This document shows, piece after piece, positions 1 through 64,000 of a stretch of DNA of 64,000 nt. The DNA comes from a gamma proteobacterium HIMB30 (GTDB lineage: Bacteria > Pseudomonadota > Gammaproteobacteria > Pseudomonadales > Litorivicinaceae): assembly GCA_000227525.2 (NCBI GenBank), contig AGIG01000028.1, forward strand, positions 62,001 through 126,000, in the 5' to 3' direction. The notes under the pieces are model-generated. The model ran no database searches and had not been told where the DNA came from. It was given only the letters and a program-made list of their open reading frames with translations. Both the position numbers and the translations under genes were made by a program. The number at the start of each line of letters is the position of its first letter. The stretch's first letter is position 1.

Positions 1-391
1 CGATGACACTTGAAGCTCCCTCGAATAGCGCAATTTGCGTACCAAGAGCTGCAAACAATCCAAGACCAACAGCATCCGGAATTTGAATCCACTTTTCGGT
101 TAATTCGGCGTGTGATCTTCGAATAAAAATTGAGGCAACGAAACACAAAATGATGACAAGCCAGAGTAGATGTTCCTGCTCCATCCAGAAAAATGGTCGT
201 CGGTCTAACAACAGATCTCTAAGCGTCCCACCACCAAATGCGGACACTCCAGACACGAAACATACACCGACAAAATCCATACCAACACGCAAGGCAGCAG
301 CCAAACCCGAGAGTGCAAAAGCGATCACTGCTAAAATTTCGATGATTGCCTGAAGACCTGGCAAAAACGATGGAGTGACGGGATCGAGCAT
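1..391 (-). CDS. TRIC-type cation channel family membrane protein (partial, N-terminal part)
   Basis: The first 130 codons are present and the gene runs off the left edge of the window. The protein belongs to the trimeric intracellular cation channel family (TRIC/UPF0126, YicG type), inner-membrane proteins thought to conduct K+ or other cations. Hydrophobic segments lie at about residues 13-34, 38-52, 75-91 and 106-120. The family's glycine-rich turn FGGGTLRD is at residues 52-59, followed by RRPFFWM. The ATG at 391 is preceded by AGGAAG at a spacing of 8 nt. The gene reads away from azlD with a 165-nt gap upstream. Family assignment is from sequence pattern; the physiological role in this organism is unknown. 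Confidence 0.85.
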   Translation of the reverse strand, partial: MLDPVTPSFLPGLQAIIEILAVIAFALSGLAAALRVGMDFVGVCFVSGVSAFGGGTLRDLLLDRRPFFWMEQEHLLWLVIILCFVASIFIRRSHAELTEKWIQIPDAVGLGLFAALGTQIALFEGASSVI

Positions 392-416
392 GGCGCAGTC
401 TTCCTATCCGCATGTC

Positions 417-434
417 GGGTTATGGAGTTAACCC
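417..434. repeat. 18-bp inverted repeat upstream of the TRIC gene
   Basis: GGGTTA-N6-TAACCC, a perfect 6-bp-arm inverted repeat 26-43 nt upstream of the TRIC-gene start. It could be an operator or an RNA hairpin in the leader. The rest of 392-556 shows nothing else I can support. Confidence 0.35.
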
Positions 435-556
435 ACTGCTTTTACGTTTGAAGACTGGCAGTTTAGCAGTATCGATAAGACAACTGTCTCTCAAATTCAC
501 ATTGTCGTCTCGATACGGATCCATAAGTCCCAGGGATCAGGAGCGCTCGACACTAC

Positions 557-883
557 CTACAAACCAAAACCCTGAATTCCGGCCACATACACCCCCGTCC
601 CTCCCAAAATGCTGAGTAAAGGATGTCTAAAAAAAGCATGCAACGTGATCACGATAAATAAAGCGAGCGCCGATAATCCGCCTCGATCAACAGAATCAAT
701 CTCAAGACTCATCAATCCAAAGCACACCAAAACCACCATAATCATCGGCGGCAACGACTTCCCAAAACGATCCAATATGGAATGGCTCCTCACCTGCGCA
801 AGTGCCACAAAAGGCAGCGCTCGCGTGATGAAAGTCGCAATACTCATCACCACAAAAAAGCCAAAAAGCTGGACGTTATCCAT
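557..883 (-). CDS. azlD: AzlD family branched-chain amino acid exporter subunit
   Basis: Small inner-membrane protein of 108 residues with about four hydrophobic segments, of the AzlD family (YgaH-like). It pairs with the larger AzlC protein to export branched-chain amino acids and analogues such as azaleucine. The family pattern FxTRxLPF is seen near the N-terminus (TFITRALPF, residues 17-25). The ATG lies 8 nt inside the end of azlC, so the two are almost certainly translated together. Length is normal for the family. The substrate here is inferred from the family only. Confidence 0.85.
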   Translation of the reverse strand: MDNVQLFGFFVVMSIATFITRALPFVALAQVRSHSILDRFGKSLPPMIMVVLVCFGLMSLEIDSVDRGGLSALALFIVITLHAFFRHPLLSILGGTGVYVAGIQGFGL

Positions 884-1565
884 GGTCTCCTCCGGTACGG
901 ATGAAAACCATGAGAGTCACCAAACACAGCCCAATCGCAACCAGTAGAAATTGATTTGGAGTCAGCAAATACGCCAGGACCGATGTGCTCAATGCGACTG
1001 CTAGCAGCCAACGCTGATTCATTGTGCGGACTTGCTCGATCAATAACACCAGGAATAGTGCAACTAAAGCAAACTCAAATCCACGCGAATCAAACGCATA
1101 AAATGATTGCAGGCTCGCGCCTAATGCACATCCAATCACCCAATACGATTGATTCAGCCCTGTTAAGTAGACCAAGTAATGCACGTTACCAGGGGACTGG
1201 GGTGGCCTTGCTGTAATCAGTGAATACGTCTCATCAGTCAGACCAAAAATGAGATACCAACGTGACAGTCCGCGTGTTGGGTAGCGACCCATTACCGACA
1301 GCCCATAAAACATATGACGCGAATTTAATACGAGAGTTGCGATAAACGCTTCTGCATAAGAAACACCAGCTGCCAACAAGCCAACAGCCATGAATTGTGC
1401 AGAACCGGCGTAAATCACCACGCCGGCAAGCGGCGCGAAAATCCAGTGATATCCTAGACTTTGAAACAACACCCCGAAGGCCATCCCAAGCGGAATATAG
1501 CCAAACATGACTGGCGCTGAATCTCGAAGAGCCTCCGAAAAATCGGAACCAGTGGCTTGCCTCAA
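876..1565 (-). CDS. azlC: AzlC family amino acid exporter, large subunit
   Basis: Inner-membrane protein of 229 residues related to AzlC/YgaZ, the large subunit of a two-component exporter for branched-chain amino acids. The N-terminal half carries the family pattern GYIPLGMAFG (residues 22-31), and the whole length is strongly hydrophobic with repeated membrane segments. The likely start is TTG at 1565, whose last two bases form part of the TGA stop of hemH (TTGA overlap). A start further inside cannot be excluded. It is followed by azlD with an 8-nt overlap. The order hemH-azlC-azlD suggests one transcript. Confidence 0.85.
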   Translation of the reverse strand: MRQATGSDFSEALRDSAPVMFGYIPLGMAFGVLFQSLGYHWIFAPLAGVVIYAGSAQFMAVGLLAAGVSYAEAFIATLVLNSRHMFYGLSVMGRYPTRGLSRWYLIFGLTDETYSLITARPPQSPGNVHYLVYLTGLNQSYWVIGCALGASLQSFYAFDSRGFEFALVALFLVLLIEQVRTMNQRWLLAVALSTSVLAYLLTPNQFLLVAIGLCLVTLMVFIRTGGDHG

Positions 1566-2581
1566 TCAAGCCATCCCTTCAGTTCTCGACGTGACAGATA
1601 TTCAAGAACCTCCATACCCTCCTCTGACGCATTCAAGCAATCAAGGGCAATCAATTGATCGCCACCAGCTTCTTGGAAAGTTTCACTCAAGCCAAGCGCG
1701 ATTTCTTCAAGGGTTTCCACACAGTCGGAGAAAAACGCTGGACTCACAACAGCGACCCGCTTTACTCCCTGGTGACCCAATTCTTCAATGAGTTCATCGG
1801 CGTAAGGCTTTAACCACTCCTTCGGCCCAAAACGCGATTGAAAGGCGACCTTGAATCGTTCTTCTGGCCATCCGAGCGCCTCTCTCAGCAGTCGGCCCGT
1901 CTTCTGACATTGGCAGTGATAGGGGTCACCCTTCAGTAGATATTCTTTAGGCACTCCGTGGAAACTCGCGACCAGCACTTCAGGCTGTTCATCCAGCGCA
2001 TCCAGTTGCTTTTGCACTGACTTCGCCAAAATGGCGATATATTGCGGATCGTCATAAAACGGAGGTGAAACACGGATGGTTGGTTGCCAGCGCATCGCTT
2101 TCAACGTATCTCCAATCTTGTCGACAACCGACCCGGTGGTACTCGATGCGTACTGCGGATACATCGGAATACAAACAATCTTCCAACAACCCTCATCGAA
2201 CATTGTCTGAATCAATGACGGAATGGATGGGTTCCCATAGCGCATCGCAAATTCAACACGCACCGAATCACCGAAGCGTTCTTGGAGCTTCTCAGTCTGT
2301 TCGCGAGTGATCGTTCGAAGCGGCGATTCATCCAGCTCGTTATTCCAGATTTCTCGATAAGCAGCAGCCGATTTTTTCGGACGAAACGTCAAGATTGGTC
2401 CTTGTAAAATCAATTGCCAAAGCACTTGCGGCAATTCAACAACTCGTTTGTCACTTAAGAATTCGCCAAGATATCGACGCATTGACCAATAATCGAGAGC
2501 GTCAGGCGTTCCTAGATTGATTAAAAGTAAGCCAAGCTTGGCGCTTGGCACCTTCGGGTGGTCTGATGGCATGGGTGACAT
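1562..2581 (-). CDS. hemH: Ferrochelatase
   Basis: Inserts Fe2+ into protoporphyrin IX to give protoheme, the last step of heme synthesis. The 339-residue protein begins with the family hallmark LLLINLGTPD (residues 18-27). The metal-binding and catalytic His is in ASFHGVPKEY (His208), and the acidic motif SDCVETLEEI follows in the C-terminal half. The start is taken as ATG 2581 (MSPMPSD). Its A is also the last base of the upstream aminopeptidase TAA (TAATG), so the two genes are probably translationally coupled. An in-frame extension to 2686 lies inside the aminopeptidase gene and is not conserved in the family. Length is normal. Confidence 0.96.
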   Translation of the reverse strand: MSPMPSDHPKVPSAKLGLLLINLGTPDALDYWSMRRYLGEFLSDKRVVELPQVLWQLILQGPILTFRPKKSAAAYREIWNNELDESPLRTITREQTEKLQERFGDSVRVEFAMRYGNPSIPSLIQTMFDEGCWKIVCIPMYPQYASSTTGSVVDKIGDTLKAMRWQPTIRVSPPFYDDPQYIAILAKSVQKQLDALDEQPEVLVASFHGVPKEYLLKGDPYHCQCQKTGRLLREALGWPEERFKVAFQSRFGPKEWLKPYADELIEELGHQGVKRVAVVSPAFFSDCVETLEEIALGLSETFQEAGGDQLIALDCLNASEEGMEVLEYLSRRELKGWLD

Positions 2582-3843
2582 TAGATAAGATCTCGCTGTG
2601 TTAACTGTGTCAGAAGCTTGAGCATCAACTCCGGATCCTTGACTCCACAAGTTTCGCGCGCTGAGTGCATTGCGAATTGAGCACATCCTAAATCAATGGT
2701 GTCGATACCAAGACGTCCAGCTGTCAGTGGTCCGATTGTGCTTCCACAACCGAGATCGGCTCTACTTGAAAAATATTGTAACGGAACATCGGCTTTCTCA
2801 GCCGCCTGCTCAATGATTCCTTGTGTCAACGCAGTGGTCGCATAGCGATGATTCGCATTGACCTTCACGACCGGGCCTTCGTTCAGAAGCGGTCGGTGGC
2901 CCTCATCGTGCTTTGCAGCATAATTCGGATGGACGCCATGCGCGTTATCGATTGAAACCATCAAACTGTTCACGCGTACCTGCTCAAAGTCCGCCTCGAT
3001 TGTCGCCCGTCGTAAAACCGATTCTAAAAAGGGGCCATCGGCACCACTCGTGGAAACGCTGCCGATTTCTTCATGATCGTTTAACACGATCATTGTGCCT
3101 TCGGCTTGGTCGTTGTTGACGATTGCTTCGACAACTATGAAACAACTCAATAAATTGTCGAGTCGTGCGCTGGCCAACAGCTCCTGTTCCAGACCAACGA
3201 TTTGGGCACTCTCTGTTGGATAAGCACAGATTTCAAAGGCTGCAATATCCTGAGGAGATCGATCCAGTTCACGCGCGAGTAACTCTTTAAAATCAAGCTC
3301 TGCATCTTTTTCTGCACGAGCTAAGATCATGGGTAACTCTTCCTGTGGGTTGATCTTCCGGCCACTATTGGCATCTCGATTCAAATGAATCGCAAGATTC
3401 GGGACCACTCCGACAGCACGCTCAAAGTCGACGAGTTCAGACAGCACCGATCCCTCATTGGCGATTGCAACTCGACCAGCGAGCGAAAGGTCTCTATCAA
3501 ACCAGGTTGATAATAGAACACCCCCATAGACCTCAAGTCCTAACTGAAAATAACCATGCTTCTTGACGATGGGCTCTGGACGCACCCGGAGGTTTGGACT
3601 GTCCGTGTGCGCGCCAAACAGTGTCCAGCCGACCACATCTGAAGGCTGCCGCCATGCCACGAGCGCCCCATCGGACCGAACAACGAAATAGGATGCACCA
3701 GCCTCAAGAGTCCACGTCGAGCGCTCATCAAGCCGAATAAAGCCGGCACGCTCGAGAAGTTCGGAAATGTTTGCCACTGCATGCCAAGGTGTCGGCGAGC
3801 GATCAAGAAAATCGGTTAATCGACCGATTAAAGGAGACACCAT
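2581..3843 (-). CDS. apeB: M18 family aminopeptidase
   Basis: Cytosolic zinc metallo-aminopeptidase of family M18 (aspartyl aminopeptidase-like, 420 residues), releasing N-terminal residues from peptides. Visible metal and active-site motifs are GAHTDSPNLRV near residue 78, NDHEEIGS in the middle, SIDNAHGVHPN, and HSARETCGVKD near the C-terminus. The start is placed at 3843 because MVSPLIGRLTDFLDRSPTP aligns with the start of the Pseudomonas homologue as I recall it. The frame stays open upstream to 3972 but would then overlap the divergent protease gene; ATG 3897 is an alternative. The Shine-Dalgarno sequence is weak at both. It overlaps hemH by 1 nt. Confidence 0.92.
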   Translation of the reverse strand: MVSPLIGRLTDFLDRSPTPWHAVANISELLERAGFIRLDERSTWTLEAGASYFVVRSDGALVAWRQPSDVVGWTLFGAHTDSPNLRVRPEPIVKKHGYFQLGLEVYGGVLLSTWFDRDLSLAGRVAIANEGSVLSELVDFERAVGVVPNLAIHLNRDANSGRKINPQEELPMILARAEKDAELDFKELLARELDRSPQDIAAFEICAYPTESAQIVGLEQELLASARLDNLLSCFIVVEAIVNNDQAEGTMIVLNDHEEIGSVSTSGADGPFLESVLRRATIEADFEQVRVNSLMVSIDNAHGVHPNYAAKHDEGHRPLLNEGPVVKVNANHRYATTALTQGIIEQAAEKADVPLQYFSSRADLGCGSTIGPLTAGRLGIDTIDLGCAQFAMHSARETCGVKDPELMLKLLTQLTQRDLI

Positions 3844-3934
3844 CTGTAAATCCAAGTTGTCACTCCAGGGGTTGCGTTCTAAGGTGGAAGGAAGCATAAC
3901 AAGATAATTAAGGTTCGAAAGGGTCAGACGCAAG

Positions 3935-5971
3935 GTGTTGAAATTAAGTTTATTGCGTAAATTCGTACTCAACGGGGTATTGGCATCAACGGTGTTTGTC
4001 TGGGTCGGAAGTGCGTACGCGCTGTCGATCGAACCAACACAAGAAGACAGTCTCCTTGCTCAAGTCATCACTCGCGAACTCGAACGTCGACACCTTGCTT
4101 CAGATTCTCTGTTTGCTGAACGAAAGCCAATGGTCGGTCAACTGATCCTCAAAGCCATTGATCCATCTCGGTCACTACTGACACAAGCAGATATTCTCCA
4201 AGCGAATATTGACCGATTGCCAGACCAGATTGAACAGGGGCGCCTTTCGACTGTCTACCAACTTTACGGGCTCTCCCTAAATCGCTCCGAAGAGCGCCTC
4301 GACTACTGGTTGCAGATACTGAGCGATGGAAGCGGCTCGATCGATCTCACTGATCAGGAAAGTCTCCGAATTCGTGACGAGAACACGCCATGGGTCGCAG
4401 ATTTTTCCGCGTTAAAAGATCTTTGGCGAAAACAGCTCGAAAATCAGGCAATTGGTCTGTTACTGGCTGATCGGACAGAAGATGAGGTGTTCAAAGCACT
4501 CATTCGACGCTATAAAAGCCAGAAAAATCGTCTTGAGCAAACGCGTCCCGATGACATCTTCGCGGGTGTCATCAACGCATACGCCAGTGCCTACGACCCA
4601 CATACTTCCTACTTGCCTCCTGCAGATAGCGAAACATTCAACATCAACATGTCCCTGTCACTTCAAGGGATTGGCGCTGTCTTACAATCCGAAGATGAGT
4701 TCACAAAGGTCGTAAGTTTAATTCCGGGCGGCCCAGCTGAAATGGATGGACGACTCAAACCGGCTGATCGAATCTTGAGTATCGCTCAGGGCTCTCAGTC
4801 GTTCGAAGACGTTGTCGGATGGCGCTTAGACGAAGTTGTCCAAAAAATTCGGGGGCCGAAAGGGTCGCAGGTCCGACTGGAAGTGCAGGCAGGCGATGAT
4901 GCACCCCACCGGGAGATTGTTTTAATTCGTGATCGAGTTCAGCTCGAAGAACAATCGGCAAAAAGTGAGATTATCGAGGCTGGCGATAACGGCGAAAAAA
5001 TTGGAATCATTACGATTCCAACGTTTTACTCGGACTTCGCTGCGAAACAAGCGGGCGACCCGAATTACAGAAGCACGACACGCGATGTCAAAAGACTACT
5101 TGGCGAATTTGCGAGTCAGGATGTTCAAGGAGTCATCGTCGACTTAAGGAATAACGGTGGCGGCTCCCTTCAGGAGGCGTATGAGTTGTTTGGATTATTC
5201 ATCCCTCGCGGTCCAGTGGTCCAGATTCAAAGTGCCGGCGGGCGGACTGACGTTCGTGGTGATCGAGACCCAGAGGTATCGTGGGAACGTCCAATGGCTG
5301 TTTTGGTCAATCGCCTGAGCGCGTCAGCAAGCGAAATCTTCGCTGGTGCAGTGCAAGACTACGGGCGTGGCCTGGTCATTGGCTCACAAACATTTGGTAA
5401 AGGGACCGTTCAGGCTCTTCTTCCAGTCAACGAGGGCCAGCTGAAGTTGACGATTGCAAAGTTTTATCGAATTTCAGGCCAATCGACGCAGCACCAAGGC
5501 GTCATTCCTGATATCGAGTTTCCTTCTGCATTCGATCCCGAGGAGATCGGCGAGAGCGCGCTCGATACTGCGTTGCCATGGGACCAGATTCGCTCACTCA
5601 GATATCGTCCGCTTGACACACCACAAGCGCGAGTTGCGCAGTTGATCGATCGACATCAGGCGCGGATCGCATCCGACCCCAACTTTAAAGCGTTACTCAA
5701 GCGAACAGAACGAGCACTCGAGTTGGGTAACGAAACAGGAATTTCGCTCCATCTTGAAACACGAATCGAAGAGCGTGAAGCCAATAACCAAGCGTTACTC
5801 GAGATCGAAAATATGAGACGAACTGCCCTCGGACTATCGACGATCGACAAAATAAGCGATCTCGAAAGTGAGACCAAAGACGCAGAACCTGAGGATGACG
5901 CGAGTTTGATGGAGTCTGCGAGAATACTCCTAGACGAAATTCAGATTAATCCGCGTCTCGCGGGGCTCTAG
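3935..5971 (+). CDS. prc: Carboxy-terminal (tail-specific) protease
   Basis: Periplasmic S41-family serine protease that trims or degrades proteins from the C-terminus, including cell-wall enzymes in E. coli. In order: a signal peptide (residues 1-29, ending SAYA), an N-terminal helical domain, a PDZ domain (about 238-320, with SLQGIGAVLQ), the S41 catalytic core with the Ser464/Lys489 dyad (SASASEIF and FGKGTVQ), and a C-terminal DUF3340-like region. The 678-residue length matches the gammaproteobacterial Prc type. The start is GTG 3935 or the next codon, TTG 3938; neither has a strong Shine-Dalgarno. It is divergent from the aminopeptidase and convergent with the DUF1820 gene, overlapping it by 26 nt. 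Confidence 0.95.
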   Translation: MLKLSLLRKFVLNGVLASTVFVWVGSAYALSIEPTQEDSLLAQVITRELERRHLASDSLFAERKPMVGQLILKAIDPSRSLLTQADILQANIDRLPDQIEQGRLSTVYQLYGLSLNRSEERLDYWLQILSDGSGSIDLTDQESLRIRDENTPWVADFSALKDLWRKQLENQAIGLLLADRTEDEVFKALIRRYKSQKNRLEQTRPDDIFAGVINAYASAYDPHTSYLPPADSETFNINMSLSLQGIGAVLQSEDEFTKVVSLIPGGPAEMDGRLKPADRILSIAQGSQSFEDVVGWRLDEVVQKIRGPKGSQVRLEVQAGDDAPHREIVLIRDRVQLEEQSAKSEIIEAGDNGEKIGIITIPTFYSDFAAKQAGDPNYRSTTRDVKRLLGEFASQDVQGVIVDLRNNGGGSLQEAYELFGLFIPRGPVVQIQSAGGRTDVRGDRDPEVSWERPMAVLVNRLSASASEIFAGAVQDYGRGLVIGSQTFGKGTVQALLPVNEGQLKLTIAKFYRISGQSTQHQGVIPDIEFPSAFDPEEIGESALDTALPWDQIRSLRYRPLDTPQARVAQLIDRHQARIASDPNFKALLKRTERALELGNETGISLHLETRIEEREANNQALLEIENMRRTALGLSTIDKISDLESETKDAEPEDDASLMESARILLDEIQINPRLAGL

Positions 5972-6287
5972 GAGGCGGAACCATCGATAACGGTGAGACG
6001 GTACCGGCTTTGCTTTCGCGGATGCGAGCCGGCCCTGAATCTTCAACCTCATCAATACGGATGACTGCATGCATCGGAATATAACTGCGTTTAACGCCTT
6101 GAAACTCAGCCTTGAGCTTCTCCTCCGACGGATCGACCAGCAAGCCACTGCGCTCACCAAAGACAAATTCTTCAACTTCGATGAAACCGTAAAGATCACT
6201 CGAATAGATTTGCTTCGCGAAAACTTCAAACACTTTGTCTTGACTGACAAACTGAACGCGGAAAGTAGGGTCGGGAGTCTTAGCCAT
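5946..6287 (-). CDS. DUF1820 family protein
   Basis: Protein of 113 residues that I recognise as the DUF1820 family, whose function is unknown. It contains FRVQFVSQDKVFEVFAKQI near the N-terminus, an acidic central part (IEVEEFVFGE) and IPMHAVIRIDEVED, then a low-complexity Pro/Arg-rich tail. It looks soluble and cytosolic. ATG 6287 (MAKTPDP) fits the family start; the frame stays open upstream to 6347. The gene is divergent from miaB across a 117-nt gap and its 3' end overlaps the end of prc by 26 nt, so the two convergent transcripts would be antisense there. Confidence 0.8.
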   Translation of the reverse strand: MAKTPDPTFRVQFVSQDKVFEVFAKQIYSSDLYGFIEVEEFVFGERSGLLVDPSEEKLKAEFQGVKRSYIPMHAVIRIDEVEDSGPARIRESKAGTVSPLSMVPPPRAPRDAD

Positions 6288-6349
6288 CGTGATCCTCGAT
6301 TTAAGGGCGCGTAGTCTGTCGATGTTTCTCTCCACAGTCAAGAACACTC

Positions 6350-6378
6350 GTGCAATTTCAAGTACTTCGGACTATACT
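6350..6378 (+). promoter_or_regulatory. Candidate sigma-70 promoter for the miaB operon
   Basis: GTGCAA-N17-TATACT. The -10 is good (5/6) and the -35 weak (3/6). It lies 27 nt upstream of the miaB ATG, in the gap between the divergent DUF1820 gene and miaB. Read by eye only. Confidence 0.45.
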
Positions 6379-6404
6379 CGCGCGCCCACGCACGAGGAGA
6401 CGGG

Positions 6405-7745
6405 ATGACTGCAAAACTCTTCATCAAGACCCACGGATGTCAGATGAATGAATATGATTCGGACCGCATGGCTGACCTTCTGCATGACAGCCACGCTCTG
6501 ACGATGACTGACGTTCCGGATGATGCCGAAGTCATTCTGATCAACACCTGTTCGATTCGTGAGAAAGCCCAAGAAAAGGTGTTCTCAGAGCTGGGCCGTT
6601 ATCGTGCACTCAAAGAGACAAACCCAAATCTCATTATCGGCGTTGGTGGTTGCGTCGCATCACAAGAAGGTGACGCGATCCGACAACGTGCTCCGTTCGT
6701 CGATTTAGTCTTTGGTCCACAAACATTACATCGCCTACCTGACATGCTCGAGGCGCGTCGTAGCGGCGGGGAAGCACAGGTCGATATCAGCTTTCCTGAG
6801 ATTGAAAAATTTGACCGCCTACCCGAACCGAAACTCGAAGGGCCAAGTGCCTATGTCAGCATCATGGAAGGATGCAGTAAGTACTGCACATTCTGTGTGG
6901 TTCCCTACACTCGGGGTGAGGAAATCAGCAGACCGCTTGATAATGTATTGCAGGAAGTTCTCGCCAATGTCGAACAAGGTGCACGCGAGATCCATCTGCT
7001 GGGCCAGAACGTGAACGCCTATCGTGGTGAAACCGACGACGGAGATACCGCTGATCTCGCAGATTTGATCCGCATTATTGCTGAAATCCCGGAAATCGAA
7101 CGAATTCGCTTTACAACGAGTCATCCTGTCGAGTTCTCTGATGCATTAATTGATTGTTTCAGGGATGTTCCAAAACTCGTCAGTCACTTACATCTACCGG
7201 TCCAATCTGGATCAGATCGAGTACTTGCCGCGATGAAGCGTGGTCATACTGCACTCGAATACAAGGCAAAAATTCGCAAGATTCAGGAAGCTCGTCCTGG
7301 TATTAGCCTGTCGTCGGATTTCATCATCGGTTTTCCTGGCGAAACAGATAAAGACTTTGAAAAGACAATGGAACTGATCGAGTCAATTGGTTTTGACGTC
7401 AGCTTCAGCTTCATCTACTCAGCGCGGCCTGGTACACCTGCGTCTGATATTGAGGATCAAACCGACCAATCAACGAAAAAGAAGCGCTTAGCGGTATTGC
7501 AAGCACGAATTTCACAACAAGCGCAGAAGATCAGTCGAGAGATGGTCGGCACATCACAATCAGTATTGGTGACAGGGCCCTCAAAGAAAGATCCTGGTGA
7601 ACTCTCTGGTCGGACCGAGAATAATCGTGTAGTGAATTTCCGTTGTGATCAAAAAGAACTGATCGGACGCTTTGTTGAATGTGAAATCGTTGATGCGTAT
7701 CCGAATTCATTGCGCGGCCAAATGACCTCGAAGGCTCCTTGGTAG
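6405..7745 (+). CDS. miaB: tRNA-2-methylthio-N6-dimethylallyladenosine synthase
   Basis: Radical-SAM methylthiotransferase that converts i6A37 to ms2i6A37 in tRNAs reading UNN codons. The N-terminal UPF0004 domain supplies Cys12 ([11 protein letters not shown]), Cys49 (NTCSIREKA) and Cys83 (GGCVA) for one 4Fe-4S cluster. The radical-SAM core has Cys157, Cys161 and Cys164 (CSKYCTFC) for the other, and a TRAM domain ends the protein. Length (446) is normal. The ATG is preceded by GAGGAG at good spacing. It is the first gene of the miaB-phoH-ybeY-corC-lnt operon, and its TAG stop overlaps the GTG start of phoH. Confidence 0.98.
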
Positions 7746-8689
7746 TGGATGTCCGCCAATTCGTCCTGGAACCAAACGATACCCGTCGTCTCGCGTCATT
7801 GTGTGGTCGTCAAGACACACATCTGAGGCTGATCGAATCACGCCTACCTGTGACCATCCGGAATCGTGGTAATCAATTTGAAATCGAAGGCGACGGCGAT
7901 GCGACCAAAGCCTGCGCTCGTCTTTTAGATCAGCTCTATCGGGAAACCCGAGATTCAGAGTTAACTGACGATACGGTGCATCTGCATCTACAGGAAGCAT
8001 CAACCTATCAGGACAATGCCCAAGCTTCGATTGTGATCGACACACCGAAACTCAAAATCAAACCACGGGGCAAAAATCAGCTTGGCTACATCGATGCGAT
8101 CCGCTCTCATGACGTGAATTTTGGTATTGGTCCAGCAGGTACGGGCAAAACATGGCTGGCTGTCGCTTGTGCAGTTGACGCCCTCAGACGCGATCAAGTC
8201 GAACGCATCATTTTGGTTCGTCCTGCGGTCGAAGCGGGCGAACGCCTCGGCTTCTTGCCGGGAGATCTTGCACAAAAAATCGATCCCTACTTACGTCCTC
8301 TGTACGATGCACTCTATGAAATGTTGGGTTTTGACAAGGTCACCAAGTTACTTGAGCGTCAAGTCATTGAGATCGCGCCACTGGCGTATATGCGTGGCCG
8401 AACCCTAAATCATAGTTTTATTATTTTGGATGAAAGTCAGAACACCACTCGCGAACAAATGAAAATGTTTTTAACTCGGCTTGGTTTTGGTTCAACAGCA
8501 GTCATTACAGGTGATCCAAGTCAAATTGATTTACCCCGAAAATCCGACTCTGGTCTTACGCATGCATGTCGTGTTCTGGAATCTGTTCGCGGTATTTCAA
8601 TGACCCGTTTTAATTACAAAGACGTGGTTCGACATCCATTAGTCGGTCGCATCGTTGACGCCTATGACAAGGCCCAAGATGATCATTGA
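7745..8689 (+). CDS. phoH: PhoH family ATPase (YbeZ type)
   Basis: Cytosolic P-loop ATPase of the PhoH/YbeZ family, associated with YbeY and RNA/ribosome metabolism. An N-terminal KH-like segment is followed by Walker A (GPAGTGKT, about residues 129-136) and Walker B (FIILDESQNT), then DPSQIDLP. The likely start is GTG 7745, which shares one base with the miaB stop (TAGTG) and has AAGG 10 nt upstream; TTG 7739 is possible. The 314-residue product is slightly shorter than E. coli YbeZ. It overlaps ybeY by 11 nt, matching the conserved phoH-ybeY-corC order. Confidence 0.94.
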   Translation: MDVRQFVLEPNDTRRLASLCGRQDTHLRLIESRLPVTIRNRGNQFEIEGDGDATKACARLLDQLYRETRDSELTDDTVHLHLQEASTYQDNAQASIVIDTPKLKIKPRGKNQLGYIDAIRSHDVNFGIGPAGTGKTWLAVACAVDALRRDQVERIILVRPAVEAGERLGFLPGDLAQKIDPYLRPLYDALYEMLGFDKVTKLLERQVIEIAPLAYMRGRTLNHSFIILDESQNTTREQMKMFLTRLGFGSTAVITGDPSQIDLPRKSDSGLTHACRVLESVRGISMTRFNYKDVVRHPLVGRIVDAYDKAQDDH

Positions 8690-9140
8690 CTTCGAAGATG
8701 CGACTGGGGTCTGCCCTATCGCATCAGATCAGGTGGTCAGTTGGGTGGAATCGCTTGCTTCCGAAATAGAGGAGGCATCTGAGCTTGTGATCCGAGTGGT
8801 CGATGCAAATGAAAGTCAGAAACTGAACAAAACCTTTCGTGACAAAGACTATCCAACCAATGTGCTCTCATTTCCAGCAGATATTCAACTACCCGAAGGC
8901 CCTACAATACTAGGCGATATTGCGATTTGTCTCCCTGTTGTCAAACGAGAAGCAGATGAACAATCCAAGCGCTTTGACCAACATTTTGCGCATATGGTCG
9001 TTCACGGATGTCTCCATCTCATGGGCTACGACCATGAAGATGAGGATGATGCTGATCAAATGGAAGCTAAAGAAATCGGCATTCTCGAAAATCTCGGCTA
9101 TCCTAACCCTTACCTGAGCCAGGAAAAGAAAGATACATGA
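8679..9140 (+). CDS. ybeY: Endoribonuclease/rRNA maturation factor YbeY
   Basis: Metal-dependent single-strand endoribonuclease involved in 16S rRNA 3'-end maturation and 70S quality control. The zinc-binding H-x3-H-x5-H motif is clear (HGCLHLMGYDH; His109, His113, His119), preceded by the family segment DKDYPTNVLSFP (residues 56-67). The start is ATG 8679 (MIIDFEDATG), with AAGG upstream; the open frame extends to 8655 inside phoH. The 153-residue length is normal. It is co-encoded with phoH (11-nt overlap) and corC (ATGA overlap). Confidence 0.97.
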   Translation: MIIDFEDATGVCPIASDQVVSWVESLASEIEEASELVIRVVDANESQKLNKTFRDKDYPTNVLSFPADIQLPEGPTILGDIAICLPVVKREADEQSKRFDQHFAHMVVHGCLHLMGYDHEDEDDADQMEAKEIGILENLGYPNPYLSQEKKDT

Positions 9141-9994
9141 ACGACGGACGAAGTCCCGAGAACCAGGACGAACGATCCTGGTTCGATCGTTTGGCCAGCG
9201 TCATCTCTGGTGAAGCTGAAAATAAACCTGAATTGATTGATGAGCTGCGTGATGCCAAAGAGCGTGGTTTATTTAATCAGGAAACTCTCGCAATTCTTGA
9301 AGGCGCTCTCGCCGTGAGTGACATGCAAGTGCGAGAAGTCATGATCCCCCGTACACAAATGATTGCAATTCGAGCCGATGAGCGCCCAGAAGAGTTCTTG
9401 CCGAGAATCATTGAATCTGCGCACTCCCGCTTTCCGGTGCTTGGGGAACAGCCGAGTGAAGTGCTCGGTATTCTCCTCGCAAAGGACCTTCTCTCATTTT
9501 TAATCAGCCAAGATCTTGAACGATTTGAGATCAAGGAAGTGGCTCGTCCGGTTCGACGTGTTCCTGAGAGTAAACGGCTTGACCAACTACTGAAGGAGTT
9601 TCGTGATAATCGTGCGCACATGGCTGTCGTCATCGATGAATACGGTGATGTCGCCGGGCTCGTGACGATCGAAGATGTGCTTGAGCAAATTGTTGGTGAG
9701 ATCGAAGATGAGCATGATCACGACGAGGATCTGAATATCCGCCACCAGGCGAGCGGTGCGAGCCTGGTCAAAGCGATGACTGAAATTGATGATTTTAACG
9801 AAGAGTTTGGCACCAACTTCGCGGATGACGAGTTCGATACCATCGGCGGTCTCGTCACACATGCTTTTGGTCATCTTCCAGCGCGCGGCGAGACAACCAC
9901 GCTCGGTCATCTCAATTTCGTTGTCTTAAACGCAGACAGTCGACGGATCCGCTTGCTTGAAGTCCGGCCACATGGGTCTGACGCCTCTCACTAA
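9137..9994 (+). CDS. corC: CorC/HlyC family CBS-domain protein (YbeX)
   Basis: Protein of 285 residues with two CBS domains (from MIPRTQM, about residue 70, to VIDEYGDVAGLVTIEDVLEQIVGEIEDE, about 165-195) followed by a CorC_HlyC transporter-associated domain. In enteric bacteria YbeX/CorC has been linked to Mg2+/Co2+ efflux with CorA; more recent work links it to ribosome biogenesis with YbeY. It has no membrane segment, so it is probably cytosolic or peripheral. The ATG overlaps the ybeY stop (ATGA), and the end overlaps lnt by 23 nt. Exact role here is inferred from context. Confidence 0.93.
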   Translation: MNDGRSPENQDERSWFDRLASVISGEAENKPELIDELRDAKERGLFNQETLAILEGALAVSDMQVREVMIPRTQMIAIRADERPEEFLPRIIESAHSRFPVLGEQPSEVLGILLAKDLLSFLISQDLERFEIKEVARPVRRVPESKRLDQLLKEFRDNRAHMAVVIDEYGDVAGLVTIEDVLEQIVGEIEDEHDHDEDLNIRHQASGASLVKAMTEIDDFNEEFGTNFADDEFDTIGGLVTHAFGHLPARGETTTLGHLNFVVLNADSRRIRLLEVRPHGSDASH

Positions 9995-11438
9995 GCACAG
10001 CATTGCGATTGGTGCCGGAATACTCGGCACACTTGCATTTGCCCCCTTTAATTTTTGGTGGCTCGGGTTAGTCAGTCTTGCTGTCTGGATGTGGCTTTCC
10101 ATCAAGCATCCGAGCTTCTCCATCGGCCTGTTTTACGGACTTGGTCTTTTTGGTTCTGGGGTCTCATGGATCTCTGTCAGTATGACTGAACATGGAGGCG
10201 CGTCATTTTCACTGGCCTTCATCATGACCACCATCTTCGCGGCGGGACTCGCGATCTTTCCGGGGCTTGCGTCCTGGGGGTATGCAAGCTGGCAGCAACG
10301 ATGGTCCACGGCAGTTGGCAAAGTGTGTTTATTGACGGCTTGCTGGGTCACGATGGAGGCTTTCCGCAGTTGGTTTTTAACTGGATTTCCATGGCTTTTA
10401 TTCGGTTACAGTGCACTTGGAACACCATTTGAAGGCTATCTATCGTGGATTGGCGTATTCGGTGTGTCTGCTGTCATTACTATGACAGCAGGGGGGCTCG
10501 TAGCGAGTCTCCTGGATCGACGGCTTACTCCGTTGATTATCCCCGTTCTCTTGATGATAACCGGTCCGATTTTAAACGCTCAGTTTGAACCCAGGGAGGA
10601 ACAAACACAGGCAACCCGCGTCGCCCTTTGGCAACCGATGATCGCACAATCAGAAAAATGGAAACCTGAGTTTCGTGAACGCATTCTTGAGCAACATGTG
10701 GTCAACGGGCTCCCACCGGATGTCGATGTCATCATTTGGCCTGAAACTGCATTACCAATGACTGAATCACAAGTGAACTCAGTTTTACCGGATTTAGATT
10801 TGATGCTTCTCTCCAACACACAGACGTTGATCACCGGTGTTCTAGGTCAACGTGAAGGTCGATATACCAATCGTCTGATCACGCTTGGTTCAGGGCAAGG
10901 AGCCTATGACAAAACGCGACTCGTTCCCTTCGGTGAATATGTTCCACTGGAATCGATGTTGCGAGGCTTGATCGCGTTTTTCGATTTACCCATGTCAGCA
11001 ATCGTTCCCGGAGGCCAACAGAGTCTATTAACTCATGGTCAGATTAGGATTGGCGCGTTAATTTGTTACGAAATCGCCTATGCCGGCCAGGCTCGGAGGG
11101 TAACTGAAGATGCGAACGTCATCTTGACCGTTTCGAATGACACCTGGTTTGGCGACTCCATCGGGCCCGATCAACATCTGCAAATTGCTCAAATCCGTGC
11201 ACGCGAACTCGGTAAACCAGTGATCAGAGCCACGAATGACGGGTTAACCGCATTTATTAATGCTCGCGGCCAAGTCGAACAAATTCTCCCAAGATTCGTG
11301 TCTGCTGTTCTCTCTCACACGGTCATACCAGCAACCACCGTGACACCCTATTCAAAAGCTGGTGAAGCGCCATTGATTATCTTTTTGATCGTGATCCTAA
11401 CGCTCACCCGACGAAACGAAGCATTCAACTCAAAATAG
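9972..11438 (+). CDS. lnt: Apolipoprotein N-acyltransferase
   Basis: Inner-membrane enzyme that adds the third acyl chain to the N-terminal Cys of lipoproteins, the last step of lipoprotein maturation before Lol export. About five to seven hydrophobic segments fill residues 10-205. A periplasmic carbon-nitrogen hydrolase domain follows, with the catalytic triad Glu258 (WPETALP), Lys314 ([12 protein letters not shown]) and Cys365 (LICYEIAY). One more membrane segment lies at the C-terminus. The start is ATG 9972 (MGLTPLTK), 23 nt inside corC. Length (488) is normal. It is the last gene of the miaB operon; clients in this window include RlpA and LptE. Confidence 0.96.
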
Positions 11439-11524
11439 AGGGGTTTTTTCACAAAACGCCTTACAGTACGGCAACCGAAACGCTATTCTTCATGTTTTTC
11501 CACTCGAAGGATCATCTAGAGCTC

Positions 11525-13993
11525 ATGGAGCGCGATTACCAACCTCAGGTCATTGAACCGGAAATCCAGCAGCACTGGGAATCAGAGCAGACATTTAAAA
11601 CATCAGAAGACCCGCAAAAACCGAAATTCTATTGTCTCTGCATGTTTCCCTACCCTTCGGGCAAACTCCACATGGGTCATGTTCGCAACTACACCATTGG
11701 CGATGTGATCAGCCGCTTTATGACCATGAGCGGTTATAACGTGTTACAGCCAATGGGCTGGGATGCGTTCGGCATGCCGGCTGAGAATGCGGCAATTAAA
11801 AACCAGCGACCCCCCGCTGCCTGGACCTACGACAACATTGACCACATGCGTGGTCAGCTGAAACGCCTTGGTTTTGGATATGACTGGGACCGTGAACTGG
11901 CAACCTGCACGCCAGATTACTATCGCTGGGAGCAATGGCTCTTTACCCGCATGGTTGAGAAAGGGCTCGCATATCGCAAAAAAGCGCGCGTGAATTGGGA
12001 CCCTGTCGATCAAACGGTGCTCGCCAATGAGCAGGTCATTGATGGCCGCGGTTGGCGCTCGGGTGCACTTGTCGAACAACGTGAAATTGATCAATGGTTT
12101 ATCCGGATTACGGATTACGCCGATGAATTACTCGATGATTTGGATTCTGTTGATTGGCCCGAGCAGGTCAAGACGATGCAGAAAAACTGGATTGGGCGAA
12201 GCCAAGGTGTGGAATTTAGTTTTGAGCGTAAAGGCTCTACAGAACGACTCGAGGTCTACACAACACGCCCGGACACCATCATGGGAATCACCTATGTGGC
12301 AGTCGCTGCGCAGCATCCCATTGCTCAGCAAGCAGCTGCAGCGAATCCAGATGTTGCTGCCTTCATCGAGGAGTGCACAAGCATGTCAGTCGCAGAAGCA
12401 GATCTTGCGCAGGCTCCAAAGAAAGGCATGGCAACTGGCGAATCTGTGATCCATCCGATCACAGGGGAAGATGTTCCAATCTGGATCGCTAATTTTGTGT
12501 TGATGGATTACGGGTCTGGCGCTGTCATGGCAGTCCCAGGTCATGATCAGCGTGACTGGGAATTTGCGACGCAATATAACCTACCAATCAAACCAGTCAT
12601 TCAGCCGATGACTGATGACCCTGAATACGACCTCAGTCAGCAAGCATGGTGTGAGAAGACTGGAATCACGATTAATTCGGGCCAGTTTGATGGCCTGAAC
12701 TTCAACGATGCATTTCAAGCAGTCGCCAACGCACTCGAGGGCATGGGAATTGGCCGCATCACAACCAACTACCGTCTCCGTGACTGGGGTGTTGGGCGTC
12801 AGCGTTACTGGGGATGCCCGATTCCCGTCATTCATACAGACGAAGGATTAAAAACCGTTCGTGATGAAGATCTGCCGGTGACCTTACCCGAAGACGTCGT
12901 AGTTGATGGTTCAGGCAGTCCATTGGTCGGTCGTCGTGATTTCGTTGACACCATTGATCCAGACACGGGCCGTGCCGCAACGCGTGAAACAGACACCTTC
13001 GATACATTTATGGAATCAAGCTGGTACTACGCTCGATTCGCAAGCGCTTTTTCGAATCATGCAATGCTCGATAAAAACGCCAACTATTGGTTGCCTGTCG
13101 ATCTCTACATCGGCGGCATCGAGCATGCCATTTTGCATCTCCTGTATGCACGCTTCTTTCACAAGGTGTTGCGTGATCTCGATCTTGTCGAGAGTGATGA
13201 ACCATTTAAGAAACTGCTCACACAGGGCATGGTGTTAAAAGATGGTTCAAAGATGTCCAAATCCAAAGGCAACACGGTCGATCCACAAGAACTCATCGAT
13301 CAATACGGTGCTGATACCGTTCGTTTATTTACGATGTTCGCAGCGCCACCTGAGCTTTCTTTGGAGTGGTCTGACGATGGTGTGGCCGGCGCACATCGAT
13401 TCTTGAAGCGCGTCCATACCCTGGTCAGTGAGCACATCACTGAAGGTAACCACTCGATGTCTGGGGAAGTTAACCTCGACACCTTGTCAGACGCAGCGCG
13501 AGATGTTTATCGGAAACTCCACGAAACCATTGCAAAAGTGTCTGATGATATTGGACGTCGTTACCATTTCAATACAGCGATCGCGTCAATCATGGAACTC
13601 ACCAACAGCGTAATGAAGTTCAGCGCGCAGACAGCATCGGACTGGCGCGTGCGTTCTGAAGCCATCGAAGCAATCGTTGTCCTGCTGTCACCAATCACGC
13701 CACACGTGACTGAACATCTATGGTCAAATCTTGGTCACAGTCAATCACTGGTCGATGTCACCTGGCCCAAAGTTCGGGAAGATGCTTTGGCGCGTAATAC
13801 ACTGACACTGGTGGTGCAAGTGAATGGAAAACTCAGAGGCCGAATTGAAGTGGCGGCAGATGCCGATAAAGATTTGATTTTGACCATGGCTCGCGATGAG
13901 CCCTCTGTTGCAAAATTCCTTGAAGGAATGATCGAGAAAAAAGCGATCGTTGTTCCCCAAAAACTCGTGAATTTAGTGGTAGCGCCAGCATGA
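11525..13993 (+). CDS. leuS: Leucyl-tRNA synthetase
   Basis: Class I aminoacyl-tRNA synthetase charging tRNA-Leu. The HIGH motif (HMGH, residues 49-52) lies in [19 protein letters not shown]1 editing domain with TTRPDTIMG follows, then KMSKS (KMSKSKGN, from residue 576) and an anticodon-binding C-terminal region. Length (822) is close to that of other bacterial LeuRS. ATG 11525 (MERDYQPQ) fits family starts; the open frame extends to ATG 11492 without homology. GAAGGA lies 12 nt upstream. It overlaps lptE by ATGA, as in the conserved leuS-lptE-holA order. A tRNA-Leu gene is also in this window at 55273. Confidence 0.98.
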
Positions 13994-14511
13994 TGAATCG
14001 ACGTGCATTTTTAACACTGTCCGCGGCAGGATTTTTAACTGGATGCGGTTTTAGGCTGCGCGGTACTGGGCCAGCAATGGGAAAGCTTCCTGACTCATTA
14101 AAAATTCAAACAACCGATCCCTATGCACCGATGATCCAAAACATTACGCGCCAACTGAATGATCAGGGTACGGATGTGGTGACGTCGGGCTCGGTTCCGA
14201 CGCTGACACTCAGCCTTCCAGTGCTCACAGATCGCGTGCTTGGACCGGTGTCAGGTGGCGATCAAACAGAGCTTGCGCTGGAGATAACCTATCGTCTTGT
14301 CAGCGAAGATCTCGTTCTCTTGATACCAGATAACAAGGTCCGAGCAACGCTCATTTATGTTGACGGTGGTGCCGATACCTCAGCGGAAGACCAACGCGTG
14401 GCTCAGTTAAAACGAAGTCTCGAGCAGGAGTTACTCCGTCAAATCGTGCCATCAATTCGTGTTCGATACGAACAGGCGCTCAAGCAAACAGATACCCCGA
14501 AGGCAGATTAA
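13990..14511 (+). CDS. lptE: LPS assembly lipoprotein LptE
   Basis: Outer-membrane lipoprotein that forms the plug of the LptD translocon delivering lipopolysaccharide to the cell surface. The signal peptide ends at the lipobox LTGC with Cys19 as the lipidation site, followed by the family's GFRLRGTG. Length (173) is normal. The start ATG 13990 overlaps the leuS stop (ATGA); the next codon is also ATG. The n-region contains an RR-x-F-L sequence resembling a Tat motif (see findings). Assignment rests on the GFxLRG pattern and on the leuS-lptE-holA order. Confidence 0.92.
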
Positions 14512-14514
14512 TCG

Positions 14515-15534
14515 ATGGCCGTCAAAGCGTCCGAATTTGATGGCCGTCAATGGAGTTCGGGCCTGCCTCCTGTCACCGCTTTATTGGGTGATGAACCTTT
14601 TTTTATCAGCCGAACCGGTGACTTGTGGCGGAAGATAGGCAAAGACCAAGGCTTCACTGAACGATTGGTACTGGACCAAACAGAATCCGACCTTGCTAAT
14701 CGACTGTTGAGCGAACTCGATGCCTTGTCGCTATTTGCTGACCGGACACTGGTCGAACTGCGACTAACGAAAACAACGCTTGATCAATCGTTACGCGAAG
14801 CACTCGACCGCTGGACCCAAAACCCACCTGATGACAAACGGCTTTTGATTAGTGGTCCAAAACTTGGAAAACGTGAAACGTCCAGCAATTGGCTTCAGAC
14901 TGCAGCAGTGATTGAGGCAACCACAGTACCGGCTTATCAATTTGCGAAGTGGCTCGATACTGAATTGGATTCACATCAAATTGTGATGGATCCAGAGGCA
15001 AAATCCGCTGTTCAGATGCATACTGAAGGTAACTTATTGGCCGCTGGTCAAGTGATTGAACGACTCAAACTGATTCAACCTGATCTGATTGAAGGGCAGA
15101 GATTATCGCTCGATCAAGTGCTCAACGTCCTAACACAAAGTGCACGTCACACGGTCTATGACCTGGTTGATCTGGCCATGAAGTCAGATGTGCCGGGACT
15201 GAACCGCTTGACCGATCTATTGAAAGCTGAGGGCGTAGAGGCCATGAGCGCACTTTGGGCAATTTCTCGAGAACTCGATATTCTGCTACAGATTCGATAC
15301 CGATTGGATCAAGGCGAATCAGTGAACCAAGCGATCGGTTCATTGCGAGTCTGGCGCTCACGCGAGGGTTTAGTTCGTGGTGCGGTGAATCGACTGAGTC
15401 TCATGCAATTGAGAAAACTCTTAACGCTCTGTCATGACACCGACCGAACCATCAAGGGTGCAACCCAAGAGCCCGCTTGGTCCATGATCAAGGATATTTT
15501 ACTCGGCTTTGCTGGCCATCCGATGACTCGCTAA
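14515..15534 (+). CDS. holA: DNA polymerase III subunit delta
   Basis: Delta subunit of the clamp-loader complex, which opens the beta sliding clamp during replication. The 339-residue protein shows the expected N-terminal AAA+-like fold (TALLGDEPFFISRTGDLWR near the start) and the C-terminal collar helices (LMQLRKLLTLCHDTDRTIKG). Sequence similarity in this family is low, so the call also leans on the conserved leuS-lptE-holA order. It starts 3 nt after the lptE stop. The 3' end overlaps the convergent lipB by 36 nt, where Pseudomonas genomes have lipA instead. Confidence 0.92.
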   Translation: MAVKASEFDGRQWSSGLPPVTALLGDEPFFISRTGDLWRKIGKDQGFTERLVLDQTESDLANRLLSELDALSLFADRTLVELRLTKTTLDQSLREALDRWTQNPPDDKRLLISGPKLGKRETSSNWLQTAAVIEATTVPAYQFAKWLDTELDSHQIVMDPEAKSAVQMHTEGNLLAAGQVIERLKLIQPDLIEGQRLSLDQVLNVLTQSARHTVYDLVDLAMKSDVPGLNRLTDLLKAEGVEAMSALWAISRELDILLQIRYRLDQGESVNQAIGSLRVWRSREGLVRGAVNRLSLMQLRKLLTLCHDTDRTIKGATQEPAWSMIKDILLGFAGHPMTR

Positions 15535-16143
15535 ATTTAATAACTGTTGCCTGAACTGCTGGCTGAGTTGGTCACACACCTGATCAATCGCAACAGTTGC
15601 AATGCAGTCAGACAGTTGTGTCACCTCAAGACCCTGATAGCCACATGGATTGATCCTTGAAAAAGGCTCAAGATCCATGGACACATTCAACGCCACGCCG
15701 TGGTAAGAAACCCCATGTCGAATTCTGAGACCCAAACTCGCTATCTTCCGATCTCCGACGTAGACGCCAGGCGCGTCTGAACGTGCCTGAGAGGAAACTC
15801 CGTACGACGCCAATACTTTGATCACCGTATTCTCCAGAAGACTCACAAGATCTCTGACGTTAAGTGAAAAGTGTCGCATTGGGACCAGGGTGTAGAGAAT
15901 CACCTGACCCGGGCCATGATAAGTGACTTGCCCACCACGATCAGATTGGACAATCGGTATATCTCCAGGGTTTAGAACATGTTCGGCCTTGCCAGCCTGA
16001 CCCTGTGTAAATACTGGCGAATGTTGGACACACCAAAGCTCGGCACGCACCCCACCTTTGAGGACTGCAATCTGATCCTTCATAGCTTGATGGGTTTGCT
16101 GGTAGGACTCGACCCCGCGATCAACAATGATGACCTCTGTCAT
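15499..16143 (-). CDS. lipB: Octanoyl-ACP:protein octanoyltransferase
   Basis: Transfers octanoate from acyl carrier protein to lipoyl domains of 2-oxoacid dehydrogenases and GcvH, the first step of protein lipoylation. Key motifs are RGGQVTYHGPGQ (residues 69-80), Lys133 (RKIASLGLRI) and the acyl-thioester Cys167 (NPCGYQGLEV). The start is ATG 16143, sharing one base with the ybeD stop (TGATG); a GTG one codon upstream is possible. Length (214) is normal. LipB needs LipA to insert sulfur, but lipA is not beside it here. Confidence 0.97.
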   Translation of the reverse strand: MTEVIIVDRGVESYQQTHQAMKDQIAVLKGGVRAELWCVQHSPVFTQGQAGKAEHVLNPGDIPIVQSDRGGQVTYHGPGQVILYTLVPMRHFSLNVRDLVSLLENTVIKVLASYGVSSQARSDAPGVYVGDRKIASLGLRIRHGVSYHGVALNVSMDLEPFSRINPCGYQGLEVTQLSDCIATVAIDQVCDQLSQQFRQQLLNLASHRMASKAE

Positions 16144-16424
16144 CACAAAACCATATGCACTCGACCTGTTGCCTTGAGGTCTTGGTGAAGATTCTTCAGT
16201 TGTTCTTCGCTTTCAGCAGTGATTGAGAATCGAAAACTTTGATATTTCCCATTCTTACTCGCGATTACTCGTAATTGATCGGCTTGATAGCCTTCGCAAT
16301 GACGGCTCACGATTTCTTCCAGAATCGTGACGAACCCGTCATGCGTATCAGCAACAACCGAGATATGGTAGTCCTCGCAAGGGAATTGAATAGTCGGTTT
16401 TTCAGGTTGTTGTTCGTTACTCAT
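16143..16424 (-). CDS. ybeD: DUF493 family regulator YbeD
   Basis: Small (93-residue) ferredoxin-like protein of the YbeD/DUF493 family, cytosolic and resembling the ACT-like regulatory domain of other enzymes. Visible family features are FPCEDYHISVVADT in the first third and SKNGKYQSFRFSITAESEEQL in the second half. It is almost always found beside lipB and dacA, as here. The start is ATG 16424 (MSNEQQP), 8 nt inside the transaminase gene; an extension to 16445 is not supported. Its biochemical role is not established. Confidence 0.93.
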   Translation of the reverse strand: MSNEQQPEKPTIQFPCEDYHISVVADTHDGFVTILEEIVSRHCEGYQADQLRVIASKNGKYQSFRFSITAESEEQLKNLHQDLKATGRVHMVL

Positions 16425-17250
16425 GGTGATGCAACCGCTCATCATAGGCTGCCTGAAGCGCCATAAAGGCTTGGGTCAGTTGACCATTGCCGACTTGTCC
16501 GCCCGGATCAAGCTCAACAATCGGCATCAATCCACGAGTCGAGCTAGAGACAAATACGCCATCGGCGTCAGGCAGGGAGTCGACGTGGATGGGCTCTTCA
16601 ATGACATTCAAACCAATCTGCGAGGCCATCTCGATCACAAGATGACGAGTAATACCCGGCAGGATCAGATCGCTCAACGGTGGTGTCATGAGCGACTGCC
16701 CTCGAATCACAAATACATTCGACGTTGACGCCTCAGTCACCAAATGGTCACGATGCAAAATTGCTTCGTGGGCACCACTGGCTCGCGCTTCTTGCATTAA
16801 CAGTACATTGCCAAGCAACGACACCGATTTAATGGAATTGCGACGCCAGCGAATATCGGGACGGACGATCGCTATCGATGGCTTTTGTGAAACTGCTGCG
16901 AATTCGCTGATTGTTAAAAAAACAGTGGGTGAGATTTTTGATGGAAATGCGTGATCACGAGCAGCAGCTGCTCCTCGGGTGACTTGTATGTAAATTTTGG
17001 CATCCAACAATCCGGCTTTTTCGGTCAACTGATCGACACCAGCAAACACATCATCGACTGAGACTGATAACCCGATTGCATCGAGACTCGACTGGAGGCG
17101 CGCTTGATGAAGTGATTTCGCACGAATACGACCGTCAACTCGAGCCATCACCTCGTACACCCCGTCACCAAAAAGGAAACCACGATCCATTGGTGAGATC
17201 TTCGCCTGTTCGATCGGCATCATCGTGCCATTGAGGCAACACCAGGTCAC
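16417..17250 (-). CDS. dat: D-amino-acid transaminase (class IV, PLP-dependent)
   Basis: Fold-type IV aminotransferase of 277 residues. It resembles D-alanine aminotransferase more than IlvE: DRGFLFGDGVYEV near residues 22-34, the PLP lysine in SIKSVSLLGNVL, the cofactor-phosphate segment TEASTSNVFV, and SSSTRGLMPIV. It would interconvert D-Ala + 2-oxoglutarate and pyruvate + D-Glu in the cytosol. The start GTG 17250 overlaps the dacA stop (GTGA) and the end overlaps ybeD by 8 nt. Coupling to dacA, whose product releases D-Ala from wall peptides, supports the D-amino-acid assignment. A branched-chain or 4-amino-4-deoxychorismate role is less likely but not excluded. Confidence 0.85.
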   Translation of the reverse strand: MTWCCLNGTMMPIEQAKISPMDRGFLFGDGVYEVMARVDGRIRAKSLHQARLQSSLDAIGLSVSVDDVFAGVDQLTEKAGLLDAKIYIQVTRGAAAARDHAFPSKISPTVFLTISEFAAVSQKPSIAIVRPDIRWRRNSIKSVSLLGNVLLMQEARASGAHEAILHRDHLVTEASTSNVFVIRGQSLMTPPLSDLILPGITRHLVIEMASQIGLNVIEEPIHVDSLPDADGVFVSSSTRGLMPIVELDPGGQVGNGQLTQAFMALQAAYDERLHHHE

Positions 17251-18410
17251 GCAAATAGTCTCAGGACAAAATCGATCATGCGCTTAAAAAAACCACCTTC
17301 GGGAACGGCTTCAGCAACAGCCACAGGCGATTCAGCAAGAATCCGTTCGCCAAGCATGATCTTGACATTTCCAACGATCGCGCCTGCTTCAAGCGGTGCA
17401 TCAAGGGTGTCAGGGGCGTCTAACGTCGCCTGAATCGCTGACTCACGACCAAGTGGCAACGTCACATACAGCGGCTCAGTTGGTGCGAGCTCGACCATTT
17501 CAGATTCGCCAAACCACACCTTTCGCGCACTTTCAGGTAGCGGTTGCCCTGCCGCGAAGACTGTCTGACCACTGAAATAACGGAAACCATATTGCAATAG
17601 CTTCGTGGTCTCTTGTTCACGCGCTTTTTCACTGGCGGTACCCATGACAACCGAGATCAGGCGGAATCCGTCACGCTCCGCACTTGCAACTAAACAATAC
17701 CCCGCTTCTTCAGTGTGCCCTGTCTTTAACCCGTCGACACTTGGATCACGGAATAACAAGCTGTTTCGGTTCGCCTGCTTGATGCCGTTATAAGTGAAGT
17801 TCTTCTCTTTATAAATCGCATAGGTCTCTGGGAAATCCGCAATGGTGCGAGCCGCCAATATTCCCAGATCTTTGGCTGTGGTGTAGTGCCCCTCCTGAGG
17901 GAGACCGGTGGAATTCTTAAATTGCGTGTTTGTCATGCCAAGACTGACTGCCGTTTGATTCATCACATCAGCGAAGACATCTTCAGAACCCGCAATATAT
18001 TCGGCCACAGCGACGCTTGCGTCGTTACCCGACTGGATCACAATCCCACGCAGTAAATCTTCAAGCCGGACTTCCGTTCCTTCACGGATAAACATCCGCG
18101 AGCCACCGGTTTTCCAGGCTTTAATACTCACTGGTACCTTGTCATCGAAGCTTATCCGTCCCTCAGCAATTTCGCGCTCAGCAATATAAGCAGTCATCAT
18201 TTTCGTCAGGGAAGCAGGTGGTAGTGGTTGATCTGCATTCTGTTCGACTAGGACTTCACCGTTGGTGGCGTCAATCAGCAAATAGCCAGTGGCTTGCAAT
18301 TGAGGCGCTGCAGGAATCGGTGGTCCATTACCGAGCGCCTCAGTGAGCGGCACATTCGCTCGGGCCGTCAAACTCAACACACATGCCAGGGCAATCCAAA
18401 AAAGACGCAC
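17247..18410 (-). CDS. dacA: D-alanyl-D-alanine carboxypeptidase (PBP5/6 type)
   Basis: Periplasmic low-molecular-weight penicillin-binding protein that removes the terminal D-Ala of peptidoglycan pentapeptides. It has a signal peptide (residues 1-18, ending TARA), catalytic SxxK at Ser67-Lys70 (SLTK), SxN at Ser127-Asn129 (SGN) and KTG in GLKTGHTEEAGYC. A beta-rich C-terminal domain ends in a predicted amphipathic anchor (FFKRMIDFVLRLF). Length (387) is normal. The start is GTG 18410, with GGAGAG upstream. It lies in the rlpA-dacA-dat-ybeD-lipB series on the minus strand. Confidence 0.97.
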   Translation of the reverse strand: MRLFWIALACVLSLTARANVPLTEALGNGPPIPAAPQLQATGYLLIDATNGEVLVEQNADQPLPPASLTKMMTAYIAEREIAEGRISFDDKVPVSIKAWKTGGSRMFIREGTEVRLEDLLRGIVIQSGNDASVAVAEYIAGSEDVFADVMNQTAVSLGMTNTQFKNSTGLPQEGHYTTAKDLGILAARTIADFPETYAIYKEKNFTYNGIKQANRNSLLFRDPSVDGLKTGHTEEAGYCLVASAERDGFRLISVVMGTASEKAREQETTKLLQYGFRYFSGQTVFAAGQPLPESARKVWFGESEMVELAPTEPLYVTLPLGRESAIQATLDAPDTLDAPLEAGAIVGNVKIMLGERILAESPVAVAEAVPEGGFFKRMIDFVLRLFA

Positions 18411-18433
18411 TCTACTCTCCTTGCTTCATTCCA

Positions 18434-19264
18434 TTATTTTGCGATTAATCGCTGTGGTGACCAACCAAGTGCCACCAATTGCTCAAATACTTCGCGCTCA
18501 ATACTCAAATCTATTTTTGGCAGTACTTGCACCCGGAATAAACCAGATCCATTGGGTTCGACCCGGATGGTGGCCATTTCACTGGTAACCACCTCACGAA
18601 TCTGATCAGCAACCTTTTGCGCTTGGATCTCTGTAGATACTGCCGTCACCTGCAAAATCGCTTGCGCGGGCTCTGCAAGCGGATTGGCGATCAAAGCCGC
18701 GTCAGAAGTCGGCACACTTAATACTTCATAGCTGACTTGGGCTGTCCCTTGATCAGAAAAACCCAAACGCTTCGCCGCGGCCCAAGACAAATCAAGCACT
18801 CGATTTTTTTTGAATGGTCCACGATCATTGACTCGCACAATCAACGACTGATTATTCTCGAGATTAGTCACACGAATCCAGGCAGGAATCGGCATACTGG
18901 TGTGTGCTGCCGTGAATTGAAACATGTCAAATGGCTCTCCAGAAGAAGTCAGTTGCCCATGAAATTTCCGCCCATACCAACTCGCAACTCCAGTCTCCGA
19001 AAAGCCAGGGCTCACAGCAGCAATTGTGTATGTAACTCCATCGACCTCGTACGATTCAGGATTTCCATATTGCGAGAGCGGTTCAGGCTTTGGTTCGGGC
19101 TCTGGTAGTTCGTTCACGTCAACCGAAGCAATCAACGGTGGACCATCTGGAACTTCCTCTACAACGAGCACGTCTTCGGCCGGTTGAGCTCCACCAATCC
19201 ACTGTTGGATTGACGCACATCCGCTAAGAAAAAACGGAATTAATAAGAGACTAGTCCGAATCAC
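18434..19264 (-). CDS. rlpA: Septal-ring lytic transglycosylase RlpA
   Basis: Outer-membrane lipoprotein that cleaves glycan strands lacking stem peptides at the septum. It has a signal peptide with lipobox LSGC (Cys16), a double-psi beta-barrel domain (GVASWYGRKFHGQLTSSGEP to VRVNDRGPFKKNRVLDLS) and a C-terminal SPOR domain (about residues 200-276) that binds denuded peptidoglycan. The start is GTG 19264, overlapping the mltB stop (GTGA). Length (276) fits. The context with mltB, rodA and mrdA matches the conserved cell-shape cluster. Confidence 0.95.
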   Translation of the reverse strand: MIRTSLLLIPFFLSGCASIQQWIGGAQPAEDVLVVEEVPDGPPLIASVDVNELPEPEPKPEPLSQYGNPESYEVDGVTYTIAAVSPGFSETGVASWYGRKFHGQLTSSGEPFDMFQFTAAHTSMPIPAWIRVTNLENNQSLIVRVNDRGPFKKNRVLDLSWAAAKRLGFSDQGTAQVSYEVLSVPTSDAALIANPLAEPAQAILQVTAVSTEIQAQKVADQIREVVTSEMATIRVEPNGSGLFRVQVLPKIDLSIEREVFEQLVALGWSPQRLIAK

Positions 19265-20241
19265 AAACCAAGTTCCTCGGCGATTTCATAAGCTAACTGC
19301 GTGACAGCCATGGCGTAGAGCGGTGACCGATTGTAGCGAGTAATCACATAAAAATTTTTAGTCACTGCCCAATATTCATCTCCTTGAGCTCCGTGTAAGC
19401 CCAAAATATCGAGCGGTAACTCAGACCAAGCATCAGGGATTTGCTGAACCCCTTTCGAAGTCAATTCGCTACCAGTCTCTTTGACATCGATACGAGATTC
19501 CATCCGTTCAACCTGAGATGCAGCATTCGCGACAGGACTCGCGATCCCATATTGCATATCCCAACCATGTTCTGCCAGATAATTGGCAACAGAGCCGATG
19601 GCATCAACAGGGTTATCAATCAAATCGCGGCGACCATCGTTATCGAAATCAACTGCATAAGCGAGATAACTGGATGGGATGAACTGACCATAGCCCATGG
19701 CTCCAGCGTAAGAGCCCTTCAATTCAGAGGCACGCAAATTCTCCTCTTGACCAAGAAGAAATAAGGATTCAAGCTCGCCTAGAAAAAACTTAGCCCGCTT
19801 AGGGTAATCAAGACCGAGTGTCGCAAGTGCATCCAACGCTCTGAAACTCCCTTTATTCTTCCCGTAGTAAGTCTCGACTCCGATGATGGCTAAAATCACA
19901 TCAACCGGTACACCTAGTTCAGCTTCAGCCCGCTCCAACGTCTCGCGATGTGTTTGATAAAAGCGCGCCGCCGCTTTCACACGTGCTTTCTTCAAGAATA
20001 TTGGTCGATAATCCTTCCACTGCTTCCGCTCAGCTGGACGATTCATTGCCTTGATCACCGAATCCAAGCGCTTGGCTTCTGACATGACTTTGATCACCTC
20101 ATTTCGATCAAGGCCTTTCGCAGCGAGACGATCAGCCATGGCTTGAACCTCAGCTCGTTCTGCATAGTTTGCTGAAACTGTCGGGGTGTTTAACCCAACG
20201 AGACCCAACGTGATCGCAACCACCGGAAATATCCGCATCAT
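19261..20241 (-). CDS. mltB: Lytic murein transglycosylase B
   Basis: SLT/MltB-family lytic transglycosylase (326 residues) that cleaves peptidoglycan with formation of 1,6-anhydroMurNAc. The catalytic Glu is in IGVETYYGKN (Glu123), followed by ELKGSYAGAMGYGQFIPSSY, typical of MltB. The N-terminus is a cleavable signal (residues 1-24, ending TVSA) without a lipobox Cys, so the enzyme is probably a soluble periplasmic form, unlike lipidated E. coli MltB. The start ATGATG at 20241 overlaps the rodA stop (ATGA); GTGA overlap with rlpA follows. Confidence 0.96.
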   Translation of the reverse strand: MMRIFPVVAITLGLVGLNTPTVSANYAERAEVQAMADRLAAKGLDRNEVIKVMSEAKRLDSVIKAMNRPAERKQWKDYRPIFLKKARVKAAARFYQTHRETLERAEAELGVPVDVILAIIGVETYYGKNKGSFRALDALATLGLDYPKRAKFFLGELESLFLLGQEENLRASELKGSYAGAMGYGQFIPSSYLAYAVDFDNDGRRDLIDNPVDAIGSVANYLAEHGWDMQYGIASPVANAASQVERMESRIDVKETGSELTSKGVQQIPDAWSELPLDILGLHGAQGDEYWAVTKNFYVITRYNRSPLYAMAVTQLAYEIAEELGL

Positions 20242-21374
20242 GACTCCCCTGAAAGTATCCGTTTCGTCCGCTGCATCGACATAATCAAACCAAAACCAAT
20301 CAGCAACGAGACAATTGAAGTCCCACCATAACTAATTAATGGTAAAGGCACACCCACCACAGGCAAAACTCCACAAACCATTCCCACATTAACAAAGACG
20401 TAAACGAAGAAAGTGAGTGTGATTGAACCAGAGAGAAGCCTCCCGAAGTTCCCTTGCGCACGCATCGTCAAGACCAAACAACGGCCCAGGATTAGCGCAT
20501 AGAGGATGAGTAAAATGCTGATACCGACAAATCCCATTTCCTCACCAAGCACTGCCACAATAAAGTCAGTGTGTGACTCCGGAAGAAACTTCAACTGGGC
20601 CTGCGTCCCTGCCGCATAGCCCTTGCCAAACATCCCTCCAGAACCCAAGGCCGTCATCGCTTGAATCGTATTCCATCCAGCGCCTAAGGGGTCGCTTTGC
20701 GGATCGATCAGTGTCATCACTCGCGTTCGCTGGTAATCGTGCATGACCATCCAAAGGACAGGCAAAGCCGACAGACCGAAGCCACCGAGCAGTGCTAATA
20801 ATCGCCACGATATTCCCGCAAGAAAAATCGCAAAAAAACCGGAGCCAGCGATAATAATGCTGGTCCCGAGATCGGGTTGTTTTGCGATCAAAGCAACAGG
20901 AACAACAATTAAAACGGCCGCAATCACCAACTGCGAAATCGATGGCGGAAGCTTCTGTCGAGTGAGCCACCATGCAACCATCGCCGGCAGCGCCAACTTC
21001 ATCAATTCTGATGGCTGAAATCGTGGTAGCCCGGGTAGATCAAGCCAACGCTGAGCGCCTTTCGCGCCAACCCCGAAGAGCAGGACTGCCACCAAAAGTA
21101 AAGCTGCGAATAGAAAGACGAATGGTGTCACTTGGATAATGACATCACGTCGTACTTGTGACAGCAGCGCCATAATCGCAATCCCAACAACGACATGCGC
21201 GCCCTGACGAAGCACCATCGACAAACTTTGCCCCGACGCCGAATACAAGATGATCAAGCCGTACAAGGCGGTGATTAAAACAAACAAGGTGAGCAACGGA
21301 TCGACGCCATAGCGTTGTGCAAAACGCCTCGGTTTGAATGACTCGATATGTCCTGTTTCAGTTGCTGTCAGCAT
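20238..21374 (-). CDS. rodA: Peptidoglycan glycosyltransferase RodA
   Basis: SEDS-family integral membrane glycosyltransferase that polymerises lipid II during cell elongation together with PBP2. It has ten or so hydrophobic segments over 378 residues. Characteristic stretches are KGAQRWLDLPGLPRFQPSELMK, GAGWNTIQAMTALGSGG, FLPESHTDFIVAVLGEE and the C-terminal PLISYGGTS. The start ATG 21374 (MLTATETG) lies 17 nt inside mrdA; the frame stays open to 21521 but only as antisense-like extension within mrdA. It is coupled to mrdA upstream and mltB downstream. Confidence 0.97.
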   Translation of the reverse strand: MLTATETGHIESFKPRRFAQRYGVDPLLTLFVLITALYGLIILYSASGQSLSMVLRQGAHVVVGIAIMALLSQVRRDVIIQVTPFVFLFAALLLVAVLLFGVGAKGAQRWLDLPGLPRFQPSELMKLALPAMVAWWLTRQKLPPSISQLVIAAVLIVVPVALIAKQPDLGTSIIIAGSGFFAIFLAGISWRLLALLGGFGLSALPVLWMVMHDYQRTRVMTLIDPQSDPLGAGWNTIQAMTALGSGGMFGKGYAAGTQAQLKFLPESHTDFIVAVLGEEMGFVGISILLILYALILGRCLVLTMRAQGNFGRLLSGSITLTFFVYVFVNVGMVCGVLPVVGVPLPLISYGGTSIVSLLIGFGLIMSMQRTKRILSGES

Positions 21375-23244
21375 GCTTTGGTTCGAGAACTCGTTGATTG
21401 ATTGTTGCGATGTAATCGAAATCTGGCGGGCTTGCACCTGCATCACGGTCGAGCAACCAATAATCGAATACTTTTCGAGCGGCGGGCGCAGCTGTTGAAC
21501 CACCCGACCCTCCATTCTCAATAATCAGTGCAACCACGATCCGAGGTGCATCTGCAGGCGCAAATCCAACAAACAGTGCGTGGTCACGAAAACGCTCTTC
21601 AATCTCGTCCGCGTCATACTCCTCTTCCTGCCCAATACTCACCACCTGTGCTGTCCCAGTTTTACCTGCAATCCGGTAATTCAGACCACGAGCTGCACCG
21701 CGCGCTGTTCCAGTTTCACCATGCAGGACGCCTTCCATTGCATCAATCATCCGTTCCCAGTCCATCGCCGTGCCCAAGGGCACAGGAGCACCCGCGTCGA
21801 CATCTTCAAAAACCGAGAAATGCGGTTCGATAAAATTTCCACGGCGTGCTGTTGCCGTTGTTGCTGCCGCAAGTTGCAATGGCGTTGTCACCCAAAACCC
21901 TTGACCAATTCCAGAGATCACTGTTTCCCCGAGATACCATGACTCATTTCTGGCAGCGCGTTTCCAGTCTCGACTTGGAAGAATTCCGGGCAGATCACCT
22001 TGAATATCGCGACCTTGCCGACGTCCGAATCCAAAATGTTTCATACCCTCAGACATTTGGTCGATCCCAAGTCGCACGGCCATATCGTAAAAATAGGTGT
22101 CGCATGACTCGATGATTGCCTTGTCCATATTCACCCGACCGTGGCCCCACTCCTTCCAGTCGCGATATTTGTGTTCGTTTCCTGGCAACTGAAAAAAGCC
22201 TCGGGAAAAATATTCTGACTTCCAACTCACTGCACCATAATGCAAGCCGACCAGACCAATCATCGGTTTGATCGTCGACCCCGGAGGATATTGTCCACGC
22301 AAAGCGCGATTGAATAATGGCGTATCGCGATCAACTTGCAGTGCCGAGTATTCAGCCTGACTGATCCCACCAATGAATGAGTTCGCATCATAGGTCGGCG
22401 CACTGGCAAGTCCTAAAATGCCACCGTTCATTGGATCAATCGCAACGATCGCTCCGCGTTTATCTCCGAGGACGTCATACAGTTTGGCAGTCAACCCAAT
22501 ATCCAGATGCAAAGGGATGTCTGCACCGGGTACCGGGTCCTCTCGATCCACTGACCGCATGATCTGACCACGAGCACTGGTCTCCACCCGCTCAACACCG
22601 ACCTGGCCTAACAGCGCATCTTCATAGGCTTTCTCGATCCCTAATTTACCAATGGTCTCTGTGCCGGCGTAGCGGCTTTCTTCAATCCGTTTCAACTCAT
22701 CAAGTGATAATCGCCCGACATATCCAAGACTATGAGCCGTCAAACCACCATAGGGATAGTAGCGAGTTGGCCGAGCCTCCATTTGCAGTCCCGGAAACCG
22801 AAAGAGATCAACTGCAATCCGTGCCGCATCAGATTCCGATAAATCATCTTTGACGACGACTGGATCACGCGGCCTACGACGGGTTTTCAAATTTTTAGCA
22901 AAACGCTCCGCGTCGCTATCGGTGAATTCAATACGCTGTCGGACCTCGGCAATCAGCTCGTCTAAATCGGTGACCTCTTCCGGAATCAACAACAACTGAA
23001 GGTTGGGCCGGTTCTCGGCCAGAACCACGCCATTACGGTCGATGATCAGGCCGCGTGCAGGCCCAACCGGTAGTGTTTGTAATCGATTTGCTTCAGACGC
23101 CGTTTGAAATCGCTCTGTTTCAACCAATTGAAGCCAAATCAGTCTTGCCAAGAGTAGCGACAAAAGAACTAAACCACCCAGAGCGGCAACAACAACTCGC
23201 GACTGGATGAGATTCTTTTCTCGAACACCGGTTGAAAGTTCCAA
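21358..23244 (-). CDS. mrdA: Penicillin-binding protein 2 (elongation transpeptidase)
   Basis: Monofunctional class B transpeptidase that cross-links peptidoglycan in the Rod elongasome. It has one N-terminal membrane anchor (about residues 18-40), a PBP dimerisation/pedestal domain, and the transpeptidase domain with SxxK at Ser323-Lys326 (PPGSTIKP), SCDT as the second motif (ESCDTYFYD) and KTGTAQV. Length (628) is normal. The start is TTG 23244 with AGGAG 6 nt upstream. It starts 2 nt after the rlmH stop and overlaps rodA by 17 nt. Confidence 0.97.
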   Translation of the reverse strand: MELSTGVREKNLIQSRVVVAALGGLVLLSLLLARLIWLQLVETERFQTASEANRLQTLPVGPARGLIIDRNGVVLAENRPNLQLLLIPEEVTDLDELIAEVRQRIEFTDSDAERFAKNLKTRRRPRDPVVVKDDLSESDAARIAVDLFRFPGLQMEARPTRYYPYGGLTAHSLGYVGRLSLDELKRIEESRYAGTETIGKLGIEKAYEDALLGQVGVERVETSARGQIMRSVDREDPVPGADIPLHLDIGLTAKLYDVLGDKRGAIVAIDPMNGGILGLASAPTYDANSFIGGISQAEYSALQVDRDTPLFNRALRGQYPPGSTIKPMIGLVGLHYGAVSWKSEYFSRGFFQLPGNEHKYRDWKEWGHGRVNMDKAIIESCDTYFYDMAVRLGIDQMSEGMKHFGFGRRQGRDIQGDLPGILPSRDWKRAARNESWYLGETVISGIGQGFWVTTPLQLAAATTATARRGNFIEPHFSVFEDVDAGAPVPLGTAMDWERMIDAMEGVLHGETGTARGAARGLNYRIAGKTGTAQVVSIGQEEEYDADEIEERFRDHALFVGFAPADAPRIVVALIIENGGSGGSTAAPAARKVFDYWLLDRDAGASPPDFDYIATINQRVLEPKHADSN

Positions 23245-23246
23245 CC

Positions 23247-23708
23247 CTAACTCCTGTGGTATGGATGTCCCTGCCGGACACTATCCGCTCGATACAGTTG
23301 TTCAACAACAATGACTCGGGCCAACGGATGGGGAAAAACCAGTTTAGACAAACTCCACTGACTGTCTGCCCGCTGCCTCATGGTCTCACACCATCCATCC
23401 GCGCCGCCTATAGCAAAGACCAAAGAACGGCCCGAGAGTTCCCACTGCGTGATTTGATCTGCTAACTCAGAGGTAGAGTATAACCGTCCACGCTCGTCCA
23501 AAAGGATTAAAAAATCATTCGCTTTTAAACGGTCGAGCAGTTTCTTTTGATGTTCTGCTTGCGCTTCAGAACCGGCTTTCTTCGATGCCGTGATTTCCTC
23601 AATTTGAAGTTTAAATTGGTGTCGAAACCGCGGTAAATAATCGGCGCAGGCATCAGACACCCAAGTTGGCATCTTTTGTCCAATCGTTATTAACCGTACC
23701 TCTGCCAT
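23247..23708 (-). CDS. rlmH: 23S rRNA (pseudouridine1915-N3)-methyltransferase
   Basis: SPOUT-family methyltransferase modifying m3-pseudouridine 1915 in helix 69 of 23S rRNA. The SAM-binding knot shows LVFAIGGADGW (about residues 100-110), and the C-terminus has the hallmark YRADSVRQGHPYHR. Length (153) is normal. The ATG shares one base with the rsfS stop (TAATG). rsfS-rlmH-mrdA-rodA order is conserved in many gammaproteobacteria. Confidence 0.97.
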   Translation of the reverse strand: MAEVRLITIGQKMPTWVSDACADYLPRFRHQFKLQIEEITASKKAGSEAQAEHQKKLLDRLKANDFLILLDERGRLYSTSELADQITQWELSGRSLVFAIGGADGWCETMRQRADSQWSLSKLVFPHPLARVIVVEQLYRADSVRQGHPYHRS

Positions 23709-24067
23709 TAATGCTCGTTGTCCTCAGCCGTCTCTCGGCCACGACGATCCCAGAGTCTTTCAAGATCATAGAACTCACGAATCGGCGGTTGCATGACATG
23801 AAGGACAACTGAATCGAAATCAACCAGGACCCATTCAGCTGCATCAGCACCCTCACTACCAAGGGCACCCACGCCATGCTTCACTTTCATTTCCTGAGCG
23901 ACATGATCGGCAAGAGACTTCACATGACGACTTGATGTTCCACTGGCAATCACCAACCAATCGGTGACAGAGGTCTGTCCTCTCACATCAACAATTCGAA
24001 TATCTAAGGCTTTCAGATCCTCGAGGGCGTCAACGATCGGTTGGGTCAAATCAATTTCTTCAGTCAT
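23708..24067 (-). CDS. rsfS: Ribosomal silencing factor RsfS
   Basis: Binds ribosomal protein uL14 on the 50S subunit and blocks subunit joining, lowering translation in stationary phase. The 119-residue protein shows the family's [28 protein letters not shown] stretch in the first half and [28 protein letters not shown] in the second. One-base TAATG overlaps link it to nadD upstream and rlmH downstream. Confidence 0.97.
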
Positions 24068-24687
24068 TATGCGTCCTGATACAAACGGTGCTGCCTGATA
24101 TAGTCAGCAATTTTCGGTGGTACGGGAAGTCTGGACTCGTCTTTTGCAATCAGCTCTCGCACACCAGTTGATGAAACCGGAACATTTGGCGTGTCTAAAA
24201 ACGCAAGCAAACCACATCTGATTTCGCGCATTTCACATAGCTCATCGGTCCATCGATACGCAGATAAGCTCTGGGGGATCTCAACGCGCTGATCCGCCCG
24301 ATTGAGGATACACAGATGGCTGAGCTCAGCGAGTAATTCAGGTCGGCACCACTGATCAACCGCACGAGCCGCATCGGCGCCCAAGCAGAAAACTAGCGAT
24401 TCTTCTGTCCCAAACTGTTCCCTAAACGCCCGCAGTGTGTCTACCGTATAACTTGGTCCACTGCGGTCAAGCTCGATCGCATTAACAACCGCTTGAGACA
24501 TTCCGTCCATCGCTGCCTTAAGCATCGCTAAACGATGTTCAGACGATGCCATGCTCGCTCGATGCGGTGGCTGATGATTGGGGATCACATGGACAGTTGC
24601 ATTCGGGAAGGCGCGCATTAAGCTCTCCACCATCATGACATGGCCGTCATGAACAGGATCAAAGGTTCCACCAAATAGCACCTGCAC
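24067..24687 (-). CDS. nadD: Nicotinate-nucleotide adenylyltransferase
   Basis: Converts nicotinate mononucleotide and ATP to deamido-NAD, the step before NAD synthetase. The nucleotidyltransferase motif [11 protein letters not shown] (residues 6-16, HxGH at 13-16) is followed by the C-terminal SSTGVREL of the ISSTxIR signature. The start is placed at GTG 24687, which shares one base with the proA TAG (TAGTG); this gives 206 residues starting MQVLFGG. The frame is open to ATG 24723, but the extra 12 residues lie inside proA and are not conserved. Confidence 0.95.
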
Positions 24688-25934
24688 TAAGCGCGTACCT
24701 GCCCTTCTCCAAAAACGATCCATTTTTGATTTGTTAGCCCTTCCAGACCAACCGGACCGCGTGCATGAATGCGGTCAGTCGAGATACCGATTTCTGCGCC
24801 AAGCCCATATTCAAATCCATCCGCAAACCGCGTCGATGCATTCGCAATGACTGAGGAGGAGTCAACTGCCCGCATGAACTGACGCACGGTTCCATAGTTT
24901 GTCGATAGGATGGCGTCAGTGTGGTGCGAGCCATAATGATTGATGTGTTCGATAGCCTCATCCAGTGATGACACCACCTTAATGGCAACCACAGGCCCAA
25001 GGTATTCTTCATACCAATCGTCTTCGGTGGCCCTTGATACTGAGGGCAAGATCGCACAGACGCGCTCACATCCACGGACCTCAACTGCATAAGGTTTCAG
25101 TACTGCTTCGAGTGCTGGAAGTAATGTCTTGATTAAGGCTTCGTGAATTAAAAATGACTCTGCAGCATTGCAAACGCCATAACGATGGGTCTTCGCATTT
25201 TCAAGTATTTGAAGTGCCTGTTGTTGATCACTTTCTGCGTCGACGTAGACATGACAATTGCCATCTAAGTGCTTAATGACAGGCACTGTTGCGTCTTTTG
25301 AAATGCGTTCAATTAAACCTTTACCACCACGAGGAATGATCACATCACACATCGGATGATCGCCTCCAATCATTGCACCGACGAACTCACGATCTGCGGT
25401 TGGTGCCACTTGGACACACGCCTCTGGCAGACCAACCGATGCCAAGCCATCAGCGATACATCGGGCAATTGCTTGGTTGGAGTAAAACGCTTCACTACCG
25501 CCCCTTAAAACACACGCATTTCCTGATTTCAGGCAGAGCGCGGCTGCATCGATGGTCACGTTCGGACGCGACTCATAAATAATCCCAATCACACCGAGTG
25601 GCTGTCGCATGAGTCCAACTTCAATTCCCGATGGACGACGCGTCATACGAGAAACTTCACCAACCGGATCAGGTAAAGCAACAATTTGCTCAACACCCTC
25701 TATCATCGCGTCGATACGGGCATCGTTTAACTCCAAGCGATCAAGCAACGCTTCATCGAGCCCGTTATTTCGGCCCGTCTCAAGGTCTTTCTGATTCGCT
25801 TTAAGAATTTGAGAGCGCGACCCTGCCATTGCATCACGGATCGCTAAAAGTGCTGCATTTTTGGTGTTGGTCGATGCGGTCGCAATGGTAGTTCGCACCG
25901 CTTTGGCTTGTTCGGCCATTTGTTGGTAGTTCAT
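24687..25934 (-). CDS. proA: Gamma-glutamyl phosphate reductase
   Basis: NADPH-dependent reductase making glutamate-5-semialdehyde in proline synthesis. The 415-residue protein has the aldehyde-dehydrogenase fold with [26 protein letters not shown] (about residues 114-139) and the catalytic Cys in [10 protein letters not shown]. It is the first gene of the proA-nadD-rsfS-rlmH-mrdA-rodA-mltB-rlpA series, with a perfect TATAAT box upstream. It overlaps nadD by 1 nt. Confidence 0.97.
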
Positions 25935-25957
25935 GATCGCTCCACTGTCGTCCGCAG

Positions 25958-25986
25958 ATTATACAGTGGGTTGTGATTAGATATCA
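25958..25986 (-). promoter_or_regulatory. Candidate promoter for the proA-nadD-...-lipB gene series
   Basis: On the minus strand TATAAT (25963-25958) is a perfect -10 box; TGATAT, 17 nt upstream, is a poor -35. It lies 24 nt before the proA ATG and slightly overlaps the end of the LON-domain gene. Confidence 0.5.
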
Positions 25987-26586
25987 GGCGCCACGCCCTT
26001 GAATTTGGAGTTTTGTCACCTCGGCCTCTAATTCAATCAGTCTCAGTAATGGGTCACTGATCTCAAAAAATGACTGCTTCACTTCATTATCAAGGGGCAA
26101 CAGTTCAGTCAGGCGCGCACTCACCTCAGTTGCGTCGGTGTAATCAATATCACTGTATAAGCCCCGCACGGCCGGATGGACTTGAAGACTCTTCAGCAAC
26201 TCAACCAAACCCGAATGCTCGGTAGGTACCTCAACAGACACCTCCATGGGAATATCTGCTGCATCGGCAATCCATAAACCATCTTCACACTGCCTGGGAT
26301 TAAACAGCTGCTGTTTGCGCTCTCCGACAGCAAGAATTCCGAGGAGTCCATTGCTTAATTGATCAAAATCACGAATCGAGACTTCACAACCGAGATCCGC
26401 GAACCCTTCAGACCGGGACATGGTGACAATGAAGTTGCCACCTTCTCGCATGCAAGAACCGACCATATCCAAGTATCGCGCTTCAAAAATCTGAAGCGGT
26501 AGCCGGCCCCCTGGAAACAACACCAGTGGTAATGGGAAGAGCGGTTTAGTCACAGCAACCTCAGGCCGGATTGATTCAAAAATCAT
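25984..26586 (-). CDS. LON N-terminal (substrate-binding) domain protein
   Basis: Protein of 200 residues consisting of the LON substrate-binding domain alone (PF02190 type); no AAA+ or protease part is present. The start of the domain is clear: PLFPLPLVLFPGGRLPLQIFEARYLDM (about residues 15-41). Such solo LON-domain proteins are common in proteobacteria and their function is not settled; substrate or peptide recognition is a guess. ATG 26586 (MIFESIRPEV) is the start that fits the domain boundary, 31 nt after the mpl stop. An open frame to 26718 overlaps mpl. It is probably co-transcribed with mpl. Confidence 0.88.
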   Translation of the reverse strand: MIFESIRPEVAVTKPLFPLPLVLFPGGRLPLQIFEARYLDMVGSCMREGGNFIVTMSRSEGFADLGCEVSIRDFDQLSNGLLGILAVGERKQQLFNPRQCEDGLWIADAADIPMEVSVEVPTEHSGLVELLKSLQVHPAVRGLYSDIDYTDATEVSARLTELLPLDNEVKQSFFEISDPLLRLIELEAEVTKLQIQGRGA

Positions 26587-26617
26587 GCAATGTACTGTGC
26601 GGATGTTTCGAAATTTT

Positions 26618-27946
26618 TCAACGGCCCTGTAAGCGGTCAACCACTCGACTTTGAATTCCAGAAAATCCGCCGTTAGACATAAAGACGATCTGCCCGGTGG
26701 TTTGCTCAACCAACTCATGCTCGAGACTCAACACGTCAGCCACGACACTCGAGGTTCCGTTCGATCGTTCAAGTACCGAGGTGTCCCACTCCGTTTCAGT
26801 CGACAACACCCAAATGACGCGATCGGCACAGGCGGTTGAATCTAACAGTGCACTGCCGTGAATACCTGCCTTCATCGTGTTCGAGCGCAATTCAATCACC
26901 GCGATCAACGGCCCATGCGTTGCACCGAGCTCACTGAGCGCATGAAGGGTTGTTTCGATCGCCGTTGGATGATGCGCAAAGTCGTCCCAAATCTTCAAAT
27001 GATCTGTCTCATACAACAGGTTCAGTCGGCGAGCGACGCCTTCAAAAGAGGCAAGCGCACTGAATGACTGCCTTACCGGTAAATCAATCGCATGCGCCAT
27101 TGCGACAGCAAGCTCTGCATTCTGTGCATTATGAGTCCCACGCATTGCCCATTGGATGGATTGATCAAGCCCCTCACTGATCAACTCATTCGATTTTGCG
27201 ATGAATTTAAGCTCCGTACCGTGTCCAACGCGTTTCTGACGAGACCAGCAACCACGGGCCAAGACGCGCTCGATCGCCTCAACCCCGGATCGACTGATCA
27301 CACAACCAGACCCCGGAACCCGGCGAATTACGTGGTGAAATTGCGTCTCAATCGCCGCAAGGTCGGTAAAAATGTCAGCGTGATCAAACTCTAAATTGTT
27401 GATCCCTAAAACATCAGGGTGGTAATGCACAAATTTTGATCGTTTATCAAAAAATGCAGTGTCATATTCGTCCGCTTCCACGACAAAATAGCGTCCATTG
27501 CCAATGCGAGCTGACACACCAAAATTTCGAGGAACACCGCCAATCAAAAATCCTGGTTCCAAACCTTGGGACTCCAGAATCCATACAAGCATGCTGGTTG
27601 TCGTGGTTTTGCCATGAGTGCCCGAGACTGCAAGTACCGTCATATCAGTCGTCAGACGGCCAAGTAATTCGGGACCAGAAATAAATGGGATTTTCCGATC
27701 CAACACAGCTTCAACGACTGGGTTACCGCGCGACATGGCATTTCCAATCACAACCATGTCGAGATCATCAGTCAGAACGCTGGTGTCGAAGCCCTCATGC
27801 AGAACAATCCCGGCATCTCGAAGCTGATCTGACATCGGGGGATACACATGCTGGTCTGAGCCCGTCACGTCCCAACCCTTTTGGCAGCAAAGTTGTGCTA
27901 GGCCACCCATAAATGTACCGCAGATTCCGAGAATATGGATTTTCAA
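26618..27946 (-). CDS. mpl: UDP-N-acetylmuramate:L-alanyl-gamma-D-glutamyl-meso-diaminopimelate ligase
   Basis: Murein-recycling ligase that attaches the recovered tripeptide L-Ala-D-Glu-mDAP to UDP-MurNAc in the cytosol. It shows the Mur ligase layout: N-terminal nucleotide domain starting MKIHILGICGTFMGGLAQL, the ATP loop SGTHGKTTT, the central ENNLEFDHADIF-type region, and the C-terminal FAHHPTAIETTL. The best start is TTG 27946, with GAGAG 7 nt upstream, because the conserved protein begins exactly there (442 residues). The frame continues open to ATG 28117 without homology. It fits with the wall-remodelling genes downstream. Confidence 0.95.
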   Translation of the reverse strand: MKIHILGICGTFMGGLAQLCCQKGWDVTGSDQHVYPPMSDQLRDAGIVLHEGFDTSVLTDDLDMVVIGNAMSRGNPVVEAVLDRKIPFISGPELLGRLTTDMTVLAVSGTHGKTTTTSMLVWILESQGLEPGFLIGGVPRNFGVSARIGNGRYFVVEADEYDTAFFDKRSKFVHYHPDVLGINNLEFDHADIFTDLAAIETQFHHVIRRVPGSGCVISRSGVEAIERVLARGCWSRQKRVGHGTELKFIAKSNELISEGLDQSIQWAMRGTHNAQNAELAVAMAHAIDLPVRQSFSALASFEGVARRLNLLYETDHLKIWDDFAHHPTAIETTLHALSELGATHGPLIAVIELRSNTMKAGIHGSALLDSTACADRVIWVLSTETEWDTSVLERSNGTSSVVADVLSLEHELVEQTTGQIVFMSNGGFSGIQSRVVDRLQGR

Positions 27947-28128
27947 AATGCGCTCTCTCTCATTCGTCTGAAAGATAGTGTCATTGCACGCTGCAAACAG
28001 CAACGAGCGATCTTGTACCATTTCACAATGGCGATTGATGTTCGTATCGGTTGAAATAGAGGCTGAAGCACCGGACACTTGCCGTCTGCAAATGCATCGA
28101 TTTGATTTATTAACCACCTGAGGACCTT

Positions 28129-28656
28129 ATGAGCTTCAATGACATTCCTGCGGGAAAGGACATCCCAAACGACATTTATGTCGCAATTGAAATCCCATCA
28201 AACTCAACGCCAATCAAGTATGAGATCGAAAAAGAATACGATGCCGTATTCGTCGATCGTTTCATGGCGACACCAATGTTCTACCCAGCGAACTACGGGT
28301 ATGTACCCAACACACTTGCAGACGACGGAGATCCGCTCGACGTATTGGTGGTCACCCCCTACCCAGTGCAGCCGGGATCAATTATTCGTGCCCGCCCAAT
28401 TGGTATTTTGGATATGAGCGACGAAGCTGGTCGCGACTCGAAAGTGCTGGCGGTACCACACGATAAACTGACAACGCTCTATAAGGATGTGAAGGAGCCT
28501 CAAGATCTGGGATCATTGCTTCTCGATCAAATCGCCCACTTCTTCGAGAACTATAAAGATCTCGAGGCAGGTAAATGGGTCAAAGTCGATGGTTGGCGTG
28601 GATCCGATGCAGCTCGCGACGCGGTGATTGCCTCTGTCGAAGCAGTCAAAAAGTAA
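28129..28656 (+). CDS. ppa: Inorganic pyrophosphatase
   Basis: Soluble family I pyrophosphatase hydrolysing PPi released by biosynthetic reactions. The 175-residue protein has the expected [15 protein letters not shown] stretch and the metal-binding [10 protein letters not shown] (near residues 66-75). The ATG is preceded by GAGG at a good distance. The gene is divergent from mpl across 182 nt, and its TAA abuts the end of the DUF2333 gene on the other strand. Confidence 0.98.
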
Positions 28657-29676
28657 TCAACCTTGCGCCAACAGTGCACGCAAGTCAGAGATGGCTGCGT
28701 GCGCTCTCGAGATGTAACTGGCCATCACGAGAGAATGGTTCGCAAAAACCCCAAACCCTGAGCCATTGAGAATGATTGGAGACCAAACCGTTTGCTGAGT
28801 CGCTTCTAATTCTCGAATCACTTGTTTAAGCGACACACGCGCATTTTTATTATCAAGAACTGAACCAAAATCTTTTTCGATCGCGCGCAGAATATGTAAC
28901 AAAGCCCAAGCCGAACCACGCGCCTCAAAAAAGACATCATCAATTTCAGGCCATGGCGTTTTGACCATTCGTTCTGACACATCCTGCGTCGATTGGCCTG
29001 CCGCAGGATCACCCGCCAAGTCTGTATTAAATCTCGTTTGCCCAACGCTTGCCGAAAGTCGTTGGCTCAGCGAACCGAGGCGCGTCTCTACATCGGCCAA
29101 ATAGTTACGCAGATTATCTGCGCGAGCGTAAAGTTGCGCGCTCTCCCCGGGTGTTGCCAATCGGCCTTGATATGACTTCAATGACTCGACTGCTTTGAAG
29201 TAACTCGACTCAGCAGATGGGAACCATTTCTCGCTGTCATAGTTAAGGGCAGGCTCAGCGACGACCAGATCAGCGTCTTCAGTCGACTGAGACTGACTAC
29301 GTGACAAATCTTTGCGTAATGCTCGGGCCAAATCTCGCGCCTGAACCAACGTACCAAATTCCCAGTTGGGCATATTGTCGAGCCAAAGCCCTGGTGGCGT
29401 CACATCGTTCGATAAATAGCCACCTGGCTTATGCAGTAACGTCTCGGTAATGAAGATCAAGGTTCCAACAGTGGCGCTACCAATCGTGACCTGATGATCA
29501 CCAGATGCCGTCTCTGCCAAGATCTCTTCGATACGTTGCTGTTGAGGTGGCTGACTCCAGTGGATTCCCAACAATACTGCGCCGAGCAAATATAACACCG
29601 CAGCTCCACTCGCAGCGACGATCCACGTTGATTGATTACCGAGATTGGCCAGCCGGTTCTTGAAAACTTCGAGCAT
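28657..29676 (-). CDS. DUF2333 family membrane-anchored protein
   Basis: Protein of 339 residues that I recognise as DUF2333, a proteobacterial family of unknown function. It has a single N-terminal membrane segment at about residues 18-38 (IVAASGAAVLYLLGAVLLGI) and then a long hydrophilic, largely helical periplasmic part. Recognisable stretches are GGYLSNDVTPPGLWLDNMPNWEFG (about 85-108) and LYARADNLRNYLADVETRLGSLSQRL. It is convergent with ppa with no gap, and divergent from the DsbD-domain gene across 67 nt. No function is proposed. Confidence 0.85.
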   Translation of the reverse strand: MLEVFKNRLANLGNQSTWIVAASGAAVLYLLGAVLLGIHWSQPPQQQRIEEILAETASGDHQVTIGSATVGTLIFITETLLHKPGGYLSNDVTPPGLWLDNMPNWEFGTLVQARDLARALRKDLSRSQSQSTEDADLVVAEPALNYDSEKWFPSAESSYFKAVESLKSYQGRLATPGESAQLYARADNLRNYLADVETRLGSLSQRLSASVGQTRFNTDLAGDPAAGQSTQDVSERMVKTPWPEIDDVFFEARGSAWALLHILRAIEKDFGSVLDNKNARVSLKQVIRELEATQQTVWSPIILNGSGFGVFANHSLVMASYISRAHAAISDLRALLAQG

Positions 29677-29743
29677 GTTTAATCCGTTTCTCTAATCCCA
29701 AACAACGAGTATCATCAACCAATATGACAACGGGAGGAAATCA

Positions 29744-30160
29744 GTGCAACGCGTTATCTCAAGTTTTATTGCAGCCGCCTGTTTTTTGGCAACTGCGTCT
29801 GCACAAGGACAAGGCACATTTGGCTCAAGTTTTGGTGCTCCAGATCTGCTAGCCCCAGAACAAGCGTTTATTGTCTCGCAACCACAGGCCGACGTGATTG
29901 AAATTACGATTGCAGACGGTACTTATCTTTACGATGACCGAACGATCGTGCAAAACGATGCGGGCGATATTCTCAAAACGGAACGCACTCAATCTGAGAT
30001 GTATGATGATCCGTTGTTCGGACCAACGCCAATTCATAAGAAACGCTTACGGATGACCGTCTCGAATGCACCCGATCTGATGGTTTTGACTTATCAAGGC
30101 TGTGCAGATATTGGATTTTGCTACCCGCCACAACAAACAGAACTGTCATTTTCACGGTAA
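29744..30160 (+). CDS. Stand-alone DsbD N-terminal (alpha) domain protein
   Basis: Periplasmic protein of 138 residues: a signal peptide (about 1-20, ending ATASA) followed only by the immunoglobulin-like N-terminal domain of the disulfide reductase DsbD. The redox pair is clear, Cys120 and Cys126 in YQGCADIGFCYPP, as in E. coli DsbD alpha. The membrane domain and C-terminal thioredoxin domain are absent: a stop codon follows, then 44 nt to aroQ. GTG 29744 has a strong GGGAGGAA site. In Pseudomonas a full-length dsbD (dipZ) occupies this position before aroQ-accB-accC, so this looks like a reduced dsbD. It could accept electrons from a separate CcdA-like partner (inference). Confidence 0.85.
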   Translation: MQRVISSFIAAACFLATASAQGQGTFGSSFGAPDLLAPEQAFIVSQPQADVIEITIADGTYLYDDRTIVQNDAGDILKTERTQSEMYDDPLFGPTPIHKKRLRMTVSNAPDLMVLTYQGCADIGFCYPPQQTELSFSR

Positions 30161-30204
30161 ATCGCGCAAAATAGCCGCACGTTTAAAGAAGTTGTGGTGA
30201 TTTT

Positions 30205-30642
30205 ATGTCCAAGATGCTGGTGCTAAACGGCCCAAATCTGAATCTGCTCGGGCGACGAGAGCCTGGCGTCTATGGCACCACGACGCTGCAGGAGTTGGAA
30301 AATAACCTGTCAGCTAATGCGCCTTCCGGGGTGACGCTTGAGTTTTTTCAGAGCAACCACGAAGGCCAGATGATCGACCGAATTCATCGAGTAATGGACG
30401 AACCGATCGATGGGATTGTCATCAACCCGGGTGCCTGGACACATACCAGCGTCGCCATTCGTGATGCACTCAGTGCAGTTGTCGTTCCGTTTGTCGAAGT
30501 ACATATCTCCAACGTGCACGCGCGCGAGGCATTTCGTCATCACTCGTATCTCTCTGATATTGCACTCGCAGTCATCGCGGGATGCGGAATGCAGGGCTAC
30601 ACATTCGCTCTAGAAACACTGGATCAACGCTTAAAAGGCTAA
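30205..30642 (+). CDS. aroQ: 3-dehydroquinate dehydratase, type II
   Basis: Third step of the shikimate pathway, converting 3-dehydroquinate to 3-dehydroshikimate. The 145-residue type II enzyme has [20 protein letters not shown] near the N-terminus with the catalytic Tyr, [12 protein letters not shown] in the middle, and [21 protein letters not shown] with the active-site His. It is the first gene of the aroQ-accB-accC-prmA-dusB-fis run. Confidence 0.98.
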
Positions 30643-30651
30643 GGCTCGAGG

Positions 30652-31107
30652 ATGGATATTCGGAAGATCAAAAAACTGATCGAACTGCTACACGACACGG
30701 ACGTTGCTGAAATTGAAATTTCAGAAGGCGAAGAGAGTGTTCGTATTACACGTGGCAGTGCCAATCAAGTTGTCGTTCAAACACCACAAATGACTGCACC
30801 CCAAGCGGTGGTTGCGCAACCCGCTACACAGCAGCCTATTTCCGACGAACCAACGGATGTGGCAGCACCAGCCGGTCATCAAGTGAAGTCACCAATGGTT
30901 GGCACTTTCTATCGCTCGCCATCCCCAGATGCAGCGGCGTTTATCGAGATTGGGAGTGAAGTCAAACAGGGCGATACACTCTGCATCGTCGAAGCAATGA
31001 AGATGATGAATCAGATCGAAGCGGACGCTTCGGGTAAGGTCCTTGCGATTCTTGTGGACGATGGTGATGCCGTTGAGTTCGAGCAACCACTCGTCGTCAT
31101 TGGATAG
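30652..31107 (+). CDS. accB: Biotin carboxyl carrier protein of acetyl-CoA carboxylase
   Basis: Carries the covalently bound biotin that AccC carboxylates and AccA/D uses to make malonyl-CoA. The C-terminal biotinyl domain contains [11 protein letters not shown], in which the first Lys of AMKM is biotinylated, preceded by [23 protein letters not shown]. An Ala/Pro/Gln-rich linker (about residues 45-75) joins it to the N-terminal helix-rich part. Length (151) is normal. It starts 9 nt after aroQ and is followed by accC after 4 nt. Confidence 0.98.
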
Positions 31108-31111
31108 TTGA

Positions 31112-32455
31112 ATGTTTGAGAAAATCGTCATTGCCAACCGCGGAGAAATTGCACTTCGCATTTTGAGAGCATGCCGGCAACTGGGTATCCGCACGGTTGC
31201 TGTGCATTCGGTATGCGATCGGGACCTGAAACACGTCAAACTCGCAGATGAAACGGTTTGCATCGGCCCAAACCCCTCAAACCAAAGCTATCTGAATGTA
31301 CCTGCCATTATCGCGGCAGCGGAAGTAACCGATGCACAAGCCATCCATCCAGGCTATGGATTCTTGGCTGAAAATGCGGATTTTGCGGAACGTATCGAAC
31401 AATCTGGCTTTACATTTATTGGCCCTTCCGCAGCAACCATCCGATTGATGGGCAATAAAGTTGCCGCAATTGAAGCCATGCAAGCGGCAGATGTACCGAC
31501 AGTACCAGGATCCAATGGCCCCTTGGCCGACGATGACGCAAAAAATCTACAAATCGCCAAAGACATTGGATTCCCCGTCATCGTCAAGGCAGCAGCAGGC
31601 GGAGGTGGTCGCGGGATGCGGGTCGTTCACACAGAATCCAACCTGCTCAGTTCAATTCAGATCACAAAAGCCGAAGCAAAAGCAGCCTTTGGTGATGAAA
31701 CCGTTTATTTGGAAAAGTTTCTCGAAAAACCACGCCATGTCGAAGTTCAAGTGTTGGCAGATCAACAGGGTAACGCGATCCACCTTTACGATCGCGATTG
31801 TTCACTGCAACGTCGGCATCAAAAAGTACTGGAAGAAGCACCAGCGCCTGAAGTCGACCCAGAAGCACGCGCACAGGTTTTAGAAGCCTGCGTGACGGCC
31901 TGTCAAAACATGGGTTACGTCGGAGCCGGCACGTTTGAATTCTTGTATGAAGACGGTCGTTTTTACTTCATCGAAATGAATACCCGTGTGCAGGTTGAAC
32001 ACCCTGTGAGTGAAATGGTGACTGGAATTGACATCATCCGCGAACAAATCTCAGTCGCTGCCGGTAATCCACTCTCAGTCACCCAAGATCAAATCAAACT
32101 GAATGGCCATGCGATTGAGTGCCGCATCAATGCCGAAAACCCCAATACGTTTCTGCCAAGTCCTGGGTTAATTTCCAGATACCATCCTCCGGGTGGACCG
32201 GGTGTTCGCGTGGATTCACATATCTATTCGGGTTACGCAGTGCCTCCGCACTACGACTCAATGATTGCCAAGTTCATCACGCACGGGGCAACACGAGAGG
32301 AAGCATTAAGACGCATGGAAATTGCCCTGTCTGAGTCGTTGATTGATGGCATCCAGACCAATATTCCGCTGCAACGCGACATCGTGACAGATACCACCTT
32401 TCTGAATGGGCCGGTCAGTATCCACTATCTTGAGAAAAAACTGGGTCTGTCGTGA
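31112..32455 (+). CDS. accC: Biotin carboxylase subunit of acetyl-CoA carboxylase
   Basis: ATP-grasp enzyme that carboxylates biotin on AccB using bicarbonate and ATP. The 447-residue protein starts [17 protein letters not shown]. The glycine-rich ATP loop [11 protein letters not shown] is near residue 165, HRDxSxQRR-type [13 protein letters not shown] follows, and the catalytic [13 protein letters not shown] lies near 290. It is tightly placed between accB and prmA (4-nt overlap with prmA, GTGA). Confidence 0.98.
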
Positions 32456-33336
32456 CCGGATTTCGGCAACTCACGGTGTTGGCAACTGGTGATCAAGTAG
32501 AGCTCCTCGAGGAGCTCTTCTTTTTGGCAGATGCTCAAGCAGTGACACTGGTTGATGATGGAAATTCACCGATTTTTGAACCGCCAGTAGGATGCCATCC
32601 AATCTGGCCACGAACTCAGTTGCAGGGACTGTTTCACGACCAAAGACCCGACGCTGAAATCCTTGGAGATCTTGCAACATATTTCCAGCGCGCCAACATC
32701 CTCATTGAACTCCCGAAAGAACTCACACCTGTCCCGGATCAAGATTGGGTCAGAGTATCGCTAGACCAATTTCAACCGATCAAAATTGGTGGATTCTGGG
32801 TCAAACCATCATGGAATGAAGACCCAACACCCCAAGGGCTCACGATACTGAATTTAGACCCGGGTTTGGCATTCGGTACAGGTATGCATCCAACGACGCA
32901 ACTATGTCTTGAATGGCTCAGTGCGAACCCTCCCTCATCCGAGACAGTTATGGACTTTGGTTGTGGATCAGGAATTTTGGGTGTTGCAGCGGGTTGCCTT
33001 GGTGCGAGCCAAATCACCGGACTTGATATCGACCCACAAGCGCTCATTGCGACCGAACATAATGCGAGCTTGAATCACTTAGTGGTTGAAACACTGCGAC
33101 CCGATCAGACGCCGGACCGTACTTTTGATGTTGTCGTCGCTAATATCCTCGCGAACCCTTTAATTGAGCTCGCGAACACCCTCACTCAGCTCATCCGACC
33201 AGGTGGGAAAATTGTGATGGCTGGTCTACTCGAAGAACAAGCCGATCAGGTCAGGGCTGCTTACCCCGCAATCACCTTTGATGACGATCAATCGAGAGAA
33301 GGCTGGACTCTTCTCTCGGGAATAAAAATTGAGTAA
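32452..33336 (+). CDS. prmA: Ribosomal protein L11 methyltransferase
   Basis: SAM-dependent enzyme that trimethylates several residues of ribosomal protein L11. The N-terminal substrate-recognition domain (about residues 1-120) is followed by the methyltransferase fold with [29 protein letters not shown] (motif I) and [13 protein letters not shown] (catalytic loop). Length (294) is normal. The start is GTG 32452, overlapping the accC stop (GTGA). Confidence 0.97.
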
Positions 33337-33341
33337 TCATT

Positions 33342-34331
33342 TTGCGTATCGGCTCTCATCAATTTGATAATCCTGTCTGGCTCGCACCCATGGCTGGCGT
33401 CACAGACCGCCCCGTTCGCGTCCTATGCAGAACGCTTGGAGCGGGTATGGCAATTTCCGAAATGATTCATTCAGACACGAGCCTTTGGGAAACGAAAAAG
33501 AGTGATCGAAGACTGGACATTCAGGACGAGCCAGGCCCAATTAGTATTCAGATTGCGGGATATGATCCTTACATGATGGCCAAAGCCGCTCGAGCTAATG
33601 AAGAGCGTGGAGCAGATATCATTGATATCAATCTCGGCTGCCCTGCAAAGAAAGTACTCAAAAAAGCGGCTGGCTCAGCACTCATGCGTGATGAAGCACT
33701 CTGTGCAGAAATTTTTCGCCAAGTCACAAAAGCCGTACAAATTCCCGTCACAGTCAAAATGCGAACAGGATGGGATCAGTTATCGAAAAACGGTCCTATC
33801 ATCGCAAAAATGGCAGAAGATCTTGGACTTCAAGCAGTGACGATGCACGGAAGAACGCGTTGCGATCTGTATAAAGGTGAGGCTGAATACGACACCATTC
33901 GACGGACACGCGACGTCATCCAAATTCCATTGATCGCCAACGGAGACATTACATCAACCGACAAAGCGCGCGGAGTCTTGTCGGCGACTGGCGCAGATGC
34001 GGTCATGATCGGTCGTGGGACGCAGGGCGACCCGTGGCTACCCGGACTGATCGCCGCCGAGCTCAGCGGCAGATGCCTCTCTCGACCCACTATTGAGGTT
34101 CAAATCAGAACCATGGCCGAACTTGTCAAAGACATTCAACTGTTCTACGGCGAAAGAACTGGCGTGAAAATGGCTCGTAAGCACATGCAATGGTTTTTAA
34201 AACGATTTGCAAATGGGGCCGAAGCATGGTCACAATTACAAACGATCGTTGATGCAGAGGTCCAGTATCAACGGTTTAAAGAATTAATAGACGGAGGAGG
34301 ACTCCGCGATGGGATTGAAAGAACTGGTTAG
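33342..34331 (+). CDS. dusB: tRNA-dihydrouridine synthase B
   Basis: FMN-dependent reductase forming dihydrouridine in tRNA. The TIM-barrel enzyme (329 residues) has PMAGVTDRPVRVLCR (about residues 16-30), the catalytic Cys in INLGCPAKKVLKKAAGSALMR, and HGRTRCDLYKGEA. The start is TTG 33342, five nt after prmA, with TGAG at 8 nt upstream. The dusB-fis pair is the standard gammaproteobacterial arrangement, here with a 23-nt overlap. Confidence 0.97.
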   Translation: MRIGSHQFDNPVWLAPMAGVTDRPVRVLCRTLGAGMAISEMIHSDTSLWETKKSDRRLDIQDEPGPISIQIAGYDPYMMAKAARANEERGADIIDINLGCPAKKVLKKAAGSALMRDEALCAEIFRQVTKAVQIPVTVKMRTGWDQLSKNGPIIAKMAEDLGLQAVTMHGRTRCDLYKGEAEYDTIRRTRDVIQIPLIANGDITSTDKARGVLSATGADAVMIGRGTQGDPWLPGLIAAELSGRCLSRPTIEVQIRTMAELVKDIQLFYGERTGVKMARKHMQWFLKRFANGAEAWSQLQTIVDAEVQYQRFKELIDGGGLRDGIERTG

Positions 34332-34536
34332 AAAACAGATCGATCAGTACTTTGACGAACTTGATGGTGAGATACCACAAGACCTCTACGACCTTGTTGT
34401 CGGCCAGGTCGAGCATGCATTGCTTGAGGCTGCTCTCCACCAAAGCAACAACAATCAATCGAAGGCAGCTGAGATGCTGGGTATCAGTCGGGGCACATTG
34501 CGTACCCGCATGAAACTCTTCGGTTTACTCTCCTAG
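34309..34536 (+). CDS. fis: DNA-binding protein Fis (short form)
   Basis: Nucleoid protein that bends DNA and regulates rRNA and many other promoters. The 75-residue product covers the helical core and the C-terminal helix-turn-helix (QSKAAEMLGISRGTLRTRMKLFGLL). It starts at a position equal to about residue 26 of the 98-residue E. coli protein, so the flexible N-terminal arm needed for DNA-invertase stimulation is missing. The start is well fixed: GGAGGAGG lies 8 nt upstream and an in-frame TAG lies seven codons before the ATG. It overlaps dusB by 23 nt. Confidence 0.95.
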   Translation: MGLKELVRKQIDQYFDELDGEIPQDLYDLVVGQVEHALLEAALHQSNNNQSKAAEMLGISRGTLRTRMKLFGLLS

Positions 34537-34550
34537 ACTGCCCAAGACAC

Positions 34551-34559
34551 TGGTATACT
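34551..34559 (+). promoter_or_regulatory. Candidate extended -10 promoter for purH-purD
   Basis: TGGTATACT: an extended -10 (TGn) joined to TATACT, 31 nt before the purH ATG. No good -35 is visible, as is common with extended -10 promoters. The same TGGTAT core precedes pcnB. Confidence 0.5.
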
Positions 34560-34590
34560 TGCCGCTTTTTTCAGGGAGCATGAATCAAGG

Positions 34591-36153
34591 ATGCCAGCCA
34601 CCGATTCAATTCAGGTGCGTCGAGCACTACTCAGTGTTTCAGACAAAACAAACTTAATCGATTTTGCCCAAGGTCTTCACGATCTTGGTATTCAATTGGT
34701 ATCCACCGGCGGCACATTTCGTGCGCTTCAAGACGCGGGCCTACCGGCAATCGAGGTGTCTTCGGTGACTGAGTTCCCTGAAATAATGGATGGACGTGTC
34801 AAAACCCTTCACCCAAAAATTCACGGGGGAATTCTCGGCCGCCGCGATCAAGACCAGGCTATTATGGCAGCACACGCAATCGAGGCGATCGATCTTGTCT
34901 GTGTCAACCTGTATCCGTTCGAGGAGACGATTGCGAACCCTGACAAGACCCATGAAGACGCGATTGAAAATATTGATATTGGTGGCCCGGCAATGGTTCG
35001 TTCAGCCGCCAAGAATCATCAATTTGTCGGCATCGTGACGTCGCCACTTCAATATCAAAGGGTGTTATCTGAGCTGGACGCGGGCGGACTGTCATTTGAG
35101 ACTCGCAAGCAACTCGCTAAGGCAGCCTTCCAGCATACTGCTGGATATGACGGAGCAATTGCCAATTATTTGGGACGCGATGACGAAGCGGCCCAGTATC
35201 CTGAAAAACTTTTTATGCATTTTGAGCGTGATTCGGTCCTACGTTATGGCGAAAACCCACACCAGTCCGCTGCGTTTTATCGTGACCCAAGTGTTAGCGA
35301 ATCATCTGTCGGTACATCACAGCAACTCGCTGGCAAAGCTCTCTCCTTTAACAACATTGCAGACACCGATGCGGCGCTTGAATGTGTTCGCCAATTCGAT
35401 CGGCCCGCATGCGTTATCGTGAAACATGCAAACCCATGCGGCGTTGCTGTCGAAGGATCGATTCTTGACGCCTATGAAAAAGCATTTGAGACAGACCCAA
35501 CTAGCGCATTTGGTGGAATTATTGCCTTTAACCGTTCACTTGATGCAGAGACATCAGTTCGGATTTTAGAACGTCAATTCGTTGAAGTCATTATCGCTCC
35601 CGGTGTTGAAACAGGTGTGATTGAACTCTTCGAGAAAAAGCCATCGGTTCGATTACTGACCGTTGGTTCACTCGCAACAATCCCTCAGCAAGCGGATTAC
35701 CGTCGTGTTCAGGGTGGGCTGCTGATTCAAGACACCGACACCGGATCGAGAACAGAATCTGAACTGACGTGCGTTACAGAGACCAAACCAACGACCGCAC
35801 AAATGGCAGATCTTTTGTTTGCGTGGAAAGTCGCGAAATTTGTCAAATCCAATGCGATTATCTACGCCAAAAACCATCAAACAATCGGTGTCGGAGCAGG
35901 TCAAATGAGCCGTGTCTATTCGGCACGAATTGCAGCGATCAAAGCACAAGATGCCAATCTTGAGGTGTCAGGTAGTGTGATGGCCTCAGATGCGTTTTTC
36001 CCATTTAGAGATGGAATCGATGCCGCCGCTGAATCTGGAATCGCTGCAGTCATTCAGCCCGGTGGATCGATTCGTGATGACGAAGTCATCAAAGCTGCCA
36101 ACGAACACGGTATCGCAATGGTATTCACCGGTATGCGTCACTTCAGACATTAA
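34591..36153 (+). CDS. purH: Bifunctional AICAR transformylase/IMP cyclohydrolase
   Basis: Catalyses the last two steps of IMP synthesis: formylation of AICAR with 10-formyl-tetrahydrofolate, then ring closure. The N-terminal cyclohydrolase part has [15 protein letters not shown] and [10 protein letters not shown], with [17 protein letters not shown] at about residues 62-79. The C-terminal transformylase has [13 protein letters not shown] and [12 protein letters not shown]. Length (520) is normal. AAGG precedes the ATG. purD follows after 9 nt, so both are probably one transcript. Confidence 0.98.
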
Positions 36154-36162
36154 GGTTTGATT

Positions 36163-37443
36163 ATGAAAGTTCTTGTTATTGGCGGCGGTGGCCGCGAACA
36201 CGCGCTTGCTTGGAAACTTGCACAATCTCCCCGAGTGACAAATGTTTTTGTCGCACCAGGAAATGCAGGTACAGCGCTCGAAGATACGATCACTAACGTG
36301 GATCTTGCTGTGTCTGACTTGGACGGCTTGGTGACATTCGCAGAAAGTCAGAACATTGACTATACCGTTGTCGGACCAGAGGCCCCTCTTGTAGACGGGA
36401 TTGTCGATCGTTTTGAAGCAAAAGGGCTTCGATGCTTTGGTCCACGCGCTGACTGCGCACAACTTGAGGGATCCAAAGCGTTTACCAAAGAATTTTTAAA
36501 ACGTCACAATATCCCGACGGCAGCCTACGGCACCTTTACCGATGTTGACCAGGCGATCGCCTACCTTGATGAAGTCGGAGCGCCGATCGTTGTGAAAGCC
36601 GATGGATTGGCCGCAGGCAAAGGTGTCATCCTTGCAGAGACGCTCAATGAAGCGAAGTCTGCCGTACGCGATATGCTCGAAGGGAACCAGTTTGGGGATG
36701 CTGGAAGTCGTGTTGTGATCGAAGAATTTCTGACTGGAGAAGAAGCCAGCTTCATTGTGATGGTCGATGGTACAGATGTTCTGCCACTGGCATCCTCACA
36801 GGATCATAAAGCTGCTCACGATGGTGATACGGGACCCAACACCGGAGGAATGGGTGCATATTCGCCTGCACCAGTTGTTGACCAAACCTGTCATGACCGG
36901 ATTATGGCGGAGGTGATCCAGCCAACAATCCATGGACTGGCTGCCGATGGATTGAGGTATCGCGGGTTCCTCTACGCGGGCATTATGGTGACCGCAGACG
37001 GGACACCAAAAGTACTCGAGTACAATTGTCGATTCGGCGATCCTGAAACGCAGCCAATTCTTTTGCGTTTAAAAAGTGATCTGCTCGACTTAGTCGAAGC
37101 TGCATGCCACGGCGGCCTAGCGAACCAAATTGCTGTGTGGGACTCACGTGCCGCCTTGGGAGTGGTCATAGCGGCACCTGGATACCCGGGCGACTACCCA
37201 AAAGGAAGCGCGATCCGATTGGGCCAGGATATGGCTGACACCAAGGTGTTTCATGCCGGAACTGCAATGAGCAATGACCAACCTGTCACATCAGGTGGCC
37301 GAGTGCTTTGCGTGACTGCACTTGGATCAGGTGTTACTGAAGCTCAAGCCAAAGCATATGAACGGCTGAAATCCGTGCAATTCGAGGGTGCTGAGTATCG
37401 CACTGATATCGGTTATCGAGCAGTGGAACGCGAAAACGCTTAA
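36163..37443 (+). CDS. purD: Phosphoribosylamine-glycine ligase
   Basis: ATP-grasp ligase making glycinamide ribonucleotide, the second step of purine synthesis. It begins MKVLVIGGGGREHALAWKL and shows KADGLAAGKGVILAET (about residues 145-160), PNTGGMGAYSPAP and LEYNCRFGDPETQ. Length (426) is normal. ATG 36163 is preferred to the TTG two codons upstream, with AAGG 8 nt before. The stop overlaps that of the convergent sfsA by 3 nt. Confidence 0.98.
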   Translation: MKVLVIGGGGREHALAWKLAQSPRVTNVFVAPGNAGTALEDTITNVDLAVSDLDGLVTFAESQNIDYTVVGPEAPLVDGIVDRFEAKGLRCFGPRADCAQLEGSKAFTKEFLKRHNIPTAAYGTFTDVDQAIAYLDEVGAPIVVKADGLAAGKGVILAETLNEAKSAVRDMLEGNQFGDAGSRVVIEEFLTGEEASFIVMVDGTDVLPLASSQDHKAAHDGDTGPNTGGMGAYSPAPVVDQTCHDRIMAEVIQPTIHGLAADGLRYRGFLYAGIMVTADGTPKVLEYNCRFGDPETQPILLRLKSDLLDLVEAACHGGLANQIAVWDSRAALGVVIAAPGYPGDYPKGSAIRLGQDMADTKVFHAGTAMSNDQPVTSGGRVLCVTALGSGVTEAQAKAYERLKSVQFEGAEYRTDIGYRAVERENA

Positions 37444-38126
37444 CCCAAAAGGACAGGAATCTCTCCAGCCAACCGAATGTACTGTGGCGTGATTTCTGTC
37501 CCAAGCGCATGAAACGTCACGCCAAAATCACGAGCTCTTTGGCACGCATCGGCAAATGCACCATCGAGTTGTCGGTATGGGCTCACAGACTGAATTCCCG
37601 TATGCATTGCAACGAAGACCAAGTGTGTCTCGATTCCATCGGAGGTCATGTCTGCCAACAGATTCACATGTTGCGTTGCACGCTCAGATGGTGCATCAGG
37701 AAATAACCCCGTACCCTTGTCGCCGCATAACGTGACTGATTTAATTTCAACATACACAGGCTTGCCATTACGCGATAATTCAAGATCGAATCGGTGCGAA
37801 CCCACCTTCGGTTCGCGGCGAACGAATGTCACCTCTGGGATCCAACGTGACAGATCAGCCAAGGACAATAATTCATTGGCACGAGCAGTGTTAATACACG
37901 CCATGCCCGACGGTGCCTCAACTAATTCCCAGGCAAACCCTAATTTGCGCCCTGGTGGTTGCTGACGAAACCAAACACGCGAACCTTGATCAAGCAATCC
38001 GGTCATACGACCTGTGTTTGCGCAGTGAGCCGTAATCACTCCATCACTGGTATCGATGTCAGCAAAAAATCGTTTGTAGCGACTGATCAGCCGCCCTTCG
38101 CTGAGCGGATCCTGATACTCAAGCAT
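37440..38126 (-). CDS. sfsA: Sugar fermentation stimulation protein SfsA
   Basis: Protein of 228 residues of the SfsA family, a putative nuclease-fold protein first linked to maltose metabolism in E. coli; its true activity is not settled. Visible family signatures are RYKRFFADI near residue 17, TAHCANTGRMTGLL, PVYVEIKSVTLC (PD-ExK-like EIKS core) and FPDAPSERATQHV. ATG 38126 fits; the longer frame to 38258 overlaps the aminotransferase. It overlaps that gene by 8 nt. Confidence 0.95.
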   Translation of the reverse strand: MLEYQDPLSEGRLISRYKRFFADIDTSDGVITAHCANTGRMTGLLDQGSRVWFRQQPPGRKLGFAWELVEAPSGMACINTARANELLSLADLSRWIPEVTFVRREPKVGSHRFDLELSRNGKPVYVEIKSVTLCGDKGTGLFPDAPSERATQHVNLLADMTSDGIETHLVFVAMHTGIQSVSPYRQLDGAFADACQRARDFGVTFHALGTEITPQYIRLAGEIPVLLG

Positions 38127-39291
38127 GAATAAATCGAGCCATTCTCTCGAGTGCTTCCAGCAATCGATCAGCAGGTTGCGTGTAGGCAATCCGGATCCAG
38201 GTTGGTGGAAGACTGTTGGAAAAATCAACGCCTGGAGTGATCGCCACGCCGGTTTCACGAATCAAATCAGAACAGAATTGCTGACTATCGCTGGTAATAT
38301 CTGAAGCATCCACAAACACGTAAAAGGCACCATCAGGCTCAGCAGCAATCTGAAAACCCATGGCCTCGAGGCGAGGGATCAATAGATCGCGGCGCGCTTT
38401 CAACTCGCGCCGATGCATCTCTGCTTCTTGCAATGTGTCAGACTCGAAACAGGCAAGAGCAGCTTCTTGTGCAAATGATGGCGCACAAATGAAAAGGTGC
38501 TGTGCTAATCGTTGTGTCGCTTCAAGCGCATACTCTGGAATCACCAGCCAGCCAAGGCGCCAGCCGGTCATATTGAAATATTTTGAAAAACTTCCGACCA
38601 CGAAGTGCTGATCTGAGATCATCAGGCTACTCACCAATGCATCATTGAATGAAAGGCTCTGATAGATTTCATCAACAATTAAGTGACGATTCGTTGTTAA
38701 ACACCATTGAATCATGTGCTCAAGCTCTGCGTGCGGAACTGCCTGCCCCGTCGGATTTGCTGGATGTGCGAGCATTAAAGTGCGATCAGTGGTCGTCGCC
38801 TCGAGCTCAAGCATGTCGCAGGTTGGCTGAAAGTTTGAATCGATATCCGTTTTGATCCAATGAACATTGCCGCCAACTGCTTCGACAAATCTTGGGTTAC
38901 ATGGATACGCTGGATCAGCCATCAACACACCATCTCCCGGGTTTGTCGTCGCAGCAGACGCCAACAAGAGACCTGCCGATGCTCCCACAGTGATCTGTAT
39001 TCGTCGCGCGGGCACATCCAAACCATGCGATTGATACCAGCCCGATAGTGCATCCCTTAAACTTTCAATGCCGCGTGAATCGGTGTATCGAGTCTTCCCG
39101 GCCTGCAGGGCGGTGCAGGCACGCTCAATCACAGACGACGATGTCGGAAAATCAGGCTCCCCGACTTCAAGGTGAATCACATCAATACCCCGAGACTCCA
39201 GTTCTTCGGCAATCCGCACCACTTCCATGACATGAAAAGGAGGAATTGCCTGCAGTCTGTCAGCCAGTGGGCGCGGATCAATCGGTGTCAA
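38119..39291 (-). CDS. PLP-dependent class I aminotransferase
   Basis: Fold-type I aminotransferase of 390 residues in the AspC/AlaT-like subgroup, substrate unknown. Visible are EVGEPDFPTS (about residues 42-51), the PLP-contact segments HPANPTGQAV and IVDEIYQSLSF, the PLP lysine in GSFSKYFNMTGWRLGWLV (about residue 236), and IRIAYTQP near the end. An unassigned aminotransferase occupies the same place before dksA in Pseudomonas as I recall. It is divergent from dksA across 90 nt and overlaps sfsA by 8 nt. Confidence 0.9.
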   Translation of the reverse strand: MTPIDPRPLADRLQAIPPFHVMEVVRIAEELESRGIDVIHLEVGEPDFPTSSSVIERACTALQAGKTRYTDSRGIESLRDALSGWYQSHGLDVPARRIQITVGASAGLLLASAATTNPGDGVLMADPAYPCNPRFVEAVGGNVHWIKTDIDSNFQPTCDMLELEATTTDRTLMLAHPANPTGQAVPHAELEHMIQWCLTTNRHLIVDEIYQSLSFNDALVSSLMISDQHFVVGSFSKYFNMTGWRLGWLVIPEYALEATQRLAQHLFICAPSFAQEAALACFESDTLQEAEMHRRELKARRDLLIPRLEAMGFQIAAEPDGAFYVFVDASDITSDSQQFCSDLIRETGVAITPGVDFSNSLPPTWIRIAYTQPADRLLEALERMARFIHA

Positions 39292-39381
39292 TGTGTTCTC
39301 CAGTTGAAAGAAGGTGGTAGAGTTGTCAATGTTCTGATACTTTCTCGCGTCTGATTTTTATAGTGTGGAGTTTCGCCGACA

Positions 39382-39816
39382 ATGGCAACGAATAAACAAG
39401 AATCACTCTTAGGTTACGTTGATCCGTACCAAGCATCGAAAGATGAAGAGTACATGAGTGAGGCGATGCGTGAACACTTCGTGAAGATTCTCGATCAGTG
39501 GAAACGTAATCTGATGGAAGAAGTCGACCGCACCGTTTCGCATATGAAAGAGGAAGCAGCAAACTTTGCTGATCCAGCCGATCGTGCCACGCAAGAGGAA
39601 GAGTTCAGCCTCGAACTGCGCACCAGAGATCGCGAACGCAAATTGATCAAGAAGATCGACAAGACGCTTGAGGCGATTGAAAACGACGACTACGGATTCT
39701 GCGAAACATGCGGAATCGAGATTGGTCTTCGTCGCCTAGAAGCACGACCAACAGCGACTCAATGCGTCGACTGTAAAACACTCGACGAGCTTCGCGAAAA
39801 ACAAACTGGCGCATAA
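39382..39816 (+). CDS. dksA: RNA polymerase-binding transcription factor DksA
   Basis: Binds the secondary channel of RNA polymerase and, with ppGpp, tunes rRNA and amino-acid promoters. The 144-residue protein has the coiled-coil with the DxxDxA tip (Asp64, Asp67, Ala69), and a four-Cys zinc finger (Cys107, Cys110, Cys128, Cys131), the canonical zinc-bound form. gluQ follows after 4 nt, as in E. coli and Pseudomonas. Confidence 0.98.
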   Translation: MATNKQESLLGYVDPYQASKDEEYMSEAMREHFVKILDQWKRNLMEEVDRTVSHMKEEAANFADPADRATQEEEFSLELRTRDRERKLIKKIDKTLEAIENDDYGFCETCGIEIGLRRLEARPTATQCVDCKTLDELREKQTGA

Positions 39817-39820
39817 CACG

Positions 39821-40690
39821 TTGGCCCAATATCGTGGTCGGTTTGCACCCTCGGCGACCGGCCCGTTGCATCTCGGGTCCATTCTTGCTGCACTTGTTAG
39901 CTACATTCATGCAAAACAGCATCATGGTGAGTGGCTGATTCGCATTGATGATCTTGACGAGAAGCGATGTAAACAAATCCATGTTGACTCGATCCTTGAA
40001 TGTCTAGATGCGTTTGGGTTCAGGCCGTCTGGATCGGTTTGTCGGCAAACAGATCGAATAACGGACTACCAAAACGCACTGGTTTCACTCGACAATCAGA
40101 GACGCCTTTATCCATGTACTTGCACTCGGAAATCACTACTGAAAGGGCCTTATCCCGGGTTTTGTCGTCATCAAATCGGCCAGACCTTGATCGCAGAGAG
40201 TGCGGTGCGAATTGACACCAGTGACATGGACCTGACGGTCGATGATCTGATTGCGACCTCATCCATCATCCAGCCGCCCGGAGATTTTATCGTCAAGCGA
40301 CGTGACGGACTCTTCGCCTATCAACTGGCGTGTGCGGTTGATGAGCAGATCGATGGAATTACGCATGTGATCAGAGGAATTGATCTTCTTGATTCAACGC
40401 CCATGCAGCGATTCATTACACAATGCCTTGGATATGAGAGCCCCACATATGGGCATTTTCCCGTCTTAGTCGGTGCCGATGGGGCAAAGCTATCCAAACA
40501 AACATTCGCTGAACCTGTGGATTGGACTCGCCCAGGTGAGACGTTCGCCGTGATTGCGCGACTACTGTTACTTAACGATACACCCAGGCCGACCGATCAC
40601 GCACACGTCTGGTTAGACTTCTTTGTCTCGTTGGACAATCTCATCCCAAAGCTTATCAAGGCCTCACACGCCAATACCCTTTCGCTCTAG
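39821..40690 (+). CDS. gluQ: Glutamyl-Q tRNA(Asp) synthetase
   Basis: Paralogue of the GluRS catalytic domain that attaches glutamate to queuosine in the anticodon of tRNA-Asp. The 289-residue protein lacks the anticodon-binding domain of GluRS. The HIGH-like motif is PSATGPLHLGS (residues 10-20) and the KMSKS-like motif is AKLSKQ. A Cys/Tyr zinc site is suggested by CTCTRKSL and YPGFCR. The start is TTG 39821, 4 nt after dksA, without a clear Shine-Dalgarno, so translation may depend on dksA. Confidence 0.95.
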   Translation: MAQYRGRFAPSATGPLHLGSILAALVSYIHAKQHHGEWLIRIDDLDEKRCKQIHVDSILECLDAFGFRPSGSVCRQTDRITDYQNALVSLDNQRRLYPCTCTRKSLLKGPYPGFCRHQIGQTLIAESAVRIDTSDMDLTVDDLIATSSIIQPPGDFIVKRRDGLFAYQLACAVDEQIDGITHVIRGIDLLDSTPMQRFITQCLGYESPTYGHFPVLVGADGAKLSKQTFAEPVDWTRPGETFAVIARLLLLNDTPRPTDHAHVWLDFFVSLDNLIPKLIKASHANTLSL

Positions 40691-40724
40691 AACCTCGTAA
40701 ACTACCCCACAAATAGGGATGCTT

Positions 40725-42053
40725 ATGGCGACGCTACTTCTCGTTACAGACGAAGCTATTATTCGAAAGTCGATTCAACTCGGGCTCGAGCAGCGAGGAC
40801 ATCAGGTGTTGACCGCCGAGTCGGTCAAAGAAGCGATGTCCCAGGTCAAAGACATCGATTGCGTTGTTTGTGAGCATCGGCTTGCCGACGGATCAGGGAT
40901 TGATTTGATAGCTCACTTCAAACCCATACCATTGATTTTACTTGTCGGCCAGGTATCCCTCCAAGCCGGAATCTTGGCAATGCGAAAAGGCGCTTTCGAC
41001 TGTTTCACCAAGCCTGTTGATCACAATGATTTGCTTCGATCGATCGAAAAAGCGACAGCGAAGAGATCCGCGAAAAGCACAGACATGATGATTGGACAGA
41101 GTGAAGTGATGCTGCAATTAAAAAAGCAGGTTTCACGAGTCGCCCCTCTCGATACAACAATCTTAATCGGAGGTGAATCCGGGACAGGCAAAGAACTGGT
41201 GGCAAAATCCATTCATCAAATGTCCTCACGATCGGAAAAAGACATGGTTTCAGTCAACTGTGCAGCGATTCCAGAATCACTCATTGAAGCCGAGCTCTTT
41301 GGTCACGTGAAAGGCGCATTTACGGGTGCAACACAGGATAGGGCTGGGTTAATCGAATCCGCAGACGGATCGACGCTCTTCTTGGATGAAATCGGGGAGC
41401 TCCCATTAGAAGCTCAATCTCGATTACTCAGAGTGCTTCAGGAAGGCGAGATTCGCAAAGTGGGTAGCACCGACCGGACATATGTCAATGTTCGATTGGT
41501 TGCCGCAACCCATCGGAATTTGCTGGATATGGTCTCCAAGGGCCAATTTCGAGAAGACCTCTATTACCGACTCAATGTGATCGAGCTGAGATGTCCACCA
41601 CTCAGAGATCGTGGTCAAGACATCATGGTTCTTGCCGAAGCTCTTCTTGACAGGGTCAAACATCAGATGAATCGACCCGAACTGAAATTTAACAGCAGCA
41701 TCCAGACGTCGATTGAAAGTCACCCATGGCCTGGTAACGTTCGAGAACTCGGCAATGTCATCGAAAGAGCAGTGGTCTTGTGTGAGGGTCCTTTGATTGA
41801 TCAATCGGATCTTGGACTCACAAATGTGCCCGATACGAATCACACGTTTGCTGCCAAGGAACAACGACCAATGGGTCGCACTCAGCCAATGATGTCACTG
41901 GAAGACTATTTTCAACATTTTGTGTTGTCCCATGAGGACCAAATGAGTGAAACCGAGCTGGCCAAGCGCCTTGGTATCAGCCGAAAGAGTCTTTGGGAGC
42001 GGAGAAATCGCTTGGGTATTCCTCGGCGTAAAGACGAGTCGCAAGATTCGTAA
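40725..42053 (+). CDS. CbrB-like sigma-54-dependent activator with degenerate receiver domain
   Basis: NtrC-type enhancer-binding protein of 442 residues. A receiver domain (about 1-115) is followed by a sigma-54 AAA+ domain with Walker A GGESGTGKE, the GAFTGA loop contacting sigma-54, Walker B TLFLDEIGEL and Arg-finger FREDLYYRLNV. A Fis-type helix-turn-helix (ETELAKRLGISRKSLWERRNRLGI) ends the protein. In the receiver, the first acidic-pocket residue is Thr8, the phosphoacceptor Asp is Glu50 (CEHRLADGSG) and the switch Thr is Val74, while Lys96 is kept. Its position between gluQ and pcnB is that of CbrB in Pseudomonas, but cbrA is absent. ATG 40725 has AGGGA 5 nt upstream; ATG 40719 is possible. 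Confidence 0.9.
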   Translation: MATLLLVTDEAIIRKSIQLGLEQRGHQVLTAESVKEAMSQVKDIDCVVCEHRLADGSGIDLIAHFKPIPLILLVGQVSLQAGILAMRKGAFDCFTKPVDHNDLLRSIEKATAKRSAKSTDMMIGQSEVMLQLKKQVSRVAPLDTTILIGGESGTGKELVAKSIHQMSSRSEKDMVSVNCAAIPESLIEAELFGHVKGAFTGATQDRAGLIESADGSTLFLDEIGELPLEAQSRLLRVLQEGEIRKVGSTDRTYVNVRLVAATHRNLLDMVSKGQFREDLYYRLNVIELRCPPLRDRGQDIMVLAEALLDRVKHQMNRPELKFNSSIQTSIESHPWPGNVRELGNVIERAVVLCEGPLIDQSDLGLTNVPDTNHTFAAKEQRPMGRTQPMMSLEDYFQHFVLSHEDQMSETELAKRLGISRKSLWERRNRLGIPRRKDESQDS

Positions 42054-42071
42054 CACCTATCTGCTACCTAG

Positions 42072-42111
42072 GGTAACGATTGGTAACGTTTTTTCTCGAA
42101 AAAAAGTTACC
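42072..42111. promoter_or_regulatory. Candidate enhancer (UAS) for a sigma-54 activator
   Basis: GGTAACG occurs at 42072-42078 and again at 42082-42088, ten bases (one helical turn) apart. The inverted GTTACC lies at 42106-42111; with the second copy it forms GGTAAC-N18-GTTACC. It is about 100-140 bp upstream of the predicted start point, the usual distance for enhancer sites. The A/T tracts between the arms could also form a hairpin in RNA. Confidence 0.55.
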
Positions 42112-42185
42112 TATAAGTCTAACGCTTCTGGTCGCTTATTTAGAAAAATTCGATAAATCCGTCACTTATGGGAAATGCTCTAAAT

Positions 42186-42201
42186 TGGCACGGCATGTGC
42201 A
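42186..42201 (+). promoter_or_regulatory. Sigma-54 (-24/-12) promoter
   Basis: TGGCAC-GGCAT-GTGCA: the -24 element TGGCAC is perfect, GG and GC are separated by exactly 10 nt, and the -12 element has one mismatch to TTGCA. Start of transcription is expected near 42212. No coding sequence follows closely. Confidence 0.8.
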
Positions 42202-42211
42202 ACCATATTCT

Positions 42212-42487
42212 GTGTTCGTAATAAGACCAATAAAAAAGAACAGAAACAGCGAGAATTATAAAAAGATTGCTGAACGAGATTACGGTTCACTGTGAGAACT
42301 GAGTTTCACGGAAGCAGAAACGCTTCCTTAGGCCGATAACAATAAAAAAGCGTAAAGCTAAGGCCTTAGTTGCCTCGATGGTAATTTGAGACTGAGATTG
42401 CACACTGAAAGGTAATTTCAATTAGTGCAAATAATAAAAATAAAGAACAATGCACAATGATTAAAAGGGGCGAAAGCCCCTTTTTTA
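42212..42487 (+). ncRNA. crcZ: CrcZ-like small RNA (Hfq/Crc-sequestering candidate)
   Basis: Intergenic transcript unit of about 275 nt between the CbrB-like gene and pcnB, the place of CrcZ in Pseudomonas. It starts at a sigma-54 promoter and ends at a strong intrinsic terminator, with no convincing reading frame. Four AAnAAnAA motifs, the kind bound by the distal face of Hfq with Crc, lie at 42229-42236, 42338-42345 (AACAATAA), 42430-42437 (AATAATAA) and 42443-42450 (AAGAACAA). Between them are hairpins, for example GGAAGC-N6-GCTTCC at 42310-42327 and TTGCAC...GTGCAA at 42398-42430. CCTTAG/CTAAGG can pair with the second motif in its loop. Expression and function are inferred; primary sequence identity to known CrcZ was not tested. 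Confidence 0.72.
42467..42486 (+). terminator. Intrinsic terminator of the CrcZ-like RNA
   Basis: Stem GGGGC/GCCCC closed by a GAAA tetraloop and followed by six T; an A-run before the stem can extend the pairing. Confidence 0.9.
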
Positions 42488-42498
42488 TTAATGGGCTC

Positions 42499-42507
42499 TG
42501 GTATCAT
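42499..42507 (+). promoter_or_regulatory. Candidate extended -10 promoter for pcnB
   Basis: TGGTATCAT, an extended -10, begins 12 nt after the sRNA terminator and 36 nt before the pcnB TTG, giving a leader of about 20 nt. Confidence 0.45.
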
Positions 42508-42534
42508 TCCGTCTTGTGCCATTGGAGTCTTCTA

Positions 42535-43863
42535 TTGTTTTCGGTGTTCAAAAAGAAATCTGCTCGGAGTGCGCACATCTTTAAAGATGTCGTGACCCAG
42601 GAATACCACGGAATTAATGACCGAGATCTATCGCATGGCAGTTTACGTGTCATTGAAATCCTTCAACATGCAGGATATGAAGCCTATCTTGTTGGTGGAG
42701 GAATTCGAGATTTGTTACTCGGAAAACATCCGAAAGACTTCGATGTTGCCACCAGCGCCAAACCAGTTGAAGTCCAGAAACTATTTCGGAAAGCGCGCAT
42801 CATCGGACGACGCTTTCAAATCGTCCATGTTCGCATGGGGCCTGAAATCATTGAAGTGACAACCTTTAGAGGTTCTGCTGAAAATAGCCATCTACAGCAA
42901 GCCAATGCATCGGGCATGTTGGTTCGAGACAACGTCTTTGGTTCGGTTGAGGATGATGCTGTGCGCCGTGACTTCACAATGAATGCGCTCTACTACGATC
43001 CATCGAACCATGAAGTACTCGACTTTGTTGGCGGCTACGATGATCTCGAGGATGGAATGATTCGAATCATTGGTGATCCTGAAACCCGCTACCGAGAAGA
43101 TCCTGTACGCATGCTTCGCGCTGTGAGATTCGTTGGGAAGTTGGGTCTCCAGCTCGAACCTGACACAGCAGAACCCATTCGCCGACTCGCTCCCCTTTTA
43201 AGAGATGTCTCCCCCTCGCGGCTATTTGATGAAATCTTAAAGTTACTTCAGGCAGGTCACGGTCAAGCAACGTTTCCTGAACTCGTCAAATACGATCTGT
43301 TACGACCATTGTTTCCGCAAACTGAAGCTTTGTTAAGCGAGGCCGATGATCAACACCACCAACATTTGATTGATCTCGCTCTTTTAAACACTGATACAAG
43401 ATTAAATGAAGGCAAGTCAGTGACTCCCGCATTTTTATATGCAGCACTTCACTGGCCCCAGGTTCAGCATCGGTGGGAAGAGCTCGAGGCTGAGGGACAT
43501 GGACGCACACAGGCCCTTACGATCGCATGCTCTGAAACCCTAGACTTTAATCAGCAATTCATTGCGATACCCAAACGTTTCAGCGTCACCATCCGAGAAA
43601 TCTGGGAGCTGCAAGTGAAGCTAGAAAAGCGACATGGCCGTCGCCCAGACTCAACCCTTGAGCATCCGAGGTTCCGTGCCGGGTATGACTTCCTTCTGCT
43701 ACGTGAACGCTCCGGAGAAATCCCAGGTGGGCTTGGCGAATGGTGGACGCAGTATCAAATTGCTGACGATGCGATGCGTCGTGACTTGATCGCATCAGTC
43801 AAAGATGATCAGAACGAATCCAAAGTACGGCGTCCGCGCAGACGATCGAAACGCCGTGACTAG
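42535..43863 (+). CDS. pcnB: Poly(A) polymerase I
   Basis: Adds poly(A) tails to RNA 3' ends, promoting decay by PNPase. The nucleotidyltransferase core has YLVGGGIRDLLLGKHPKDFDVATSA with catalytic Asp68 and Asp70, RRFQIVHV, and RDFTMNALYYD. A basic C-terminal tail follows (RRPRRRSKRRD). The start is placed at TTG 42535 (MFSVFKKK), with GGAG 7 nt upstream. The longer ATG at 42457 lies before the sRNA terminator and is not credible. Length is 442. It overlaps folK by 8 nt. Confidence 0.94.
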   Translation: MFSVFKKKSARSAHIFKDVVTQEYHGINDRDLSHGSLRVIEILQHAGYEAYLVGGGIRDLLLGKHPKDFDVATSAKPVEVQKLFRKARIIGRRFQIVHVRMGPEIIEVTTFRGSAENSHLQQANASGMLVRDNVFGSVEDDAVRRDFTMNALYYDPSNHEVLDFVGGYDDLEDGMIRIIGDPETRYREDPVRMLRAVRFVGKLGLQLEPDTAEPIRRLAPLLRDVSPSRLFDEILKLLQAGHGQATFPELVKYDLLRPLFPQTEALLSEADDQHHQHLIDLALLNTDTRLNEGKSVTPAFLYAALHWPQVQHRWEELEAEGHGRTQALTIACSETLDFNQQFIAIPKRFSVTIREIWELQVKLEKRHGRRPDSTLEHPRFRAGYDFLLLRERSGEIPGGLGEWWTQYQIADDAMRRDLIASVKDDQNESKVRRPRRRSKRRD

Positions 43864-44329
43864 TCACATCTTCTTGGCACTTGGCTCAAATCTCAATGAT
43901 CCAGTTGCACAAATTCGACAAGCGATTAAAGCCTTAGCAAGCTCAATCAATGCAATTGAATGCGCGCCTTTGTATAAATCCAAGCCGCTCGGACCTCAAG
44001 ATCAACCGGACTTCGTCAATACAGTGATTTCAGGCTATACAGACCTGAGTCCAGAGGCGCTGTTGACCGACCTACAAGAGATCGAACGGCAACAACAGCG
44101 TGTTAAAACCGAACATTGGGGACCGAGAACGATCGATATTGATATCTTATTTTACGACGATCTTCGATTGGACACGCCTCAACTCACCATTCCGCATCAA
44201 GAGTTGTTTAATCGCTCATTCGTGACCATCCCGCTATTCGACCTGATTCCGGATGGAATCATGCCAACAGGTGACCAGCTCGACCGAAACCGCTACGATT
44301 CATCGACGTTGGTTCGAATCGATACATAG
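43856..44329 (+). CDS. folK: 6-hydroxymethyl-7,8-dihydropterin pyrophosphokinase
   Basis: Folate-pathway kinase that pyrophosphorylates hydroxymethyl-dihydropterin before FolP acts. The 157-residue enzyme has FLALGSNLNDP (residues 6-16), DFVNTV, and the signature WGPRTIDIDILFYDD. The start is GTG 43856, 8 nt inside pcnB; the frame stays open to 43805. panB follows after 10 nt. The folP gene is elsewhere in the window (57828). Confidence 0.96.
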   Translation: MTSHIFLALGSNLNDPVAQIRQAIKALASSINAIECAPLYKSKPLGPQDQPDFVNTVISGYTDLSPEALLTDLQEIERQQQRVKTEHWGPRTIDIDILFYDDLRLDTPQLTIPHQELFNRSFVTIPLFDLIPDGIMPTGDQLDRNRYDSSTLVRIDT

Positions 44330-44339
44330 GAAGTACGCA

Positions 44340-45137
44340 GTGCCACAGATCACCCTCAATACCCTCAAAAAACATCGCGCTGAAAATACCAAATTCAGTA
44401 TGGTCACTGCGTACGACGCTTGTTTTGCAAGCCTCGCCTCAGAGGCAGGCATCGACACGATCTTAGTCGGTGATTCGCTCGGCATGGTTCTCCAAGGACA
44501 TCAGAGCACACTGCCCGTAACAGTCGCTGATATCGCCTACCACACGCGTTGTGCAGCAGCCGCTTCATCGTCATGCATGATCGTTGCGGACGTTCCTTTC
44601 ATGGCGTCGGCGACCACGCAGGATGCGATTGATACTGCACGAGAGTTGATGCAAGCGGGCGCTCATGTCGTCAAAATTGAAGGCGGAACTAACCTCGTGG
44701 ATCTCGTCAAATTGTATCGGGATCAAGGGGTTGCTGCCTGCTGCCATCTCGGGCTGACACCACAGTTTGTGAATCAATTCGGGGGATATCGTGTTCAAGG
44801 CAGAACCGATGAAGCTGCGAAGCGACTGATCGAGGCCGCTGCAGCTCTCGACGATGCTGGAACAGACTTAATTTTGCTGGAATGTGTTCCAAATCACGTC
44901 ACTGAAGCAATCATGAACGTCACAACCGTTCCTGTGATTGGTATCGGTGCAGGACCATCAACCACCGGTCAGGTACTTGTTATGCACGATCTCTTGGGAA
45001 TTACGCCAGGAAAAACGGCTCGGTTCGTGAAGAATTTCATGGCATCTGCAGACTCAATTCAAGATGCATTTCAAGCCTATGATCGAGCGGTTAAGAACGG
45101 TTCCTTCCCGGCACCGGAGCACTGCTTTGAAGAGTAA
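44340..45137 (+). CDS. panB: 3-methyl-2-oxobutanoate hydroxymethyltransferase
   Basis: First committed step of pantothenate synthesis, adding a hydroxymethyl group from methylene-tetrahydrofolate to ketoisovalerate. The 265-residue TIM barrel has MVTAYDACFASLASEAG, LVGDSLGMVLQGH with the metal Asp, VKIEGG and VIGIGAGPSTTGQ. The start is GTG 44340 with AGGA upstream; the open frame to 44253 overlaps folK. It overlaps panC by 11 nt. Confidence 0.97.
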   Translation: MPQITLNTLKKHRAENTKFSMVTAYDACFASLASEAGIDTILVGDSLGMVLQGHQSTLPVTVADIAYHTRCAAAASSSCMIVADVPFMASATTQDAIDTARELMQAGAHVVKIEGGTNLVDLVKLYRDQGVAACCHLGLTPQFVNQFGGYRVQGRTDEAAKRLIEAAAALDDAGTDLILLECVPNHVTEAIMNVTTVPVIGIGAGPSTTGQVLVMHDLLGITPGKTARFVKNFMASADSIQDAFQAYDRAVKNGSFPAPEHCFEE

Positions 45138-45990
45138 TTCATCGCCCATCATATTGAATACCGTCAGTGACCTTCGGGCATTCTTGACGCTAGCACGCGG
45201 TAACGGGAAGACAGTCGGTTTTGTGCCTACCATGGGTAACTTGCATCAAGGGCATCTCGATTTAGTGAACAAGGCCTCTGACATGACGGACATCGTCGTT
45301 GTGAGCATCTTTGTCAATCCCATGCAATTCGGCCCCCATGAAGATTTCGATGCCTACCCTAGAACCCTCAATGCAGACTGCGAAGCGCTGAACAATCACC
45401 CTTGCGACGCAGTATTTGCGCCAACGGTTCGCGAAGTCTATCCAAAAGGCGTGAATACAGAAATTGATCTACCGAGTTTATCGACGATTTTATGCGGACA
45501 TCATCGTCCTGGGCATTTCAAAGGTGTCGCCACGGTCGTGACAAAGCTTTTGAATATTGTACAACCTGACGTGGCCGTCTTTGGAAACAAAGATTATCAA
45601 CAGTTGCAAGTGATCCAGACCATGGTTGCTGATTTGTTGATACCAGTCACCATCGTTGGTGCCGACACAACCCGGGAACCAAACGGCCTCGCAATGAGTA
45701 GCCGAAATGCTTATCTCTCTGCTGAAGAAAAAGAAACCGCCGCAATGCTTTACGCGACGTTGAAACGGATTGGAGATGCATTACGGAGCGATTCTCGGGT
45801 CAGTACGACACTGAAACAGGAAAAGGAGCGACTAACCGCTGCCGGTTTTGTACTTGATTACTTAGAGATCAGGGATGCTCAAGATCTGTCAAAGTCCTAC
45901 GTTGAGGCGGATTCGGCGGTGATATTGGTGGCCGCAAAGCTTGGACGCGCACGACTGATTGATAATCTGGTTATTGAGTTAAAACGCTGA
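45127..45990 (+). CDS. panC: Pantothenate synthetase
   Basis: Condenses pantoate and beta-alanine with ATP to pantothenate. The 287-residue protein has FVPTMGNLHQGHLDLV (HIGH-like), SIFVNPMQFGPHEDFDAYPR, RPGHFKGVATVVTKLLNIVQPD and SSRN (KMSKS equivalent). The start is TTG 45127 with GGAG 7 nt upstream, 11 nt inside panB; TTG 45154 is the alternative. panD, often next in this series, is absent here; a bidirectional terminator and the convergent pnp follow. Confidence 0.96.
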   Translation: MKSNSSPIILNTVSDLRAFLTLARGNGKTVGFVPTMGNLHQGHLDLVNKASDMTDIVVVSIFVNPMQFGPHEDFDAYPRTLNADCEALNNHPCDAVFAPTVREVYPKGVNTEIDLPSLSTILCGHHRPGHFKGVATVVTKLLNIVQPDVAVFGNKDYQQLQVIQTMVADLLIPVTIVGADTTREPNGLAMSSRNAYLSAEEKETAAMLYATLKRIGDALRSDSRVSTTLKQEKERLTAAGFVLDYLEIRDAQDLSKSYVEADSAVILVAAKLGRARLIDNLVIELKR

Positions 45991-45997
45991 CAATAAA

Positions 45998-46020
45998 AAG
46001 CCTCGCGATTTGCGAGGCTT
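45998..46020. terminator. Bidirectional intrinsic terminator between panC and pnp
   Basis: AAGCCTCGC-GATTT-GCGAGGCTT, a perfect 9-bp stem. The T-run is better on the minus side (TTTTTATT, ending pnp) than on the plus side (TTTAT, ending panC). Confidence 0.85.
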
Positions 46021-46061
46021 TATCTCGTATCTCATGCGAGGTGCATCACCCCGATGTGATC

Positions 46062-48137
46062 TCAGATGTCCTTCATCGTGAGCTTGATACGACCGCGTGC
46101 GTCAACATCAAGCACTTTGACCTTCACGACGTCGCCAACCTTCATATAGTCTTCAACATTCTCGACACGCTCTTCTGCGATTTGACTGATATGAACCAAG
46201 CCATCTTTGCCAGGGAGAATATTCACGAAGGCACCAAAATCAACAATTCGCTCGACCTTCCCCTTATAAACACCACCGATTTCGGCTTCGGCTGTGATTG
46301 CTTCAATCATCGAAATCGCTTTTTGCGCTTTTTCTTTGGTTTCTGCATACACCCGAACTAAACCATCATCATCAAGATCGACGGTCGCACCAGAAGTTTC
46401 ACAAATACTGCGGATTGTAGCCCCACCTTTTCCAATGACTTCTCGAATCTTGTCTGGGTCAATACGGAAACTGTAGGTCCGTGGCGCTGTATCGGCAACT
46501 TCGTCGCGTGCACTATCAATCACTTTGTTCATTTCACCGAGAATGTGCAAACGGGCCTCTTGTGCCTGAGCCAACGCGACACGCATGATCTCTTCAGTGA
46601 TACCTTGAATCTTGATGTCCATTTGTAGTGCAGTCACACCATCAGATGAGCCAGCAACTTTAAAGTCCATGTCACCCAAGTGGTCCTCGTCACCCAGGAT
46701 ATCTGTCAAGACAGCATACCCATCGTCTTCTTTCACAAGACCCATCGCAATACCTGCAACTGGTGCACGCAAGGGAACACCGGCATCCATCAGCGCTAAC
46801 GACGCGCCACATACAGAGGCCATCGATGATGAACCATTTGATTCAGTAATCTCGCTCACAACACGAATGGTGTAGGGGAATGTCTCTTCATCTGGGAGCA
46901 TCGCATAAACACCACGACGGGCCAGACGGCCGTGACCAATCTCACGGCGCTTCGGACCAGACATCATGCCAGCTTCACCAACACAGTATGGAGGGAAATT
47001 GTAATGCAGCATGAAGGTATCTTTTTCGTCACCCATCAGACCATCGACAATTTGCGCGTCTCGTAAAGCGCCAAGGGTCGTTACAACAATCGCTTGTGTT
47101 TCACCACGGGTAAACACAGCCGAACCGTGAGCTCGCTTTAGCATTCCAACGTCACAGTTGATCGGACGGACAGTTTTCTGGTCACGTCCATCAATCCGCG
47201 GTAGCCCTTGAATCACTCGGCTACGAACCACATTCTTTTCAACCTTACTAAAAAGCTCTCCAACCGCTTCAGCGTTCTCGCCGTCAGTTCCGCCCAATGA
47301 AGCAATCGCGTCTGACCGAATCTCACCCAAGGCGTTATAACGTATCATCTTTTCAGAGATCTGGTACGCCTCGACGATGCGTGGCTGATACTGTTCTTTG
47401 ATTTGCGACAGTAACGCTTCATCAATTGATGGCGCTTCCCATTCCCAAGCATCTTTACCGAACTTCTGGCCGAAGTCCCCAATTGCGTCAATCGCAACTT
47501 GAAACTCTTGATGGGCAAACATCACAGCACCAAGCATCTGCTCTTCTGTCAGCTCATCTGCTTCAGATTCAACCATCAATACCGCGTCTTTTGTCCCAGC
47601 GACGACCATGTCTAGACGTGAGTCAGACAGCTCATCAAAGGATGGGTTCAACATGTACTGGCCATCTTCTGAAAATCCGACGCGCGCAACACCCAATGGT
47701 CCATTAAATGGGATGCCTGAAATCGCGAGTGCAGCTGATGCGCCAAGCATTGCCGCAATGTCGGAATCATGCGTCTTCGATGCAGACATCACTGTCAAAA
47801 CAACTTGAACTTCGTTCATGAAGCCGTTTGGAAAGAGTGGACGGATCGGACGATCGATCAGACGTGATGTCAGCGTTTCTTTCTCTGTTGGACGACCTTC
47901 ACGCTTGAAGTAACCGCCTGGGATTTTACCTGCGGCATATGTCTTTTCTTGGTAATGAACTGAGAGAGGGAAAAAATTCTGGCCGGGTTTGACATTTTTT
48001 GCCCCGACGACTGTTGCGAGGATTTGCGTCTCGCCCATTGATATTAAGACGGCACCTGTGGCCTGACGCGCAATTGCGCCCGTTTCTAGCGTGACATCTT
48101 GCCCGCCGAACTGAAATTGTACTATTTGCTTTTCCAT
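46062..48137 (-). CDS. pnp: Polyribonucleotide nucleotidyltransferase (PNPase)
   Basis: Phosphorolytic 3'-5' exoribonuclease of the degradosome, acting on RNA tailed by PcnB. The 691-residue protein has two RNase PH domains (first from residue 1, second from about 310 with [10 protein letters not shown]), a helical linker, a KH domain ([15 protein letters not shown]) and an S1 domain ([26 protein letters not shown]). It lies 81 nt downstream of rpsO, separated by that gene's terminator, as in E. coli. Confidence 0.98.
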
Positions 48138-48182
48138 TATTTCCTACTTCCAACATGCCAGATCTCATCTGACTAAAATGCA

Positions 48183-48206
48183 AAAACGGCCCCGAAGGGC
48201 CGTTTT
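48183..48206 (-). terminator. Intrinsic terminator after rpsO
   Basis: AAAACGGCCC-CGAA-GGGCCGTTTT-type hairpin with a T-run on the minus strand. As in E. coli it would end most rpsO transcripts, with readthrough into pnp. Confidence 0.85.
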
Positions 48207-48218
48207 CGTTTAGACCGA

Positions 48219-48488
48219 TTAACGGCGCAGACCAAGTTCCTTGATCAATGCTGCATAACGGCCCAGATCCTTTGACTTCAGATAGTCGAGCAACTTCCGA
48301 CGCTGGTTAACCATTCGAATCAAACCACGACGGCTGTGGTGATCATGAATGTTCTTTTTAAAGTGGCCTTGTAATGCTTCGATGTTTGCAGTCAATAAAG
48401 CGACTTGAACTTCCGGTGAGCCCGTATCGTTTCCACCACGGCCAAACTTTTCAACGATTTCAGCTTTCTTCTCTACTGATAAAGCCAT
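48219..48488 (-). CDS. rpsO: 30S ribosomal protein S15
   Basis: Primary 16S rRNA-binding protein of the 30S platform. The 89-residue protein shows the full family pattern: [19 protein letters not shown] (residues 15-33), [30 protein letters not shown] and the closing [17 protein letters not shown] lies upstream of the ATG. It is placed between truB and pnp, the common gammaproteobacterial order. Confidence 0.99.
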
Positions 48489-48520
48489 TTTTTCCTACTC
48501 CTACAATGGCATGCCCGACC

Positions 48521-49477
48521 TCATTGGCCAGAATCCGAACTGCCGCGCATGCCAGCAGCAGCCGGAGATAACATCCGTTTTGCAGTAATCATCCCGCTAG
48601 ACTCGACGGAAACAAGTCCGATAAACGGACCTCCTGCAAAATAAGCGCGCGTATTATCGCACACATCGACTGGTTTACCAGAAACTTTTTGCCCTTGAAT
48701 CAATATCCTGCATTCATTTTCGGTCAAATCAATCCGTGGAAAATGACTGAGGATTGCATCAACCGGCAACAACGACGAATCAATTCGCGAAGGCTCATTG
48801 TCTTGAAGGGACTCAAGTGCATTCCATGCATGCGCCTGCTCAAGCGAGAACCCACCCGACAGATCGCGCCGTAATTGACTCAAATGGGCGACAGAACCCA
48901 GTGCGTCACCAATCGATTCAGCAAGGCTTCTGATGTAGGTCCCTTTTGAACATCGAACACAAATATCAATCCAACCTTCGCTTGCATCAAACTGCATGAG
49001 GTCATTACTAAAGATTTGAATCGAGCGAGGTGAGCGTTCCACCTCTTTTCCTTGTCGAGCTAATTTATACAGGGGTTGCCCTTGGTACTTCAGCGCTGAC
49101 ACCATTGGCGGTACCTGCATCTGAGCACCTGTCAATGTGGACAGCACAGTGGCGATCTTCGATTCAGTTAATTCCGGAATCGGCTTGACTAAAACAACAT
49201 TGCCATCGGCATCCAGCGTATCAGTTGCAGAACCGAGTTGAATCCGCGCCAAATACCCTTTATGAGCATCCAAGCCGTATTGACTGAATTTTGTCGCTTC
49301 CCCAAAGACAATCGGCAAAACCCCAGTCGCCATGGGATCCAGTGCCCCTGTATGACCTACTTTTTTGGCTTGAGACCACCGTTTTAAACGACTGACCACA
49401 CCATTAGATGTCAAACCTTGAGGCTTATCCACAATGAGGATCCCGTTTAGATCGCGACCCTTGTTGCGTTTACTCAT
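48521..49477 (-). CDS. truB: tRNA pseudouridine55 synthase
   Basis: Forms pseudouridine 55 in the T-loop of tRNAs. The 318-residue enzyme has GILIVDKPQGLTSN (about residues 12-25) and the catalytic Asp in GHTGALDPMATGVLPI. A C-terminal PUA-like part follows. The ATG shares bases with the rbfA stop (TGATG), indicating coupling. rpsO follows after 32 nt. Confidence 0.98.
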   Translation of the reverse strand: MSKRNKGRDLNGILIVDKPQGLTSNGVVSRLKRWSQAKKVGHTGALDPMATGVLPIVFGEATKFSQYGLDAHKGYLARIQLGSATDTLDADGNVVLVKPIPELTESKIATVLSTLTGAQMQVPPMVSALKYQGQPLYKLARQGKEVERSPRSIQIFSNDLMQFDASEGWIDICVRCSKGTYIRSLAESIGDALGSVAHLSQLRRDLSGGFSLEQAHAWNALESLQDNEPSRIDSSLLPVDAILSHFPRIDLTENECRILIQGQKVSGKPVDVCDNTRAYFAGGPFIGLVSVESSGMITAKRMLSPAAAGMRGSSDSGQ

Positions 49478-49848
49478 CAGTCGTGTCGATCACTCTGTAA
49501 TGCCTGATGGATTAGCGCGTTGATCCGCGCTCCCCGTTTGAGTGAATCATCGTAGTGAAATCTGAGATGAGGCACCTTACGAACTTTCAGCAGTCGACCA
49601 AGTTCCATTCGAAGAAAAGTTGATGCCTCATTGAGGATCGTCAAACTTTCAATAATCTTCTCATCAGAGTCGTCGGCAACTAACACGGTGATATTCACAT
49701 CCGCGTAGGAAAGATCTTTGGATAGGTCAACAAAATTCACCGTGACCATGCCAATACGAGGGTCCTTTAATTCACGCTGGATGAGGAGAGCAAGATCTCG
49801 CTTGATCTGCTCACCCAATCGCTGAGTGCGACTAAATTCGGCCGGCAT
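49477..49848 (-). CDS. rbfA: Ribosome-binding factor A
   Basis: KH-fold 30S assembly factor needed for 16S 5'-end maturation and cold adaptation. The 123-residue protein has RTQRLGEQIKRDLALLIQRELKDPRIGMVTV (about residues 6-36) and LRMELGRLLKVRKVPHLRFHYDDSLKRGARI. One-base overlaps link it to infB (TAATG) and truB (TGATG). Confidence 0.98.
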   Translation of the reverse strand: MPAEFSRTQRLGEQIKRDLALLIQRELKDPRIGMVTVNFVDLSKDLSYADVNITVLVADDSDEKIIESLTILNEASTFLRMELGRLLKVRKVPHLRFHYDDSLKRGARINALIHQALQSDRHD

Positions 49849-52334
49849 TAGATCTTCCGTGCAACCTCGCGAACATCGAACACTTCGATTTTATCGCCTG
49901 GCTTCACATCCGTGTAATTCTTGACGCCAATACCGCACTCGGTACCGTTCCGCACGTCGTTGACGTCATCTTTGAAACGACGGAGCGATTCAAGTTCACC
50001 TTCGTAAATCACGACGTTATCGCGTAGCACTCGGATTTTCTTATTTCGGTAAACGATACCCTCAACCACCATACAACCAGCAATCTGACCGAATTTTGGC
50101 GAATTGAAGACATCACGTACCTCAGCCACACCGACAATTTCTTCACGCAATTCGGGCGCGAGAAGACCCGACATGGCAGCTTTCACATCATCAACGATGT
50201 CATAAATGACACTGTAATAGCGCAGCTCAATTCCATCACGCTCAATGACCTGACGAGCACCAGCATCGGCACGGACATTGAAACCCAAAACAATTGCGCC
50301 AGCAGACGACGCTAGCGTCGCGTCGGATTCAGTGATTCCGCCAACCCCTTGTGCAATTAAATTCACTCGTACTTCGTCTGTCGCAAGCTTAAGAAGTGCA
50401 GCTGATAACGCTTCGAGTGTGCCTCGCACATCCGTTTTCAACACAATATTGAGATTGGATACCTCACCGGCTTCCATATTGGCAAACATTTGATCCAGCT
50501 TTTGCGCTTGCTGACGTTTGTGTTCAGCGTCACGCGTACGCTCTGACCGGAATTCAGCAACTTCACGCGCTTTGCGCTCATTCTCAAGCACCATGAGCTC
50601 GTCGCCCGCATCCGGAGTTCCTGACAGACCGAGAATTTCAACAGGAATCGATGGGCCTGCTTTCTTAATTTGCTTGCCGTTTTCATCCACCAATGCGCGG
50701 ACTTTACCGACTTGCTCACCAGCGAGAATGGCGTCTCCAACTTTCAACAATCCATTTTGTACAAGCACTGTTGCGACGGGACCACGACCGCGATCAAGAC
50801 GTGACTCAACAACGGTACCTCGGGCTTGCCCTTCGTGAACGGCAGTCAGCTCCAACAGCTCAGATTGCAATAACACCGCTTCCAAAAGCTCATCGATCCC
50901 TTGGCCCGTGTGTGCGCTCACTGAAATAAATTGAACATCCCCACCCCAGTCCTCTGGAATCACCTCTCGGCTCGCCAGCTCGGTCTTCACACGGTCAGGA
51001 TCTGCTTCTTCCTTGTCAATTTTATTGACTGCCACGACGATTGGGACACCCGCTGCGCGCGCATGCTGAACCGCTTCTTCCGTCTGTGGCATGACGCCGT
51101 CATCAGCTGCAACGACAAGAATCACCACATCTGTGACTTGCGCACCACGTGCACGCATACTCGTGAAAGCTGCGTGACCTGGCGTATCGATAAACGTAAT
51201 CATTCCGTTGTCAGTGTCAACGTGGTAGGCGCCAATGTGTTGGGTAATCCCACCAGCTTCGCCAGCGGCGACACGTGATTTCCGAATTCTGTCAAGTAGC
51301 GATGTTTTCCCGTGGTCTACATGCCCCATCACCGTCACAACTGGTGCACGAGGCGCTCGCTCACCTTGAAGCTCTTGATAATCATCAAGCACGGATTGCT
51401 CGAGGGCGTCGTCGGCGACAACTTCAATTTTATGCCCCATTTCCTCGACAACAAGCACGGCAGTGTCTTCATCCAGAACTTGGTTGATGGTCGCCATGAC
51501 GCCCATCTTCATCAAAATTTTGATCAGTTCGCCTGACTTTACAGCCATTTGGTTAGCCAATTCAGCGACGGTTACAGGTCCTGAAATCTTCACCTCGCGG
51601 ATAATTGGTGCGGCTGGCTTTTCAAATTTATGTGACGACAGCTCCTCAGCGGCTTTACCCGGTTTCCGTCGACCACGCATTTTGGGGCCACGCTCATCGT
51701 CTGTTGCAGCAATCTTGCTGCGCTTATCATCCCGTTTGCCCGATGGCTTCCCATGACGCCGCGGTTCATCATCGTCGTTCGGACGATCACGGCGTGCATG
51801 TGGTTCTTTTTTGTGACGGCGGCCATCATCTTCTTTAGGCGGTGGTGGTGGCTCAACGATGGGCGCCTCAATGACTACTGCTTCGACAGGTGGCGCACTC
51901 TCTTCAACAACAGGCGCTTCTGCGGACACCTCGGTTTCGGCAACTTGCGCAGCCACCTCGACCTCGCGCCGCGCCTGTTCTTCAGCTTCTTGCGCCTCGC
52001 GTAACTTCGCTTCCTCGATTTCACGCTGCTTTTCTGCTTCCGCAGTCAAATCTCGATGTACGTAGGTACGCTTTTTACGCACCTCAACATTCACAGCACC
52101 GGCACCTGCCTTGATGGTGGAGGTCGATTTACGACGTAACGTGACTTTGGCAGGCTCTGCAGCGACTTTCGATTGTCCTGACCGAATATGTGCGAGGAGT
52201 TTCTGTTTCTCATCATCCGTCACGACGTCATCTTGCGATGATTTATCGATCCCAGCCCCCGCCATCTGAGAGAGTAATTGCTCAGCTGATATACCAACCA
52301 GTGTGGCCAGCTGCTTTACTGTTGTGTCAGACAA
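49848..52334 (-). CDS. infB: Translation initiation factor IF-2
   Basis: GTPase that positions initiator tRNA and promotes subunit joining. An N-terminal IF2N module (residues 1-50) is followed by a long charged, Pro/Glu/Arg-rich linker (about 95-245) and a second IF2N-like region (250-305). The G domain has GHVDHGKT (337-344), DTPGH and NKID, then domains II-IV. Length (828) is in the usual range. It starts 3 nt after the nusA stop in the rimP-nusA-infB-rbfA-truB operon. Confidence 0.98.
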
Positions 52335-52337
52335 AAC

Positions 52338-53858
52338 TTACTCCTGTTCGCTACTTTCTTCGGCTGATTCGTCAGCATCGTCTGCGAACCACGGTTCACG
52401 CGCTTTCATGATGAGGGTTGCTGCAGCCGCTTCATCCACTCCTTCGATTTCAGTCAATTCGTCAACTGAAAGTTCGGCCAAGTCTTCCATGGTGCAAACT
52501 CCACGATCGGCGAGCTGATATGCAAGGCCTGGCGTCATTCCCTCCATCGTCAAGAGATCATCCTGCGGCTCACGTGTTTCATCACCAGTAAGGGCGGCTG
52601 TCAACAATACATCACGTGATCGCGCTCTCAGCGTTTCCACCAGATCTTCATCGAATCCCTCGATGGAGAGCATCTCCTCAACAGGGACATAAGCCACTTC
52701 GTCAATCGAAGTGAATCCCTCTTCAACCAAGATGCGCGCTAATTCGGCATCCGCATCAAGTCGAACCATAAACATATTCACAAGCTTTTCGGACTCAGCT
52801 TCCTGCCGCTCGACCGCCTGTTCCTCGCTCATCACATTGAGCTTCCAAGCGGTCAGCTCAGATGCTAATCGAACATTCTGGCCACCGCGACCAATCGCTT
52901 GAGCTAGATTGTCATCAGTGACCGCGACATCCATTGAACGATTATCTTCATCCATCACAATTGAAGATACTTCCGCTGGCGCCATGGCATTAATCACGAG
53001 TTGCGCTGGATTGTCGTCCCATAAAACAATATCCACACGCTCTCCATTGAGCTCGTTGGATACGGCTTGCACGCGAGCGCCGCGCATACCGACGCAAGCA
53101 CCCACTGGATCAATTCGTCCATCGTTAGTCTTAACAGCAATTTTGGCCCGCATTCCAGGATCGCGAGCAGCGCCACGAATTTCGATGGTTTCCTCGGCGA
53201 TCTCTGGGACTTCGATTTTGAATAGTTCGATCAAAAATTCGGGTGAATTACGAGACAAGATCAATTGCGGACCACGACCCTCGGTACGAATCTCCTGTAA
53301 GATCGCGCGGACTCGATCGTTGACTCGAAAAATTTCGCGGCCAATCAAATTCTCACGTGGCATCAGTGCTTCGGCAGCACCTCCCAAATCCACAATCACC
53401 GAATCGCGCGTTACTTTTTTGACTGTTCCGTTAATAAGGCTCAGCAGTCGACTTTCATAATCAGCAACAACTTTTTCGCGTTCAGCTTCACGAACTTTTT
53501 GAACGATGACTTGTTTGGCGGTCTGTGCCTCGATACGACCAAAATCGACCGACTCAACTTCAATTTCGTATTCATCACCGACTTGAAGTCCGGTATCAAT
53601 TTCAGCGGCTTCTTCAGTGGTCAGCTCTGAACCTAAGATAGCTAGATGGTCATCTGGTACGACAACCCAGCGACGAAAAGTGTCGTAATCCCCGGTTGCA
53701 CGATCAATCGCAACACGAATATCTGCCTCTTCATCTTCATAACGCTTGCGCGTCGCTGTTGCCAACGCCTGCTCAATTGCTTCAAATACGATCCCTTTTG
53801 GAATCCCCTTTTCATTTGAAAAGAGTTCAACTACTTGAAGGATTTCCTTACTTCCCAT
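52338..53858 (-). CDS. nusA: Transcription elongation/termination factor NusA
   Basis: RNA polymerase-associated factor modulating pausing, termination and antitermination. In order: N-terminal RNAP-binding domain (1-130), S1 domain (about 135-200), KH1 and KH2 ([39 protein letters not shown]), and two C-terminal acidic repeats (about 370-490) as in gammaproteobacteria. Length 506. It overlaps rimP by 11 nt. A terminator in the operon leader is a candidate site for NusA feedback. Confidence 0.98.
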
Positions 53859-54339
53859 CTTTGCTTCCGCCTACCTGTGTGACATCAGTCACCACCAATT
53901 GACCTCGTTCTATATGCTCTGCTGGGAATTCATATTCTGTATCCCCGGTTTGCAAAAGCACTGCTTGATTCTCGACACCAGCGATGACGCCAGAATAATT
54001 TTTCCTGCCCTCAAAGGGGACTTTAAGTTTGAGCTTGATTTGAAAACCAATAAATCGCTCAAAATGCTCAAGCCGATATAACACACGCTCGATTCCTGGC
54101 GATGACACCTCAAGGGTGTATCGCTCAGGGAGTGGGTCTTCAACATCTAGAATACGCGAAACCTGACGACTCACGGCCTCGCAATCATCAACCGTCACTG
54201 GACGATTGGGATGGTCGATCACCAGGCGTAAGGTCGACCGGTTTGCTCTGCCAATAATTTCAATCGCCCACAACTCCAGCTCAAGCGCAGTAACACTTGG
54301 CCCGAGAAGCTCTGTCAGTTGCTGTTGCTTCGGTGTCAT
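53848..54339 (-). CDS. rimP: Ribosome maturation factor RimP
   Basis: Assembly factor for the 30S subunit. The 163-residue protein has the N-terminal alpha/beta domain ([23 protein letters not shown]), [23 protein letters not shown] in the centre, and a C-terminal SH3-like barrel. ATG 54339 is preferred over the TTG two codons upstream. It is first in the rimP-nusA-infB-rbfA-truB operon, only 23 nt downstream of an intrinsic terminator. Confidence 0.97.
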
Positions 54340-54351
54340 TTCCAACCGCCA

Positions 54352-54377
54352 AAAACAAAAAAACCCCTAATGGGGTT
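54352..54377 (-). terminator. Intrinsic terminator just upstream of rimP
   Basis: Minus strand: AACCCC-ATTA-GGGGTT followed by a long T-run interrupted once by G. It ends transcription from upstream genes, and may act as an attenuator for a promoter at 54456-54484. Confidence 0.85.
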
Positions 54378-54455
54378 CACGGCCTGCGTATTCTCTTCTT
54401 ACAGCACTTGGCGAAACGCAAATCCTACCAAGGCCCCCTTGCAAAAAGCCGCGAT

Positions 54456-54484
54456 AGTATGACGGAGACGTTTTAGTAAATCAA
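54456..54484 (-). promoter_or_regulatory. Candidate promoter for the rimP operon leader
   Basis: TTGATT-N17-CATACT (4/6 and 4/6). A start near 54449 would give a 110-nt leader containing a G-rich hairpin and the terminator at 54352-54377 before rimP. Confidence 0.4.
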
Positions 54485-54487
54485 TCG

Positions 54488-54712
54488 TTAGGCTCGAGCG
54501 ATTCGATCGACCGTACAGCGCTCTCCTGCGGGACATAATAGATTGCGAAGCACTTTGTCTGAACGCTCGATCAAACCATCGCAGTCACCCAACGTTGGAT
54601 AGGGTCTGAAGTTCCACATTTTGGAACTCCGCAGAAAACGAACAATACCGATTGGAGAACCTTGACGAAACACCTCAAAACTTCGCCGACCGAGTCGTCT
54701 GATTGTGAGCAT
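54488..54712 (-). CDS. Small basic protein of unknown function
   Basis: Protein of 74 residues that I do not recognise. It looks real: AAGGAG lies 8 nt before the ATG, a good sigma-70-like promoter lies 33-61 nt upstream, and a terminator follows downstream. The product is Arg-rich, without signal peptide or membrane segment. The N-terminal half (FEVFRQGSPIGIVRFL, residues 12-27) has an alternating beta-strand look, followed by KMWNFRPYPTL. Two Cys lie at LLCPAGERC (residues 59-67). It sits between dgkA and rimP. No function is proposed. Confidence 0.65.
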   Translation of the reverse strand: MLTIRRLGRRSFEVFRQGSPIGIVRFLRSSKMWNFRPYPTLGDCDGLIERSDKVLRNLLCPAGERCTVDRIARA

Positions 54713-54744
54713 TACGGGAACTCCTTATCACCAGATGAGACTCT

Positions 54745-54773
54745 AATCTAAGCATCACCACCAATTTTTTCAA
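54745..54773 (-). promoter_or_regulatory. Sigma-70-like promoter of the 74-residue gene
   Basis: TTGAAA-N17-TAGATT on the minus strand (5/6 and 4/6, ideal spacing). The -35 lies in the spacer of an 8-bp inverted repeat. Confidence 0.6.
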
Positions 54774-54784
54774 ACCTTGGTGGT
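54757..54784. repeat. Inverted repeat flanking the -35 of the 74-residue gene
   Basis: ACCACCAA-N12-TTGGTGGT, perfect 8-bp arms around the -35 hexamer. It is operator-like; as RNA it could instead form the 3' hairpin of dgkA. Confidence 0.55.
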
Positions 54785-54822
54785 ATTAGACGGCTTCGCA
54801 CCCGCAAAAGAGTGTATTGATG

Positions 54823-55194
54823 CTAGCCCAAATGATCGATAATCACTGAGCCCCAGAGAACTCCGGCAAGAATCAGCGCCACAAACACCGCTGCAGAACC
54901 TAAGTCTTTCGCCCGACCGGAAAGCTGGTGTGGTTCATCACCGACACGATCGACAACTGCCTCAATCGCTGAGTTGAGGAGCTCAATAATGACAACAAGT
55001 AACAAGCATGAGATCAGCATGCCAATCTCAACAGGATCACGTCCGAGCCAAAAAGCGAAGGGAATCAGGGCGCTCGCTAAGACGATCTCCTGACGAAAAG
55101 CAGACTCATACGTCCATGCAGCCCGAAATCCTTTTGCAGAATATCCAGCCGCATTAATGATACGTGTCAGACCCTGATAACCGGGCTTCGCCAT
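54823..55194 (-). CDS. dgkA: Diacylglycerol kinase
   Basis: Small integral-membrane kinase phosphorylating diacylglycerol released during membrane-derived oligosaccharide or LPS modification. The 123-residue protein has three membrane segments. The active-site stretch is ELLNSAIEAVVDRVG (catalytic Glu78 by alignment to E. coli Glu76; Glu30 matches Glu28), followed by HQLSGRAKDLGSAAV. The start is ATG 55194 with GGAG 6 nt upstream; ATG 55224 lacks a ribosome site. It lies between tRNA-Leu and the 74-residue gene, an insertion relative to the Pseudomonas order I recall. Confidence 0.95.
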   Translation of the reverse strand: MAKPGYQGLTRIINAAGYSAKGFRAAWTYESAFRQEIVLASALIPFAFWLGRDPVEIGMLISCLLLVVIIELLNSAIEAVVDRVGDEPHQLSGRAKDLGSAAVFVALILAGVLWGSVIIDHLG

Positions 55195-55272
55195 TGAATT
55201 CTCCATCCGATGCCAAGAACCCATAGGATACAGATCAATTGAGAGCTAGGGGGATAACGGAGATATTAAAAA

Positions 55273-55358
55273 TGGTGCCGAAGGCCGGACTTGAACCGGC
55301 ACGAGCTGCGCTCACTACCCCCTCAAGATAGCGTGTCTACCAATTCCACCACTTCGGC
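55273..55358 (-). tRNA. tRNA-Leu (anticodon GAG)
   Basis: An 86-nt tRNA with CCA encoded. The acceptor stem GCCGAAG pairs with CTTCGGC, discriminator A. The anticodon stem CTATC/GGTAG encloses loop TTGAGGG (anticodon GAG). A long variable arm of the leucine type and the T-loop GGTTCAAGTCC are present. It lies 44 nt downstream of secG, as in Pseudomonas. A T-run follows the CCA directly. Confidence 0.97.
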
Positions 55359-55365
55359 AAGGGAC

Positions 55366-55386
55366 GCGCAGATTAATGATCTGCGC
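55366..55386. repeat. Inverted repeat between secG and tRNA-Leu
   Basis: GCGCAGAT-N5-ATCTGCGC, a perfect 8-bp stem, 8 nt before the tRNA 5' end. No T-run follows, so it is probably an RNA-processing or stability hairpin rather than a terminator. Confidence 0.6.
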
Positions 55387-55402
55387 CTAAAAAATCAAGA
55401 AA

Positions 55403-55729
55403 TCAGTCGACCGTTTTCGGCGCAACCGGCTCCTGAATCACAGATTGTCCGCCTTGAGCTGGCACTTCCGGCAGGCCAAAAGTACCGACCGCTTCAGCTT
55501 TTTGCTTGGCAATCACCGCCAACGCAAGGCTCGTGGCAAAGAAAAGAGCAGCCAAACCCGCCGTCAGTTTCACCAGGAAACTTCCTGCACCCGCCGAACC
55601 GAACACTGTCTGCGAAGCGCCACCGCCGAAAGAGGCGCCGGCGTCAGCACCCTTTCCTTGTTGGATCAAAACAAGGCCAATGACTGATGCCCCGATCAAT
55701 ACATGCACAATTAAAAGAATCGTTTCCAT
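55403..55729 (-). CDS. secG: Preprotein translocase subunit SecG
   Basis: Small subunit of the SecYEG channel. The 108-residue protein has two membrane segments (about residues 3-23 and 54-74) around the conserved LIQQGKGADAGASFGGGASQTVFGSAG. The ATG shares one base with the tpiA stop (TAATG); an open frame to 55744 is not needed. The C-terminal tail is Pro/Val-rich. It is followed by tRNA-Leu on the same strand. Confidence 0.97.
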   Translation of the reverse strand: METILLIVHVLIGASVIGLVLIQQGKGADAGASFGGGASQTVFGSAGAGSFLVKLTAGLAALFFATSLALAVIAKQKAEAVGTFGLPEVPAQGGQSVIQEPVAPKTVD

Positions 55730-56448
55730 TATTTCCGTTCCCATGCAGCAACAATCGCTGCAAATTTATCTGCTTTTAAGGAAGCCCCACCGACCAGGGC
55801 ACCCGAAACACCCTCGGCTGAAAACACCTCATCAGCCGAGTCCGGAGAAACACTTCCTCCGTATAAAACTAACGCATCTGCTCGACCGACCACGTCACGA
55901 ACAGTCGCGTGCATCTCCTCGATATCAGCACGCGTCGCGGATAAACCAGATCCAATCGCCCAAACAGGCTCATAAGCGATCACAATACCGCTCACATCCA
56001 AACCTGCTTTCAACAACGGTTTCAATTGTTGGGCAACCACATCGAGCGCGCGACCAGACTCACGCTCCTCTCGGGTTTCGCCGACGCAAAATACTGGAAA
56101 CATGCCAGTCTCGAGTACCGCTGCAACCGCAGGCAATAAGCTTTCTGAGGTTTCTCCAAAGCGTGCTCGTCGCTCCGAATGACCTAAAATCGCCATTGAG
56201 CAACCAGCGTCATGAGCCATATCCGCGTTGATACACCCGGTTTGCGCTCCAAATTGATCGCCAATACAGTCTTGAGCGCCGAGTAGAATCGATGAACTCT
56301 CTAGGACGTGCGCGATCGGATCAATCCATAATGCAGGCGGACAAATGCCGACACGTGTTGCAGGTTGATGCGCAATACCCACGACAGCTTCAGCTAATGC
56401 AATTGCATCAGCTCGGGCGGTATTCATCTTCCAGTTTCCGATAATCAT
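55729..56448 (-). CDS. tpiA: Triosephosphate isomerase
   Basis: Interconverts glyceraldehyde-3-phosphate and dihydroxyacetone phosphate. The 239-residue TIM barrel carries all catalytic residues: Lys7 (GNWKMN), His90 (LGHSERR) and Glu160 (AYEPVWAIGSG). It starts 30 nt after glmM and is translationally coupled to secG by TAATG. The N-terminus is a few residues shorter than in E. coli. Confidence 0.98.
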   Translation of the reverse strand: MIIGNWKMNTARADAIALAEAVVGIAHQPATRVGICPPALWIDPIAHVLESSSILLGAQDCIGDQFGAQTGCINADMAHDAGCSMAILGHSERRARFGETSESLLPAVAAVLETGMFPVFCVGETREERESGRALDVVAQQLKPLLKAGLDVSGIVIAYEPVWAIGSGLSATRADIEEMHATVRDVVGRADALVLYGGSVSPDSADEVFSAEGVSGALVGGASLKADKFAAIVAAWERK

Positions 56449-56478
56449 CGATAGCTCTTTCCTCCGGGGGCGCGTACG

Positions 56479-57825
56479 TTAGCTGATTGAGGCGACTTTT
56501 TCCACCGATGTTGCAATCTGCTCAGCGCAATCCCTGACTTCGGCCACATTAACACCTTCGACCATCACCCGGACCACGGGTTCTGTGCCACTTGGACGTA
56601 ACACGACCCGACCAGAATCACCCAACTGCGATTCGACAGTATGGACCGCATCTTTCACCAGTTGATGATCCAAATGATCACGGGAAACAAGCGGGACGTT
56701 GATGAGAATTTGTGGGTACTTTGTCATACCATGACGCGCTTGACTCAATGTTTGCCCAGACAGCAACAGTGCGTTGACGACCTGAAGTGCGGCCACCAGT
56801 CCGTCGCCGGTCGATGTGAGGTCCGAGCAAATAATGTGACCAGATGTTTCGCCGCCCAATGTCCACTGGCGCTCCTCCATTGCCTCAATCACATAACGGT
56901 CGCCGACGCTCGTTCGTACAAATGGAACTTGCATATCAGCCAACGCTTTTTCGAGACCTAGGTTAGTCATTAAAGTCCCAGCGACACCACCATCCATGCG
57001 ACCACGCTGATGTCGAGATGCCGCGATGATGTATAAAATCTCGTCGCCATCAACAAGCGCACCAGTTTCATCGACCAAGACCACTCGATCAGCGTCGCCA
57101 TCAAGTGCGATACCGAGATCAGCTTTAGTTGACACGACGGCCTCAATCAACGCATCGGGTGCTGTCGACCCAACCCCATTATTGATGTTCAATCCATCGG
57201 GAGTCACACCAATCGCCTCCACTGTTGCACCGAGCTCTCGAAGCACTTTGGGTGCGACTTGATAGGCCGCCCCGTTCGCACAATCGATGATCACCTTCAA
57301 TCCTGAGAGGTCCGTGCCGAGGCGTAACGTATGCTTACAAAATTCGATATACCGACCAGCCGCATCGTCCGCTCGGGAAGCACGGCCCAATAGCGGTCCA
57401 TTCACGGTGGTTAGGGGCTCATCAAGCAGTCGCTCAATTTCATGCTCTACATCATCGGGAAGTTTGGTTCCGTTCTTATCAAAGAACTTGATGCCGTTAT
57501 CTTCATAGCCATTGTGACTTGCACTGATCACAATCCCGCCCTCAGCTGAGAATGTCCGTGTCAGGTATGCAATAGCAGGGGTTGGCATCGGTCCAAGCAT
57601 GATAGGATCCACACCAGCCGCAATTAAGCCAGCCTCGAGCGCGGTTTCAAACATATAACCGGAGAGCCGGGTATCCTTCCCGATCACGACCTTAGGGCGG
57701 CCAGTATGTCCCTGACGAACTGTTTGACCGAATGCCCAACCGAGCTTGAGCACAAATTCAGCAGTGATACATCCTTCACCAACTCGGCCTCTGACACCGT
57801 CTGTTCCGAAATACTTTCGACTCAT
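56479..57825 (-). CDS. glmM: Phosphoglucosamine mutase
   Basis: Converts glucosamine-6-phosphate to glucosamine-1-phosphate for UDP-GlcNAc, the precursor of peptidoglycan and LPS. The 448-residue protein has the phosphoserine loop [16 protein letters not shown] (Ser103), the metal loop DGDADR and the sugar-binding GGETSGH, with [12 protein letters not shown] in the C-terminal domain. It starts 2 nt after the folP stop. ftsH-folP-glmM order is conserved. Confidence 0.98.
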
Positions 57826-57827
57826 AT

Positions 57828-58673
57828 TTATTGCATTCCCTGCGTTAACGTTTGCATTACGGCCATTGCATCGCGCGTCTCAGCGACATCATGAACCCGC
57901 AAAATTGCAGCGCCGTGCGACGCTGCAACAGCTGCTGCCACCGCACTCCCGGTGACACGTTGCTCGACTGGACGGCCGGTCATCTCGCCAATCATAGTCT
58001 TTCGAGAGACCCCAACCAGCACAGGATATCCGCTTTGAATAAAGCGATCCAAACTCCTGAAAAGAGCGACATTGTGCTCAAACGTCTTCCCAAATCCGAA
58101 GCCCGGGTCAAGCAACAGCTGATCTGCGATCAAACCTGCATCTCGACAGACATCAACACGGCTCATCAACCACTGATACACATCGTCCACAGCATCACCA
58201 TAAGTTGGCTGATTTTGCATCGTCTGTGGCGTACCTTGCATATGCATCAGACACACGGGAAGACCTGTCTTGAGTGCTGCTGCCATCGCTCCTTCGCGCA
58301 ATAATGCCCGCACATCATTGATCATCCGAGCTCCATGCGCGGCACTCTCAATCATGACATTCGGTGTCGAAGTATCAACTGAGATCACTGCATCAAATCG
58401 CGCAGATAGTGCTTCGACGACTGGAACGACCCGGTCAAGTTCTTCACTCTCAGACACTGGAGCTGCCCCAGGACGAGTGCTCTCTCCACCGACATCGAGT
58501 ATGGTCGCACCCTCAGCCAGACAATAGTCAGCATGCGATAAAATCGCATCAAACGATGCGTGCTTGTCAAAAAGCTTGCCGCCGTCAGAGAATGAATCGG
58601 GTGTGATATTGAGAACAGCCATGATCTGAGGTCCATGGAACCCCAGATCTGGCCAAGTGATCTTGTGCGTCAC
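57828..58673 (-). CDS. folP: Dihydropteroate synthase
   Basis: Condenses hydroxymethyl-dihydropterin pyrophosphate (the FolK product) with p-aminobenzoate; target of sulfonamides. The 281-residue TIM barrel has [16 protein letters not shown] (about residues 17-32), [22 protein letters not shown] and [12 protein letters not shown]. It starts 2 nt after ftsH and is followed 2 nt later by glmM. Confidence 0.98.
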
Positions 58674-58675
58674 TG

Positions 58676-60616
58676 CTAATTGGTTGGCGCTGCGCCATCC
58701 TCTGAAGCGGTATCAGACGCATCGCTGCTCGCCGCCTCATGCAAATCATCGTTAACGTCTGGTGATCCGCCTTGCGGCTTGTCACTGTCATTCCAATCTG
58801 CTGGAGGGCCGGGCTTCCGACCTTCCATAATTTGATCGATTTGTTGTGAATCGATCGTTTCGTATTCCATCAAACAATCGGCCATCACGTGGAGTTTGTC
58901 CATGTTCTCTTCAAGCGTTGTTTTCGCCGTCTGATAACAGGAATCTAAAATGTCTTTCACTTCTTCGTCGATCAAACGCGCGGTATCATCTGACTGACCA
59001 TGCGCTGGACGACTCATCGAACGACCCAAGAAAGGCTCATTATCTTCCTCATCATACATCTGCGGCCCAAGCTTTTCGGAAAGACCCCACTTCGTGACCA
59101 TGTTACGAGCGATCGAGGTCGCACGCTGAATATCATTTGACGCACCTGTGGTTACCCCCTCAGCGCCCAAAGTGAGCTCTTCAGCGATTCGACCACCGTA
59201 GAGCGAACAAATCTGGCTAATCAGGCCCCGCTTGGAGTGGCTGTACTTATCTTCTTCTGGCAAGAACATGGTGACACCCAGCGCCCGCCCTCGAGGAATG
59301 ATCGAAACCTTATAAACCGGATCATGCTCTGGCATTAATCGACCCACAATGGCATGACCAGCCTCGTGGTAAGCAGTATTCCGTTTTTCAGACTCTTTCA
59401 TCACCATCGATCGACGCTCGGCACCCATCATGATCTTGTCTTTGGCCTGCTCAAAGTGACTCATTGCCACCACCCGCGTGCTCGCACGAGCGGCAAATAA
59501 CGAGGCTTCATTGACCAAATTCGCAAGATCGGCGCCGGAAAATCCAGGTGTACCGCGGGCAATTAACGAGGCATCGACTTCTGGCGCAACTGGCGCTTTC
59601 TTCATGTGAACCTTCAGAATCTGTTCACGTCCGCGAATATCTGGAAGCCCGACAACCACTTGCCGGTCAAATCGACCCGGACGAAGTAGTGCCTGATCAA
59701 GAACATCGGGTCGGTTCGTCGCAGCAATGACGATGACTCCATCATTGACATCAAAACCATCCATCTCAACCAACAACTGATTTAGTGTCTGCTCACGCTC
59801 ATCATGACCACCGCCAAGCCCAGCACCACGCTGACGGCCGACTGCATCGATCTCATCAATGAAAATGATACAAGGCGCCTGTTTCTTCGCTTGCTCAAAC
59901 ATGTCACGCACTCGTGACGCACCAACACCAACGAACATCTCAACGAAATCTGATCCCGAAATAAAGAAGAAGGGTACCTTGGCTTCACCAGCGATTGCCT
60001 TCGCTAGTAATGTCTTACCAGTACCAGGGGGTCCCGCCATCAAAACACCACGCGGGATCCGACCTCCAAGCCGTTGGAACTTGCCTGGATCTTTCAAAAA
60101 TTCAACCAGTTCTGCGACATCATCCTTGGCCTCATCACAACCAGCCACATCGGCAAACGTGGTTTTGATTTGGTCTTCGCTGATCAAGCGTGCTTTGGAT
60201 TTTCCAAACGACATCGGGCCGCCACGGCCACCGCCCATACCACCCTGCATTTGACGCATAAAAAACATGAAAATCGCCAAGATGATCAGGACCGGGAAGG
60301 CGGCAACCAACAATTGCATCCATACCGACTGTTGCTCTGGTTTGCGGCCTTCAACTACAACGTTGTGCTGGAGCAAATCGTCCATCAATCGCGGATCCTG
60401 CACAGCTGGCCGCACCGTCTCATACACATCGCCATTGGCACGCGTTGCAATAATCGACTGTCCGTCAATAATGACGCGACGAATCTGGTCTCGATTCACT
60501 TCCTCAACGAACTGAGAGTAGTTAATCTGCTGTGACTGTGTTTCCACGCTGAAGTTGTTAAATACTGTGAGTAAAACAGCAGCGATAACCAACCAAAGCA
60601 CCAAATTTCTCGCCAT
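58676..60616 (-). CDS. ftsH: ATP-dependent zinc metalloprotease FtsH
   Basis: Membrane-bound hexameric AAA+ protease for membrane-protein quality control and, in E. coli, LpxC turnover. Two membrane segments (about residues 5-22 and 103-120) flank the periplasmic domain. The AAA+ domain has Walker A GPPGTGKT (195-202) and [15 protein letters not shown], and the protease domain has HEAGH (417-421). The C-terminal tail (about 600-646) is low-complexity Asp/Ser/Ala. ATG 60616 (MARNLVLW) fits the family and has GGAG upstream; ATG 60628 is less likely. Confidence 0.97.
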
Positions 60617-60652
60617 AATCTTCTCCATTCCTTCAGAGGAGTCGGGCTCCCC

Positions 60653-60681
60653 AATATAATTGGTTTATTTGGGCAGGCCAA
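60653..60681 (-). promoter_or_regulatory. Candidate promoter for ftsH-folP-glmM
   Basis: TTGGCC-N17-TATATT on the minus strand (4/6 and 5/6), in the 71-nt gap between rlmE and ftsH. Confidence 0.5.
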
Positions 60682-60687
60682 TCGAAT

Positions 60688-61317
60688 TCAAAGGGTTGAA
60701 CCGCGAAAGCCCATCGCCAGCAGATAAGTTTCTCGGCTACGCGAACGCGACGCGTCAGGTTTCCGAGTTTTGAGGACAGAAAAATCGGTTCGAAGTGCCT
60801 GAAAAAATTCATCGAACCCTTCACCCTGGAACACTTTGATAAACAACGCACCGCCGGGATTCAAAGTCTGTCGAGCAAAATCAAGAGCAAGCTCACATAG
60901 ATACATTGCCCTTGGCTGATCCACAGATTTATTTCCAGACAAGTTTGGCGCCATATCAGATAAAACAACGTCAACCCGAACTCCGTTCAATGACTGCATC
61001 AAGCGATCAAGAACCGCTTCTTCGGTAAAATCACCCAAAATAATTTCCACATCCGCGACTGAATCCATCGCGATAATATCAAGCGCAAATACCCGGCCAG
61101 AAGGACCCGTCCAATTCGCAACCAACTCAGTCCAACCGCCAGGGGCAGCCCCTAAATCGACGACGACGTCCCCAGATTTGATCAGTTGATCCTTCGCTTG
61201 GACTTCTTCCAATTTAAAACTCGCCCGCGACCGACGACCCTCGGCTTGCGCCTTCTGTACGTACGGATCATCAAAATGTTCTTTCAGCCAGCGACCGCTG
61301 GACTTGGATCGTGCCAT
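60688..61317 (-). CDS. rlmE: 23S rRNA (uridine2552-2'-O)-methyltransferase
   Basis: Heat-shock-linked methyltransferase (FtsJ/RrmJ) acting on U2552 of the 50S A-loop. The 209-residue protein has RSRASFKLEEV near residue 28, the SAM motif VVDLGAAPGGWTEL, DVVLSDMAPNLSG and GALFIKVFQGEG; the catalytic Lys/Asp/Lys/Glu set is present. It reads into ftsH on the same strand and is divergent from yhbY across 41 nt. Confidence 0.98.
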   Translation of the reverse strand: MARSKSSGRWLKEHFDDPYVQKAQAEGRRSRASFKLEEVQAKDQLIKSGDVVVDLGAAPGGWTELVANWTGPSGRVFALDIIAMDSVADVEIILGDFTEEAVLDRLMQSLNGVRVDVVLSDMAPNLSGNKSVDQPRAMYLCELALDFARQTLNPGGALFIKVFQGEGFDEFFQALRTDFSVLKTRKPDASRSRSRETYLLAMGFRGSTL

Positions 61318-61332
61318 GTTTTGCTCTACACT
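61304..61332 (+). promoter_or_regulatory. Candidate promoter for yhbY
   Basis: TTGGAT-N17-TACACT, 26 nt before the yhbY ATG, partly inside the 5' end of rlmE. The -35 is weak (3/6). Confidence 0.4.
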
Positions 61333-61358
61333 CGCGCGCCCCCTCCATGGAGACGACT

Positions 61359-61661
61359 ATGTTAACGCCAGAACGCAAAAAACAGATGCGGGCGATTGGA
61401 CATCATTTGAAGCCGATTGTACTCGTTGGCGATCAAGGAATGTCTACTGGTTTACTCGACGAACTCAATCGCGCACTCAACGATCATGAATTAATCAAGA
61501 TTAAAGTGCGCGCGGAACGCGACACGCGGAAGGTTTTAATCGCCTCACTTTGCGAGGAAACCGGCGCTCAATGCGTGCAATCAACCGGTGCAATGGCGCT
61601 ACTGTTTAGGGCTGCGGAACGACCTAACCCTCGTTTATCAAATTTAATTCGGCCAATCTGA
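61359..61661 (+). CDS. yhbY: RNA-binding protein YhbY (CRM domain)
   Basis: Small (100-residue) CRM/KH-like protein that binds pre-50S particles. It has LTPERKKQMRAIGHHLKPIVLVGDQGMSTGLLDEL (residues 2-36) and the GxxG-containing HELIKIKVRAERDTRK region. ATG 61359 has GGAG at good spacing; the open frame to 61311 overlaps rlmE. The stop abuts that of greA on the opposite strand. Confidence 0.97.
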   Translation: MLTPERKKQMRAIGHHLKPIVLVGDQGMSTGLLDELNRALNDHELIKIKVRAERDTRKVLIASLCEETGAQCVQSTGAMALLFRAAERPNPRLSNLIRPI

Positions 61662-62138
61662 CTATCGATGTTCGACGGAGTCGATCTCATATTCGACGAC
61701 TCCACCGGGAGTTGTCACCGACACCTCGTCACCTTCCTCTTTTCCAATCAAGCCCCGGGCGATTGGTGATGTCACAGAAATCTTTCCGTTTTTCACATCC
61801 GCCTCATCTTCACCCACAATTTGGTAGGTCACTGATTGATCGGTCTCTAGATTTATAAGCGTCACAGTCACGCCAAAAATCACTTTGCCGGTGTTTTCAA
61901 TTTGCGTTACATCAATCACCTGAGCATGGGATAGCTTCGCCTCGATATCTTTAATCCGGCCCTCACAGAATCCCTGCTGTTCGCGCGCCGCGTGATACTC
62001 AGCATTTTCTTTCAGATCACCATGCTCGCGCGCTTCGGCAATTGCAGCGACGATACGCGGACGTTCAACTTGCTTTAAACGCTGCAGTTCATCCCGGAGC
62101 GATGATTCTCCGGATTTGGTCATCGGTATCTTGCTCAT
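61662..62138 (-). CDS. greA: Transcription elongation factor GreA
   Basis: Stimulates RNA cleavage by backtracked RNA polymerase through the secondary channel. The 158-residue protein has an N-terminal coiled coil (about residues 10-75) with the tip acidic residues in [19 protein letters not shown], and a C-terminal FKBP-like domain with [16 protein letters not shown]. It starts 11 nt after carB, so it is probably at the end of the car operon. DksA, another secondary-channel factor, is also in this window. Confidence 0.98.
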
Positions 62139-62149
62139 TTAAATCCTTA

Positions 62150-64000
62150 TTATTGTGTCTCAACGCGACGATGAAGCTCCTGCAGTCGCCGGACTTCACG
62201 TTCGTTACCAAACTTCAGCGCACGCACAATCGATTCGCCACCTGCCAAAGTCGTTGTATAGCAAACTTTGTGATTCAACGCCGATCGACGAATCGTTGCA
62301 GAATCCGTAATCGCTTGTCGACCCTCAGTTGTGTTAACGATAAACGCGATCGCATCATTTTTAATCATATCAACGATATTTGGCCGACCTTCCATCACCT
62401 TATTCACGCGCTCACAAGCAATCCCTGCATTTTGCAGGTAATCACAAGTTCCACCTGTAGCGACGAGCTCAAATCCCATATCAATCAGCGTTTGAGCCAG
62501 GGCACCTGCGCGTACTTTGTCTGCGTCACGCACAGAAACAAACGCACGCCCAATGCTCGGTAGCCGATCGCCGGCAGCTGCATGCGCCTTGGCAAAGGCC
62601 TCATCAAAGCTATCACCAGTTCCCATGACTTCACCGGTTGACTTCATTTCAGGACCCAAAATTGGGTCGACACCTGGGAATTTCGCGAAGGGGAACACAC
62701 TCTCTTTCACACTAAAATATGGCGGAATCAGTTCCTTAGTCATGTTCTGCGCTTCAAGCGACGTACCTGCCATACAGCGTGCAGCGACTTTCGCTAGCGA
62801 CACCCCAATACATTTCGAGACAAATGGGACTGTTCGCGAGGCGCGTGGATTCACCTCAATCACATACACATCTTCACCCTGCACAGCCATTTGCACGTTC
62901 ATTAAGCCAACGACATTCAACTCACGCGCCATGCGGATCACTTGATCACGAATTTCATCCTGAATGTGTTTTGGCAAACTGTAGGGTGGCAGTGAACATG
63001 CAGAGTCACCCGAATGAACGCCAGCCTGTTCGATGTGTTCCATAATGGCACCGATGACAACGTGCTCACCGTCGCTCACTGCATCCACGTCAACTTCGAT
63101 TGCAGGATCGAGAAAGTGATCGAGAAGCACTGGAGAGTCATCACTCGCCACCACAGCATCCTGAAGATACCGTTTCAGCTCAGAAAGATTCGAGACCACT
63201 TCCATGGCACGCCCTCCAAGAACATAAGAGGGACGCACGACCAGAGGGAAACCAATGCTTTCGGCCAAAGCCAGTCCCTCTTCAAGACTCCGCGCTGTCG
63301 CATTCGCGGGCTGTCTCAGACCCAAACGCGTTACCATTTGCTGGAATCGCTCTCGGTCTTCAGCACGGTCAATGGCTTCAGGCGATGTGCCAATAATAGG
63401 AACCCCGGACGCCTCAAGTTCGCGTGCAAGCTTGAGCGGTGTCTGACCACCAAACTGAACAATCACACCCTTTGGCTGTTCGATATCGACAATCGCCAAC
63501 ACATCCTCAAGCGTCACCGGCTCGAAGAACAAACGATCTGAGGTGTCGTAGTCAGTCGAGACAGTCTCAGGGTTACAGTTCACCATAATGGTTTCATACC
63601 CATCTTCACGCATTGCAAACGCGGCATGAACACAGCAATAGTCAAATTCAATACCCTGACCAATTCGGTTTGGACCACCACCCAAAACCATAATCTTGTC
63701 ACGGCTTGATGGGTTCGCCTCACACTCTTCTTCATAGGTTGAATAGAGATAGGCGGTTGGTGTCGCAAACTCACCAGCACAGGTGTCGACGCGTTTGTAC
63801 ACAGGTCTTACATCAAGTTTTAGGCGACGTTCGCGCAATTCTTTTTCTGACACATCGAGAAGCACCGCTAACCGTTTATCAGAGAATCCCTTGCGCTTTA
63901 AACGCCATAGTGAATCACGATCGAGATCTGATAGAGCCATCTCTGTCAGACGCGCTTCGTCCCAAACCAAATCTTCAATTTGCGCGAGGAACCACGGATC
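62150..64000 (-). CDS. carB: Carbamoyl-phosphate synthase large subunit (partial, C-terminal part)
   Basis: The last 616 codons are present; the gene enters from the right edge. CarB makes carbamoyl phosphate for arginine and pyrimidines from bicarbonate, ammonia delivered by CarA, and two ATP. Visible are the end of the first carboxyphosphate half, the linking oligomerisation domain ([19 protein letters not shown]), and the second ATP-grasp half. That half has [48 protein letters not shown] and [16 protein letters not shown]. The C-terminal allosteric MGS-like domain (about the last 140 residues) has [19 protein letters not shown]. Confidence 0.98.

Follow-up and report, generated by a model that had tools for sequence, protein, structure and literature searches.

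The interval between a CbrB-type activator gene and pcnB very probably encodes an orthologue of the small RNA CrcZ, a decoy for Hfq and Crc, with a CbrB that is probably active without phosphorylation. The RNA locus occupies positions 42186–42487 of the window, as we call the whole stretch of 64,000 nt of HIMB30 DNA that was analysed, and lies inside a gap (42054–42534) that separates the gene of the CbrB-type sigma-54 activator from pcnB. From the sequence, we infer that the RNA is transcribed, that CbrB activates it, that it titrates Hfq and Crc and that this activity is constitutive. The features of the locus, given in window coordinates, are the following.

39821–40690, plus strand: gluQ (gluQRS), from NCBIfam GluQRS equivalogs and synteny.
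40719–42053, plus strand: CbrB-type sigma-54 activator with degenerate receiver and intact AAA+ and C-terminal HTH, from Pfam and alignment with order-wide CbrB.
42061–42094, plus strand: GTAAC repeats resembling CbrB subsites (TGTTAC / GTAACA), from the sequence; subsite sequences from PMC6296734.
42186–42201, plus strand: −24/−12 promoter TGGCACGGCATGTGCA, from the consensus match; conserved in 12 of 16 congeners plus L084.
42214–42487, plus strand: predicted CrcZ-type small RNA, from fold (z −6.9), covariation and covariance model R1.
42214–42241, plus strand: hairpin P1 (GTTC/GAAC), AAnAAnAA motif in the loop, from alignment, covariation and motif mapping.
42247–42272, plus strand: hairpin P2, A-rich loop with a motif that is degenerate here, from fold, covariation and motif mapping.
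42275–42308, plus strand: central long stem, 5′ arm GAGATTACGGTTCACTGTGAGAACTG, nearly invariant, from conservation and covariation.
42310–42327, plus strand: hairpin P4, both-side changes in 4 of 6 pairs.
42330–42366, plus strand: hairpin P5, AAnAAnAA motif in the loop, from covariation and motif mapping.
42368–42386, plus strand: hairpin P7, from covariation.
42387–42420, plus strand: central long stem, 3′ arm AGATTGCACACTGAAAGGTAATTT, nearly invariant, from conservation and covariation.
42425–42455, plus strand: hairpin P8, AAnAAnAA cluster in the loop, from both-side changes in 4 of 5 pairs and motif mapping.
42463–42484, plus strand: intrinsic terminator, 9 pairs plus T-run.
42535–43863, plus strand: pcnB, probable TTG start with GGAG upstream, from NCBIfam pcnB; start region conserved in the genus.

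In the proposed mechanism, the CbrB-type protein made from the gene immediately 5′ of the locus would activate the sigma-54 promoter from which the RNA starts, and transcription would stop at the intrinsic terminator before pcnB. The A-rich hairpin loops would bind the distal face of Hfq together with Crc, and this sequestration would free catabolic mRNAs from translational repression. With the kinase CbrA gone, a CbrB carrying a phospho-mimicking Glu would activate without phosphorylation, and the RNA output would be set by the level of CbrB or the state of the promoter, not by CbrA signalling.

The original prediction had recognized a CrcZ-like position between a CbrB-like gene and pcnB, and this is borne out by the Pfam and NCBIfam assignments and by synteny. 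Its stretch of about 275 nt lacking a credible reading frame also holds, as we found no credible ORF in the interval between the two genes, and the strong terminator it described is present. The near-perfect −24/−12 promoter was confirmed as well: TGGCACGGCATGTGCA agrees with the consensus at 11 of 12 positions and is the only plus-strand match of at least 10 positions in the window. Matches of at least 11 positions are expected 0.35 times per shuffled window; such a match by itself is weak in 64 kb, and it is the position and conservation that carry weight. The sigma-54 promoter is kept across the genus apart from three lineages, and the 5′ end of the RNA is predicted at about 42212–42214. 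The upstream GTAAC repeats are conserved, with a spacing of 10 bp compared with about 20–25 bp (mostly 21–23 in other families), that is, one helical turn in the genus and two in the other families.

A conserved −10-like element (TGGTATCAT, 42499–42507, with TATCAT at 42502–42507) lies 3′ of the terminator. Together with the conserved TTG at 42535 and its GGAG, this element suggests the true start of pcnB and a separate pcnB promoter. The mechanical pcnB ORF begins within the terminator region (window 42457–42535). If the interval were instead part of the pcnB mRNA, as an untranslated leader or an attenuator, and yielded no free RNA, its place directly 5′ of pcnB and its terminator would be accounted for, as would the arrangement in G033, where about 2.3 kb separate cbrB from the RNA unit and the latter still adjoins pcnB. 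However, the conserved −10-like element and the TTG start with GGAG follow after the terminator, and the RNA shows no competing anti-terminator fold, its minimum-energy structure being the same as the centroid structure; we regard a pcnB leader as extremely improbable.

The RNA of the window folds with −79.1 kcal/mol, compared with −47.7 ± 4.6 for shuffled sequences (z −6.9). An alignable RNA of 268–279 nt is present in 16 congeneric genomes, and the alignment supports 71 pairs in nine helices with 95.1% paired cells. Both sides have changed in 29 pairs, a number reached by none of 500 shuffles (mean 13). When the structure was slid along the alignment, the paired cells dropped to 30–48%, a control biased in favour of the structure because the latter was taken from the same alignment; the double changes are less affected. 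Because of this conservation and covariation in 16 congeners, the RNA is clearly more than chance, and a chance origin is ruled out by the covariation together with the order-wide conservation described below.

Four AAnAAnAA motifs spread over hairpins had been predicted. Three strict clusters exist in the window genome (42229–42240, 42338–42348 and 42430–42450), fewer than in many relatives, while the fourth motif, AATTATAAAAAGA in the second hairpin loop at about 42255, is degenerate here and strict in 14 of the 16 congeners. Over the 16 sequences, 115 of 118 occurrences fall within the four hairpin loops. In a sequence this rich in A, the number of motifs by itself departs only mildly from Markov shuffles (p 0.02 when occurrences are counted and 0.17 when clusters are).

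The long central stem pairs two nearly invariant blocks, and its sequence is more conserved than a pure decoy requires, which makes a further function possible. A former CrcZ orthologue might even act now mainly via this duplex, by binding protein or RNA, with the loops as remnants or serving only to load Hfq. Such a shift would agree with the near invariance of both arms, in which 14 of the 28 pairs never vary, and with the persistence of the RNA in some species beyond promoter and cbrB. Yet the A-rich loop motifs are kept too, in 10–15 of the 16 sequences per loop, and Crc is kept in the same genomes, including those that lack cbrB, and we find this reading improbable. The role of an Hfq/Crc decoy is the reading with the best support.

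The original prediction had also warned that homology searches might miss the RNA. Indeed, Rfam at its gathering threshold gave no match in the RNA interval. The CrcZ model RF01675 scored 16 bits (E 0.036 in the own genome), short of its gathering cut-off of 95 bits; the locus is nevertheless the best place in the genome for this model, over its full length. Near-matches to other Rfam families (sraA, STnc40 and a snoRNA) were discarded, as they seem to reflect the terminator or chance similarity of A-rich sequence. Elsewhere in the window, a ribosomal S15 leader (RF00114) was detected at 48432–48538 on the minus strand with a score just above the cut-off.

The covariance model R1, trained only on sequences of this genus, gave a single strong match (E below 1e-47) per genome in 19 of 22 congeners. 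The three others (G007, G017 and G021) lack an assembled pcnB locus, and the absence of a match there is no evidence that the RNA was lost. No second CrcZ-like copy was found by R1 in the own genome. Outside the genus, R1 recovered the RNA at the syntenic place in its sister genus (E 1.6e-6 and 1.2e-4) and in four genomes of other families (G031, G173, G094 and G071); weak order-level matches elsewhere than at cbrB/pcnB were treated as background.

The expected partners were identified in the genome: both hfq and crc, for which a search had been proposed, were found. The hfq gene (E 1e-29) has Pseudomonas aeruginosa Hfq as its best PDB match, relative to which Tyr25 is replaced by Phe. The rpoN gene is present, split over two contigs. 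Crc, encoded between rph and pyrE, has an ExoIII fold, with 2myi (E 1.4e-59) and Crc 4jg3 (E 4.7e-57) as best PDB matches, and occurs in 20 of 22 congeners, including genomes without cbrB. The Crc sequence has lost catalytic residues, with replacements of the His and of the Asn in the GDxN motif. Taken together, these partner genes (hfq, rpoN and crc) and the features of the locus itself, namely its position, promoter, A-rich loops and terminator, support the CrcZ architecture that had been proposed.

The CbrB-type protein shares 44–55% identity with CbrB of other genera and families. Its AAA+ domain and C-terminal HTH (SLEDYFQ...LGISRK.LWERR) are intact. In the receiver, the phospho-acceptor Asp is replaced by Glu (DCVVCEHRL) in 14 of 14 congener receivers, compared with Asp in other families; the switch Thr (LLVGQ) and one acidic residue are lost as well. 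Only about 30 bp lie between the end of gluQ and cbrB, the place that cbrA occupies in other families, and a full-length CbrA (SSF, PAS and histidine kinase) was found in none of six genomes of the genus (its own and five congeners). The CbrA of a sister-genus genome (G024) is short and lacks the transporter part, and in G026, which is only 75% complete, no cbrA lies beside cbrB and the receiver is intact. Marinomonas and G049 lost cbrA independently, with a receiver that is degenerate too. L058 and L143, of Marinomonas type, show independent loss of cbrA with retention of the RNA and of a CbrB with degenerate receiver. Four congeners (L067–L070) contain frames for SSF-containing kinases of 837 to about 1,320 amino acids that are 31–33% identical to the N-terminal half of CbrA; by sequence, these are possibly CrbS-like sensors.

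The D54E exchange in NtrC mimics phosphorylation; many Asp-to-Glu changes are inactive. Because there is no CbrA kinase and Glu replaces the phospho-acceptor Asp, activation by CbrB in this genus is, by analogy, probably phosphorylation-independent. Alternatively, the RNA would be a CrcZ orthologue whose CbrB is regulated by another kinase or a small molecule, and it would still answer to the carbon state. The receiver domain has been retained rather than deleted and SSF-containing kinases exist in the genus, both in keeping with this alternative; the uniform Glu, the loss of the switch Thr and of the acidic residue, and the lack of a CbrA orthologue in the six genomes speak against it, and we consider it rather unlikely.

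Loss of the sigma-54 promoter amounts to three changes on the PcnB tree: one in L014, one in L024 and one in the clade L021/L022/L083/L085. An assembly artefact is an unlikely cause in the clade of four genomes and a possible one in the single genomes L014 and L024. In L083, cbrB is a pseudogene, and in L085 only a C-terminal remnant is left; RNA and Crc are retained in this lineage. Decay of cbrB is confined to a promoter-less lineage, as expected if the RNA is the main target of CbrB. From this order of losses, it would seem that CbrB was kept chiefly for the sake of the RNA, and that the RNA is useful without CbrB. In the promoter-less species, the RNA could be transcribed from a sigma-70 promoter or processed from a longer transcript. 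Sigma-70-like −10 elements (TGnTTTACT), read by eye only, precede the RNA in L021, L022, L083 and L085. In rpoN mutants of Azotobacter vinelandii, CrcZ* arises by processing from a longer transcript (PMC6292655).

We tentatively propose, as a scenario that may well prove wrong, that carbon catabolite control was hard-wired in this marine lineage: loss of the kinase would have led to a phospho-mimetic activator, promoter and activator would then have been lost in derived species, and what remains would be an Hfq/Crc decoy that is made permanently and strongly selected for, its invariant central duplex perhaps serving a second purpose. The genus represents a natural experiment in which the kinase and the phospho-acceptor disappear first, the promoter next and the activator last, and the RNA stays. 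Whether Hfq/Crc requires an antagonist that is always at hand thereby becomes a testable question.

The arrangement is not restricted to this genus, and its spread, like the missing kinase and the altered receiver, goes beyond the original prediction. Among 28 genomes from other families, 24 have a sigma-54 promoter followed by AAnAAnAA motifs downstream of cbrB (0.11 expected), and in most of these 24 pcnB comes next; the distance from promoter to motif in the order is mostly 27–31 nt. Named carriers are Halomonas, Litchfieldella, Onishia, Marinobacter, Gilvimarinus, Dasania, Neptunomonas, Pseudohaliea and Marinomonas, names that point to Pseudomonadales as defined by GTDB. Two tandem units of sigma-54 promoter and AAnAAnAA motifs occupy the cbrB-pcnB place in L043, L050, L057 and L133, like a CrcZ/CrcY pair side by side. 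At 307 bits, the RNA at this place in a genome of another family (G043) is the Rfam CrcZ; of those named loci that were scored with Rfam, Pseudomonas and Serpens alone reach the CrcZ cut-off. Reviews describe CbrAB and CrcZ as unique to the Pseudomonadaceae (PMC8871633, PMC6296734), and in open-licence PMC papers on Halomonas or Marinobacter we found no description of CrcZ outside that family; we provisionally regard the order-wide spread as novel. Because about two dozen further families share the unit, catabolite control by a decoy RNA is probably an ancient, order-wide trait that escapes the Pseudomonas-based RNA model.

Compared with Pseudomonas CrcZ (RF01675), the locus shares the position between cbrB and pcnB, the sigma-54 promoter, the AAnAAnAA motifs, the terminator and the presence of Hfq and Crc. 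It differs in length (about 275 nt here, about 400 nt there), in the loss of most sequence similarity (16 bits against the 95-bit cut-off), in its long conserved central stem, and in lacking CbrA and a phospho-acceptor in CbrB. CrcY and CrcX of Pseudomonas and Azotobacter belong to the same class of CbrB/sigma-54 driven Hfq/Crc decoys and are located elsewhere in the chromosome, whereas this genome has one copy only. From the CbrAB two-component system, the CbrB orthologue with intact AAA+ and HTH and the conserved neighbourhood remain, while in this genus the kinase is lost and the receiver degenerate. CrcZ* of the Azotobacter vinelandii rpoN mutants (PMC6292655) stems from a laboratory mutant, whereas here the promoter was lost in three natural lineages.
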